From NCBI GenBank assembly GCA_903833215.1, contig CAILEM010000103.1, positions 1-32,863 on the forward strand: a DNA stretch of 32,863 nt, written 5' to 3'. Shown one piece after another: positions 1 to 32,863 of this stretch. The stretch's first letter is position 1; each line of letters starts with the position of its first letter. Source of the stretch: an uncultured Armatimonadota bacterium. Lineage in GTDB: Bacteria > Armatimonadota > Fimbriimonadia > Fimbriimonadales > Fimbriimonadaceae. Under the pieces are notes generated by a model, which was given only the letters and a program-made list of their open reading frames with translations, was not told the origin of the DNA and searched no databases. The position numbers and the translations under genes are program-made.

Positions 1-7
1 CGTCGCG

Positions 8-1261
8 ATGCGCGAAGCGGCGGAAGCGGTTCGGAATGTGCAGGGGCACAGCGAGCAGTGGGCTTCGATGAGGGCGGGTATCGCGGAGCTGGCGGGGGTG
101 GACCCCGACCAAGAGTTGATGCGACTGGCGAGGGAGTTGCCGCAGTCGATGGGGCCTGGCCTCTTACTGGTTCGGCGGCAGTTGCAGAGAGGTATTGTGG
201 ATATTCCTTTGTTCTCGCACCTAGAAGGTCTTGGTAGCGCCGAAGCTGCGCATCACCTGTCAAACGTTGAGCGTACTCGGGGGGATCTGGAAGCAGCCAG
301 GTATCACGCGGCTATTTCGCTTCAGCTTGAGACGGCAAATCCGCAGTATTTGGACCAGCTTGCCGATATCGAGATCTCGCTTGAGGGGAATCTACCTCCT
401 CTTATCCTTGAGAACCGGCGAGACGTGCTTGTCGGTCCCCATGTTGGAAAGCTTGGTCCCGCCTCGCTTCACCGCTCGGTAGTTATCGTTAGCTACAACT
501 CGGCTTCGCTGATTGAAGAATGCGTATCGCGGGTTCTTAGATCTATTGGCGAGGGCGATGAAGTGATCGTTGTCGACAACGCTTCTTCGGATTCCACGCT
601 TTCTATTGTCTCTTCTCTGGCAGACCCGAGACTGCTTGTTCTGCCGCAAGCCGAAAACCTTGGTTACTCGAAGGCGTGCAACCTCGGCATTCTCGCATCC
701 CGCGGAGCGCAGATTGCGCTGCTGAACCCCGATGCTTTCGTGGAGGACTGCTGGCTTGAAAAGCTGGGAGAAGCACTGACACCTGGAGTCGGCGCAGTGG
801 GTCCGGTGTGCGATATGGTCGCGGGGGAGCAGTTCGTCGGTCAATACATCGGTGACCGGCGTCCACGGCCAGGTGAGATCTCGCAGATTCTTGAAGCGGA
901 GCAGGCGGGGGTGACCAGGCCTACGAAGCTCTTGATGGGAGTTTGCCTTCTGCTATCTCGCGAAGTCCTGGACCAGCACGGCCTGCTCTGCGAGGAAACC
1001 GAGCTCGGCGCTGACGACCTTGAACTCTCATGGCGGCTCTGCCAGCTTGGATACAAGTTGAAAGTCGTCACGAGCGTGTTCGTGCATCACGTGGGCGGTG
1101 CCAGCTTTGCAAGTCTGCCGTCGCTGGAAAGACGCAAGCGCATTCGCCGAAGCGACAAAGCGCTCATTCGGCGGCTGGTGGCTTACTACGGAGCCGGCAA
1201 AGTGCCGAGTTCGTATGAGATCTTTGGCTGCGACATTTTTGCGGAGGCGCTTGCACGATAG
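8..1261 (+). CDS. Family 2 glycosyltransferase with helical N-terminal region (left end open)
   Basis: This is probably an inverting GT-A glycosyltransferase that moves a sugar from a nucleotide donor onto a cell-surface glycan; the substrate cannot be told. The GT2 core runs from about residue 157 to 370. It opens with VVIVSYNSASLIEECV, followed by the nucleotide-binding strand VIVVDNASSDST (186-197), NLGYSKACNLGI (217-228), and NPDA (240-243) in the place of the DXD metal motif. ADDLELSWRL near residue 340 resembles the catalytic-base/acceptor segment of rhamnosyltransferase-like GT2 enzymes. Residues 1-150 are helical with TPR-like character (GDLEAARYHAAISLQLE). The frame stays open to the left edge of the window and no ribosome site is visible before the ATG at 8, so the true start may lie outside. 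It ends 53 nt before the RHS gene. Confidence 0.85.
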   Translation: MREAAEAVRNVQGHSEQWASMRAGIAELAGVDPDQELMRLARELPQSMGPGLLLVRRQLQRGIVDIPLFSHLEGLGSAEAAHHLSNVERTRGDLEAARYHAAISLQLETANPQYLDQLADIEISLEGNLPPLILENRRDVLVGPHVGKLGPASLHRSVVIVSYNSASLIEECVSRVLRSIGEGDEVIVVDNASSDSTLSIVSSLADPRLLVLPQAENLGYSKACNLGILASRGAQIALLNPDAFVEDCWLEKLGEALTPGVGAVGPVCDMVAGEQFVGQYIGDRRPRPGEISQILEAEQAGVTRPTKLLMGVCLLLSREVLDQHGLLCEETELGADDLELSWRLCQLGYKLKVVTSVFVHHVGGASFASLPSLERRKRIRRSDKALIRRLVAYYGAGKVPSSYEIFGCDIFAEALAR

Positions 1262-1314
1262 CTCTGCTGAACCGATTTGCCGAAATGATTCCACTTAGAT
1301 AAGGAGTAGGTTCG

Positions 1315-2157
1315 ATGCCAACAACAAATTACATCTGCACTCACGGGATGGTCTGGGGAGAGATCTCAGACACTGGCGTAACTCGGAGCTACGGTCACGA
1401 TGCTCTTGGCTCGGTGACCGAAACCTTCGTCAACGGGGCACTTGAGAACACGTATCGGTACAAGCCTTACGGTGGCCTCCTTGCGAAGACGGGCACTGGG
1501 GCAGACCCTCGTTTTCTTTGGAACGGTGGGAGTGGTTACAGGACGACCACTCTTCCACAATCCTCATACTACGTGCGCCGACGGCACTATTCCAATATCT
1601 CAGCCCTGTGGACTTCGGGAGATCCAGTGTGGCCAACTCAGCCATTATTGGTATATGTCGCAAGTGACCCGGTCAATGGAGTTGATCCATCAGGTATGTG
1701 TAGGCGTCAACAGACAATCAGGACCGGCACATGCCACGTATACAAAGGAAATACAAAAATTGGCGATAAAGATATGTACAAGTCTTATGTTAGCATCGAT
1801 GAATGTACTACTTGCGCCGACGAGGTCAAACTTTGGTGGATTAAAATCGTCAATAACGTAGATGGGTCGGGTTTTGGGTGCGCTAACGTGCGGAGCACGA
1901 GCGGATCTGTGAAGTGCGGCCCAGAAAAGTGGCAGGAACTGGGCTGTGACTTCCTGTATGGCGATTTCAACCCGATTACCGGAATAATGGGCGGTATCGG
2001 AAAGGAGATTTCCAGGTTAGCTTCCGGTAGATTTCAAATTTGCGATTCAAAATGGACAAATGCAATGTACATTGATTGTGAACTTAAATATATAGATTAC
2101 GAGGAGGAGAATCACTGCAGTGCATCGCACCACATTGGCACAACTTCGGGCCATTAG
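1315..2157 (+). CDS. Stand-alone RHS repeat-associated core protein with Cys-rich C-terminal tip
   Basis: Residues 1-127 match the RHS repeat-associated core: DALGSVTETFVNGALENTYR, KPYGGLLAKTGTGADPRF, YYVRRRHYS, then SDPVNGVDPSG at 117-127, the boundary after which polymorphic toxins carry their variable tip. The 150-residue tip is not recognised. It has ten cysteines, which suggests disulphide bonding outside the cytoplasm. The usual large YD-repeat shell (over 1000 residues) is absent and there is no signal peptide. AAGGAG about 8 nt before the ATG supports this start, so the gene appears complete rather than a simple truncation. The core is somewhat degenerate (RRRHYSNISALWTSGDP against the usual RARYYD...DP). 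It could be a tip cassette, a displaced RHS C-terminus or a decaying relic. A membrane-anchored unknown gene follows 43 nt downstream. RHS assignment is sure; function is not. Confidence 0.8.
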   Translation: MPTTNYICTHGMVWGEISDTGVTRSYGHDALGSVTETFVNGALENTYRYKPYGGLLAKTGTGADPRFLWNGGSGYRTTTLPQSSYYVRRRHYSNISALWTSGDPVWPTQPLLVYVASDPVNGVDPSGMCRRQQTIRTGTCHVYKGNTKIGDKDMYKSYVSIDECTTCADEVKLWWIKIVNNVDGSGFGCANVRSTSGSVKCGPEKWQELGCDFLYGDFNPITGIMGGIGKEISRLASGRFQICDSKWTNAMYIDCELKYIDYEEENHCSASHHIGTTSGH

Positions 2158-2200
2158 CTGGATGGTGTGATTTGGCAAGCACTTCGGAGGCGACATTAAA

Positions 2201-2806
2201 GTGAAAGTAAGTAACTCAGGAATTAGGATCGGGCAACTGCTGGTCGTAGCGTTGATAGCCGTTGTTACCTTCTTCGAAGCGTCGAGAGCATTTCATGCCT
2301 TGACCAGCTCTCGGTCGCCAAAATCAACTGTTGATGGGGATTTTCGGACTCCCTACAGCCTCCATGACCCCACTATTGTCGATCCGATAGCTCGTCTTGC
2401 ATTTGGACGGAAACCTCTGGTTCTGATTCCACGTGGCTTTTCACTGTGGCGAGCAGACTTGCAGTGCGTCTCTTTTGACCCCGACAATAATATTTGGATT
2501 CTTGGCGAGGATTTTGTAAACATATCGAGCAAGCGGATTTCACGCTTCACTATCTTTCAGACACTCCCTGTGTCATCTAAATCGGCAAATGAAACCTGGG
2601 GAATGAAGATCGTGACCCAGAGGTCTGGTCAGATCGGTGATGGAGATCGTGCGAAGGTGGATCATGCAGCAACTGCAATGCGCAGAGTGGATGGAATGGA
2701 TTTGCTAGCTGTTAGTTATGATCTTGATCAACCTAGTTTGGGTCGAATTCTGGATGCGCTCGCGGCGAGGAAAGATAAAGAATATGATGGGTCAAGAGAT
2801 AGATGA
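2201..2806 (+). CDS. Membrane-anchored protein of unknown function, next to RHS tip gene
   Basis: I do not recognise this 201-aa protein. It begins with GTG, preceded by GGAGG at 2186-2190. Residues 10-28 form one hydrophobic segment (IGQLLVVALIAVVTFFEAS), so it is probably a single-pass membrane protein with the rest outside the cytoplasm. The extracytoplasmic part has no motif I can name. It lies 43 nt after the RHS tip gene on the same strand. That is where an immunity protein would sit and a membrane anchor would suit an extracytoplasmic toxin, but this is a guess from position only. Coding is supported by the ribosome site, the length and the anchor. Confidence 0.6.
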   Translation: MKVSNSGIRIGQLLVVALIAVVTFFEASRAFHALTSSRSPKSTVDGDFRTPYSLHDPTIVDPIARLAFGRKPLVLIPRGFSLWRADLQCVSFDPDNNIWILGEDFVNISSKRISRFTIFQTLPVSSKSANETWGMKIVTQRSGQIGDGDRAKVDHAATAMRRVDGMDLLAVSYDLDQPSLGRILDALAARKDKEYDGSRDR

Positions 2807-2906
2807 ACCAAATCCTGGCTTAAATCCTTTGGAATGCGCAAAGATTGAGACGGGAACGACCTATCACTACACAGGATTTGGACTGGCAATGCCGTGGGGT
2901 GGCTAG
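2784..2906 (+). CDS. Possible 40-aa ORF at the end of the RHS cassette
   Basis: A short frame starts at ATGATG, overlaps the end of the preceding gene by 23 nt, and has GAGG about 13 nt upstream. The end of the product (TGTTYHYTGFGLAMPWGG) is rich in Gly and aromatic residues and resembles the last part of a larger protein. It could be a small gene, a broken RHS tip fragment, or chance. No family is recognised. Confidence 0.3.
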   Translation: MMGQEIDEPNPGLNPLECAKIETGTTYHYTGFGLAMPWGG

Positions 2907-2993
2907 CGAAAGAAGTTGAATGCCACAGACCGCCGGAATCCAAAATCACGACCGCTATTTGAGCATACAAGAAATTCCCTTCGAATTTTTGTC

Positions 2994-4439
2994 TCAAAGC
3001 GTGAAGAAGAATGTCGCACCCTTGCCGACTTCTGCCTCGGCCCAGATCGCTCCTCCGTGTCGTCGGACGATGCGCTGGACGGTTGCCAGGCCGATTCCTG
3101 AACCTGCGAATTCCCTTGGGCTATGAAGACGCTCAAAGGGTTGGAACAGCTTGCCGCTTTCCTCCATATTGAATCCGACCCCGTTGTCTTTTACGAAAAA
3201 TGGCCCAGACTGGTTTGCCCGACCGAGTTCAATGGTAGGTGCATCTGCCTTCGCCGTGAATTTGACCGCATTGCGGAAGAGGTTATCAAGCACGGCGCGC
3301 AGCATACGCCGGTCTGCGAAGACTGCCAAATTCGGTTCAATCGTGATTTGGATCGCCTCATTCCCGGCTTGTTGCCGCAGTTCTTGGGCGATCGTTTCCG
3401 CGAGTTGGCTCACGTCAACTTGTTCGCGAGTCAGTTCAACATTGGTTAGTCGTGAGAGCGAAAGCAGGGCGGAAACGAGTTCATCCATCCGCTTCGCTGA
3501 CGCACGGATGCGGCCGATAAAATCGATGCCCTCACTATCCAGCTTGTCCTCATAATCTTGGAACAGCGCGTAGGCGAAGCCGTCGATGCTTCGCAGCGGC
3601 GCGCGCAGGTCGTGAGACACCGAGTAGCAGAACGCCTCGAGCTCCCGGTTGGCGGCCTCCAACTCAGTCGTCCTTTGCCGAACCCTCTCTTCCAGTTCCG
3701 CATTCAGGCGCCGCACTTCTTCTTCAGCGTCCTTTTGAGCAGTGATATCGACAACAAAAGCGACAGCTTCCTCTCGGTTAGGTCCAACCAAAATGAAGCC
3801 GATCAAGACATGGATGCGACGCCCCGACTTGCTAATGTACTCCTTCTCGTAGGTCTTGCTTGTTCCCGAAACCTTGGCCTCTCCGATGGCTTCATAGTCG
3901 AGGTGAAGGAATTCCGTCGGTGTGAGTGCATCCCATCGAATGACGCCCTGGACAAGTTCTTCTCGGGTGTATTCAACGAGGTCCAAGAACGCATTGTTCG
4001 CTTCCAGGACCCGCCCATCCAGGTGGGAGAAGATCATGCCAATCGGGGCGAAATCGACAAAAGCCTGAAGGCGTTCCTCGGTGCGTTGGGCCCGCACTCC
4101 CTTTCCGCGTAGCGGTCCAGGGTCATCACTTACGACGGTGCACGTTTGATTGTCGCCGGGAAGAAAGGTGGTTTTCCAAGATCTGCCTTCGTGGCGATTT
4201 GGAAAAGTGTGTTGGATCAAGCCACTTTGTCCGCCCACGGCTTGCTCCATTGGCGTTTGGTATTTCGAGGCCAAAAGCTCGCCGTAAATTTCACGAGCGG
4301 GAAGCCCGATGACCTCGTCTGAGGATATGCCGTAGCACTCCAAGAGTGCTTTGTTACCATATAGGCAGAGCCCATTGGAGTCGAAAACACCCACCTGATG
4401 TGGAATAGCTCCCGACAATAGATCAAGGTCGATCATCAT
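2994..4439 (-). CDS. PAS-domain sensor histidine kinase, soluble
   Basis: This is a cytoplasmic two-component sensor kinase of about 481 residues without membrane segments. In the longer numbering from GTG 4448, a PAS domain covers about 9-70, a second PAS plus PAC covers 127-240 (ending FVVDITAQKDAEEE), a coiled coil spans 241-272, and the HisKA H-box is YSVSHDLRAPLRSIDGF with the phosphorylated His at 279. The HATPase domain has N393 (DNLFRNAVKFT), G1 DNGVGF (421-426) and G2 GSGIGLA (449-455). The H-box is of the phytochrome-like type, whose usual partner is an Rcp1-like single-domain regulator; one is encoded at 17833. I chose ATG 4439 because TATGGT at 4449-4454 ends 9 nt before it. GTG 4448 directly abuts that box, and ATG 4436 is also possible. 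No ribosome site is present. It diverges from mutL. Confidence 0.9.
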   Translation of the reverse strand: MMIDLDLLSGAIPHQVGVFDSNGLCLYGNKALLECYGISSDEVIGLPAREIYGELLASKYQTPMEQAVGGQSGLIQHTFPNRHEGRSWKTTFLPGDNQTCTVVSDDPGPLRGKGVRAQRTEERLQAFVDFAPIGMIFSHLDGRVLEANNAFLDLVEYTREELVQGVIRWDALTPTEFLHLDYEAIGEAKVSGTSKTYEKEYISKSGRRIHVLIGFILVGPNREEAVAFVVDITAQKDAEEEVRRLNAELEERVRQRTTELEAANRELEAFCYSVSHDLRAPLRSIDGFAYALFQDYEDKLDSEGIDFIGRIRASAKRMDELVSALLSLSRLTNVELTREQVDVSQLAETIAQELRQQAGNEAIQITIEPNLAVFADRRMLRAVLDNLFRNAVKFTAKADAPTIELGRANQSGPFFVKDNGVGFNMEESGKLFQPFERLHSPREFAGSGIGLATVQRIVRRHGGAIWAEAEVGKGATFFFTL

Positions 4440-4448
4440 GCCGGTCAC

Positions 4449-4454
4449 ACCATA
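4449..4454 (-). promoter_or_regulatory. Candidate -10 box (TATGGT) for the PAS histidine kinase
   Basis: On the minus strand TATGGT fits TANNNT and ends 9 nt before ATG 4439. Transcription would then begin at or within 3 nt of the start codon. No -35 element is clear. Confidence 0.35.
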
Positions 4455-4562
4455 ACGACTTCAGAGAGATTGGTCAAGTAGTTATTTCTAGGACTGCGCG
4501 GATTTCGGTCAGGGATTTGTGGCCAAGGATCATAGAACAAGGGCGCTGGTCTGCTCTCCGTG

Positions 4563-4568
4563 TAAACT
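4563..4568 (+). promoter_or_regulatory. Candidate -10 box (TAAACT) placing mutL on a leaderless mRNA
   Basis: TAAACT ends 6 nt before the mutL ATG at 4575, so the predicted first transcribed base is the A of the start codon. No Shine-Dalgarno sequence occurs before the gene. Confidence 0.5.
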
Positions 4569-4574
4569 TTATCC

Positions 4575-6356
4575 ATGTCCACCGTTCACCTGCTTGACCT
4601 CCATACGGTGAACCAGATCGCAGCCGGTGAAGTTGTCGAACGACCTGCCTCGGTCGTGAAAGAACTGGTTGAGAACGCGCTGGACGCCGGAGCGACCCGC
4701 ATTGACATCGAACTCGTCGATAGCGGAAAGACCCTGATCCGGGTGACGGATAACGGGATTGGAATGGACTTGGATGACGCCAACCAGGCCCTCATGCGGC
4801 ATGCGACTTCCAAGATTGCCTCGGTCGATGACCTTCAGCTTGTGCGAACGCTTGGATTTCGAGGGGAAGCTCTTCCTTCCATCGCATCGGTCTCCCGAAT
4901 GACTCTGTCAACGGGTCGCACAGACGGCTTGCGAACCCAACTTCATGTCGAGGACTCCCAGATCGGATCTCCTGGTGGCGCGGCGGGTCCCAAGGGAACC
5001 GAGATTCTGGTCGAGGATCTTTTCTACAACACGCCTGCTCGCCTGAAGTTTTTGAAGAGTGACTCCACGGAGTTAGGGCAATCCCTTGAGCACGTATCCC
5101 GCTACGCGGTCGCCTATCCGCACGTCGCGTTCCAACTGACCCACAACGGACAAATCGGGCTCAAAACTTCCGGTGGGGGAGACATGCAAGAGGCGATTTC
5201 GGACGTGTGGGGAAGGGACATGGCAAGAAGTTTGGCCCAGGTCAATCTTCAGGCGGCAGGGATGGCCCTCAGCGGATTCGTAAGCCCTCCCCACGTCACG
5301 AAGCCAACCCGCGCCTTCCAATATCTCTTTGTGAACGGGCGGCCCGTCCGCACACGAACTCTTACTGCCGCCATCGATCAGGCGTTTAGGGATCTGACAC
5401 CGGAAAAGCGTTTCCCACTCTTGGTGTTGATGATTGAGATCGACCCGAGTCGGATCGACGTCAATGTCTCCCCTACCAAGAGCGAAGTAAAGTTCCAGCA
5501 AGAGGGACAGGCGTTTGATGCGATTCGGATCGCGCTGAAATCAGCCTTGATGGATCACGGCATGATGCCCAATGCCGCCGGGGTCGCCGCCGCAAACGAA
5601 GCCCTCGCCGCTATCCGTGCTGCGAATACACCTGAAGTTTTTGACTATCGATCGTATGGTACGACGCCGTCGACTTCGGGTGAGGCAACCGAACCTCTTT
5701 TACTCCAGGCGCATAACGTCGACGTTCCCATGCCTGTGTTCCAGGTCGCGGACCAGGCGCTGCCGTTCATCTCCCTTCTCGATGGACTACGCGTGATTGG
5801 TCAGGCGATGAATACCTTCATCATTGCCGAGACCAAGCACGGGGTCGTGGTCGTGGATCAGCACGTTGCCCATGAGAGGATCCTCTACGAATACCTGTGT
5901 GGCGTAAAGGGAGTGACGGCGATTGAGAAGCAGGTGCTTTTGGTTCCCCAAACTTTGCACCTTGATCGTCGCTCCGCTCTTCTCTTGCGGGAGCGTCTTC
6001 AAGAGGTTATCGATGTGGGCTTCGAGCTTGAGCCGTTCGGCGGAGAGAGCTACGTCGTGCGAGCGGTACCGGCTGCGATCAAAAACAAGGATGCCTTGAA
6101 GGTTCTGCGCGACTTGGTCGATGAACTCGTCGAGGCCTCGGTGACTCGAAGGCTAGTGCCCACCCGCGAGCAAATTTGGATCACAAGCTCGTGCAAGATG
6201 GCGGTGAAAGCGGGCGACCCGCTCAGCATCACCGAAATGGAAAAGCTACTGGTGGACCTCGCCACCACCGAGAATCCATACCTGTGTCCGCATGGACGAC
6301 CCATCACGATTACGCTGGGTCGCGACGCGCTCTTTCGCTTGTTCAAGCGAACCTAA
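4575..6356 (+). CDS. mutL: DNA mismatch repair protein MutL, endonuclease type
   Basis: MutL couples mismatch recognition by MutS to strand incision. The GHKL ATPase half is intact: ELVENALDAGA (30-40), DNGIGM (59-64) and GFRGEAL (94-100). A low-complexity linker runs from about 345 to 400. The C-terminal dimerisation half carries the metal-dependent nicking site of MutL proteins from bacteria without MutH: DQHVAHERILYE (from D428), SCKMAVKAGD near 538, and CPHGRP (571-576). At 593 residues it is of normal length. It is transcribed apart from mutS, which is not in the window. The start is set by the family N-terminus (HLLDLHTVNQIAAGEVVERP) and by a TAAACT box 6 nt upstream. It diverges from the sensor kinase across 135 bp. 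Confidence 0.97.
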   Translation: MSTVHLLDLHTVNQIAAGEVVERPASVVKELVENALDAGATRIDIELVDSGKTLIRVTDNGIGMDLDDANQALMRHATSKIASVDDLQLVRTLGFRGEALPSIASVSRMTLSTGRTDGLRTQLHVEDSQIGSPGGAAGPKGTEILVEDLFYNTPARLKFLKSDSTELGQSLEHVSRYAVAYPHVAFQLTHNGQIGLKTSGGGDMQEAISDVWGRDMARSLAQVNLQAAGMALSGFVSPPHVTKPTRAFQYLFVNGRPVRTRTLTAAIDQAFRDLTPEKRFPLLVLMIEIDPSRIDVNVSPTKSEVKFQQEGQAFDAIRIALKSALMDHGMMPNAAGVAAANEALAAIRAANTPEVFDYRSYGTTPSTSGEATEPLLLQAHNVDVPMPVFQVADQALPFISLLDGLRVIGQAMNTFIIAETKHGVVVVDQHVAHERILYEYLCGVKGVTAIEKQVLLVPQTLHLDRRSALLLRERLQEVIDVGFELEPFGGESYVVRAVPAAIKNKDALKVLRDLVDELVEASVTRRLVPTREQIWITSSCKMAVKAGDPLSITEMEKLLVDLATTENPYLCPHGRPITITLGRDALFRLFKRT

Positions 6357-6405
6357 TCTTGCGGTTAGTTATCCGCCACCGGTGACGGGAAATCGGCTCC
6401 GACTG

Positions 6406-6411
6406 TAAAAT
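6406..6411 (+). promoter_or_regulatory. Candidate -10 box (TAAAAT) for the LolA-like gene
   Basis: TAAAAT ends 7 nt before ATG 6419 and includes the first bases of the alternative ATG at 6410. If it is the promoter, 6410 cannot be the start and the mRNA begins at about 6418-6419. Confidence 0.5.
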
Positions 6412-6418
6412 GAAGCCC

Positions 6419-7108
6419 ATGAAGGATCTGAGAATTCAACTCAAAACGTCTTTTGTTTTTGGAGCAGTTCTAATGTCTGCTGCCTGGGCAAACGCTGCTG
6501 ACCCCAATGTCGAGGCGCTGCTGGCCAAAATGCGTGCCGCCTACGGAAGTGCGAAGTCGGTGACGTTTACGACTGAGACTGAAATTGGCAAGCAGAAAGT
6601 CGAGAGTTCATTCTCATTTCTGAGTCCTGGGAAGATCCGGCTCGCCCTCTCGAGTTCAACGTCCAAGACGGCGGGCGTGCTCCTGACACGTATCTCCGAT
6701 GGCAAAACGGTGAGTTCGAAGGCAGGCAAGCGCGCAGGGTTCAAAGATCAACCGTACACGCCGGATAGTTTTGTCGCTGGAGTTCCGGTGAACCTCGAGT
6801 CGATCTGCTTTTTTGATTGGGCTAAGCAGCTCTCCACGGCTCCAGGTAAGAACATGGAACACAGTTCTTTTAAGCTGCTCCTGAACCAAGACTGGCGAGG
6901 AAAGAAATGGACGGTTCTTGAAGAGACGGCAACCGCTCAGAAAATCGTATGCCACTACTTCATCGATCCCAAGACGAACTTCATTTGGAGAACGACCGTC
7001 AAAGCGATGCCGGGTGGAAATGCGCAGAACAATGCGGACTACCAAATCAGCCAGATGAACTTGGCGGCCAAGATCGACCCGTCGATTTTCAAAATCGTTC
7101 GTCTGTAA
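6419..7108 (+). CDS. Exported LolA/LolB-like fold protein
   Basis: The protein (229 aa from this start) has a classical signal peptide: a basic n-region (MKDLRIQLK), a hydrophobic core, and a likely cut after WANA. The mature part reads like the LolA-like family of periplasmic lipid- or lipoprotein-binding sheets: a short amphipathic helix (VEALLAKMRAAYGSAKSVTF), successive beta strands with conserved basic and aromatic residues (YFIDPKTNFIWRTTVKA), and an ending of the type DYQISQMNLAAKIDPSIFKI. Such proteins bind hydrophobic ligands, but this one need not be LolA itself. I prefer ATG 6419 over ATG 6410 because a TAAAAT box overlaps 6410 and ends 7 nt before 6419. The cupin gene follows 34 nt after its stop, possibly cotranscribed. 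Confidence 0.7.
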   Translation: MKDLRIQLKTSFVFGAVLMSAAWANAADPNVEALLAKMRAAYGSAKSVTFTTETEIGKQKVESSFSFLSPGKIRLALSSSTSKTAGVLLTRISDGKTVSSKAGKRAGFKDQPYTPDSFVAGVPVNLESICFFDWAKQLSTAPGKNMEHSSFKLLLNQDWRGKKWTVLEETATAQKIVCHYFIDPKTNFIWRTTVKAMPGGNAQNNADYQISQMNLAAKIDPSIFKIVRL

Positions 7109-7142
7109 GCGTCTTCAAAACGCTCCGTCTATGGATTGAAAA

Positions 7143-7520
7143 ATGAGCGACTCGCAGCAATTTTCATACAACACAAGGCTCGATATTCTCTGTCAGCCGC
7201 TTGAGCTCATTGATGTGGGGCAAATCGCCGATGATTGCCCTCATCAATGGTTTAACCAAACCCTGTGCGGGGTCAACGATTCGGTGGTGCGGATCGGTGT
7301 TGTCGAGGGCGATTACCACTGGCACAAACACGACAACGACGATGAATTCTTCTATGTCGTCGAAGGACGGCTGCTCATCGATTTGGAGGACCGAACGATC
7401 GAATTGCTGCCTAGGCAAGGAACGGTGATTCCCAAGGGGCTGCTACACCGACCTCGGGCCCCCATCCGAACGGTGATGTTGATGGTTGAGACGTCGGCGA
7501 TTGTTCCTACCGGTGACTGA
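7143..7520 (+). CDS. Small single-domain cupin protein
   Basis: This is a 125-residue cupin fold protein. Cupin motif 1 is YHWHKHDNDDEFFYVVEGRL (about 58-77), with the two His and the Glu that normally bind a divalent metal. Motif 2 is near GTVIPKGLLHRPRAP (about 97-111), with the expected Pro and His. Proteins of this size are usually grouped as mannose-6-phosphate isomerase-like cupins of unknown substrate; nothing here fixes the reaction. There is no signal peptide, so it is cytoplasmic. The start is 34 nt after the LolA-like gene with no strong ribosome site. Confidence 0.85.
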   Translation: MSDSQQFSYNTRLDILCQPLELIDVGQIADDCPHQWFNQTLCGVNDSVVRIGVVEGDYHWHKHDNDDEFFYVVEGRLLIDLEDRTIELLPRQGTVIPKGLLHRPRAPIRTVMLMVETSAIVPTGD

Positions 7521-7684
7521 CGGCTGGTCAGAATTGAACAACTTTCTCAAGGAAAGAGGAATCCCGTTACAGCCTTCACAGGGCCTACGAGAGCTTCCGT
7601 TCTTTGTAAGATCGCCTAGCCGCCGCTCAGAAGGCATACGACTTCGCGACGAGGTAGCAGCCAAAAGCCAAGAGTCAGGGCGAG

Positions 7685-7693
7685 TGATATAAT
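7685..7693 (+). promoter_or_regulatory. Extended -10 promoter (TGaTATAAT) for the serine hydrolase
   Basis: TGATATAAT is a perfect extended -10 element. Its TATAAT ends 9 nt before GTG 7703, so the mRNA would start about 2-3 nt before the start codon. No -35 match was found, as is common with an extended -10. Confidence 0.6.
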
Positions 7694-7702
7694 GCTCGAA
7701 TC

Positions 7703-8926
7703 GTGGACTGGACCTCACTAACAAGGCGTGACTTCCTGAGTTATGCAAGTTCTGCGGCAATGTTTCCGCTAGGATCATTGCAAGCAGGTGGCAGGTCTGC
7801 AGTTCCTATCGCGCTTCAGGAACCGTATCAGGGAAAACTCGTACAAATCGTACGAGAGGGATTCGCGCAGAAGAGCCCACCGGGAATTGTCGCCGGAATA
7901 GCAGTTCGGGGACAAGTGGTAGCGCTCACTGCGATCGGCGTTCGAAAACGTGATTTTCCTGAGGCAATCAGTGTAAACGACCCCGTGATGATCGGTTCGG
8001 TCACTAAGCCCATGGTTAATACCGTCGTCGCCAAGTGTGTTCTAGACGGCAAACTTTCCTGGGAAGATACGCTGGCTGGGGTGGCACCGGACGTCGTTGA
8101 AGGAATGGATCACGCATCCAAGCATGCAACGTTGCGACAATTTGTGACACACCGTGCAGGGCTGTCATACGACATGGACGAAAGCCCAGAAGCCGAGGCG
8201 CGCCGAGGAGTTCAGTTCCGAGATGAGAGTGCGTTCAGACTCGAACTAATAAAGCGGTCGCTCAAGCGATTCAAACCTGCCGGCATGCCTGTCGAAAAGG
8301 ATGTCTATAGCAATCTTGGACCCATTATTTCTGCATTGATGGTTGAGCGAAAGACTGGAAAGGCGTTCGAGTCGCTCATTCAGTCTGTTCTCGTCGAAGA
8401 TTTCGGACTGAGATCGCTCAAATTTGGCGATCAAGGCTCAGACGACGGCAATCCCACTTGTGCCCGCGGACACATGTTCCGAGGAGACAAGTTCATTCGC
8501 TACGGCTCATCCGGTCGTGACTACGGCGATATGTTCTGGAAGAGCTTTCTGGGTGGAAACTTCAGCGTATCCTGCCTTGACATGGTTCGCTTTGGAGCAA
8601 TTCTCAGTTCACGGCGACTTTCGCATCATCCTGAATTTGATAGTCGGTTCTTTAGCCAAGTTGATACTCGCGCGGTGCGCGGTGAGGTTCGGACTCAACT
8701 AGGACTTGTAATTTTTGTGAATGCCCTCAATGAGGTAAGTGTTGGGCATACGGGAAACACCGGGCGCGGTGAGTGGGCATATTTAAGCTTGATACCAGCC
8801 AAACAGGCGGCCGTATTTGCCTATGCAAACCGAAATTCAGACGCGCAAGACTTTCAATTAGGCGAAATCAACCTGTCGGTCCACAACTGGCTCTTCGGTC
8901 GTGCTGGACCCTACGGACTGACCTAA
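7703..8926 (+). CDS. Tat-exported serine hydrolase, class C beta-lactamase/esterase family
   Basis: This is a 407-aa penicillin-binding-fold hydrolase (Beta-lactamase family, Pfam PF00144 type). It starts with GTG and has a twin-arginine signal: SLTRRDFLSY (5-14) and a hydrophobic stretch to about residue 28, so it is exported folded. The catalytic motifs are SVTK (99-102, nucleophile Ser99 and Lys102), YSN (201-203) and HTG (348-350). HTG in place of KTG is usual for esterases, D-aminopeptidases and similar relatives rather than true beta-lactamases. The mature sequence is about 380 residues, normal for the family. No neighbour hints at the substrate. An extended -10 element lies just upstream, with no ribosome site. 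Confidence 0.88.
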   Translation: MDWTSLTRRDFLSYASSAAMFPLGSLQAGGRSAVPIALQEPYQGKLVQIVREGFAQKSPPGIVAGIAVRGQVVALTAIGVRKRDFPEAISVNDPVMIGSVTKPMVNTVVAKCVLDGKLSWEDTLAGVAPDVVEGMDHASKHATLRQFVTHRAGLSYDMDESPEAEARRGVQFRDESAFRLELIKRSLKRFKPAGMPVEKDVYSNLGPIISALMVERKTGKAFESLIQSVLVEDFGLRSLKFGDQGSDDGNPTCARGHMFRGDKFIRYGSSGRDYGDMFWKSFLGGNFSVSCLDMVRFGAILSSRRLSHHPEFDSRFFSQVDTRAVRGEVRTQLGLVIFVNALNEVSVGHTGNTGRGEWAYLSLIPAKQAAVFAYANRNSDAQDFQLGEINLSVHNWLFGRAGPYGLT

Positions 8927-9004
8927 TTGCGTTCGGGGAGAACGAACACACCTACCTCAATCTCGCTGTAAGAACTCAAGAGGCAAGTGGTCAGAATGAG
9001 AGCC

Positions 9005-9340
9005 CTAACACTCCCAAAGCAGGCGCGCTTGAACGCCTGACATCGACTGCTTGCCCGGCAGAATATTCCCGTCCGCATCAAACACAAGCCGGTCCAAACA
9101 AACGGCTCGAGCGTTGGCGTCCGTCTCCTCAAGCGGGCAGCGGTGGTAACGTATCAGATATTCGTCCATACCGGGAAGGAGCGCCACTGAATGGTGTCCC
9201 GGCGCTTTAGCGACCTCCGGATCGGTGCCGAGAATCTTCCCGATACGCTAAAACGGTCCAAGCGGCGACTTCGCACGTGCCCAGGCAACGCCGTAAGAAG
9301 ACTCAGTCCAGCCTTACCAAAACTTCCGGAAAGACTGATT
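9005..9340 (-). pseudogene. Decayed C-terminal remnant of a glycoside hydrolase family 43 gene
   Basis: Reading the minus strand in one frame gives GWTESSYGVAWARAKSPLGPF, a stop (TAG, 9248-9250), then ILGTDPEVAKAPGHHSVALL, DEYLIRYHR and AVCLDRLVFDADGNILPG, ending at 9005. This order (GWT..YGVA.A.A.SPLGPF, GHHS, Y.I.YHR, R...DRL.FD.DG) is the C-terminal half of the five-bladed GH43 arabinan/xylan hydrolase fold. Another in-frame stop (TAA, 9314-9316) lies just before GWT, and no N-terminal half, signal peptide or catalytic Asp region is visible upstream. It is therefore a broken, 5'-truncated relic. Family recognition rests on motif order read by eye. Confidence 0.65.
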
Positions 9341-9495
9341 CTCCTCATCATGTCTGAATCGTCTTCGTCTACGGTGACTGAACGCAACGACCGTAAATTG
9401 CCGTAGGGTCTGATCTTTCCGTTCTGCGTGTTTATTGAAAAGTGCCCGCCATAGTGTTCCGCCGTGGTGGAATGGCAACGCAAGAAGGCTCCAAG

Positions 9496-9513
9496 AAGAG
9501 CTTTTGCGCTCTT
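9496..9513 (-). terminator. Weak hairpin after the M23 peptidase gene
   Basis: AAGAGC and GCTCTT (9496-9501 and 9508-9513) form a 6-bp stem with a 6-nt loop, 12 nt past the peptidase stop at 9525. The following bases on the minus strand are only moderately T-rich, so termination is uncertain. The rest of the sequence between 8927 and 9524, apart from the GH43 remnant, shows nothing clear. Confidence 0.25.
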
Positions 9514-9524
9514 GACATGGAAAA

Positions 9525-10385
9525 TCAAAGGGAAGGTGAAATGATCTTGATCACAGTCAAATTGCTTCCTTCGGATCGAAGATAAATCGCGAATACTCGA
9601 TCTGTCTTCCAACTGTCGGGGTCAATTGTTATCGCCAAGCTCTCCGGTATCGTGAACGACTTCGTTGAAGGCGCCTTCACCGCAATCGTCACCCCGGTCG
9701 GATACTGCTTTGACACAAGGATCCCGCTGAGGCGATGGTCGGTTGGAGAGTATCGACGCTTGCAAAGGTCATATCGCTCAATTCCCGCTTGTGGCTTGGC
9801 AAAACCATACGAACTACTGGGAACTGGAGATGTAATCACAGTGGCGCTCTTGAGAGACGGGTATGGGTCGCGGATTCCGTCCGGACTATAAATTTCAAAG
9901 TGCAGGTGAGGGGTTGTGGCGTCTCCCGAGTTTCCAACGTAACCGATGAGTTGCCCTTCGTCGACGTAATCACCTTGCCGCAGGTTCGGCGCAAACATCA
10001 GGTCCGCATCGTCCCTCCCGTCGTTAGTGCCGGGAGTGTCGTCGTTCAAATGGGTCCCCAAACACTTCCAGCCATCACTGCGATAGATCCAAAACGAATG
10101 AAGCTTGAAGCCAAATCGACCACTAAACGGAGCCACGATCGGCGTCATCTTGGGCGCTTTCATATCGATGCCTGTATGCTTAAACCCCTCTCTCTGGGTG
10201 TTGTAGTCGTCGCGGTATGCCGTCTTGCCCAACACAGGGAAGGTCATCTTGATCAACGCTGGCTCCAACGGCAGGACAGCATTTGAATGAGGAGCGATTG
10301 GCGGCGTAAACTTCCCGTATGATGCCCATGATTGGACGCTACAGTGCCTTGCGAGAACTAATGCGATAAGTGAAAAAACAGGCAT
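9525..10385 (-). CDS. M23 (LytM-type) zinc metallopeptidase domain protein
   Basis: This is a 286-aa exported protein with a peptidoglycan-endopeptidase-type domain. Residues 1-21 are a hydrophobic signal-like segment. The zinc site is complete: HTGIDM gives His70 and Asp74, and PHLHFEIYSPDG gives the HxH pair His160 and His162. Loop elements GQLIGYVGNSG (144-154) and THLN (111-114) are typical of the fold. Residues 190-286 form a separate C-terminal region with no recognised domain. M23 enzymes cut cross-links in peptidoglycan or act in cell separation; the exact target is unknown. AGGAA about 6 nt upstream supports ATG 10385. No gene is close enough upstream to be in an operon. Confidence 0.85.
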   Translation of the reverse strand: MPVFSLIALVLARHCSVQSWASYGKFTPPIAPHSNAVLPLEPALIKMTFPVLGKTAYRDDYNTQREGFKHTGIDMKAPKMTPIVAPFSGRFGFKLHSFWIYRSDGWKCLGTHLNDDTPGTNDGRDDADLMFAPNLRQGDYVDEGQLIGYVGNSGDATTPHLHFEIYSPDGIRDPYPSLKSATVITSPVPSSSYGFAKPQAGIERYDLCKRRYSPTDHRLSGILVSKQYPTGVTIAVKAPSTKSFTIPESLAITIDPDSWKTDRVFAIYLRSEGSNLTVIKIISPSL

Positions 10386-10631
10386 CGATGGTTCCTAACG
10401 CAAAAGCCCTGGCGAGCTTGGGTCAATCGAAGGATTCTATCATGGCGGTCATTGATTCTTAGCTTCTGACGAAATAATGATCTGACCACCTCGGTGAATT
10501 GAGATGGGGATGGAAATACGACAAGAGGACAATTTGCCGATCCCAGAAAAATCCGATAAGTTAGGGATGGGATGCAAATTTAGGCGAAATTGCTGCCACC
10601 CATCCTGACACTACCACTCGAAGATTGAGGC
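10386..10631. other. Gap with no recognised feature
   Basis: This stretch holds the likely promoter of the M23 gene (minus strand) and whatever drives the plus-strand gene that follows. I see no strong -10 box, hairpin or repeat. Confidence 0.4.
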
Positions 10632-10835
10632 ATGTTTGTCCTTGGTATCGTCTCGACACTGCTCGCGCAGAGTCAGACCAGACAGATTCCCCCTATCGAT
10701 TGGAACATCCTGCCGTACCAGTAGCAAGGAAAACAGATGGGGGATGGTTTTTATCGACACCAGGCGGGCGACTTCGACCGTGAACAGATATTCGGCCCTG
10801 CTAATCATTGAGATATCCGCGTACGACATGACGAG
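10632..10835 (+). pseudogene. Possible disrupted 5' end of the following gene (signal-peptide-like, two in-frame stops)
   Basis: From ATG 10632 the frame shared with the next gene encodes a signal-peptide-like start (MFVLGIVSTLLAQSQT) and 14 more residues, then a TAG at 10722-10724. A further 28 codons lead to a TGA at 10809-10811, after which the frame runs into the 10836 ORF. This could be the original N-terminus broken by nonsense changes, or an unrelated 30-codon ORF that happens to be in frame. No ribosome site at a useful distance is present. Confidence 0.3.
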
Positions 10836-12509
10836 GTGTTCGGCTTGCCGAAACCAATTGAAGACAGTTCCCGTCTTCCAAATGTGTTAGCTTCACTACT
10901 GCTCCTGACCGGCCCTCAAGTGCCTTCTGGCGCTTATGGAATGCCAGAACTCTGTAAACGGCTGACGGCGGCGACAGGAGTTCCTCATAGCGTGGATGCC
11001 CGCTTGAGCGACTATCCTGTGTTCCTATCGATCAAATCGGGTGAAGCGACCAGGATTCGCAAACTGGTCGCGACCGCGTTGCGTGCCCAATGGATTGAGG
11101 AGAGTGGACGATTTCGGCTTAAGGCGGTCAAACCGCCTCGTGACGAGGGGTATGCCGAATTTGACCGGCTGTACAAGGAGGCGACGAAAAACCGGCACGA
11201 TATTTTCTCCTTGCCAACCCATGATCTTTACGCCCTGGCTCCGGGCAGAAGCCTTCGGTACGGGGTGAATCCAACGCCATTCGTTTCGCCACTCCCCGCG
11301 AATGCCGACAAAGCATCGGGCGATAGTCGGCAGACTTGTCTCGTGCGGCGCATGGCACCCGGAGTTTTTGAGATCGACTCGATCTCGTCGCAGGTTGAGC
11401 TGTCTGGCCTGCCGAGCGAGATTTCTAACCTATTGAAGAGCGATTTGCCGAAGCAGGCTTGGACCGCAGAACAAAAAACGGAACTTGGAAAGATCTTCAA
11501 CAACCCTCAAAGTCTATCGGCCGCTTGGAAAGAGCCGGAAGTTCGAGACCCGATGGGCACCGTCATGGGGCGCTACCTAGAACCCATCGCGAAGTTGGTT
11601 GGCACAGATTTGGTCGTCGCATTGCCCGATATCAGTGTGTTTGCCGTCTTGGAAGCGGGTGGAGGTAAGGGGACGATTGAGGACGCCTTGGCGAAATTTA
11701 GCATGTGCGACTCATGGACCGTTTCAGATGGAGCTGCCGTGGCAAGGTTGAGCGAATGCGAAGCTCTCAACCCATCTCAGGCCAAACGCACCGTTCTTGC
11801 CAAGTATCTGCGATCCACGTCCTCAGGTGGCGTGGCCGGAATTTCAACATTGAGCGACTATGTCGACAATCAACGCCCCGGTTCGAGTGAAACGTGGACG
11901 GACGCCATGTTGTTAGCGATGGCAGGCGCGGTCCTCGATCAGGAATTCGTGGGGGATTATCCCTTCAACGTCCGGCTCTACACGAAGTTTAACAGTGATG
12001 ATTGGAGTCACATCAAGTCTGGACGCCCATTTACAGCCTCGGCTCTCAGTGCGTTGGCGCAGGCAGACTTGCTGGACCTTTTACTTCATTCGCGGTCCCG
12101 GCTCGAAAAGTCCAAGCAAGACCCTGGGTTCTGGCAAACGCTCGACTTCACCAAGCTCACCATCACCGCTACCCTTGAGGAGAAGCCAGTGTTGATCGGA
12201 TTTACGATGGTGGGTGGGGAAGTCTACGATGTTCAGCAATCGGCTTGGAACCATGATATGCGCAAGAAGAGTCTCGGGCACGAGCCTCTCTATCAGCCTG
12301 GCATGCGGCAGAAACTCCTCCTGACGATCGCTTCGCCAACCAACGGCGAAATGGTGACGACAGGCTTTTCGGAGGTCAAACCTGGGGATTCGAAGCCGGT
12401 CGTTTGGTCCGCATTACCGGGCCAGATGGCTGCTGAATTCAAGAAAGCCTTGGCTAGTCGTCGCGAACCCGCTTTTGGTGGCAGCCAACCACCGCCTCCT
12501 ACAAGCTAA
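10836..12509 (+). CDS. Unknown protein with secretin/STN-like N-terminal region
   Basis: The frame encodes 557 residues from GTG 10836. A hydrophobic stretch (VLASLLLLTGPQVPSGA, about 17-33) could be a signal peptide core. GTG 10884, at its first residue, is another candidate start but would lack a basic n-region. Directly after it, residues 36-85 (MPELCKRLTAATGVPHSV ... PVFLSIKSGEATRIRKLVATAL) resemble the short STN/secretin-type module found at the start of secretins and TonB receptors; this is judged by eye. The remaining 470 residues are not recognised and no beta-barrel or membrane segment is clear. Neither a ribosome site nor a TANNNT box supports any start, and the 5' end may be broken. 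It converges with the HTH_42 gene, only 3 nt apart. Confidence 0.55.
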   Translation: MFGLPKPIEDSSRLPNVLASLLLLTGPQVPSGAYGMPELCKRLTAATGVPHSVDARLSDYPVFLSIKSGEATRIRKLVATALRAQWIEESGRFRLKAVKPPRDEGYAEFDRLYKEATKNRHDIFSLPTHDLYALAPGRSLRYGVNPTPFVSPLPANADKASGDSRQTCLVRRMAPGVFEIDSISSQVELSGLPSEISNLLKSDLPKQAWTAEQKTELGKIFNNPQSLSAAWKEPEVRDPMGTVMGRYLEPIAKLVGTDLVVALPDISVFAVLEAGGGKGTIEDALAKFSMCDSWTVSDGAAVARLSECEALNPSQAKRTVLAKYLRSTSSGGVAGISTLSDYVDNQRPGSSETWTDAMLLAMAGAVLDQEFVGDYPFNVRLYTKFNSDDWSHIKSGRPFTASALSALAQADLLDLLLHSRSRLEKSKQDPGFWQTLDFTKLTITATLEEKPVLIGFTMVGGEVYDVQQSAWNHDMRKKSLGHEPLYQPGMRQKLLLTIASPTNGEMVTTGFSEVKPGDSKPVVWSALPGQMAAEFKKALASRREPAFGGSQPPPPTS

Positions 12510-12512
12510 GTA

Positions 12513-13697
12513 CTATGCGTTTCGAAGTGCCTCAATCGTGGGAATGCGGCTCTTGGGGCTGTCTAGGCTGAAAGAACGGGCATCGCCGAGGTCTTCTTGA
12601 ACGAAGGCCTCCATCTCTTTGACGGCTTTCTCAAGGTCCGCACTCTTGGGAATGAAGGATCGCCAAACGATGGAATTCGTGAAGGTGTCGAATTCCCACA
12701 GTCCGACAAGGCGACCGCGATCGACGATGGCGTGGTTAGGTAAATCTGCCAGACCTTCAAGCTTGGCAAAATCCCGTTCGCGAAAGACCTGTGTATCGAG
12801 ATCTTCATCTGCGATCATGGACCTTACGTCGCGCCTCAGCAGACTGATGCCATCCAAGCTTGAGATCAACCGGTAGTAGGGCTCCTTAGGCGCGGTAAAC
12901 GCCTCGAATTCGTCGCGCATGTCGGAGAGGATCAGCCGCTCACTGCCTGGTTCGATGGGCTTGAGCGGCAGTTGAGACATCGCCCGCTTTGCCGCCCCTA
13001 CGCCGAGGGCGGAGAACCACTGGAATTCCGCAAGGGTTGCTGGACCGATCCAATGAAAATAGCGACGTGCCAGTTCGACGTGGATTTCGTCCGGGGTCAA
13101 GTTGAAGTGGGTGAGTGGATTTGGATTCCAGAGGGTGTACTTGTACCTTTGCTGATCAAGCCTGCCGTCAAACGGGACTCGGCGAATTCGCCCGACCGCC
13201 TGAAGTTTTCCGAGTGACGTCGGCAGAGTCGTCGTCATTCCCTTTTTCTTGCCTTCTTCACCCAAGCTGCGGCATGCATCCCCTACGGAGTCACGTATTT
13301 CGTCGGTGCTGAGGATGCCTTTGTTGAGCGCAGCGACAACGGCTTCGCCCAATGCGTCGATCTCTGCCTCGGTCACCCCAAGCTTCTGACAAACGCGCAT
13401 GTCGGCCTCGCGAAAACTTGCCCCAGCCGCGAGTCCCAGGGCAAAGTCCTCTGCGGGCAGCACGTAAGTGCAACCTCTCGCAGACGGCAATTCGTGGATA
13501 TCGAGATTTACTACCGCCCGATCAGCCTCCGCTCGACGGATTCCGGCCCGAGAGAACAGGGTGAGATAGGGGCCAACTCCACCGACCGAGCGAGCCCATC
13601 CGGATTCACGCAGGACAGTTGCTGCATTGGCGCCCAGCAAGCCACCATCAAGACCCTGTCGATAGGACCACCAAGCTCTTAGTTTTTCAACAGTCAA
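12513..13697 (-). CDS. Winged-helix DNA-binding protein, HTH_42 / AlkZ-like
   Basis: This 394-aa protein resembles the HTH_42 superfamily, which includes the AlkZ/YcaQ DNA glycosylases that unhook alkylated or cross-linked bases. Seen features are the opening LRAWWSYRQGLDGG, repeated winged-helix-like segments (GILSTDEIRDSVGDACRS, LGKLQAVGRIRRVPFDGR), and the late DLPNHAIVDRGRLVGLWEFD block with GLWEFD. I cannot point with confidence to the catalytic Q-x-Q/D pair, so glycosylase activity is inference. It starts with TTG at 13697; AAGGAG 5 nt upstream supports this. TTG overlaps the TGA of the VOC gene (TTGA), so the two are translationally coupled. Confidence 0.7.
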   Translation of the reverse strand: MTVEKLRAWWSYRQGLDGGLLGANAATVLRESGWARSVGGVGPYLTLFSRAGIRRAEADRAVVNLDIHELPSARGCTYVLPAEDFALGLAAGASFREADMRVCQKLGVTEAEIDALGEAVVAALNKGILSTDEIRDSVGDACRSLGEEGKKKGMTTTLPTSLGKLQAVGRIRRVPFDGRLDQQRYKYTLWNPNPLTHFNLTPDEIHVELARRYFHWIGPATLAEFQWFSALGVGAAKRAMSQLPLKPIEPGSERLILSDMRDEFEAFTAPKEPYYRLISSLDGISLLRRDVRSMIADEDLDTQVFRERDFAKLEGLADLPNHAIVDRGRLVGLWEFDTFTNSIVWRSFIPKSADLEKAVKEMEAFVQEDLGDARSFSLDSPKSRIPTIEALRNA

Positions 13698-14113
13698 GAC
13701 GGCTCCTTATGCTGTGAGAGGCTGAACCAGTTACCGGAATCATCCTTGAACATTGCCTCGATTCCATAAAACCGATCCGTGGGTTCTTGGCTGAATTCAA
13801 CGCCTTTGGCTTTGAGTTCTTCGTACGTTTTCTGACAATCTGCGGTGTCAAATACGCCTGCGCCGAGCTTTCCGCCCTTAACCATCTCGCGAAGTGCCTC
13901 GCAAGATTCTGCGTCAATAGAAGGCCCAGGCTTGATCGCCATCAGGATGATCTCCATATCAGGCTGACCCTTCGGCGAGACCGTCAGCCACCTAAATCCG
14001 CCGTCCATCGTGGCATCTGTCTTGACGTCGAAGCCGAGTTTGTTGACATAGAAATCGTATGCCGAGTCCTGGTCAAGAACCCAAATTGTCGTGTGGGAGA
14101 GTCGTTGAATCAT
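13694..14113 (-). CDS. VOC superfamily protein (glyoxalase/bleomycin-resistance fold)
   Basis: A 139-aa single-module-pair vicinal-oxygen-chelate protein. It opens with LSHTTIWVLDQDSAYDFYVNKLGFDV, whose His8 and the late Glu/Asp of FYGIEAMFKDDSGNWFSL correspond to positions that bind metal in this fold. FKDDSGNWFSL is the standard closing strand. These proteins serve as glyoxalases, dioxygenases, epimerases or drug-binding proteins, and the sequence does not decide between them. GAAGGA about 6-7 nt upstream supports the ATG. It lies between an AraC regulator (80 nt upstream) and an AlkZ-like gene it overlaps. Confidence 0.88.
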   Translation of the reverse strand: MIQRLSHTTIWVLDQDSAYDFYVNKLGFDVKTDATMDGGFRWLTVSPKGQPDMEIILMAIKPGPSIDAESCEALREMVKGGKLGAGVFDTADCQKTYEELKAKGVEFSQEPTDRFYGIEAMFKDDSGNWFSLSQHKEPS

Positions 14114-14193
14114 GGTTTTTCCTTCATCCTAAAGTCTCAAGCATTTCGTAAGGGCCTTGCTTCTTGATTCTTGCTGAATGAACGCGATCTCTC

Positions 14194-14655
14194 TTATAGA
14201 AGCTGAATGCCGTTGAAGGAGAGAAAGCAGTTTGGGACGTGCCGATAGGGGGCGAGTTTTGGCACTTTGAAAACCCGGCGAAGGTCACGCTGATACTTTG
14301 ACGGTGAATAGCCCACCACAGACCGAAAACGACTGCTAAACGATCCTAAACTCTCAAAACCAACAGCAAAGCAAGCCTCCGTCACAGATACCCCTTCGCG
14401 TAGCAAGAGTCGCTTGGCTTCATCGATTTTGAGTCGAGTTACAAATTCGTGAGGTGTCTCGCCAAAGGTGGATCGAAACACTCGATGGTAGTGATAAGGC
14501 GATAAGTAAGCCTCGCGAGCGGCATCTGCGAGCCTCAGCGGTTCATCCACATGTGCTGCCAAATAATCGCGCGATCGACAAAGGCGACGAAAGAGTTCGT
14601 CTCCCACCACGGGACCCAACCGATGTGGGGAAGTTAGGATCAGCGGATGTGGCAC
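14194..14655 (-). CDS. AraC family transcriptional regulator
   Basis: This is a 153-aa regulator consisting almost wholly of the AraC DNA-binding domain with its two helix-turn-helix units. Helix 1 unit: PLRLADAAREAYLSPYHYHR; linker FGETPHEFVTRLKIDEAKRL; second unit: SVTEACFAVGFESLGSFSSR followed by FRSVVGYSPSKYQR, the family signature. It has no sizeable ligand-binding domain (only about 25 residues precede the HTH region), so it may respond through expression level, like SoxS or MarA. The start is GTG 14655, set by TAGAAT ending 7 nt upstream. The VOC and AlkZ-like genes follow on the same strand and are the obvious candidates for control. Confidence 0.9.
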   Translation of the reverse strand: MPHPLILTSPHRLGPVVGDELFRRLCRSRDYLAAHVDEPLRLADAAREAYLSPYHYHRVFRSTFGETPHEFVTRLKIDEAKRLLLREGVSVTEACFAVGFESLGSFSSRFRSVVGYSPSKYQRDLRRVFKVPKLAPYRHVPNCFLSFNGIQLL

Positions 14656-14662
14656 GCCGGTT

Positions 14663-14668
14663 ATTCTA
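14663..14668 (-). promoter_or_regulatory. Candidate -10 box (TAGAAT) for the AraC regulator gene
   Basis: TAGAAT on the minus strand ends 7 nt before GTG 14655. No ribosome binding site lies between, which fits a leaderless mRNA. Confidence 0.5.
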
Positions 14669-14757
14669 GCGTGGTTTCAGCGAATGGACAATAGTTGCGG
14701 AAGATTTGGACTTAGGTGGAAATCCGCAAACCGCATTCGCAGGCTGGTCGGTTTTAA

Positions 14758-14790
14758 GCCTCCACGCTCCGCTTCGCTTCGGGTGGAGGC
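14758..14790. repeat. Inverted repeat downstream of yajQ
   Basis: GCCTCCAC (14758-14765) and GTGGAGGC (14783-14790) form an 8-bp stem with a 17-nt loop, about 29 nt past the yajQ stop on the minus strand. It could help end transcription, but the bases after it on that strand (TTAAAACC) are not a proper T tract. Confidence 0.4.
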
Positions 14791-14818
14791 ATCAACGATT
14801 GGGTTCTCAAAAAGGCTT

Positions 14819-15313
14819 CTAGCGGAAGTTAACGAAATTCACGGGGTAGGTGAGGTCGAGGGTCTTCACGAAGGCCATCGCCTTTTGAAGATCGTCCTTG
14901 CTCTTCGAACTCACGCGAACTTCTTCACCTTGAATCTGAGCCTGAACTTTCAGTCCCTTATCTCGGATCTGCTTGGTAAGTGCTTTCGCCTTTTCCATCT
15001 CGATTCCGGTCTTGAGAATGAGCTTCATCTTGATTGTGAGTCCGGTTGCAGGCTCAGGTTTGCCCCACTCAATTTGGCGAGCGTCGATGCCGCGCTTCAA
15101 CATCTTGCTGAACACGATATCCTTGAGCTGATCCATGCGAAATTCGTCGTCTGCAATCAGGGTGATGTCGTCTTTCTCGTGGAGGATTTCCGCCTTCGTA
15201 CCGCGGAAATCGTAGCGATTGGCAAGCTCTTTCTGGGCTTGGTCAATCGCGTTCTTGACTTCCATCATGTCCGCGCGAGAAACGATATCAAATGAAAAGT
15301 CGGGTGCTGCCAT
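14819..15313 (-). CDS. yajQ: YajQ family nucleotide-binding protein
   Basis: The 164-aa product matches YajQ (DUF520 family) over its whole length: PDFSFDIVSRADMMEVKNAI, NRYDFRGTK, LIADDEFRMDQL, KGLKVQAQIQGEEVRVSSKS, KDDLQKAMAFV and the ending YPVNFVNFR. YajQ folds as two ferredoxin-like modules; homologues bind tRNA or nucleotides, and in Xanthomonas a relative binds cyclic di-GMP. It is cytoplasmic. GGAGAAAG just upstream sets the ATG, whose A is shared with the TAA stop of the preceding gene (TAATG), so translation is coupled to the KOW-like gene. Confidence 0.96.
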   Translation of the reverse strand: MAAPDFSFDIVSRADMMEVKNAIDQAQKELANRYDFRGTKAEILHEKDDITLIADDEFRMDQLKDIVFSKMLKRGIDARQIEWGKPEPATGLTIKMKLILKTGIEMEKAKALTKQIRDKGLKVQAQIQGEEVRVSSKSKDDLQKAMAFVKTLDLTYPVNFVNFR

Positions 15314-15645
15314 TAGGCTTTCTCCAAATCCGATTCTTGTACGAGTAACACGTACTGCGCCTTGAAATCCAGTTCAGCTTCGCTCAAATTTCGCTTTTGC
15401 TCTTGGGGCAGGCTCTCGAGAAACTTGTCTTTCATCCGCTGGGTGGCAGTCGTGTGTACGTCTCGAGTGATCTTGCTCATGCTCTCTGGCTCCACTCGAA
15501 CTGCGATCTCTAGGTCGCTGTAAACGTTTTCGATGGTCCCCTTGAGGCCAGCCATGTGCTCGAAGTACCGATTCTTCTTACGGTCTTCATCGGTGACCTC
15601 ACGCGAAATCACGCGGACCAGGTCCCCTTCTTTCCACTTTGCCAT
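15313..15645 (-). CDS. Small KOW/SH3-like domain protein upstream of yajQ
   Basis: A 110-aa cytoplasmic protein. The first half (KWKEGDLVRVISREV ... YFEHMAGLKGTIENVY) reads like a small SH3/KOW beta barrel: a G-D-L-V-R-V strand, then G-x-K-G-T-I, as in NusG C-terminal domains and ribosomal proteins L21e and L24. The second half is charged and helical (RMKDKFLESLPQEQKRNLSE). Such barrels often contact RNA or ribosomal proteins. I know no named family for the full protein. It starts at ATG 15645, with TAAAAT ending 6 nt before it and no ribosome site, and it is coupled to yajQ by a 1-nt overlap. Confidence 0.75.
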   Translation of the reverse strand: MAKWKEGDLVRVISREVTDEDRKKNRYFEHMAGLKGTIENVYSDLEIAVRVEPESMSKITRDVHTTATQRMKDKFLESLPQEQKRNLSEAELDFKAQYVLLVQESDLEKA

Positions 15646-15651
15646 GAATGA

Positions 15652-15657
15652 ATTTTA
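15652..15657 (-). promoter_or_regulatory. Candidate -10 box (TAAAAT) for the KOW-like/yajQ operon
   Basis: TAAAAT on the minus strand ends exactly 6 nt before ATG 15645. TTGGAA lies 18 nt upstream as a possible -35. The box sits in the 53-nt gap after the dxs stop codon, so the operon can be transcribed independently of dxs. Confidence 0.55.
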
Positions 15658-15698
15658 CCCGCTGGGTGTTTGCCTTTCCAAAATGGGTCGGCTCGCCC

Positions 15699-17606
15699 TC
15701 AAATGACGGAAACTCCAACAAGTTTCAACGCTTCCGAGACGATGTTTTCGACGGATAAGCCACATTCTTTTCGAATGACAGCGACCGAACCTTGTTCGAT
15801 GAATTGATCGGGAATAGCCAGAATGGAGTGGGCAATATGTCCCAACCCTGCATCGTGCAGGGCGGACCGCACGGCTTGGCCAAATCCTCCCGATGCGGCG
15901 TTCTCTTCGATCGTGATGAGTCTTCCTGTGTCCGCCGCCGCTTGACAGACCGTCTTGGCGTCGAGTGGCTTCACAAATCGTGCGTTGATGACGGTACAGG
16001 CAATGCCACGCTTTTCAAGCGTCTGAGCAGCTTCCCAGGCCAGGCTAACCATCGATCCAACCGCGCACAGAGTGATTGATTCGGCCGCTATATTTGAGGC
16101 GCGACTCAAGACCTCCGCAATACCCGCTGTAATCGGCGTACGTGCCTCTGGCAGGCGATCATCGCCAGCACCCCGAGGATAACGCACGGCAGTGGGATGA
16201 TCGTTGTATTCGGCCATCCAGTGCGTCATTTCACGGAGTTCGGTGGTGTCTCTCGGGGCAAGCAATACCATATTTGGCATCATCGTGAGATACGAAATAT
16301 CAAAGGCTCCGTGGTGGGTTGGGCCATCGTCTCCTACCAACCCAGCTCGATCCATAAAGAACCGCACAGGCAAGTTCTGGATGCAAACGTCGTGAAGCAC
16401 CTGATCGAATCCACGCTGAAGGAAAGTGGAATAGATCGCGCAGAACGGTTTGTAGCCACTCGCCGCCATGCCTGCTGCAAATGTAACGGCGTGCTGTTCG
16501 GCGATGCCTGTGTCGAAATAGCGTTTCGGAAAGACATGCTGGAATTTCGTCAGTCCCGTGCCGTCCGGCATCGCCGCCGTAATGGCGACAACCGTGGGAT
16601 CCGCTTCCGCAGCCTCAATGGCGGCATCGCCAAATGCTTGAGTAAAGGTGATCGGTCCGGCCGCCTTCACCATGTCGTTGGATTCGAGATCGAACGGAAC
16701 GACTCCATGCCATTTTCGCGAGTCTTCCTCCGCAACCTGATAGCCCTTGCCTTTGACAGTGATGGCATGAACGAACACCGGATAGTCCAGTTCGCGGATA
16801 TTCCGGAAGACCTCAAGCAGCGTTGGTAGATCGTGCCCATTCACAGGGCCGATATATTCGAAGCCCATCTCTTCGAAGATCGTGCCGGTTTCTTCAGGAG
16901 CCATGTAATGGGTGATTCCGTGGCGGAATCCCGCTGCCATTCGCGTCACCGGGTCCGGCATCATCTGGACGACAGATTTGGCTTTGCGTGCCAGATTCTG
17001 CAATTCGGGGCGTGATCGCAGTTTGGAGAGATAATTCGTGAGTGCGCCGACGTTTGGAGCGATCGACATGCGGTTGTCGTTCAAGACGACGGTGATATCG
17101 GTTTGCATCTCACCGGCGTGATTGAGGGCTTCCCAACTCATTCCAGATGCGATGGCAGCATCTCCTGTCACGGCGATAACTTTTTCCTTGCCTCCCCGCA
17201 AGTCACGCGCCGCCGCAAAACCCAGAGCAGCCGAAATCGCGGTTCCGGCATGACCGGCACCGAAGTAGTCGAGCTCGTGCTCGTCCCGCTTAAGAAACCC
17301 ACTGAGACCTTTGTGCTTGCGCAGTGAATCAAATTGACTGAGCCGCCCCGTGAGCATCTTATGGGCATATGCCTGGTGGCCGGTATCCCAAACAACCACA
17401 TCGGGGGGCAGGGAATGGGTCGCGTACATGGCCACAGTTAGCTCGACGGTGCCGAGGTTCGAGCTGAAGTGTCCGCCGGTCTTGCTGACCTGTTCCAGGA
17501 TAGCGCTGCGTACCTCATCAACGACCTCTTGGAGCTCTTTGTCCGTCAGGCTGTGCAGGTCATTCGGGCTTACGATCTTTGACAGGTGTTTGTAGGCGCT
17601 TTCCAT
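15699..17606 (-). CDS. dxs: 1-deoxy-D-xylulose-5-phosphate synthase
   Basis: DXS condenses pyruvate and glyceraldehyde 3-phosphate using thiamine diphosphate, the first step of the MEP isoprenoid pathway. At 635 residues it has normal length. Seen motifs are SSNLGTVELTVA (48-59), DTGHQAYAHKMLTGR (74-88), the ThDP motif from GDAAIASG (148-155) to NDNRMSIAPNVG (176-187), FEYIGPVNGHD, the transketolase-like pyrimidine domain with DRAGLVGDDGPTHHG and GIAEQHAVTFAAGMA, and the C-terminal swivel domain. The ThDP motif has GDA where many relatives have GDG, a substitution that also occurs in other phyla. It is transcribed alone. No perfect TANNNT box or ribosome site precedes the ATG; the minus strand carries GATTAAAT 5 nt before it. 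Confidence 0.97.
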   Translation of the reverse strand: MESAYKHLSKIVSPNDLHSLTDKELQEVVDEVRSAILEQVSKTGGHFSSNLGTVELTVAMYATHSLPPDVVVWDTGHQAYAHKMLTGRLSQFDSLRKHKGLSGFLKRDEHELDYFGAGHAGTAISAALGFAAARDLRGGKEKVIAVTGDAAIASGMSWEALNHAGEMQTDITVVLNDNRMSIAPNVGALTNYLSKLRSRPELQNLARKAKSVVQMMPDPVTRMAAGFRHGITHYMAPEETGTIFEEMGFEYIGPVNGHDLPTLLEVFRNIRELDYPVFVHAITVKGKGYQVAEEDSRKWHGVVPFDLESNDMVKAAGPITFTQAFGDAAIEAAEADPTVVAITAAMPDGTGLTKFQHVFPKRYFDTGIAEQHAVTFAAGMAASGYKPFCAIYSTFLQRGFDQVLHDVCIQNLPVRFFMDRAGLVGDDGPTHHGAFDISYLTMMPNMVLLAPRDTTELREMTHWMAEYNDHPTAVRYPRGAGDDRLPEARTPITAGIAEVLSRASNIAAESITLCAVGSMVSLAWEAAQTLEKRGIACTVINARFVKPLDAKTVCQAAADTGRLITIEENAASGGFGQAVRSALHDAGLGHIAHSILAIPDQFIEQGSVAVIRKECGLSVENIVSEALKLVGVSVI

Positions 17607-17643
17607 GAGTGATTTAATCCCTCTACGACGGAACAGACTTAGC

Positions 17644-17666
17644 CGTTGTTGCGGTTCCTAACAACG
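17644..17666. repeat. Small inverted repeat upstream of dxs
   Basis: CGTTGTT (17644-17650) and AACAACG (17660-17666) form a 7-bp stem about 38 nt before the dxs start. GATTA and TAATC (17696-17709) form another short palindrome. They lie in the 226-bp divergent gap between dxs and the response regulator and could be operators or leader structure. Confidence 0.25.
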
Positions 17667-17832
17667 AACTTGACTCGTTTGATTCCGAACGTCCTGATTA
17701 TCGGTAATCATCATTTGGGTTCACTTGAACTCTATCAGAATATGATCCTTCGATTTCCTTCGAATCGAGAACGATTTGATCAAAATCGAGTGTCGTAATT
17801 AAGGCGTCTTAACGTGCCGATGTAGGCTTTGT

Positions 17833-18267
17833 ATGGCAACCGAACCGAAAACAATCCTCCTGGTTGAGGACAATGCTGATGACGAACAACTGACTCTCCG
17901 CGCAATGCGGCAGAGTGAGATCCCTAACATCATCCGTGTCGCCAGAGACGGGGCGGAAGCGATTGAATGTCTTTTCGGGCCGGACGCTGGAAAACTCCCT
18001 GACCTCGTACTCCTTGATCTGAAATTACCTAAGATTAGTGGACTCGAAGTCCTCCAGAGAATTCGAAGCGAAGATCAGTCGAGGGGCCTTCCGGTTGTGA
18101 TCCTGACGTCGTCCGACGAAGAGCGGGATATCGTTAAGAGCTATAACCTCGGTGCCAATTCCTACATCCGAAAACCAGTCGATTTCGATGAGTTCATCGA
18201 CGCCGTCCGACAGCTCGGCCTCTACTGGCTCCTAATGAACCGAACCCGACGCGGATTCGAGTCTTAG
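17833..18267 (+). CDS. Single-domain response regulator, Rcp1-like
   Basis: The 144-aa protein is a lone CheY-fold receiver domain without an output domain. The acidic pocket is ED (12-13), the phosphorylated residue is Asp62 (LVLLDLKLPKISG), Thr92 lies in VVILTSS, and Lys114 is in RKPVDFDEF. The forms VEDNADDEQL and DLKLPKISGLEVLQRIR are those of the Rcp1 group, which usually take phosphate from phytochrome-like or PAS histidine kinases. The PAS kinase at 2994-4439 has a matching H-box but lies 13 kb away, so pairing is only a suggestion. TAGGCT lies 4 nt before the ATG, and there is no ribosome site. Confidence 0.93.
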   Translation: MATEPKTILLVEDNADDEQLTLRAMRQSEIPNIIRVARDGAEAIECLFGPDAGKLPDLVLLDLKLPKISGLEVLQRIRSEDQSRGLPVVILTSSDEERDIVKSYNLGANSYIRKPVDFDEFIDAVRQLGLYWLLMNRTRRGFES

Positions 18268-18284
18268 CCTTCGTCAGTCGGCAT

Positions 18285-18338
18285 CACCCGCCAACGCCTT
18301 CCCCCAGCACCCGTTATTGACGTCTACGTGGCGTCGTG
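18285..18338 (-). repeat. Tandem repeat, copy 1 (most divergent)
   Basis: First of three head-to-tail copies. It contains CACCCGCCAACGC (18285-18297) and then AGCACCCGTTATTGACGTCT and CGTGGCGTCGTG (18306-18338). It matches copies 2 and 3 over both halves with several changes. Strand is assigned relative to the inverted fourth copy and is arbitrary. Confidence 0.7.
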
Positions 18339-18345
18339 GCCGCAC

Positions 18346-18397
18346 CACCCGCCAACGCTTTCCACCAGCCGCCGTAGTCGACGTCTCCGTGGCGTCG
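18346..18397 (-). repeat. Tandem repeat, copy 2
   Basis: It contains CACCCGCCAACGC (18346-18358) and, after TTTCCACC, a 31-bp block from AGCCGCCGTAGTCGAC to GTGGCGTCG (18367-18397) that is identical in copy 3. It lies 61 nt after copy 1. Confidence 0.8.
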
Positions 18398-18417
18398 TGC
18401 TCGCTGGTATCGGGCAT

Positions 18418-18469
18418 CGCCCGCCAACGCTTTCGAAAAGCCGCCGTAGTCGACGTCTCCGTGGCGTCG
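18418..18469 (-). repeat. Tandem repeat, copy 3
   Basis: It contains CGCCCGCCAACGC (18418-18430) and the same 31-bp block as copy 2 (18439-18469), 72 nt further on. The core of the block, GTCGAC and neighbouring bases, is partly palindromic. Confidence 0.8.
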
Positions 18470-18533
18470 CAGTAGCCCCTCGAAATTGCTATGCGTTTTG
18501 TCCTCGGGTACGTCGCCACACAATCGCCAATGC

Positions 18534-18552
18534 GTCCCCGTGAAGCGGGGAC
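18534..18552. repeat. Short perfect hairpin in the repeat region
   Basis: GTCCCCG (18534-18540) and CGGGGAC (18546-18552) pair perfectly across a 5-nt loop. No T tract follows on either strand, so it is not a standard terminator. Confidence 0.5.
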
Positions 18553-18833
18553 ACCTCGTCTCCGGAAACTCTCGCCGTTACCGGAAATATGGAGTCTCGA
18601 CTTCGTCGCGACGCGTTTTGCTGGCCGGGTTTCCCCCACCAGAATCTCCCCCGCTCAGACGCGATGGAGGCCATCGGAGGCGCAGTGCTCCCGTGAAGTC
18701 GAGGGTTTTCGGTCTTTGACGGTCCGAATTGACGATTCGATTCAGCAAGTTGGCCTTACAATTTCACGGGAGCCGGTCGACAACGATGCCGTCGCCTTTT
18801 CATACGCGCGAGGTATCCAACCGATTTCCGGAC

Positions 18834-18865
18834 GACGCCAGGGAGACGTCGACAACGGGGGCTGC
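18834..18865 (+). repeat. Inverted, partial fourth copy of the tandem repeat
   Basis: GACGCCAGGGAGACGTCGAC followed by AACGGGGGCTGC matches the reverse complement of the 31-bp block of copies 2 and 3 with about three changes. It lies just past the stop of the 18872 gene (read on the minus strand). Confidence 0.6.
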
Positions 18866-18871
18866 AGGGAA

Positions 18872-19768
18872 CTATCCGGGCCCAATGCTGTCGTGCCAGG
18901 CTCGAAGCGCTTCGCCAGGCGTCATGGACGTTGGCGGCAATAGCTCATATACCGGAACGCCTTCCCAAAGGCGCTTGTCGAAGCCGCCGTCTCGGGCCTC
19001 AAATAGCGCCTTCGGTGCGCCAAAACGGTCGCCTTCGGTGGTCAGATCTCCGAGCAACACGGTCTGGCACAAGGTCAGCAAGAACCGCTCTGCGTCGAGT
19101 TGGTCATCTTCTAAGAGGTTGATGATTTCGTATTCAGGCAGCGCGAACTTCTGCATGCCGAGCGTGTAGGCATGAATGCCATCGGTTCGAAGCTCGAACT
19201 TGATATCGATATGTTCACGCACATCGATAAGAGGATCGAATCGCGATTCCATGAGGACTTTCTCAGGGAGCTGATATCTTTGGGAGATCGAGTCGGCCAC
19301 AACTCCATCCGAAAGCTGGGCCATTCGCACGGCAATTCCCAAGAAGAAATCTAGAGCCGGGTACACCATCGGATCGTGCGATTCGAAGACAAGCTGGGCA
19401 ATGGTCCACGTTGCGCGAATCCGTACGAGCAATTCGGGATCGCGACCGATCGCCAGCGAACTGTTCGCATAGGTATCAGGATCGTAGAGCGCCTCTTCTT
19501 TGCTCATCACGATCATTTTTAACAGCGTTTTGCGGTCTTTCGAGGCGATCACATAGCCACCTCGCTTCATCGGCTGAAGGAGAACCGCTTTTTCACCAGA
19601 ACCTTCTAGTGGTACCCCCAATCCTACGACGGCTCCGCCGATTCCAGCTGGGTTCGCGATCTCGGCAATTGCGGGGAGAACCGACTTGGAAGACAGGATG
19701 GTCAGGTAGTAACCCTTGCTAATTCCGAAGCCAGGTGTTTTAGGTTTTGAAAAGGGCCATCCACGCAT
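18872..19768 (-). CDS. Third gene of HTTM operon; unknown, resembles DUF4261
   Basis: The 298-aa protein has no signal peptide or membrane segment and is probably cytoplasmic. The part around residues 200-260 (GIHAYTLGMQKFALPEYEII, then a Leu-rich helix and TTEGDRFGAPKALFEA) resembles the C-terminal part of DUF4261 proteins, where a 'Y-T-x-G-x-x-x-F' strand is followed by a 'P-E-x-E-I' helix. This is a by-eye likeness and could be wrong. Its start is certain: GGAGAGG (19777-19783) lies 8 nt before ATG 19768, and the upstream HTTM gene stops 2 nt before it. It is thus the last gene of a three-gene operon, which suggests a joint role with the membrane proteins. Confidence 0.7.
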   Translation of the reverse strand: MRGWPFSKPKTPGFGISKGYYLTILSSKSVLPAIAEIANPAGIGGAVVGLGVPLEGSGEKAVLLQPMKRGGYVIASKDRKTLLKMIVMSKEEALYDPDTYANSSLAIGRDPELLVRIRATWTIAQLVFESHDPMVYPALDFFLGIAVRMAQLSDGVVADSISQRYQLPEKVLMESRFDPLIDVREHIDIKFELRTDGIHAYTLGMQKFALPEYEIINLLEDDQLDAERFLLTLCQTVLLGDLTTEGDRFGAPKALFEARDGGFDKRLWEGVPVYELLPPTSMTPGEALRAWHDSIGPG

Positions 19769-19770
19769 TT

Positions 19771-21108
19771 TTATTGCCTCTCCGGTGAGGTGTCCTCAGT
19801 CTGCTGCAAACCGACTTCGGACTGCAAGCTCGGTTCCGTCGCGCTCATCAAGATTCTATCCCACACTCCCGGCACCCAACCGACAACCCACAGCCCGACT
19901 CCTCTTGTCTTGAGCGCTTTCCCGACAGACAACGGCTTCTTCTCGAAATCAGTCGCAGTCCAGTTGGGTGACGTACCGCTTGCGAAGCTGACGAACTGAA
20001 ACGGATCGATGGCTCCAAGGAATCCAATCGCCGACGGCTTGAGTTGGAGCCCAATCGGAAGGCACACGTTGACTTTGAACTTCTGTAGTCGGTTGCCCAC
20101 TCGGGACGCCCAGGCCGAAACTTCGTCACCATCATAGAAACACAAGTAGGTCGTCACCATCAAGTAAGAGAACAAAGGGATGTTCATCGAATACTCGATG
20201 TGGGCATGCAAAAGCACGCCAGACAGGAGGACATAGCGTCGAAGTGGCTTGAAGAAGACGAGTGTTCCCAGTGCGAATTCGATGAAGAGCGTGCCGTAGG
20301 TCGTGTAATAGACCATCGGAAAGTCATTGATCGCGCTCGGTTCAGGAAAGCGAAAGAACTCGGCGAGTCGGGCGGGGTAGTAAGTTGCCGTTCCATCCTG
20401 CCACGTGTTTCCACCCCATTTGAGCCAAACGGTGGTGATGTACAGAAGGGCGACGTTTGCCGATATCAAGCGCTGGGGCCACATCGACACCATGACTTGT
20501 GCTGACGAGACGCGGCCTTTCCAGAGGGCGATGACGCGGTCGAAGGAGCACGCGGCACCGCTCGGTGCAATCGCCAGATACATCGCGGAAAGGCGCATGA
20601 CCGAATCTCCACCGTGGAGGATCGCCGCATTCCGATGATGCAGGGAGATGATCCCCAACGCAAACAGAATCGAACTGACGCGGGTCCACAGTCCGAGCGC
20701 GGTCAAGATTCCTGCCAGAACGGTCAAGAGGTAGAAGATAAGCGTAATGCGCGGGTCCGTGATGCCATTGATCAGGCCAATTCTAGGTAGCGACCAATCC
20801 GTGCCGAATCCAACTTCGATCCGGGAGCCAATGTATCTGGCTCCTAACCAAGCTGGAACAAATCCACGCTCACTGAACCAGGCATCCCAGTCCAGAAACA
20901 CCATCAAAAGCGAGATGACCGTGAGGGTGCAAATGATGATGCGAAACAGACCAAGGGCGGTGGGGGAACCGAATCCAAACCAATAGCTGTCGATGGTTTG
21001 CAGAGTGTCTTTGATGATCCCGACAGGAGGCTCTTCTGGAGGCGTCTCAATGACATCAACAAGGTCTTCTGGCTCGACCGCCAGATCAGGAGCTTGGATG
21101 TCGCTCAA
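19771..21108 (-). CDS. HTTM domain (vitamin K-dependent carboxylase-like) membrane protein
   Basis: The 445-aa integral membrane protein carries the horizontally transferred transmembrane (HTTM) domain shared with vitamin K-dependent gamma-carboxylase. After a 35-residue acidic cytoplasmic start, GLFRIIICTLTVISLLMVFL opens the first helix. IISLHHRNAAILHGGDSVMR (about 153-172) is the family hallmark, and about seven hydrophobic helices run to residue 330, including TTVWLKWGGNTWQDGTATYY and LLHAHIEYSMNIPLFSYLM. A 110-residue soluble tail follows. Bacterial HTTM proteins have no established reaction. The start is TTG (21106-21108), overlapping the TGA of the upstream gene as TTGA, with GAGGAA 9 nt before it. 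Its partners are the 207-aa and 298-aa genes. Confidence 0.88.
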   Translation of the reverse strand: MSDIQAPDLAVEPEDLVDVIETPPEEPPVGIIKDTLQTIDSYWFGFGSPTALGLFRIIICTLTVISLLMVFLDWDAWFSERGFVPAWLGARYIGSRIEVGFGTDWSLPRIGLINGITDPRITLIFYLLTVLAGILTALGLWTRVSSILFALGIISLHHRNAAILHGGDSVMRLSAMYLAIAPSGAACSFDRVIALWKGRVSSAQVMVSMWPQRLISANVALLYITTVWLKWGGNTWQDGTATYYPARLAEFFRFPEPSAINDFPMVYYTTYGTLFIEFALGTLVFFKPLRRYVLLSGVLLHAHIEYSMNIPLFSYLMVTTYLCFYDGDEVSAWASRVGNRLQKFKVNVCLPIGLQLKPSAIGFLGAIDPFQFVSFASGTSPNWTATDFEKKPLSVGKALKTRGVGLWVVGWVPGVWDRILMSATEPSLQSEVGLQQTEDTSPERQ

Positions 21109-21728
21109 AGCGGTTGGTTCCTCAGCCTCGCCAGTTCCTTCTGCTCGACAACGTACGTGAAGAAATTCTCACTGGTGTATTCCTCTCGCTGACGTCCGCC
21201 CGGAGGTGCGATGGGACGGGTGTGGCGGTACAGCTTGACCATCATCGGCGGATTCTTGGGGTTATCGTTGAGCAGCGCCACCCGCAAGCCAAAGCTTGGC
21301 CAAAGGTAGACAAAATCGTCACTTCCCGCCCGTTCGTAGAACTTTCGGTATCGCTCCTTCAAGAATTTCTGCGGGATCGGAAGCTCAAACATACGTGGAT
21401 AGGCATAGCGTTTGGTGGACCCATCCCGAAACACGACCTGTGCGTCACCCCATTTATCGACGCGCAATGGATCTGGGGCAAACATATCCCAGTACTGCCA
21501 GAAGCCAGTGACGAGGAGATAATCGCTGACAGGAGCGGAGTGTTTGACGTATTTGTCGTCCCAATAGCAGATCCAATCCGTGCCTCCAGGCAAGACTTGG
21601 CGGCTTTTAATTGCGGCTCGCGGTTCTGGGATCGACCATGCTGTGATGGCGATCATGTGAAACAGCACGAATAACTTGACCCACGCGCTTACTTTTCTGC
21701 GCTGAGGCTCTGGGGGCGGGCTGATCAC
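21105..21728 (-). CDS. HTTM-associated single-pass membrane protein
   Basis: The 207-aa protein has one N-terminal membrane segment (WVKLFVLFHMIAITAWSI, about 16-33) followed by an extracytoplasmic domain. The stretch FWQYWDMFAPDPLRVDKW and the charged WGDAQVVFRDGSTKRYAYPR are of a kind I associate with small proteins encoded beside HTTM genes; no enzymatic motif is visible. The start is GTG at 21726-21728 with no clear ribosome site or TANNNT box. Its TGA overlaps the TTG of the HTTM gene. It is the first gene of the operon, just after the strong terminator of the TPR gene. Confidence 0.72.
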   Translation of the reverse strand: MISPPPEPQRRKVSAWVKLFVLFHMIAITAWSIPEPRAAIKSRQVLPGGTDWICYWDDKYVKHSAPVSDYLLVTGFWQYWDMFAPDPLRVDKWGDAQVVFRDGSTKRYAYPRMFELPIPQKFLKERYRKFYERAGSDDFVYLWPSFGLRVALLNDNPKNPPMMVKLYRHTRPIAPPGGRQREEYTSENFFTYVVEQKELARLRNQPL

Positions 21729-21744
21729 GATGACACCATTTGAC

Positions 21745-21795
21745 GTGGCACTAAAACTAAAAGAGTCGAGCCGCGAGATTTCGCGGCTCGACTCT
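21745..21795 (-). terminator. Strong intrinsic terminator of the TPR gene
   Basis: AGAGTCGAGCCGCGA (21762-21776) and its exact complement (21781-21795) form a 15-bp perfect stem with a 4-nt loop, followed on the minus strand by TTTTAGTTTTAG. It lies 10 nt after the TPR stop and separates it from the HTTM operon. Confidence 0.9.
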
Positions 21796-21804
21796 TATCT
21801 ATCC

Positions 21805-23640
21805 TTACTGCTCGATTTCAGCCAAGACTGGCTCGAGTTCTTCGTTCGGCCCGACGGCTTCTCGAATTCTCTTCGCCAATTCTCGTGCCTCATCTCGATG
21901 ACCGGCTCGCTTGGCAGCGAGGGCAAGGTTGATGTGGATCGGCAGCGAGTTAGGATTGTGGGTTGCCGCGTACTGCATCAGGTTGTACGCGTCGTCATTC
22001 TTGCCTTGGCCGTGCAATGCAGTCACAAGCTCGCCAAAGGCGGGCTCGCAGCCTGGGTAGAGCTCAAGCAGGCGTCTTGAAGCATCTTCTGCCTCTGTCC
22101 ACTGCTCAGTACGGTTGTAGGCCGATGCCAGCAAAGCCCACAGCTTCCAGTAGTCGGCAAGCCAGTTGCGCAGGGGCTTGAGGAAGCTGATCGCGCCAAG
22201 GAAGTCATCGCCTTCCATCTTCTCACGGGCTGCCTCAACGTTCTGAACACGCTTTGGTTGCTCAAGCTCGATCAAGCGAGCCATTGCCTGGGCGCGCGTG
22301 TTCGGGTCTGGGTTGCTTGCGAGAATGTCCTTCATGACCTGAGGAACTTCGAACTCACGACCAGCCGCTTCCAAAGTCTGTGCATACTCGGTGAGAACTG
22401 CGATGTCGTTTGGTGCGATGTCGAGGACGTCCTCATAGAAGTCCATCGCACGATCGAGATCGCCTTTCTTCATCAGCCAAGGCGCGTAGTAGCGCTTGAC
22501 CACGGTGTTGTCCTCAAGAAGTTCAAGCGCGGTCTCAAAAGCGCGCTCGGCGTCATCCTCTTTGCCTGCTTGGAAGAGCGCAACCGCGTACTTCGAGTGG
22601 GCAGGGCCGTTCTGAGGATGCTCGTCGATGACGCCTTTCCAAAGTGGTGGAATCTCGTGAGGGCGGTTGGTTTGACCAAGAACCATGGCAAGGAGATCAC
22701 CAGTTGGTTTGTCTTCGCCTTCCATCACGAACGCCTTTCGGAAGTTTCTTTCCGCGTTGATCGGCATTCCGAGTTGGAGCTGGACCGAGCCCAATCGGGA
22801 GTAGATCGCAGGATCGGACTCTTCGAGGCTCAGCGCCTTTTCGTAGTACTCAGCCGCTTTCGTGAGGCTGTTTACTGCTTGATGAATCTCACCGAGAGCG
22901 AAGAAGCCCATGAACTGGTCGGGGACGAGTTCGGTCAACTTCAGAAGTGCAGCATCGATGATTTCAAACGTGCCGATGCGGTAGTGGGCGCATGCGCGCG
23001 TGATCTGAACGAGTACTTGGTAGGGACCTACGAAGTTCTTGTCTGCTTCCACTGCGGCAAGCAACGCGTCAATCGCTGGCTGTGGCGAGAACTCGATGGC
23101 TACCATTCCGTTGGCCTGCTGAATATAGCTGAGGCTGTCGTACCCTTCCAAGAAGTCGAGGAACGCCTGGGCATGGTCGGTTCCAAACTCCATCGTATCG
23201 CCGGCAAGGAATTCGGGGACCTCGACTTCGCCTTGGGCAGCCAGTAGCTTGATCAGCTTTTGGAGCTGGACGAAGATTTCGGACGTCGGGAAGGTGATGG
23301 ATTCCAGATAAACCGGCTCTTCCTGATCCTTCTTCGTGAACCGAACCGTCATGTCGAACGTGTCGCCGGTCTGGCTGAGCGTTCCATCCATCACGAGTTC
23401 GACTTCCGCCTGTTCGAAAAGCTCTTTGAGCTGCTCGTAAGGCAAAAGGTTCTCGGCGATATTCACGTACGCCATACGTGTGGTGCCGTCTTGCTCTTGA
23501 ATCTGAGTGAGGTAGCTAACGGTATTGAAATCTGCCTCAGCATGAGCCCGCAATTGCTCGGATGCGAATCCGGCGAACTGACGGCCGTGGGCAGGTTTTG
23601 TCCCTTCTGCAGCGTTGAAGGGAAGGACGGCAACTTTCAT
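21805..23640 (-). CDS. Large TPR protein with TolB/CsgG-like N-terminal domain
   Basis: The protein has 611 residues from ATG 23640. The first 130 residues begin MKVAVLPFNAAEG and include a beta/alpha pattern with VELVMDGTLSQTGDTFDMTV, as in the TolB-like or FlgO/CsgG-like 'VAVLPF' domains often placed before TPRs in bacterial signalling proteins. From about 215 onward there are around eight to ten tetratricopeptide repeats (for example AAEYYEKALSLEESDPAIYS, AERAFETALELLEDNTVV, AMDFYEDVLDIAPNDIAVLT, AYNLMQYAATHNPNSLPIHI). There is no signal peptide, so it is a cytoplasmic scaffold; the partner is unknown. A longer reading from GTG 23664 exists, but TAAACT ending 7 nt before 23640 and the conserved MKVAVLPF start favour the shorter form. 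It ends in a strong terminator. Confidence 0.88.
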   Translation of the reverse strand: MKVAVLPFNAAEGTKPAHGRQFAGFASEQLRAHAEADFNTVSYLTQIQEQDGTTRMAYVNIAENLLPYEQLKELFEQAEVELVMDGTLSQTGDTFDMTVRFTKKDQEEPVYLESITFPTSEIFVQLQKLIKLLAAQGEVEVPEFLAGDTMEFGTDHAQAFLDFLEGYDSLSYIQQANGMVAIEFSPQPAIDALLAAVEADKNFVGPYQVLVQITRACAHYRIGTFEIIDAALLKLTELVPDQFMGFFALGEIHQAVNSLTKAAEYYEKALSLEESDPAIYSRLGSVQLQLGMPINAERNFRKAFVMEGEDKPTGDLLAMVLGQTNRPHEIPPLWKGVIDEHPQNGPAHSKYAVALFQAGKEDDAERAFETALELLEDNTVVKRYYAPWLMKKGDLDRAMDFYEDVLDIAPNDIAVLTEYAQTLEAAGREFEVPQVMKDILASNPDPNTRAQAMARLIELEQPKRVQNVEAAREKMEGDDFLGAISFLKPLRNWLADYWKLWALLASAYNRTEQWTEAEDASRRLLELYPGCEPAFGELVTALHGQGKNDDAYNLMQYAATHNPNSLPIHINLALAAKRAGHRDEARELAKRIREAVGPNEELEPVLAEIEQ

Positions 23641-23647
23641 GAAAGGC

Positions 23648-23653
23648 AGTTTA
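23648..23653 (-). promoter_or_regulatory. Candidate -10 box (TAAACT) for the TPR gene
   Basis: TAAACT on the minus strand ends 7 nt before ATG 23640 and lies inside the longer reading frame from 23664, which it argues against. It fills the 45-nt gap after tdh. Confidence 0.5.
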
Positions 23654-23685
23654 CCGGGCAGCACCCTTGTGCTGTTCGATCCTGA

Positions 23686-24714
23686 CTACTCGAATGTAAA
23701 GACGACTTTCCCCGCCTTGCCTTTCTTCATCAGCTCCATCGCATTTTGGAACTCGGTGTAGTGCATTTCGTGGGTGATCACCGGCATCAAATTCAGCTTT
23801 CCGCTCTTAAGCAGTCCCGTCATTTGATCCCACGTTTCCCAGAGGTTGCGGCCGACGATGCCCTGAACGTCGATGCCCTTGAAGATCACGGCATTCATGT
23901 CGAGCGTTTGCATCGGGTTTCCGTAAACGCCAAGCAGACTGATTCGACCACCAGGTCGCGTGCATTGCACCGCAAGTTCGAGGGAAGAGGGATGACCAGA
24001 CATCTCCAGCGTTGCGTCGACTCCTCCTGGTGCTTCTTTCGCGATGATTTCGCTGAGATTGCCGTCGTTTGGCGAGAGGATGACATCGGCACCTACTTTC
24101 TCGGCAAGTTCGATGCGATAGGGGCTCACTTCGGTGACGATAACTTTCGCTGCGCCCGCAGCTTTGCATACGCTGACGGCGAAGAGGCCGATGGGGCCCA
24201 TGCCGGTGATCAGTACGGTTTGTCCGGCAAGGGGACCCGCCATAGCGGTATGCACTGCGTTTCCAAGTGCGTCTTGGAAACAAGCGATCTCCTTGGGAAT
24301 CGAGCGGTCGGTGAGTCGAGCGTTTTGAGCGGGAATCGACACATGCGATGCAAAGCCGCCATCCACGTCGACGCCGAGAATTTTGGTGTTGACGCAAACA
24401 TGGCCTTGTCCATGAAGGCATTGTTTGCAGTGTCCGCAGATGATGTGGGATTCGCTAGAAACGAAATCGCCAACTGCTCGGTCGGTGACGCCCGCACCAA
24501 TCGCCTCAATCGTTCCGCAGAATTCGTGGCCGATAATGCGAGGCGGATGAATTCTGGACGCGGCCCACTGGTCCCAGGTGTAGATATGCAGGTCGGTACC
24601 GCAGACGGATGCCGCTTCAAGACGAATTTTAACTTCGCCGCGTCCTACCTCCGGTTCGTCAACGTCGACGATTTCAACACCAGGTTCGGGTCGCACTTTG
24701 GCGATGGCTTTCAC
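23686..24714 (-). CDS. tdh: L-threonine 3-dehydrogenase (zinc, MDR family)
   Basis: The enzyme oxidises L-threonine to 2-amino-3-ketobutyrate with NAD+, the first step of threonine breakdown to glycine. From GTG 24714 it has 342 residues, close to the 341 of E. coli Tdh, and the catalytic zinc ligands fall at the same positions: Cys38 (SVCGTD), His63 and Glu64 (GHEF). The structural zinc site is Cys93, Cys96, Cys99 and Cys107. The Rossmann loop GMGPIG follows near 168, and the family blocks FQDALGNAVHTAM, VIFKGIDVQGIVGRNLWETW and PVITHEMHYTEFQNAM are present. A longer frame to 24807 adds 31 unrelated residues; TACCTT 7 nt before GTG 24714 supports the shorter one. No kbl gene lies beside it. 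Other polyol dehydrogenases are possible but less likely. Confidence 0.9.
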   Translation of the reverse strand: MKAIAKVRPEPGVEIVDVDEPEVGRGEVKIRLEAASVCGTDLHIYTWDQWAASRIHPPRIIGHEFCGTIEAIGAGVTDRAVGDFVSSESHIICGHCKQCLHGQGHVCVNTKILGVDVDGGFASHVSIPAQNARLTDRSIPKEIACFQDALGNAVHTAMAGPLAGQTVLITGMGPIGLFAVSVCKAAGAAKVIVTEVSPYRIELAEKVGADVILSPNDGNLSEIIAKEAPGGVDATLEMSGHPSSLELAVQCTRPGGRISLLGVYGNPMQTLDMNAVIFKGIDVQGIVGRNLWETWDQMTGLLKSGKLNLMPVITHEMHYTEFQNAMELMKKGKAGKVVFTFE

Positions 24715-24721
24715 GTTTTGG

Positions 24722-24727
24722 AAGGTA
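24722..24727 (-). promoter_or_regulatory. Candidate -10 box (TACCTT) for tdh
   Basis: TACCTT on the minus strand ends 7 nt before GTG 24714, the start expected from the family N-terminus. No ribosome site is present. Confidence 0.4.
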
Positions 24728-25240
24728 CCCGCGCAACGTCGTTTGATGCACGACTGTCTGGGATGGCCGGCGAATCTAGGAGTGATTTGCCAGGAGTACA
24801 TTGGCAAAAGCTGTTCGGAGCCTCGCTGATATCTTAATCCACCTACACGGTCGATGAGGAATTACGGCTTGTCACCTGCGGCTCAAGATTTCTCATGGCC
24901 CTTAGGGCACAAGCTGTCTCTGGTGTGTGAATGGAGTTCTTTAGTTCAAGAACACTTCGGATAATTTGACGTGATCGTTTGCTTGGCCATGCGAGTGCCA
25001 AGCTGCAACTCTATTCACAAGGCATTCGATTCAAAAAGCGAGCATTAGGAACGTTTCTTTAGGATGTGTTGTTAGGTAATTGTACTGTTGTCTTGTTTTT
25101 TGATGAAATGACTACAATTCGGAGAACCACGTCTTCGAGGGAGATCGCTGCTCGCTCAACTATGAGGATGCTCACATGCAGCGACGGCGGGAACCTATCC
25201 GAACTCAATCGACACCAACCCCACTCGATGGTCCAGTGCA
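24728..25240. other. Long gap upstream of tdh and the prepilin-like gene
   Basis: No gene is supported here. GCTTGGC (24981-24987) and GCCAAGC (24997-25003) form a 7-bp hairpin with a 9-nt loop. The bases from about 25030 to 25120 are AT-rich, and TACAAT at 25113-25118 is a possible -10 box for the plus-strand gene, 120 nt before its ATG, which would give an untranslated leader. A frame from 25066 to 25248 has no family likeness or start signal. Confidence 0.4.
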
Positions 25241-25867
25241 ATGTCTAAACGATCTCGATTCGGTTACTTCGTGCTTGTACGAACCGTTGCGTTTACGCTG
25301 ACGGAGTTACTGGCCGTGATCGGGATCGTTGCCCTACTTGCCGCCATCTTTCTACCCGTATTAGGTCGCGCGCGTCGAGCCGCACATCGCACCACGGCCG
25401 TGAGTGAAATGAAGCAGTGTGCCTCATGGCTCGTCCTCTATGAGCAAGACAATGAGAATGACCTGCCGAGCCGAGAAACGGCTGCAAGCTCATTGGGATC
25501 TGCGATCACCTGTGATCCTGGCGATACATGGCGATCTTCATGTTCCATCGATTGGGGCGTACCACTGGTGGGGTCGTTTGGGTACGTGGGCGCGTTGCCT
25601 TCGGTTGGTCCCCGCATTGTTCAGATCAACCCTCAGGCACCGCTCCTTATTGATCTCTTTTATGCCGATCCTGCAATCTCCCCTTTTCGTGGTTTCGGCG
25701 GTGAAACCGGTCGACCTGATGAATATCTCTATATGCCCAGCCTCGTCCTGACGGCCCGTCAGGACACGTCAGTAAAGGTAGGTCGCCCAACGCTAGTTGA
25801 GCAGCCACGCACGGCCGTAAGCTGGCTGAATCTGTTCGTGGATATGAGTAATGATTCCGGAACCTAA
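25241..25867 (+). CDS. Prepilin-like (type II secretion/type IV pilin N-terminus) protein
   Basis: The 208-aa product has the class III signal of pseudopilins: a short basic leader (MSKRSRFGYFVLVRTVA), then FTLTELLAVIGIVALLAAIF with the Glu at +5, a hydrophobic helix, and the basic ending LGRARRAAHRTT. The residue before the expected cut is Ala, not the usual Gly. The following MKQCASWLVLYEQDNENDLP (60-79) matches the soluble part of prepilin-like proteins found in large families in Armatimonadota and Planctomycetota. The rest is a small globular domain of unknown binding partner. It would be anchored in the inner membrane or assembled into a pseudopilus. A membrane protein gene follows, its ribosome site overlapping this stop codon. 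Confidence 0.82.
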   Translation: MSKRSRFGYFVLVRTVAFTLTELLAVIGIVALLAAIFLPVLGRARRAAHRTTAVSEMKQCASWLVLYEQDNENDLPSRETAASSLGSAITCDPGDTWRSSCSIDWGVPLVGSFGYVGALPSVGPRIVQINPQAPLLIDLFYADPAISPFRGFGGETGRPDEYLYMPSLVLTARQDTSVKVGRPTLVEQPRTAVSWLNLFVDMSNDSGT

Positions 25868-25882
25868 AGGAGCACATCACCT

Positions 25883-26305
25883 TTGAATACCATTGAAAAT
25901 CGTCAAACCTTCGGACAACTGCTCAACCGCCTATCGCCGGCAGGAGCCCGTGCCACAATGCTCCTGCTCTCTGCGGTTGGAGCCTATTATGGAACGACAC
26001 TCATCTCGGTGCTTCTTGGTGGATCCTATACCGTTCTCACTGATCCGGCGCTGCTCTTGATGTGGGCACTGATCCTTATTCCCGTCAATCTTGTCGGATT
26101 CGCGCTGAGAAGGGTAGCCATTACGAACGGGTTAGTTGCCATTTTGTTGGTAAGTTGGATGGTTTATATTGCGCTACATGGTACGGGACCGGCTTTTACG
26201 TGGCTCAGGCAGATCCTTGCTTATGGTCTGTTGCCAACGCTTAACGGGATATGCTTTGTTGGACTAGAGAAAAGCTACAGGACTGCATCACGCGCTCAAG
26301 CTTGA
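25883..26305 (+). CDS. Small multi-pass membrane protein of unknown function
   Basis: This 140-aa protein has about four hydrophobic helices (near residues 25-47, 56-72, 80-98 and 108-128), so it is an inner-membrane protein; I do not recognise a family. The start is TTG 25883, supported by AAAGGAG (25866-25872) 10 nt upstream, which overlaps the stop of the prepilin-like gene. The two are therefore probably cotranscribed. Its last 10 nt overlap the end of the convergent WD40-fragment gene. Confidence 0.7.
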   Translation: MNTIENRQTFGQLLNRLSPAGARATMLLLSAVGAYYGTTLISVLLGGSYTVLTDPALLLMWALILIPVNLVGFALRRVAITNGLVAILLVSWMVYIALHGTGPAFTWLRQILAYGLLPTLNGICFVGLEKSYRTASRAQA

Positions 26306-26646
26306 AATGAGCTGACTCGATTATCGTTTGGCTCAGCCCATGAACCGGTAAGGATGTGTTTGCTATCTGGACTGAATTTGACAAACATGACGGGGTCATT
26401 GTGCCCAAGTATGGTGCGTACCACCCTGCCGGTGCGCACATCCCATGTGTAGATATTGGAGCCGATATGTCCACGAATAAGGTCGCCTGAAAGTGCCCAA
26501 TCAACCTTGTCTTTACTCGCCGGTAGCGTTCCCCGGGTGCCTAGCGTGTACACATCTTTGTCAAAAAGCTGAGCTTGATGAATCACTGGCCAAAACAGAC
26601 TCAGACAAAGAAGCAGCGGTGGACGTAATGTTGAAAAGCCTGTCAT
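26296..26646 (-). CDS. Short exported protein with a single WD40-type repeat (probably truncated)
   Basis: The 116-aa product has a signal peptide (LRPPLLLCLSLFWPVIHQAQ) and then one clear WD40-like blade: DLIRGHIGSNIYTWDVRTGR, VVRTILGHNDPVMFVKFS and PDSKHILTGS. A functional propeller needs six to eight blades, so it looks like the first part of a larger WD40 protein cut short, and the end overlaps the convergent gene. No start signal is obvious. It may be a pseudogene or a small surviving fragment. Confidence 0.45.
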   Translation of the reverse strand: MTGFSTLRPPLLLCLSLFWPVIHQAQLFDKDVYTLGTRGTLPASKDKVDWALSGDLIRGHIGSNIYTWDVRTGRVVRTILGHNDPVMFVKFSPDSKHILTGSWAEPNDNRVSSFQA

Positions 26647-26697
26647 ATTGAATATCTGCGAAGTAAGATTATCTAGACCGGTTAGTAAAGGTAATAA

Positions 26698-26711
26698 CTT
26701 GAACGTTCAAG
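26698..26711. promoter_or_regulatory. 14-bp perfect palindrome, operator-like
   Basis: CTTGAACGTTCAAG is a perfect palindrome 11 nt before ATG 26722. The size and symmetry suit a dimeric regulator, for example a toxin-antitoxin-type or LexA/XRE-type repressor; no other copy was seen. Confidence 0.4.
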
Positions 26712-26721
26712 CGACCTCTAC

Positions 26722-26868
26722 ATGTCACCTGATTACTTCGGTTCCAAGGCTGCCGAAGGTGCTGCAGACTTCGGCATCGTCAAAGGATACGGTGCTGGCG
26801 GGCAGAATCTGGGTTTACCTTCGGGCGTGGATCATTGGACGCCATACACTGAGCGGATACCACAATGA
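26722..26868 (+). CDS. 48-aa ORF coupled to the following gene; resembles the tail of a larger secreted/tip protein
   Basis: This small frame encodes MSPDYFGSKAAEGAADFGIV, then a Gly-rich part (KGYGAGGQNLGLPSGVD) and HWTPYTERIPQ. Its TGA overlaps the ATG of the next gene as ATGA, which argues it is translated. The frame is closed 5' by a TAA at 26695-26697. The composition resembles the C-terminal end of an RHS or other polymorphic toxin tip, but no core lies upstream. It may be a genuine small protein or the surviving end of a lost gene. No good ribosome site precedes it. Confidence 0.4.
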   Translation: MSPDYFGSKAAEGAADFGIVKGYGAGGQNLGLPSGVDHWTPYTERIPQ

Positions 26869-27488
26869 AAACATTCCTGCTCGAAAGTGATCCGTATATC
26901 GCCAAGGATCTTGACGGGCCACCCATCGAGGACCTTAAGGGCGTTGCGGCAGAAACCAAAATCCGCACTCGGGTAGAAGCGGACCGAACAGTTGGATTGC
27001 GAATCATTAGTGAAGATAATTACCGCGAACCGATGGGTAGCTGGATCGTCAACTACATTGACTTCTGGCTGAGCTTGTTTCCGGACACGCCTCGGGTGCT
27101 GGTTCGTACGATCGGTTGGCCGAAGCTTTGGGATGCGGGTTATCCAAAGCGGGTACGGGCGATCTTTGATGCAATCGATCACGAGCGGTTATGCCAGACC
27201 ATCGGGACCCAACCCGATGCCGCCGTTTGGTGGGTTGAGGTTATGGACCACCCTCAACAGCTCGGGGGCGACACGATGATGCGTTACGCTGCTTTCTCGT
27301 ACTACGGCTGGGGATGGGCCCCGATCTTCGTTGGCTCAAGAGAGTATATCGACCATGTCATAGCGCGATACGTGGAGCACTTCCCGTTCTCGAATACCGA
27401 AACGCGGCAGGCAGGTTCTCAAGGTCTGGAAAATGTCGTAAAAGAACTTGATTACAACAATTGGGCCGCATGGAAGAAGGCTACATGA
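26865..27488 (+). CDS. Unknown cytoplasmic protein, possible immunity-type gene
   Basis: The 207-aa protein has no signal peptide or membrane helix and no family I recognise. It is rich in aromatic residues, for example AAFSYYGWGWAPIFVG and DYNNWAAWKKAT, and has a helical middle (AGYPKRVRAIFDAIDHERLC). It overlaps the preceding 48-aa ORF by ATGA and stands alone otherwise. If that ORF is a toxin-tip remnant, this position is where an immunity protein would be; that is inference from layout only. It converges with the XRE/HigBA genes. Confidence 0.6.
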   Translation: MKTFLLESDPYIAKDLDGPPIEDLKGVAAETKIRTRVEADRTVGLRIISEDNYREPMGSWIVNYIDFWLSLFPDTPRVLVRTIGWPKLWDAGYPKRVRAIFDAIDHERLCQTIGTQPDAAVWWVEVMDHPQQLGGDTMMRYAAFSYYGWGWAPIFVGSREYIDHVIARYVEHFPFSNTETRQAGSQGLENVVKELDYNNWAAWKKAT

Positions 27489-27518
27489 GGTCTTGCAGTA
27501 ACATTCAGTCGCGTACCA

Positions 27519-27944
27519 CTATAAGTAGGCGACACTCATCGCTCCTTCTCGCTTGGGCGGCACTGTTGGTCTGTGCACGACGATTTCTACATCAGAGCCA
27601 AGATGCAGCAAGTACTTCATGAGGCTGTCCGTCGCGAACTCTGTCAAGCGGCCATGAATCAGCTTGGAAACCCGTGGCTGGTCAATGCCCATGACCTTGG
27701 CTGCTTGCGCTTGGGTTAGCTTGCGTTCCTTGATGACGTCTTTGATTGCCACCGCTAATTTTGCTTTCGCGAGCATTTCTTCCGCGACTTCAAATCCTAG
27801 ATCGGCGAAGACGTTGCCGCTGCCATAGGTAACTTTAGGTTCGTTTACTTCTTCTGTTGAGCTAACCACTGTTTTGCTTAGGAAGGGACCAAATGATCCT
27901 ATCCATATCGTTAGATGTTCGAATAGGTCGCCAACCTCCTCCAT
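27519..27944 (-). CDS. XRE-family antitoxin-like helix-turn-helix protein without its own toxin
   Basis: From about residue 33 the product has the typical antitoxin form: KVTYGSGNVFADLGFEVAEE, then the XRE helix-turn-helix LTQAQAAKVMGIDQPRVSKL (about 76-95) and TDSLMKYLLHLGSDVEIVVH. This type is normally encoded just after a RelE/Gp49-like toxin. Here the gene upstream is HigA, and no cognate toxin is seen. The first 30 residues (MEEVGDLFEHLTIWIGSFGP) are unusual for the family, so translation may start later, at GTG 27869 or beyond. It lies 20 nt after higA and is likely in the same operon. Confidence 0.8.
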   Translation of the reverse strand: MEEVGDLFEHLTIWIGSFGPFLSKTVVSSTEEVNEPKVTYGSGNVFADLGFEVAEEMLAKAKLAVAIKDVIKERKLTQAQAAKVMGIDQPRVSKLIHGRLTEFATDSLMKYLLHLGSDVEIVVHRPTVPPKREGAMSVAYL

Positions 27945-27964
27945 TCGGGAATATGTGGGGAAGA

Positions 27965-28357
27965 TTAGTTCGACTGGGCCAGAGACCTTTTGGTGGGCTG
28001 GATCAAGCTCTCAAGGGGAATGCCTAATCCTTCGTGCAGGCGCCGAATCATGCTCAGACTGAGTTGACGTCTGCCTGCCAAAACATCTGACACGCGAGGT
28101 TGTGGTCCGATGAAAGGAATCAGATCCTTATCCTTCAGGCCAGCTTCGTCCAGGGCGTATCGAATCGCGTCGATGGGGCCTAATACTTCGATCGGATAAT
28201 GCTCATTTTCATAAGCTACGATCAGTGTGCCAAGTACGTCTAGCTCGGCACCTTCCGGCGTGCCTCTTTTGGCACCGATAATTTGCTCGACGCGGCACAG
28301 CGCGGCAGCAAGATCCTCGTCGTTTTCGATGGGTCGTACTGTTATTGGGTGGCTCAT
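27965..28357 (-). CDS. higA: HigA family antitoxin
   Basis: This 130-aa antitoxin binds and silences HigB and usually represses its own operon. An acidic N-terminal half (TVRPIENDEDLAAALCRVEQ, LGTLIVAYENEHYPIE) is followed by the XRE DNA-binding domain: DLIPFIGPQPRVSDVLAGRR and LSMIRRLHEGLGIPLESLIQ, which match HigA closely. The ATG overlaps the TGA of the toxin gene (ATGA), giving the toxin-first order typical of higBA. Confidence 0.92.
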   Translation of the reverse strand: MSHPITVRPIENDEDLAAALCRVEQIIGAKRGTPEGAELDVLGTLIVAYENEHYPIEVLGPIDAIRYALDEAGLKDKDLIPFIGPQPRVSDVLAGRRQLSLSMIRRLHEGLGIPLESLIQPTKRSLAQSN

Positions 28358-28656
28358 AAATTCTCTATGTCTCTCCGCGTTAGCCGGCTGTAATCTGCAT
28401 GGGTGCCGATGAACTTCACGAGCACCTGTCTATATTCGTAATTTACGTATGCAATCAGGCGGTATTCGTTTCGGCTGATGTTGAAAATGACCTTCTCACC
28501 GACGGTGTCTGCAGACCGAAAAGTTGCTCGAAGCTCACCGAAGTTGTTCCACTCCGCTTTCAAGGTCTTGCAGTACCAACCTCTTAATCCGAGTTCGGCT
28601 TCCGGATGACCAGACTCCCAGAATTCTCGCAAGGTTTTCAGCGAGAATGTTCGCAC
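28354..28656 (-). CDS. higB: HigB family toxin (RelE/ParE fold mRNA interferase)
   Basis: HigB cuts mRNA on the ribosome, blocking translation under stress. The 100-aa product has the family layout: LREFWESGHPEAELGLRGWY, a middle FRSADTVGEKVIFNISRNEY, the strand RLIAYVNYEYRQVLVKFIGT, and HADYSRL with the conserved His and Tyr near the C-terminus. It starts with GTG, with TAAAAT ending 6 nt upstream and no ribosome site, and overlaps higA by 4 nt. A leaderless GTG start would keep toxin output low. Confidence 0.92.
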   Translation of the reverse strand: MRTFSLKTLREFWESGHPEAELGLRGWYCKTLKAEWNNFGELRATFRSADTVGEKVIFNISRNEYRLIAYVNYEYRQVLVKFIGTHADYSRLTRRDIENL

Positions 28657-28662
28657 AGGTAG

Positions 28663-28668
28663 ATTTTA
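28663..28668 (-). promoter_or_regulatory. Candidate -10 box (TAAAAT) for the higBA operon
   Basis: TAAAAT on the minus strand ends exactly 6 nt before GTG 28656, the same hexamer and spacing as the KOW-like/yajQ operon. HigA would be expected to bind near it. Confidence 0.55.
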
Positions 28669-28857
28669 CTCTTTAGATCACCAAAATGGGGATGTCTTGC
28701 TAACTGACTCTATCGATTTCCAGAGCGTTCGATAACCTCGTGGGGGAACGGAGGTGTCTTCTAGCCAAAAGAGGCAGCTAAATCTTCAGGATCTGGCCCA
28801 AACTTGAACCCTCAGCCATCTTAGAAACTTGGGGACTGAATGCCAATTCCCCGAGGC

Positions 28858-28866
28858 TGATAGGGT
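28858..28866 (+). promoter_or_regulatory. Possible extended -10 (TGaTAGGGT) for the S9 peptidase
   Basis: TGATAGGGT ends 14 nt before ATG 28881, which would give a leader of about 7 nt. No ribosome site is seen. Weaker than the other TANNNT cases. Confidence 0.3.
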
Positions 28867-28880
28867 AAAAGCCTGCACGT

Positions 28881-31064
28881 ATGCTCCTGAAGAGAATTTT
28901 CGTTCCGCTGGCACTTGTGCTGGCTGCGGCTGGCTTCGGCCAACAACTGCCCAAGGCAGATATATCGATCGAACGGCTCAGCCAATATCCGATCCTGAAT
29001 GGTCGCAGCCCTTCGGCTCCCCACATGTCTCCCGATGGATCGAAGATTGTTTTCGGCTGGAACCAGACGGGCACCCGCAAGCTGGACCTCTGGGTGATGG
29101 ACTATCCAGATGGGGCGAAGAAGCGAATCGTGGACTCGAGCAAGATTGAAGATCTGCCGCGCCAGGACGACACTCGGACCGAGCAAGAGAAGAAGGAAGC
29201 CACGCTCTATGACGGTGGAATCGGGGGTGCTCAGTGGTCGCCAGACAGCAAAGAGATCCTATTCCAATACAAGGGAAGGACGTTCCTTGCCAAGCCCGAT
29301 GGCTCCGACCTGCATCCGATCGTCGATGGACAAGCCGCGATGGCCGCGCCACAGTTTTCACCCGACGGGAAATATCTCTCCTATTCCAACGGCCAAAACC
29401 TGTTCCGCTACGATCGAAAGACCGGTGCGGTAAAGCAGCTTACGTTTATTTCCAAAGGCGGCACATCGATTGATGGTCATGAGTGGTCACCCGACAGCAA
29501 GTCGATCCTTGTGAACTGGTCGGACAGCACCAAGACCGGTCACCACGTGATCATGGACTTCAGCAAGGATCGCGCCGCCGTCGTAAACATCCAGCGCGAA
29601 TGGAACGGCGACCTCGACATCGACCAGCAGGTCGGCCTCATCTCAGCCGACGGCGGAATCATCAAGTTCGTCCCAGGCTTGCCGCGGTACATGTGGACGC
29701 TCTCAACCGAATGGGCGCCCGACTCTTCAGCGGTTGCCATCGGATGGATCAAAGACGACTTTCAGGCCTACACGATCACCAAGATCAATCCCAAGGACGC
29801 CAGTAAGGTCGATATCTACACCGAGAAAGCGCCCAAGAACTATATTCCTGACTGGCGACCGCTGGTGTGGACGCGCGACAGCAAACACATCCTCTTTGGC
29901 ACCGATATTATCGACAGCAAGTTCACTTGGCGCTCGATCATGAAGGTCGATCCGGACGGAAAGAACCTCACCAAATTCTTCGCCGAGAAATTCGATGTTG
30001 CTGCGCTTGGCCGCCCCAAGAATAGCGATCGAATCTTCCTTGGAACGCTTGCCCACAGTCCGCTCAAGAGTGAAATCATGATCGTCGAGCCAGACGGCAA
30101 GCGAACCGAGCACATCGTGAAGCCGGACGGCATGTCGACGCCTAAGGAGTTCGATGCCCTCTCGCTTCCGCTCTACAGCGACGACGGCAAAAAGGTCGCC
30201 ACGATGGCCAGTGACAGAACGATCAACCCTGAGCTTTATTCGGTTGAGCCACAGATTCATCGACTCACCAAGAGCCAACTCCCTCAGTTCGGCGAGATCA
30301 AGTGGGCAGATTTCCGAGAAGTCACTTTCCCAGGACCCGAAGGGGCAACGATCCATGGCCTCCTGATCACCAAGCCAGGGCTCGACCTCACCCTGAAGCA
30401 TCCGGCGCTGGTCAGCAATATGTACGCCAACTCCGGCAAGGCCGCTTGGGGCGGTTACTTCGAGAACTACGCGGCAATGAACCTCGACATGGTTGTCCTC
30501 TGTGTCGACTTCAGAGCGAGCTGGGGATACGGCGGCGAGTTCAACAGTGGCTACTACCGGAAGATGGGCCTCGTCGATGCCGACGAAGCAGTTGCGGCTA
30601 AGAACTACCTGGCATCTCTGAACTACGTCCGAGGGGATCGAGTTGGACTCTGGGGCTGGAGCTACGGCGGGTATCTGACCTGCATGACGATGCTCACCAA
30701 GCCAGGTGTGTTCTACGCCGGTTGCGCCGTCGCGCCAGTGACGGATTGGAAATCTTATAACGAGTGGTACACGCGCCGACGTTTGGGACTCGCGAAAGAT
30801 GATCCCAAGATCTTCGAGCAGACATCTCCGATCACTTACGCAAATGGTCTGCAGGACAACCTTTTGCTCGTCCACGGCATCATGGATGATAACGTGCTGT
30901 TCCAAGACACCGCTCGCTTGATGCAGCGGTTGATCGAGAATGGGAAGTACTTCGACGAGATGACCTATCCGCGCGATGATCACAGCATCGGAAAGGAAAC
31001 AAGTCGGCCCCACGTGATGGGTCGAATCCTTCGATACCTGTACAACGAACTTAGTAAGCCTTAG
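28881..31064 (+). CDS. Exported S9 family prolyl oligopeptidase / dipeptidyl-peptidase IV-like
   Basis: The 727-aa serine peptidase has a signal peptide (MLLKRIFVPLALVLAAAGFG) and is probably periplasmic. Residues 25-480 form a beta-propeller with repeated PDG/PDS..I.F blades (SPDGSKIVFGWNQ, SPDSKEILFQYKG, SPDGKYLSYSNGQ). The alpha/beta hydrolase domain follows with the triad Ser594 (GWSYGG), Asp669 (HGIMDDNV) and His701 (DDHSIG). The order and spacing match DPP IV-like enzymes, which remove dipeptides after Pro or Ala from peptide N-termini; the exact specificity is not shown. It is not obviously in an operon. A hairpin 49 nt past the stop may end its transcript. Confidence 0.93.
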   Translation: MLLKRIFVPLALVLAAAGFGQQLPKADISIERLSQYPILNGRSPSAPHMSPDGSKIVFGWNQTGTRKLDLWVMDYPDGAKKRIVDSSKIEDLPRQDDTRTEQEKKEATLYDGGIGGAQWSPDSKEILFQYKGRTFLAKPDGSDLHPIVDGQAAMAAPQFSPDGKYLSYSNGQNLFRYDRKTGAVKQLTFISKGGTSIDGHEWSPDSKSILVNWSDSTKTGHHVIMDFSKDRAAVVNIQREWNGDLDIDQQVGLISADGGIIKFVPGLPRYMWTLSTEWAPDSSAVAIGWIKDDFQAYTITKINPKDASKVDIYTEKAPKNYIPDWRPLVWTRDSKHILFGTDIIDSKFTWRSIMKVDPDGKNLTKFFAEKFDVAALGRPKNSDRIFLGTLAHSPLKSEIMIVEPDGKRTEHIVKPDGMSTPKEFDALSLPLYSDDGKKVATMASDRTINPELYSVEPQIHRLTKSQLPQFGEIKWADFREVTFPGPEGATIHGLLITKPGLDLTLKHPALVSNMYANSGKAAWGGYFENYAAMNLDMVVLCVDFRASWGYGGEFNSGYYRKMGLVDADEAVAAKNYLASLNYVRGDRVGLWGWSYGGYLTCMTMLTKPGVFYAGCAVAPVTDWKSYNEWYTRRRLGLAKDDPKIFEQTSPITYANGLQDNLLLVHGIMDDNVLFQDTARLMQRLIENGKYFDEMTYPRDDHSIGKETSRPHVMGRILRYLYNELSKP

Positions 31065-31071
31065 GGGCGGG

Positions 31072-31653
31072 ATGTCACAAGACTCACTCGCCTCAAATCC
31101 GCCAACTCCCAAAGCGATGCGACGATACCGTCGCATCGCTTATCTCGTTTACATCCTCGTCGGCAAACATCTTCCGCCAACGAATCGACGTCGCCTTGGC
31201 AGGCAAGTGATTCGCGCTTTACGGGGCTGGTGTGGGGCAATGATGTTTGATGCCTGCGGGCGTGAAGTCAACGTCGAAGCCGGCGCGGATTTTGGGAAAG
31301 GGAAGGGAATCTCTATCGGCAACCGATCCGGAATTGGAATTCGGGCAAGGCTGGATTCACCAGTCTCCATCGGTAACGACGTGATGATGGCTCCCGATGT
31401 CCTCATCTTTACGCGCGGACATCGTTTTAGCCGGTTGGATATTCCGATGATCGACCAAGGGGGATCTGATCCCAAGCCGGTGGTGATTGGTAACGATGTG
31501 TGGATCGGCGAGCGCGTTATCATCCTCCCTGGTGTGACAGTTGGTGATGGCGCGATTTTAGGGGCAGGGGCGGTCATACGGGAATCGGTTCCACCACTGG
31601 CGATCGTGGTTGGGAATCCGGGGCAGATACAGGGCTATCGCGAAGCGAGATAG
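31072..31653 (+). CDS. Hexapeptide-repeat (left-handed beta-helix) O-acyltransferase
   Basis: The 193-aa protein carries the isoleucine-patch hexapeptide repeats of maltose/galactoside O-acetyltransferase relatives: ISIGNRSGIGI, VSIGNDVMMAPDVLIFTRGH with the catalytic-type His, VVIGNDVWIGERVIILPGVT, VGDGAILGAGAVIRESVPPL and the closing VVGNPGQIQG. It probably acetylates a sugar in surface polysaccharide synthesis, which suits the glycosyltransferase that follows 36 nt later. ATG 31072 has AGGGGCGGG directly before it. A perfect 12-bp hairpin covers codons 14-23, including the alternative ATG 31117, so either the start or the hairpin's role needs care. Confidence 0.88.
   Translation: MSQDSLASNPPTPKAMRRYRRIAYLVYILVGKHLPPTNRRRLGRQVIRALRGWCGAMMFDACGREVNVEAGADFGKGKGISIGNRSGIGIRARLDSPVSIGNDVMMAPDVLIFTRGHRFSRLDIPMIDQGGSDPKPVVIGNDVWIGERVIILPGVTVGDGAILGAGAVIRESVPPLAIVVGNPGQIQGYREAR
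31113..31140 (+). terminator. Terminator-like hairpin inside the acyltransferase 5' coding region
   Basis: AGCGATGCGACG (31113-31124) pairs perfectly with CGTCGCATCGCT (31129-31140) across a 4-nt loop, followed by TATCTCGTTT. It sits 49 nt after the S9 peptidase stop and inside the reading frame of the acyltransferase. It may act as an intrinsic terminator, an attenuator, or an mRNA structure that limits translation. Confidence 0.55.
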
Positions 31654-31689
31654 AATCTTAACCTGACGCGCGTTTGAAGGAGTAAGAGT

Positions 31690-32580
31690 CTGAAACGTAT
31701 CGTATTGACTTTGGCAATCGGGAAACCCAAGTTCGCGCATTGTGCTCTTGGCCTTGGCCGCTCCCTCAAATTAATAGGCGACACAACCAAACGCGTCGTC
31801 ATCACCGACCAAACTGATTTTCCTTGGGACAAGTCATTCGATGAAATTCTGACTCCTCAAGACCCGTTTCAATGGACTCTGTTCAGCAAGCTGAGTGCGC
31901 TCGAAAGGACCGATGCCGATCAGGTGCTGTTCGTAGATGGAGATTGCTTAGCATTCAAACGCCTTGATCCCATCTTCGATTACTGCCAAGGAAAGGGAGT
32001 ATGCGTCCAGGGCAAGATGATCTCGTCCGGTAACTGGTACGGCGATGTGCCAACGCACCTCGCGAAGCACGGTGTTTCGGAGATGCCTCAGTTCAACGGG
32101 GGAATGATCTACTTCGAGCGCAGTCCCCAGTGTAAGGACCTCATTCGCGAGACTTTTGAAGAAGGACAGAAATTTAGCGAGTCGGGATTTCACTACGATA
32201 GCCCCCTCATTCCCGAAGAACCCTATCTGTCCCTGGCGATGGCGAAATTTGGATTTCAAAACCCAGGCAAAGCGCACCTCATCCCTGACGAAATGGATTT
32301 CACCAATTCCGCTACCGGCCTTATCGGCAAGTTGGATATGGACGTCATGCGCAATCGCTGCGCCTATGTGTGCCGAAGGTTCGACGTACGTTATGTCGAA
32401 CCCACCTTGTTCCACGCATCGCGATATATCAACTACTCGACCTATTGGAAGCAACTGGATCAACTGGAGTGGCTTGAAAAATACGAAGGCGAACACCCTT
32501 TCGGCTATATGAGCCCTTTGCAGAAGCTTGAGCGCTCAATCAATCGAAGATATTTGAAGTTGATCAAGAAGCTGGATTAG
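31690..32580 (+). CDS. GT-A type glycosyltransferase, probable CTG start
   Basis: The 296-aa protein looks like a retaining GT-A glycosyltransferase (family 8/glycogenin-like or a relative). FVDGDCLAF contains the DxD-type metal motif (DGD, 83-85), preceded by WTLFSKLSALERTDADQVL, and FNGGMIYFER and TNSATGLIGKL follow. Its acceptor is unknown; with the acyltransferase upstream it probably builds a surface glycan. The first standard start is TTG 31705, but AAGGAG (31677-31682) lies 7 nt before an in-frame CTG at 31690. Starting there adds the residues KRIV, giving (M)KRIVLTLAIGKPKFAHCALG, a full first beta strand. I therefore call CTG as the start. Confidence 0.8.
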   Translation: MKRIVLTLAIGKPKFAHCALGLGRSLKLIGDTTKRVVITDQTDFPWDKSFDEILTPQDPFQWTLFSKLSALERTDADQVLFVDGDCLAFKRLDPIFDYCQGKGVCVQGKMISSGNWYGDVPTHLAKHGVSEMPQFNGGMIYFERSPQCKDLIRETFEEGQKFSESGFHYDSPLIPEEPYLSLAMAKFGFQNPGKAHLIPDEMDFTNSATGLIGKLDMDVMRNRCAYVCRRFDVRYVEPTLFHASRYINYSTYWKQLDQLEWLEKYEGEHPFGYMSPLQKLERSINRRYLKLIKKLD

Positions 32581-32740
32581 CAGTTTATCGTTGCTGTTCG
32601 TGTGGCCCGTTCTCTAGTGGACGACGATTCTTATGACACCGCAATACAGTTTATAAAGCTTAGTGTTTTCTCAGGAGATGTGACTCTATTACCGTATTAT
32701 TACGGGTGTTCTGTCGAGAAAATCGGCTCTATGAGGTTTT

Positions 32741-32863
32741 GTGTGGGTGGAGTTCGAGTTTTCCAAGAAAGAACAGAATGGCAATTCTGAAGTTGTGAAA
32801 CTTTCTAAATCCTCTAGCGACGGTTTTGATTTCTTGAATAAGGGCATTGATAGCTTCTCCGTA
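32741..32863 (+). CDS. Possible partial ORF running off the right edge
   Basis: A frame opens after a TGA at 32732-32734 with GTG at 32741 or 32747 and stays open to the end of the window. The product is hydrophilic (FEFSKKEQNGNSEVVKLSKS, DGFDFLNKGIDSFSV) and unrecognised. The codons are more AT-rich than those of the other genes. The gap from 32581 to 32740 shows only a short palindrome (CCGTA/TACGG near 32691-32704). Confidence 0.3.
   Translation, partial: MWVEFEFSKKEQNGNSEVVKLSKSSSDGFDFLNKGIDSFSV

Follow-up and report, generated by a model that had tools for sequence, protein, structure and literature searches.

A conserved p207-HTTM gene pair from an uncultured Armatimonadota bacterium: a candidate split membrane enzyme with a GGCX-like core

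Locus organization

The window, i.e., the whole stretch of DNA that was analysed, comprises 32,863 nucleotides of contig CAILEM010000103.1 from an uncultured member of the Fimbriimonadaceae. Three consecutive genes of the minus strand are the subject of this report. The p207 gene (21105..21728, GTG start) encodes 207 aa, the HTTM gene (19771..21108, TTG start) 445 aa, and the p298 gene (18872..19768, ATG start) 298 aa. The first-pass annotation placed the genes correctly; both the TTGA overlap, in which the HTTM start lies within the p207 stop codon region, and the 2-nt gap between HTTM and p298 are present. Its protein types were likewise borne out. In a simple hydropathy scan p207 has a single hydrophobic segment (residues 13-31; 21636..21692), as expected of a single-pass protein, and p298 has none, as expected of a soluble one. 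The 445-aa protein matches the HTTM family PF05090 (E 5.7e-11, 42.9 bits, cut-off 27.7), and all 30 aligned HTTM members match PF05090 at E up to 1. Only three hydrophobic segments were found in the HTTM protein by the same type of scan, so its helix count rests on the match to GGCX described below.

A C-terminal tail of the HTTM protein covers residues 334-445 (19774..20109); 22 of 30 homologues have a tail longer than 60 aa. A degenerate DCC1-like domain was considered for this region on the basis of a positional hint, and was rejected at an hhalign probability of 7.7%, using 21 of the 22 long tails (L046 omitted). The window HTTM has no Pfam match to the DCC1-like family (PF04134), and its tail contains no CxxC. 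Distant descent from a DCC1-like domain may nevertheless underlie the weak colinearity that remains.

A gene for a TPR protein (21805..23664, minus strand) lies upstream of p207. The gap between them holds a terminator-like hairpin of 16 pairs, 10 of them G-C, with a T-rich tail on the minus strand (21761..21796). The hairpin had been read as a 15-bp terminator that insulates the operon. The structure exists, but relatives do not keep the insulation. Among 30 loci, 22 have the TPR gene upstream on the same strand; of these 22, 12 show a TPR-p207 gap of -20 to +20 nt (start codons chosen by script), and five, the window included, have a stem of at least 10 pairs in the gap.

Conservation of the gene pair

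The p207 and HTTM genes are adjacent and on one strand in all 58 sampled genomes with matches to both, and the pair is single-copy in each of 51 of the 59 sampled family genomes. Three genomes with p207 and no PF05090 match (G154, G072, G134) carry fusions, which were detected with the HTTM profile A2 or the fusion profile A4. Conversely, four genomes match PF05090 without p207. Two of them, G099 and G181, are recovered by the fusion profile; in G236 a partial match to p207 sits at a contig end, and G194 matches neither the p207 profile A1 nor A4. The firm unit is thus the pair. A conserved soluble partner of HTTM had been anticipated; a conserved partner does exist, but it is the single-pass p207 and not p298.

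Natural fusions in other lineages join the two proteins in one chain, with HTTM first and the p207 domain second. The fusion profile is matched in 10 of 12 genomes of family f17, two of the 10 (G160, G181) being cut by contig ends. In a scan of genome contigs, 78 of 80 kept loci match this profile to at least position 495 of 529, the two shorter ones being L181 and L190. By hhalign, HTTM corresponds to the fused N-terminal part with a probability of 99.9% and p207 to the fused C-terminal domain with 97.2%.

Of the 51 family genomes with both genes, 42 have p298 next to HTTM and nine have it elsewhere. The p298 gene also occurs without the pair in five family genomes and in five genomes of the order's other families (one weak match). 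The expectation that all three genes co-occur was thus confirmed for p207 and HTTM, whereas p298 is a frequent but separable neighbour and not a core part. These counts derive from 61 of the 66 genomes with a p298 profile match. Excluded were the weak partial matches in G071, G086, G089, G099 and G138 (E 1.8e-8 to 2.5e-4) and, where another genome had a second match, the weaker one; G038 was retained, though weak (E 2.5e-10).

The earlier label of p298 as DUF4261-like did not survive the profile search with PF14080 (E 0.076, 13.5 bits, cut-off 27), although DUF4261 is touched by 14 of 33 aligned p298 members (best E 3.1e-4). p298 is a two-domain alpha/beta protein. Its residues 159-286 align in VIA with the SUFU homologue 3k5j over 113 residues (Z 9.3, rmsd 3.2; next rows Z 7.1 and 6.5), and Foldseek returned nothing for p298 at E ≤0.001.

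Small partners of HTTM on plasmids

A plasmid survey gave 19 matches in 16 distinct records, and 15 regions, all but H8, were opened. A DUF5819 gene lies directly upstream of HTTM in seven of the 15 (Streptomyces, Bacillus, Macrococcus, Virgibacillus). One further region carries SdpA-SdpB, and four carry archaeal single-chain proteins. The remaining three lack a named partner; one is from Hymenobacter, where an unnamed 168-aa gene lies upstream, one from Novosphingobium, and one from Streptomyces, where an HTTM fragment adjoins an IS3 transposase. A tblastn search of the plasmids with p207 gave no match. p207 itself scores 19.3 bits against DUF5819 (PF19136), below the cut-off of 27.1. DUF5819 is touched by 26 of 30 p207 homologues (best E 7e-5), and hhalign gives 92.5% for p207 against a set of DUF5819 proteins plus one SdpA and one unnamed protein. 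By these profile scores p207 is a relative, not a member, of DUF5819, and the DUF5819-HTTM plasmid pairs appear to be split in the same way as p207-HTTM. Assignment of p207 to SdpA (PF17418) was not supported; neither p207 nor its homologues have a Pfam match to it, and hhalign against one SdpA sequence gives 1.1%.

Relation to the gamma-glutamyl carboxylase fold

The human vitamin K-dependent gamma-glutamyl carboxylase (GGCX) activates clotting proteins. Its catalytic base is Lys218, and Asn159 and His160 bind the glutamate. One natural fusion (L173), a distant relative of the window pair, was modelled with pLDDT 93.0 and pTM 0.91, and the GGCX core fold was found for this homologue only. All 15 Foldseek matches of the model at E ≤0.001 are GGCX. 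In VIA, 16 GGCX entries score Z 14.8-23.1 and the next, unrelated row Z 7.1; the rmsd is high, at 5.9-6.5 over 311-396 residues. The best row places model residues 3-502 on GGCX 31-491, with 387 residues aligned at rmsd 6.1. The alignments end at GGCX 483-491, i.e., at about residue 490.

By sequence, the HTTM profile A2 matches GGCX with E 1.3e-5. PDB sequence searches with the fusion profiles A4 and A7 and with the window HTTM alone gave nothing, GGCX included, and the p207 (A1) and p298 (A3) profiles gave chance-level matches only. Judged by the fusion model, the most probable division is that TM9, the quinone-contacting linker and the first luminal lobe come from p207 and the preceding helices from HTTM; the hydrophobic segment of p207 would be the TM9 equivalent.

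An HTTM lysine, Lys230 in the window (codon 20419..20421), is invariant (30/30, 18/18 and 53/53, the last in alignment A9, which holds 53 of the 80 scan loci, hand-picked among near-complete matches). It falls on GGCX Lys218 in three MAFFT alignments and on Lys217 in the HMMER alignment. The equivalents of this lysine and of GGCX W223, H287 and F299 are each present in 30 of 30 members of the window family. The glutamate-binding pair is not kept; glycines of a G-G-D motif stand there, with N159 replaced by G166 (G in 25, S in 5 of 30) and H160 by G167 (G in 29 of 30).

The linker motif of p207, W80-D81-M82-F83 (21480..21491), aligns with GGCX W399-D400-M401-M402. W80, M82 and F83 are found in 30 of 30 homologues and D81 in 29. 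M401 and M402 line the quinone pocket of GGCX, according to PMC12589487. On sequence evidence by itself the linker match is weak: hhalign gives 13.9% for p207 and 0.1% for the fusion profile, and MAFFT with the fusion profile A7 misplaced the motif. A WxMF-like motif occurs past residue 300 in 68 of the 80 scan loci, by a loose pattern of which some matches lie inside the HTTM part.

Proposed function

The first-pass annotation stated that no activity of HTTM proteins is settled. This still holds, though the results allow a specific enzymatic model to be put forward. We consider it probable, at roughly two chances in three, that p207 and HTTM together make up a two-chain membrane enzyme with the GGCX core fold, driven by menaquinol and acting on a non-glutamate extracytoplasmic substrate. 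The split pair would assemble as the fusion does. HTTM would contribute the helices before TM9 and the base Lys230, and p207 the ninth helix, a small extracytoplasmic domain and, closing the quinone pocket, the W-D-M-F linker, so that the chain split would fall in the cytosolic loop preceding the ninth helix. Menaquinol would bind between HTTM and p207 and be deprotonated by the lysine, and O2 would then turn it into the epoxide. The strong base so formed would remove an unactivated C-H proton from the extracytoplasmic substrate. Since glycines of the G-G-D motif stand in place of the glutamate-binding residues, a peptide glutamate is an improbable substrate. For p298, the model envisages an accessory or regulatory role in the cytosol.

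A marker of the menaquinone route was found in 33 of 35 HTTM-bearing relatives; such markers are equally common in relatives without the pair and hence show availability only. MenD was searched in 10 genomes, and neither of the searched route markers was found in G010, which is 98% complete and has HTTM. VKOR was considered as a linked recycling partner and set aside as uninformative, being present in 60 of 61 relatives.

Alternative explanations

A true glutamate carboxylase making Gla residues would share the GGCX-like fold of the fusion, and plasmid HTTM genes carry GO:0017187 by electronic inference. Replacement of both glutamate-binding residues (G or S at position 166 in 30/30, G at 167 in 29/30), together with a model that aligns only to about GGCX 490 and so misses the second propeptide-binding lobe and the arch, makes this function highly improbable. 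Nor is it at all likely that the window pair works in thiol-disulfide exchange, HTTM being a quinone-linked redox protein and DCC1-like proteins its partners. This idea draws on HTTMs of families f26 and f20 that end in a DCC1-like domain (three of them with E 3.5e-16 to 3.7e-21), on DCC1-like/DUF393 genes near DUF5819-HTTM pairs and on one Virgibacillus HTTM annotated as DCC1-like, whereas the window HTTM has no DCC1 match, the CxxC found in the DCC1-like set is missing from its tail, the tail reaches only 7.7% in hhalign, and the conserved residue set centres on a lysine and not on cysteines. Maturation of a peptide toxin, in which the pair would process a small secreted bacteriocin precursor as in SdpA-SdpB or YitP-YitO, is distinctly unlikely. 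The HTTM protein touches the SdpB model (TIGR04033) at E 1.7e-7, but with 31.2 bits against a cut-off of 178.4. The order of small partner and HTTM recurs in a Rhodococcus SdpA-SdpB-SdpI locus, but p207 as SdpA is unsupported by hhalign with one SdpA sequence. A 110-119-aa gene without a Pfam match precedes DUF5819 in three of the DUF5819-HTTM plasmid loci, while the 76-nt gap between TPR and p207 in the window leaves no room for a precursor gene; moreover, the single-copy pair is unlike a variable bacteriocin locus. Toxin maturation names a substrate class and is compatible with GGCX-like chemistry.

A fourth proposal extends the enzyme to all three genes, with p298 binding the cytosolic HTTM tail and needed for function. 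Besides the linkage of p298 to HTTM in 42 of 51 family genomes, tail length and p298 adjacency agree in 28 of 30 loci: 21 combine a tail longer than 60 aa with an adjacent p298, and 7 have neither (Fisher p 3e-5). These seven, however, group in one clade (support 0.85), which is close to one event, so that the p value overstates the association. The two exceptions are L060, with a linked p298 and a short tail, and L041, with a tail and no linkage. With p298 also found without the pair in five family genomes and in five of the order's other families, an obligate three-gene complex appears unlikely. The two-chain enzyme of p207 and HTTM, with p298 as a putative accessory, is the preferred reading.

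Implications

Among the open-access papers listed in literature searches, preprints being outside the scope, none describes p207 or DUF5819 as a component of an enzyme resembling GGCX. HTTM proteins occur widely; the automatic label 'glutamate carboxylation' that some of them bear does not, as argued above, fit the window family. Assays of HTTM by itself should come out negative if half of the active site resides in the small partner. The model points to the second subunit, gives a single lysine and a single linker motif as targets for mutation, and specifies menaquinol as the cofactor and menaquinone epoxide as the product to be sought. It would further bear on the origin of the human clotting-factor carboxylase and on the role of HTTM in the maturation of peptide toxins.

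A wider and more tentative idea, possible but on balance not favoured, is that HTTM and its small partners (p207, DUF5819, possibly SdpA) form one ancient, widespread class of quinol-driven strong-base enzymes. A helix-plus-WxMF-linker module, separate or fused, would complete the quinone pocket in each, and vitamin K-dependent glutamate carboxylation would be a later specialisation. In that case glutamate carboxylation would have added the remaining propeptide-binding part and the glutamate pocket, and the window pair would represent an active site formed between two gene products.

Comparison with known systems

With GGCX the fused homologue shares the fold over TM1-9, the linker and the first luminal lobe, and p207 shares the W-D-M linker motif. 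GGCX is one chain, whereas the window pair is two, and the second propeptide-binding lobe and arch of GGCX (beyond residue 490 or so) have no counterpart in the fusion model; p207 has no further domain. The single-chain HTTM proteins of about 500 aa from haloarchaea and many bacterial phyla, like the window pair, combine HTTM with a p207-like C-terminal domain and have the same lysine and a WxMF-type linker. They differ in being fused and have about 18-19% identity to the window proteins over HTTM. The DUF5819-HTTM pairs resemble the window pair in the small single-pass gene directly upstream of HTTM; p207 differs by a longer C-terminal region and its own conserved RYRK stretch. The Bacillus subtilis toxin operons SdpA-SdpB and YitP-YitO, as described in PMC6818787, likewise combine a small partner with an HTTM-type protein, whereas the window pair has no adjacent toxin gene, its HTTM lies far below the SdpB cut-off and its p207 has no SdpA support. 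For CrdG, the HTTM protein of the corynaridin (linaridin) cluster, PMC9927463 assumes a role in the maturation of a peptide, by a mechanism described there as unclear; at the level of that description, its likeness to the window HTTM is that both are HTTM proteins.

Gene organization

The p207 and HTTM proteins of the window most likely form one enzyme, split in a cytosolic loop ahead of the ninth helix. Their genes lie on the reverse strand in a row of three, arranged as the first-pass annotation had read them: p207 (207 aa, 21728-21105) and HTTM (445 aa, 21108-19771) share a 4-nt TTGA overlap, and p298 (298 aa, 19768-18872) follows last after a 2-nt gap. In Pfam profile searches the window HTTM scores above its cut-off. 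A DUF5819 signal in p207 stays below the cut-off and is also shown by 26 of the 30 aligned p207 members. The DUF4261 signal in p298 is likewise below the cut-off.

A gene for a 619-aa TPR protein (21805-23664, reverse strand) lies upstream of p207, and the terminator reported there is present as a terminator-like 16-bp hairpin between the two genes. It is, however, a local feature and not a general boundary: in 22 of 30 loci the gene next upstream of p207 on its strand is the TPR gene, which in 12 of these 22 lies at most 20 nt away. The TPR gene keeps this place also where p298 has moved elsewhere, and may be part of the same unit as p207, HTTM and p298. Beside p298 are a response regulator gene (17833-18267, forward strand) and dxs (15699-17606, reverse strand), which flank it in several relatives of the window too (BLAST hits). 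At 18281-18469, in the stretch that separates p298 from the response regulator gene, a 56-nt repeat occurs as three direct copies with 84-100% similarity.

The expected co-occurrence of all three genes holds for p207 and HTTM but only in part for p298. Among the nearest 61 genomes, p207 and HTTM are found in the same 35 and p298 in 45; across the phylum, both members of the pair are matched in 58 of 251 sampled genomes and are same-strand neighbours in all 58. Of the window's family, 59 genomes were sampled: the pair occurs in 51 and p298 in 56; p298 adjoins HTTM in 42 of the 51 and lies elsewhere in nine, and five genomes carry it without the pair. In one genome without the pair (G011) only 4 nt separate a TPR gene from the p298 gene downstream of it, which would fit a clean loss of p207 and HTTM. 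A hydropathy scan of p298 finds no hydrophobic segment. Its model (pLDDT 93.1) divides into two alpha/beta parts. The second of these is similar to a SUFU homologue (Z 9.3), and Foldseek gives no strong match. The protein would be cytosolic, away from the proposed active site, and could conceivably act as a regulator or bind the HTTM tail, though the support is slight.

Natural fusions and predicted fold

In another family of the phylum (f17), 10 of 12 genomes match a fusion profile with HTTM first and a p207-like domain second, two of the ten matches being interrupted by contig ends. By hhalign, p207 matches the C-terminal domain of the fusion at 97.2% and the window HTTM its N-terminal part at 99.9%. 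A scan of genome contigs brought up 212 confirmed relatives. Among the best 80, which were retained, all but two (78) match to at least position 495 of the 529 positions of the fusion profile; by record title the 80 include haloarchaea, cyanobacteria, Verrucomicrobia, Omnitrophota, Myxococcota, Armatimonadota and others. Since single-chain fusions occur in many lineages, the p207-HTTM relation is widespread and physical, and no local operon accident. Lipase maturation factor LMF1 is weakly matched by two of six fused homologues in alignment A4 (best E 5.1e-4) and three of 53 in A9 (best E 3.3e-4), hinting at a wider superfamily.

One fusion (L173) was modelled from a 53-row alignment (515 residues, pLDDT 93.0, pTM 0.91). 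All 15 Foldseek matches at E ≤0.001 are human vitamin K-dependent gamma-glutamyl carboxylase (GGCX), with TM-scores of 0.44-0.51 on the query; in VIA, 16 GGCX entries score Z 14.8-23.1, against Z 7.1 for the next row, which is unrelated. The best row places model residues 3-502 on GGCX 31-491 (387 residues, rmsd 6.1), and the p207-like part starts close to the helix formed by model residues 340-361. From these VIA data, which are ranges and not residue pairs, the p207-like part falls on the first luminal lobe of GGCX and, before it, on TM9 and the TMD-PBD linker. By sequence alone, the HTTM profile matches GGCX at E 1.3e-5. We infer by homology the same arrangement for the window pair, and also the helix count of the window HTTM, in which simple hydropathy scanning picks out just three segments.

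Proposed active-site residues and working

Lys230 of the window HTTM is kept without exception in the family (30 of 30 HTTMs); an equivalent lysine occurs in every member of a broader set of 18 HTTMs (the window's phylum, Actinomycetota, Bacillota, Bacteroidota and haloarchaea) and in all 53 single-chain proteins. Three MAFFT alignments match it to the catalytic base of GGCX, Lys218; HMMER, by way of a one-residue gap, matches it to Lys217. The window counterparts of GGCX W223, H287 and F299 are W236, H301 and F313, each conserved in 30/30 family members, in 17, 18 and 16 of the broad 18, and in 37, 48 and 49 of the 53 fusions. The p207 stretch W80-D81-M82-F83 lines up with GGCX W399-D400-M401-M402; its W, M and F each occur in 30 of 30 homologues and in 51, 42 and 51 of 53 fusions. 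Judged purely by sequence, this linker match is weak (hhalign 13.9% with p207 and 0.1% with the fusion profile; misplaced by MAFFT with fusion alignment A7), and position and motif together suggest the equivalence. A cryo-EM report (PMC12589487) describes the naphthoquinone pocket of GGCX as lined by W223 and M401, with M401 and M402 in the wall separating the glutamate and quinone pockets.

Menaquinol would enter a pocket between the HTTM and p207 chains; a strong base would be made from the lysine, O2 and the quinol, and would take a proton from an extracytoplasmic substrate. An MqnA/D or MenD gene was found in 33 of 35 HTTM-bearing relatives (all but G006, which is 77% complete, and G010, 98% complete), and menaquinone should be at hand for these organisms. 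Such markers are not specific to the pair, because relatives without it carry them too.

Comparison with known systems

In 15 plasmid regions, DUF5819 lies directly upstream of HTTM in seven and SdpA upstream of SdpB in one; four hold archaeal single-chain proteins and three no named partner. The DUF5819-HTTM loci look like the same two-gene split as the window pair. By hhalign, p207 matches at 92.5% a mixed set in which seven DUF5819 proteins are joined by one SdpA and one unnamed protein; SdpA compared alone gives no support for p207 as SdpA, and SdpB, SdpA or DUF5819 membership is not claimed for the window proteins. Just ahead of plasmid DUF5819-HTTM pairs are genes of 110-119 aa with no Pfam match (L106:1294-1626, L109:1270-1629, L112:1290-1649), possibly encoding substrate peptides. 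A Rhodococcus plasmid (L110:556-3289) carries SdpI, an unnamed 231-aa gene, SdpA and SdpB consecutively. HTTM proteins with a C-terminal DCC1-like thiol-disulfide domain occur at L087, L089 and L090 (families f26 and f20, both in the window's phylum) and on a Virgibacillus plasmid.

The holders of the substrate glutamate in GGCX, N159 and H160, are replaced by Gly166 (G in 25, S in 5 of 30) and Gly167 (G in 29 of 30), within a conserved G-G-D motif of the family HTTMs. Tests for the GGCX glutamate pocket and outer part were both negative, and the pair is therefore not assigned to GGCX. Within the published open-access literature searched, the proposal that the small partner is a piece completing the GGCX fold and the quinone pocket appears to be new.
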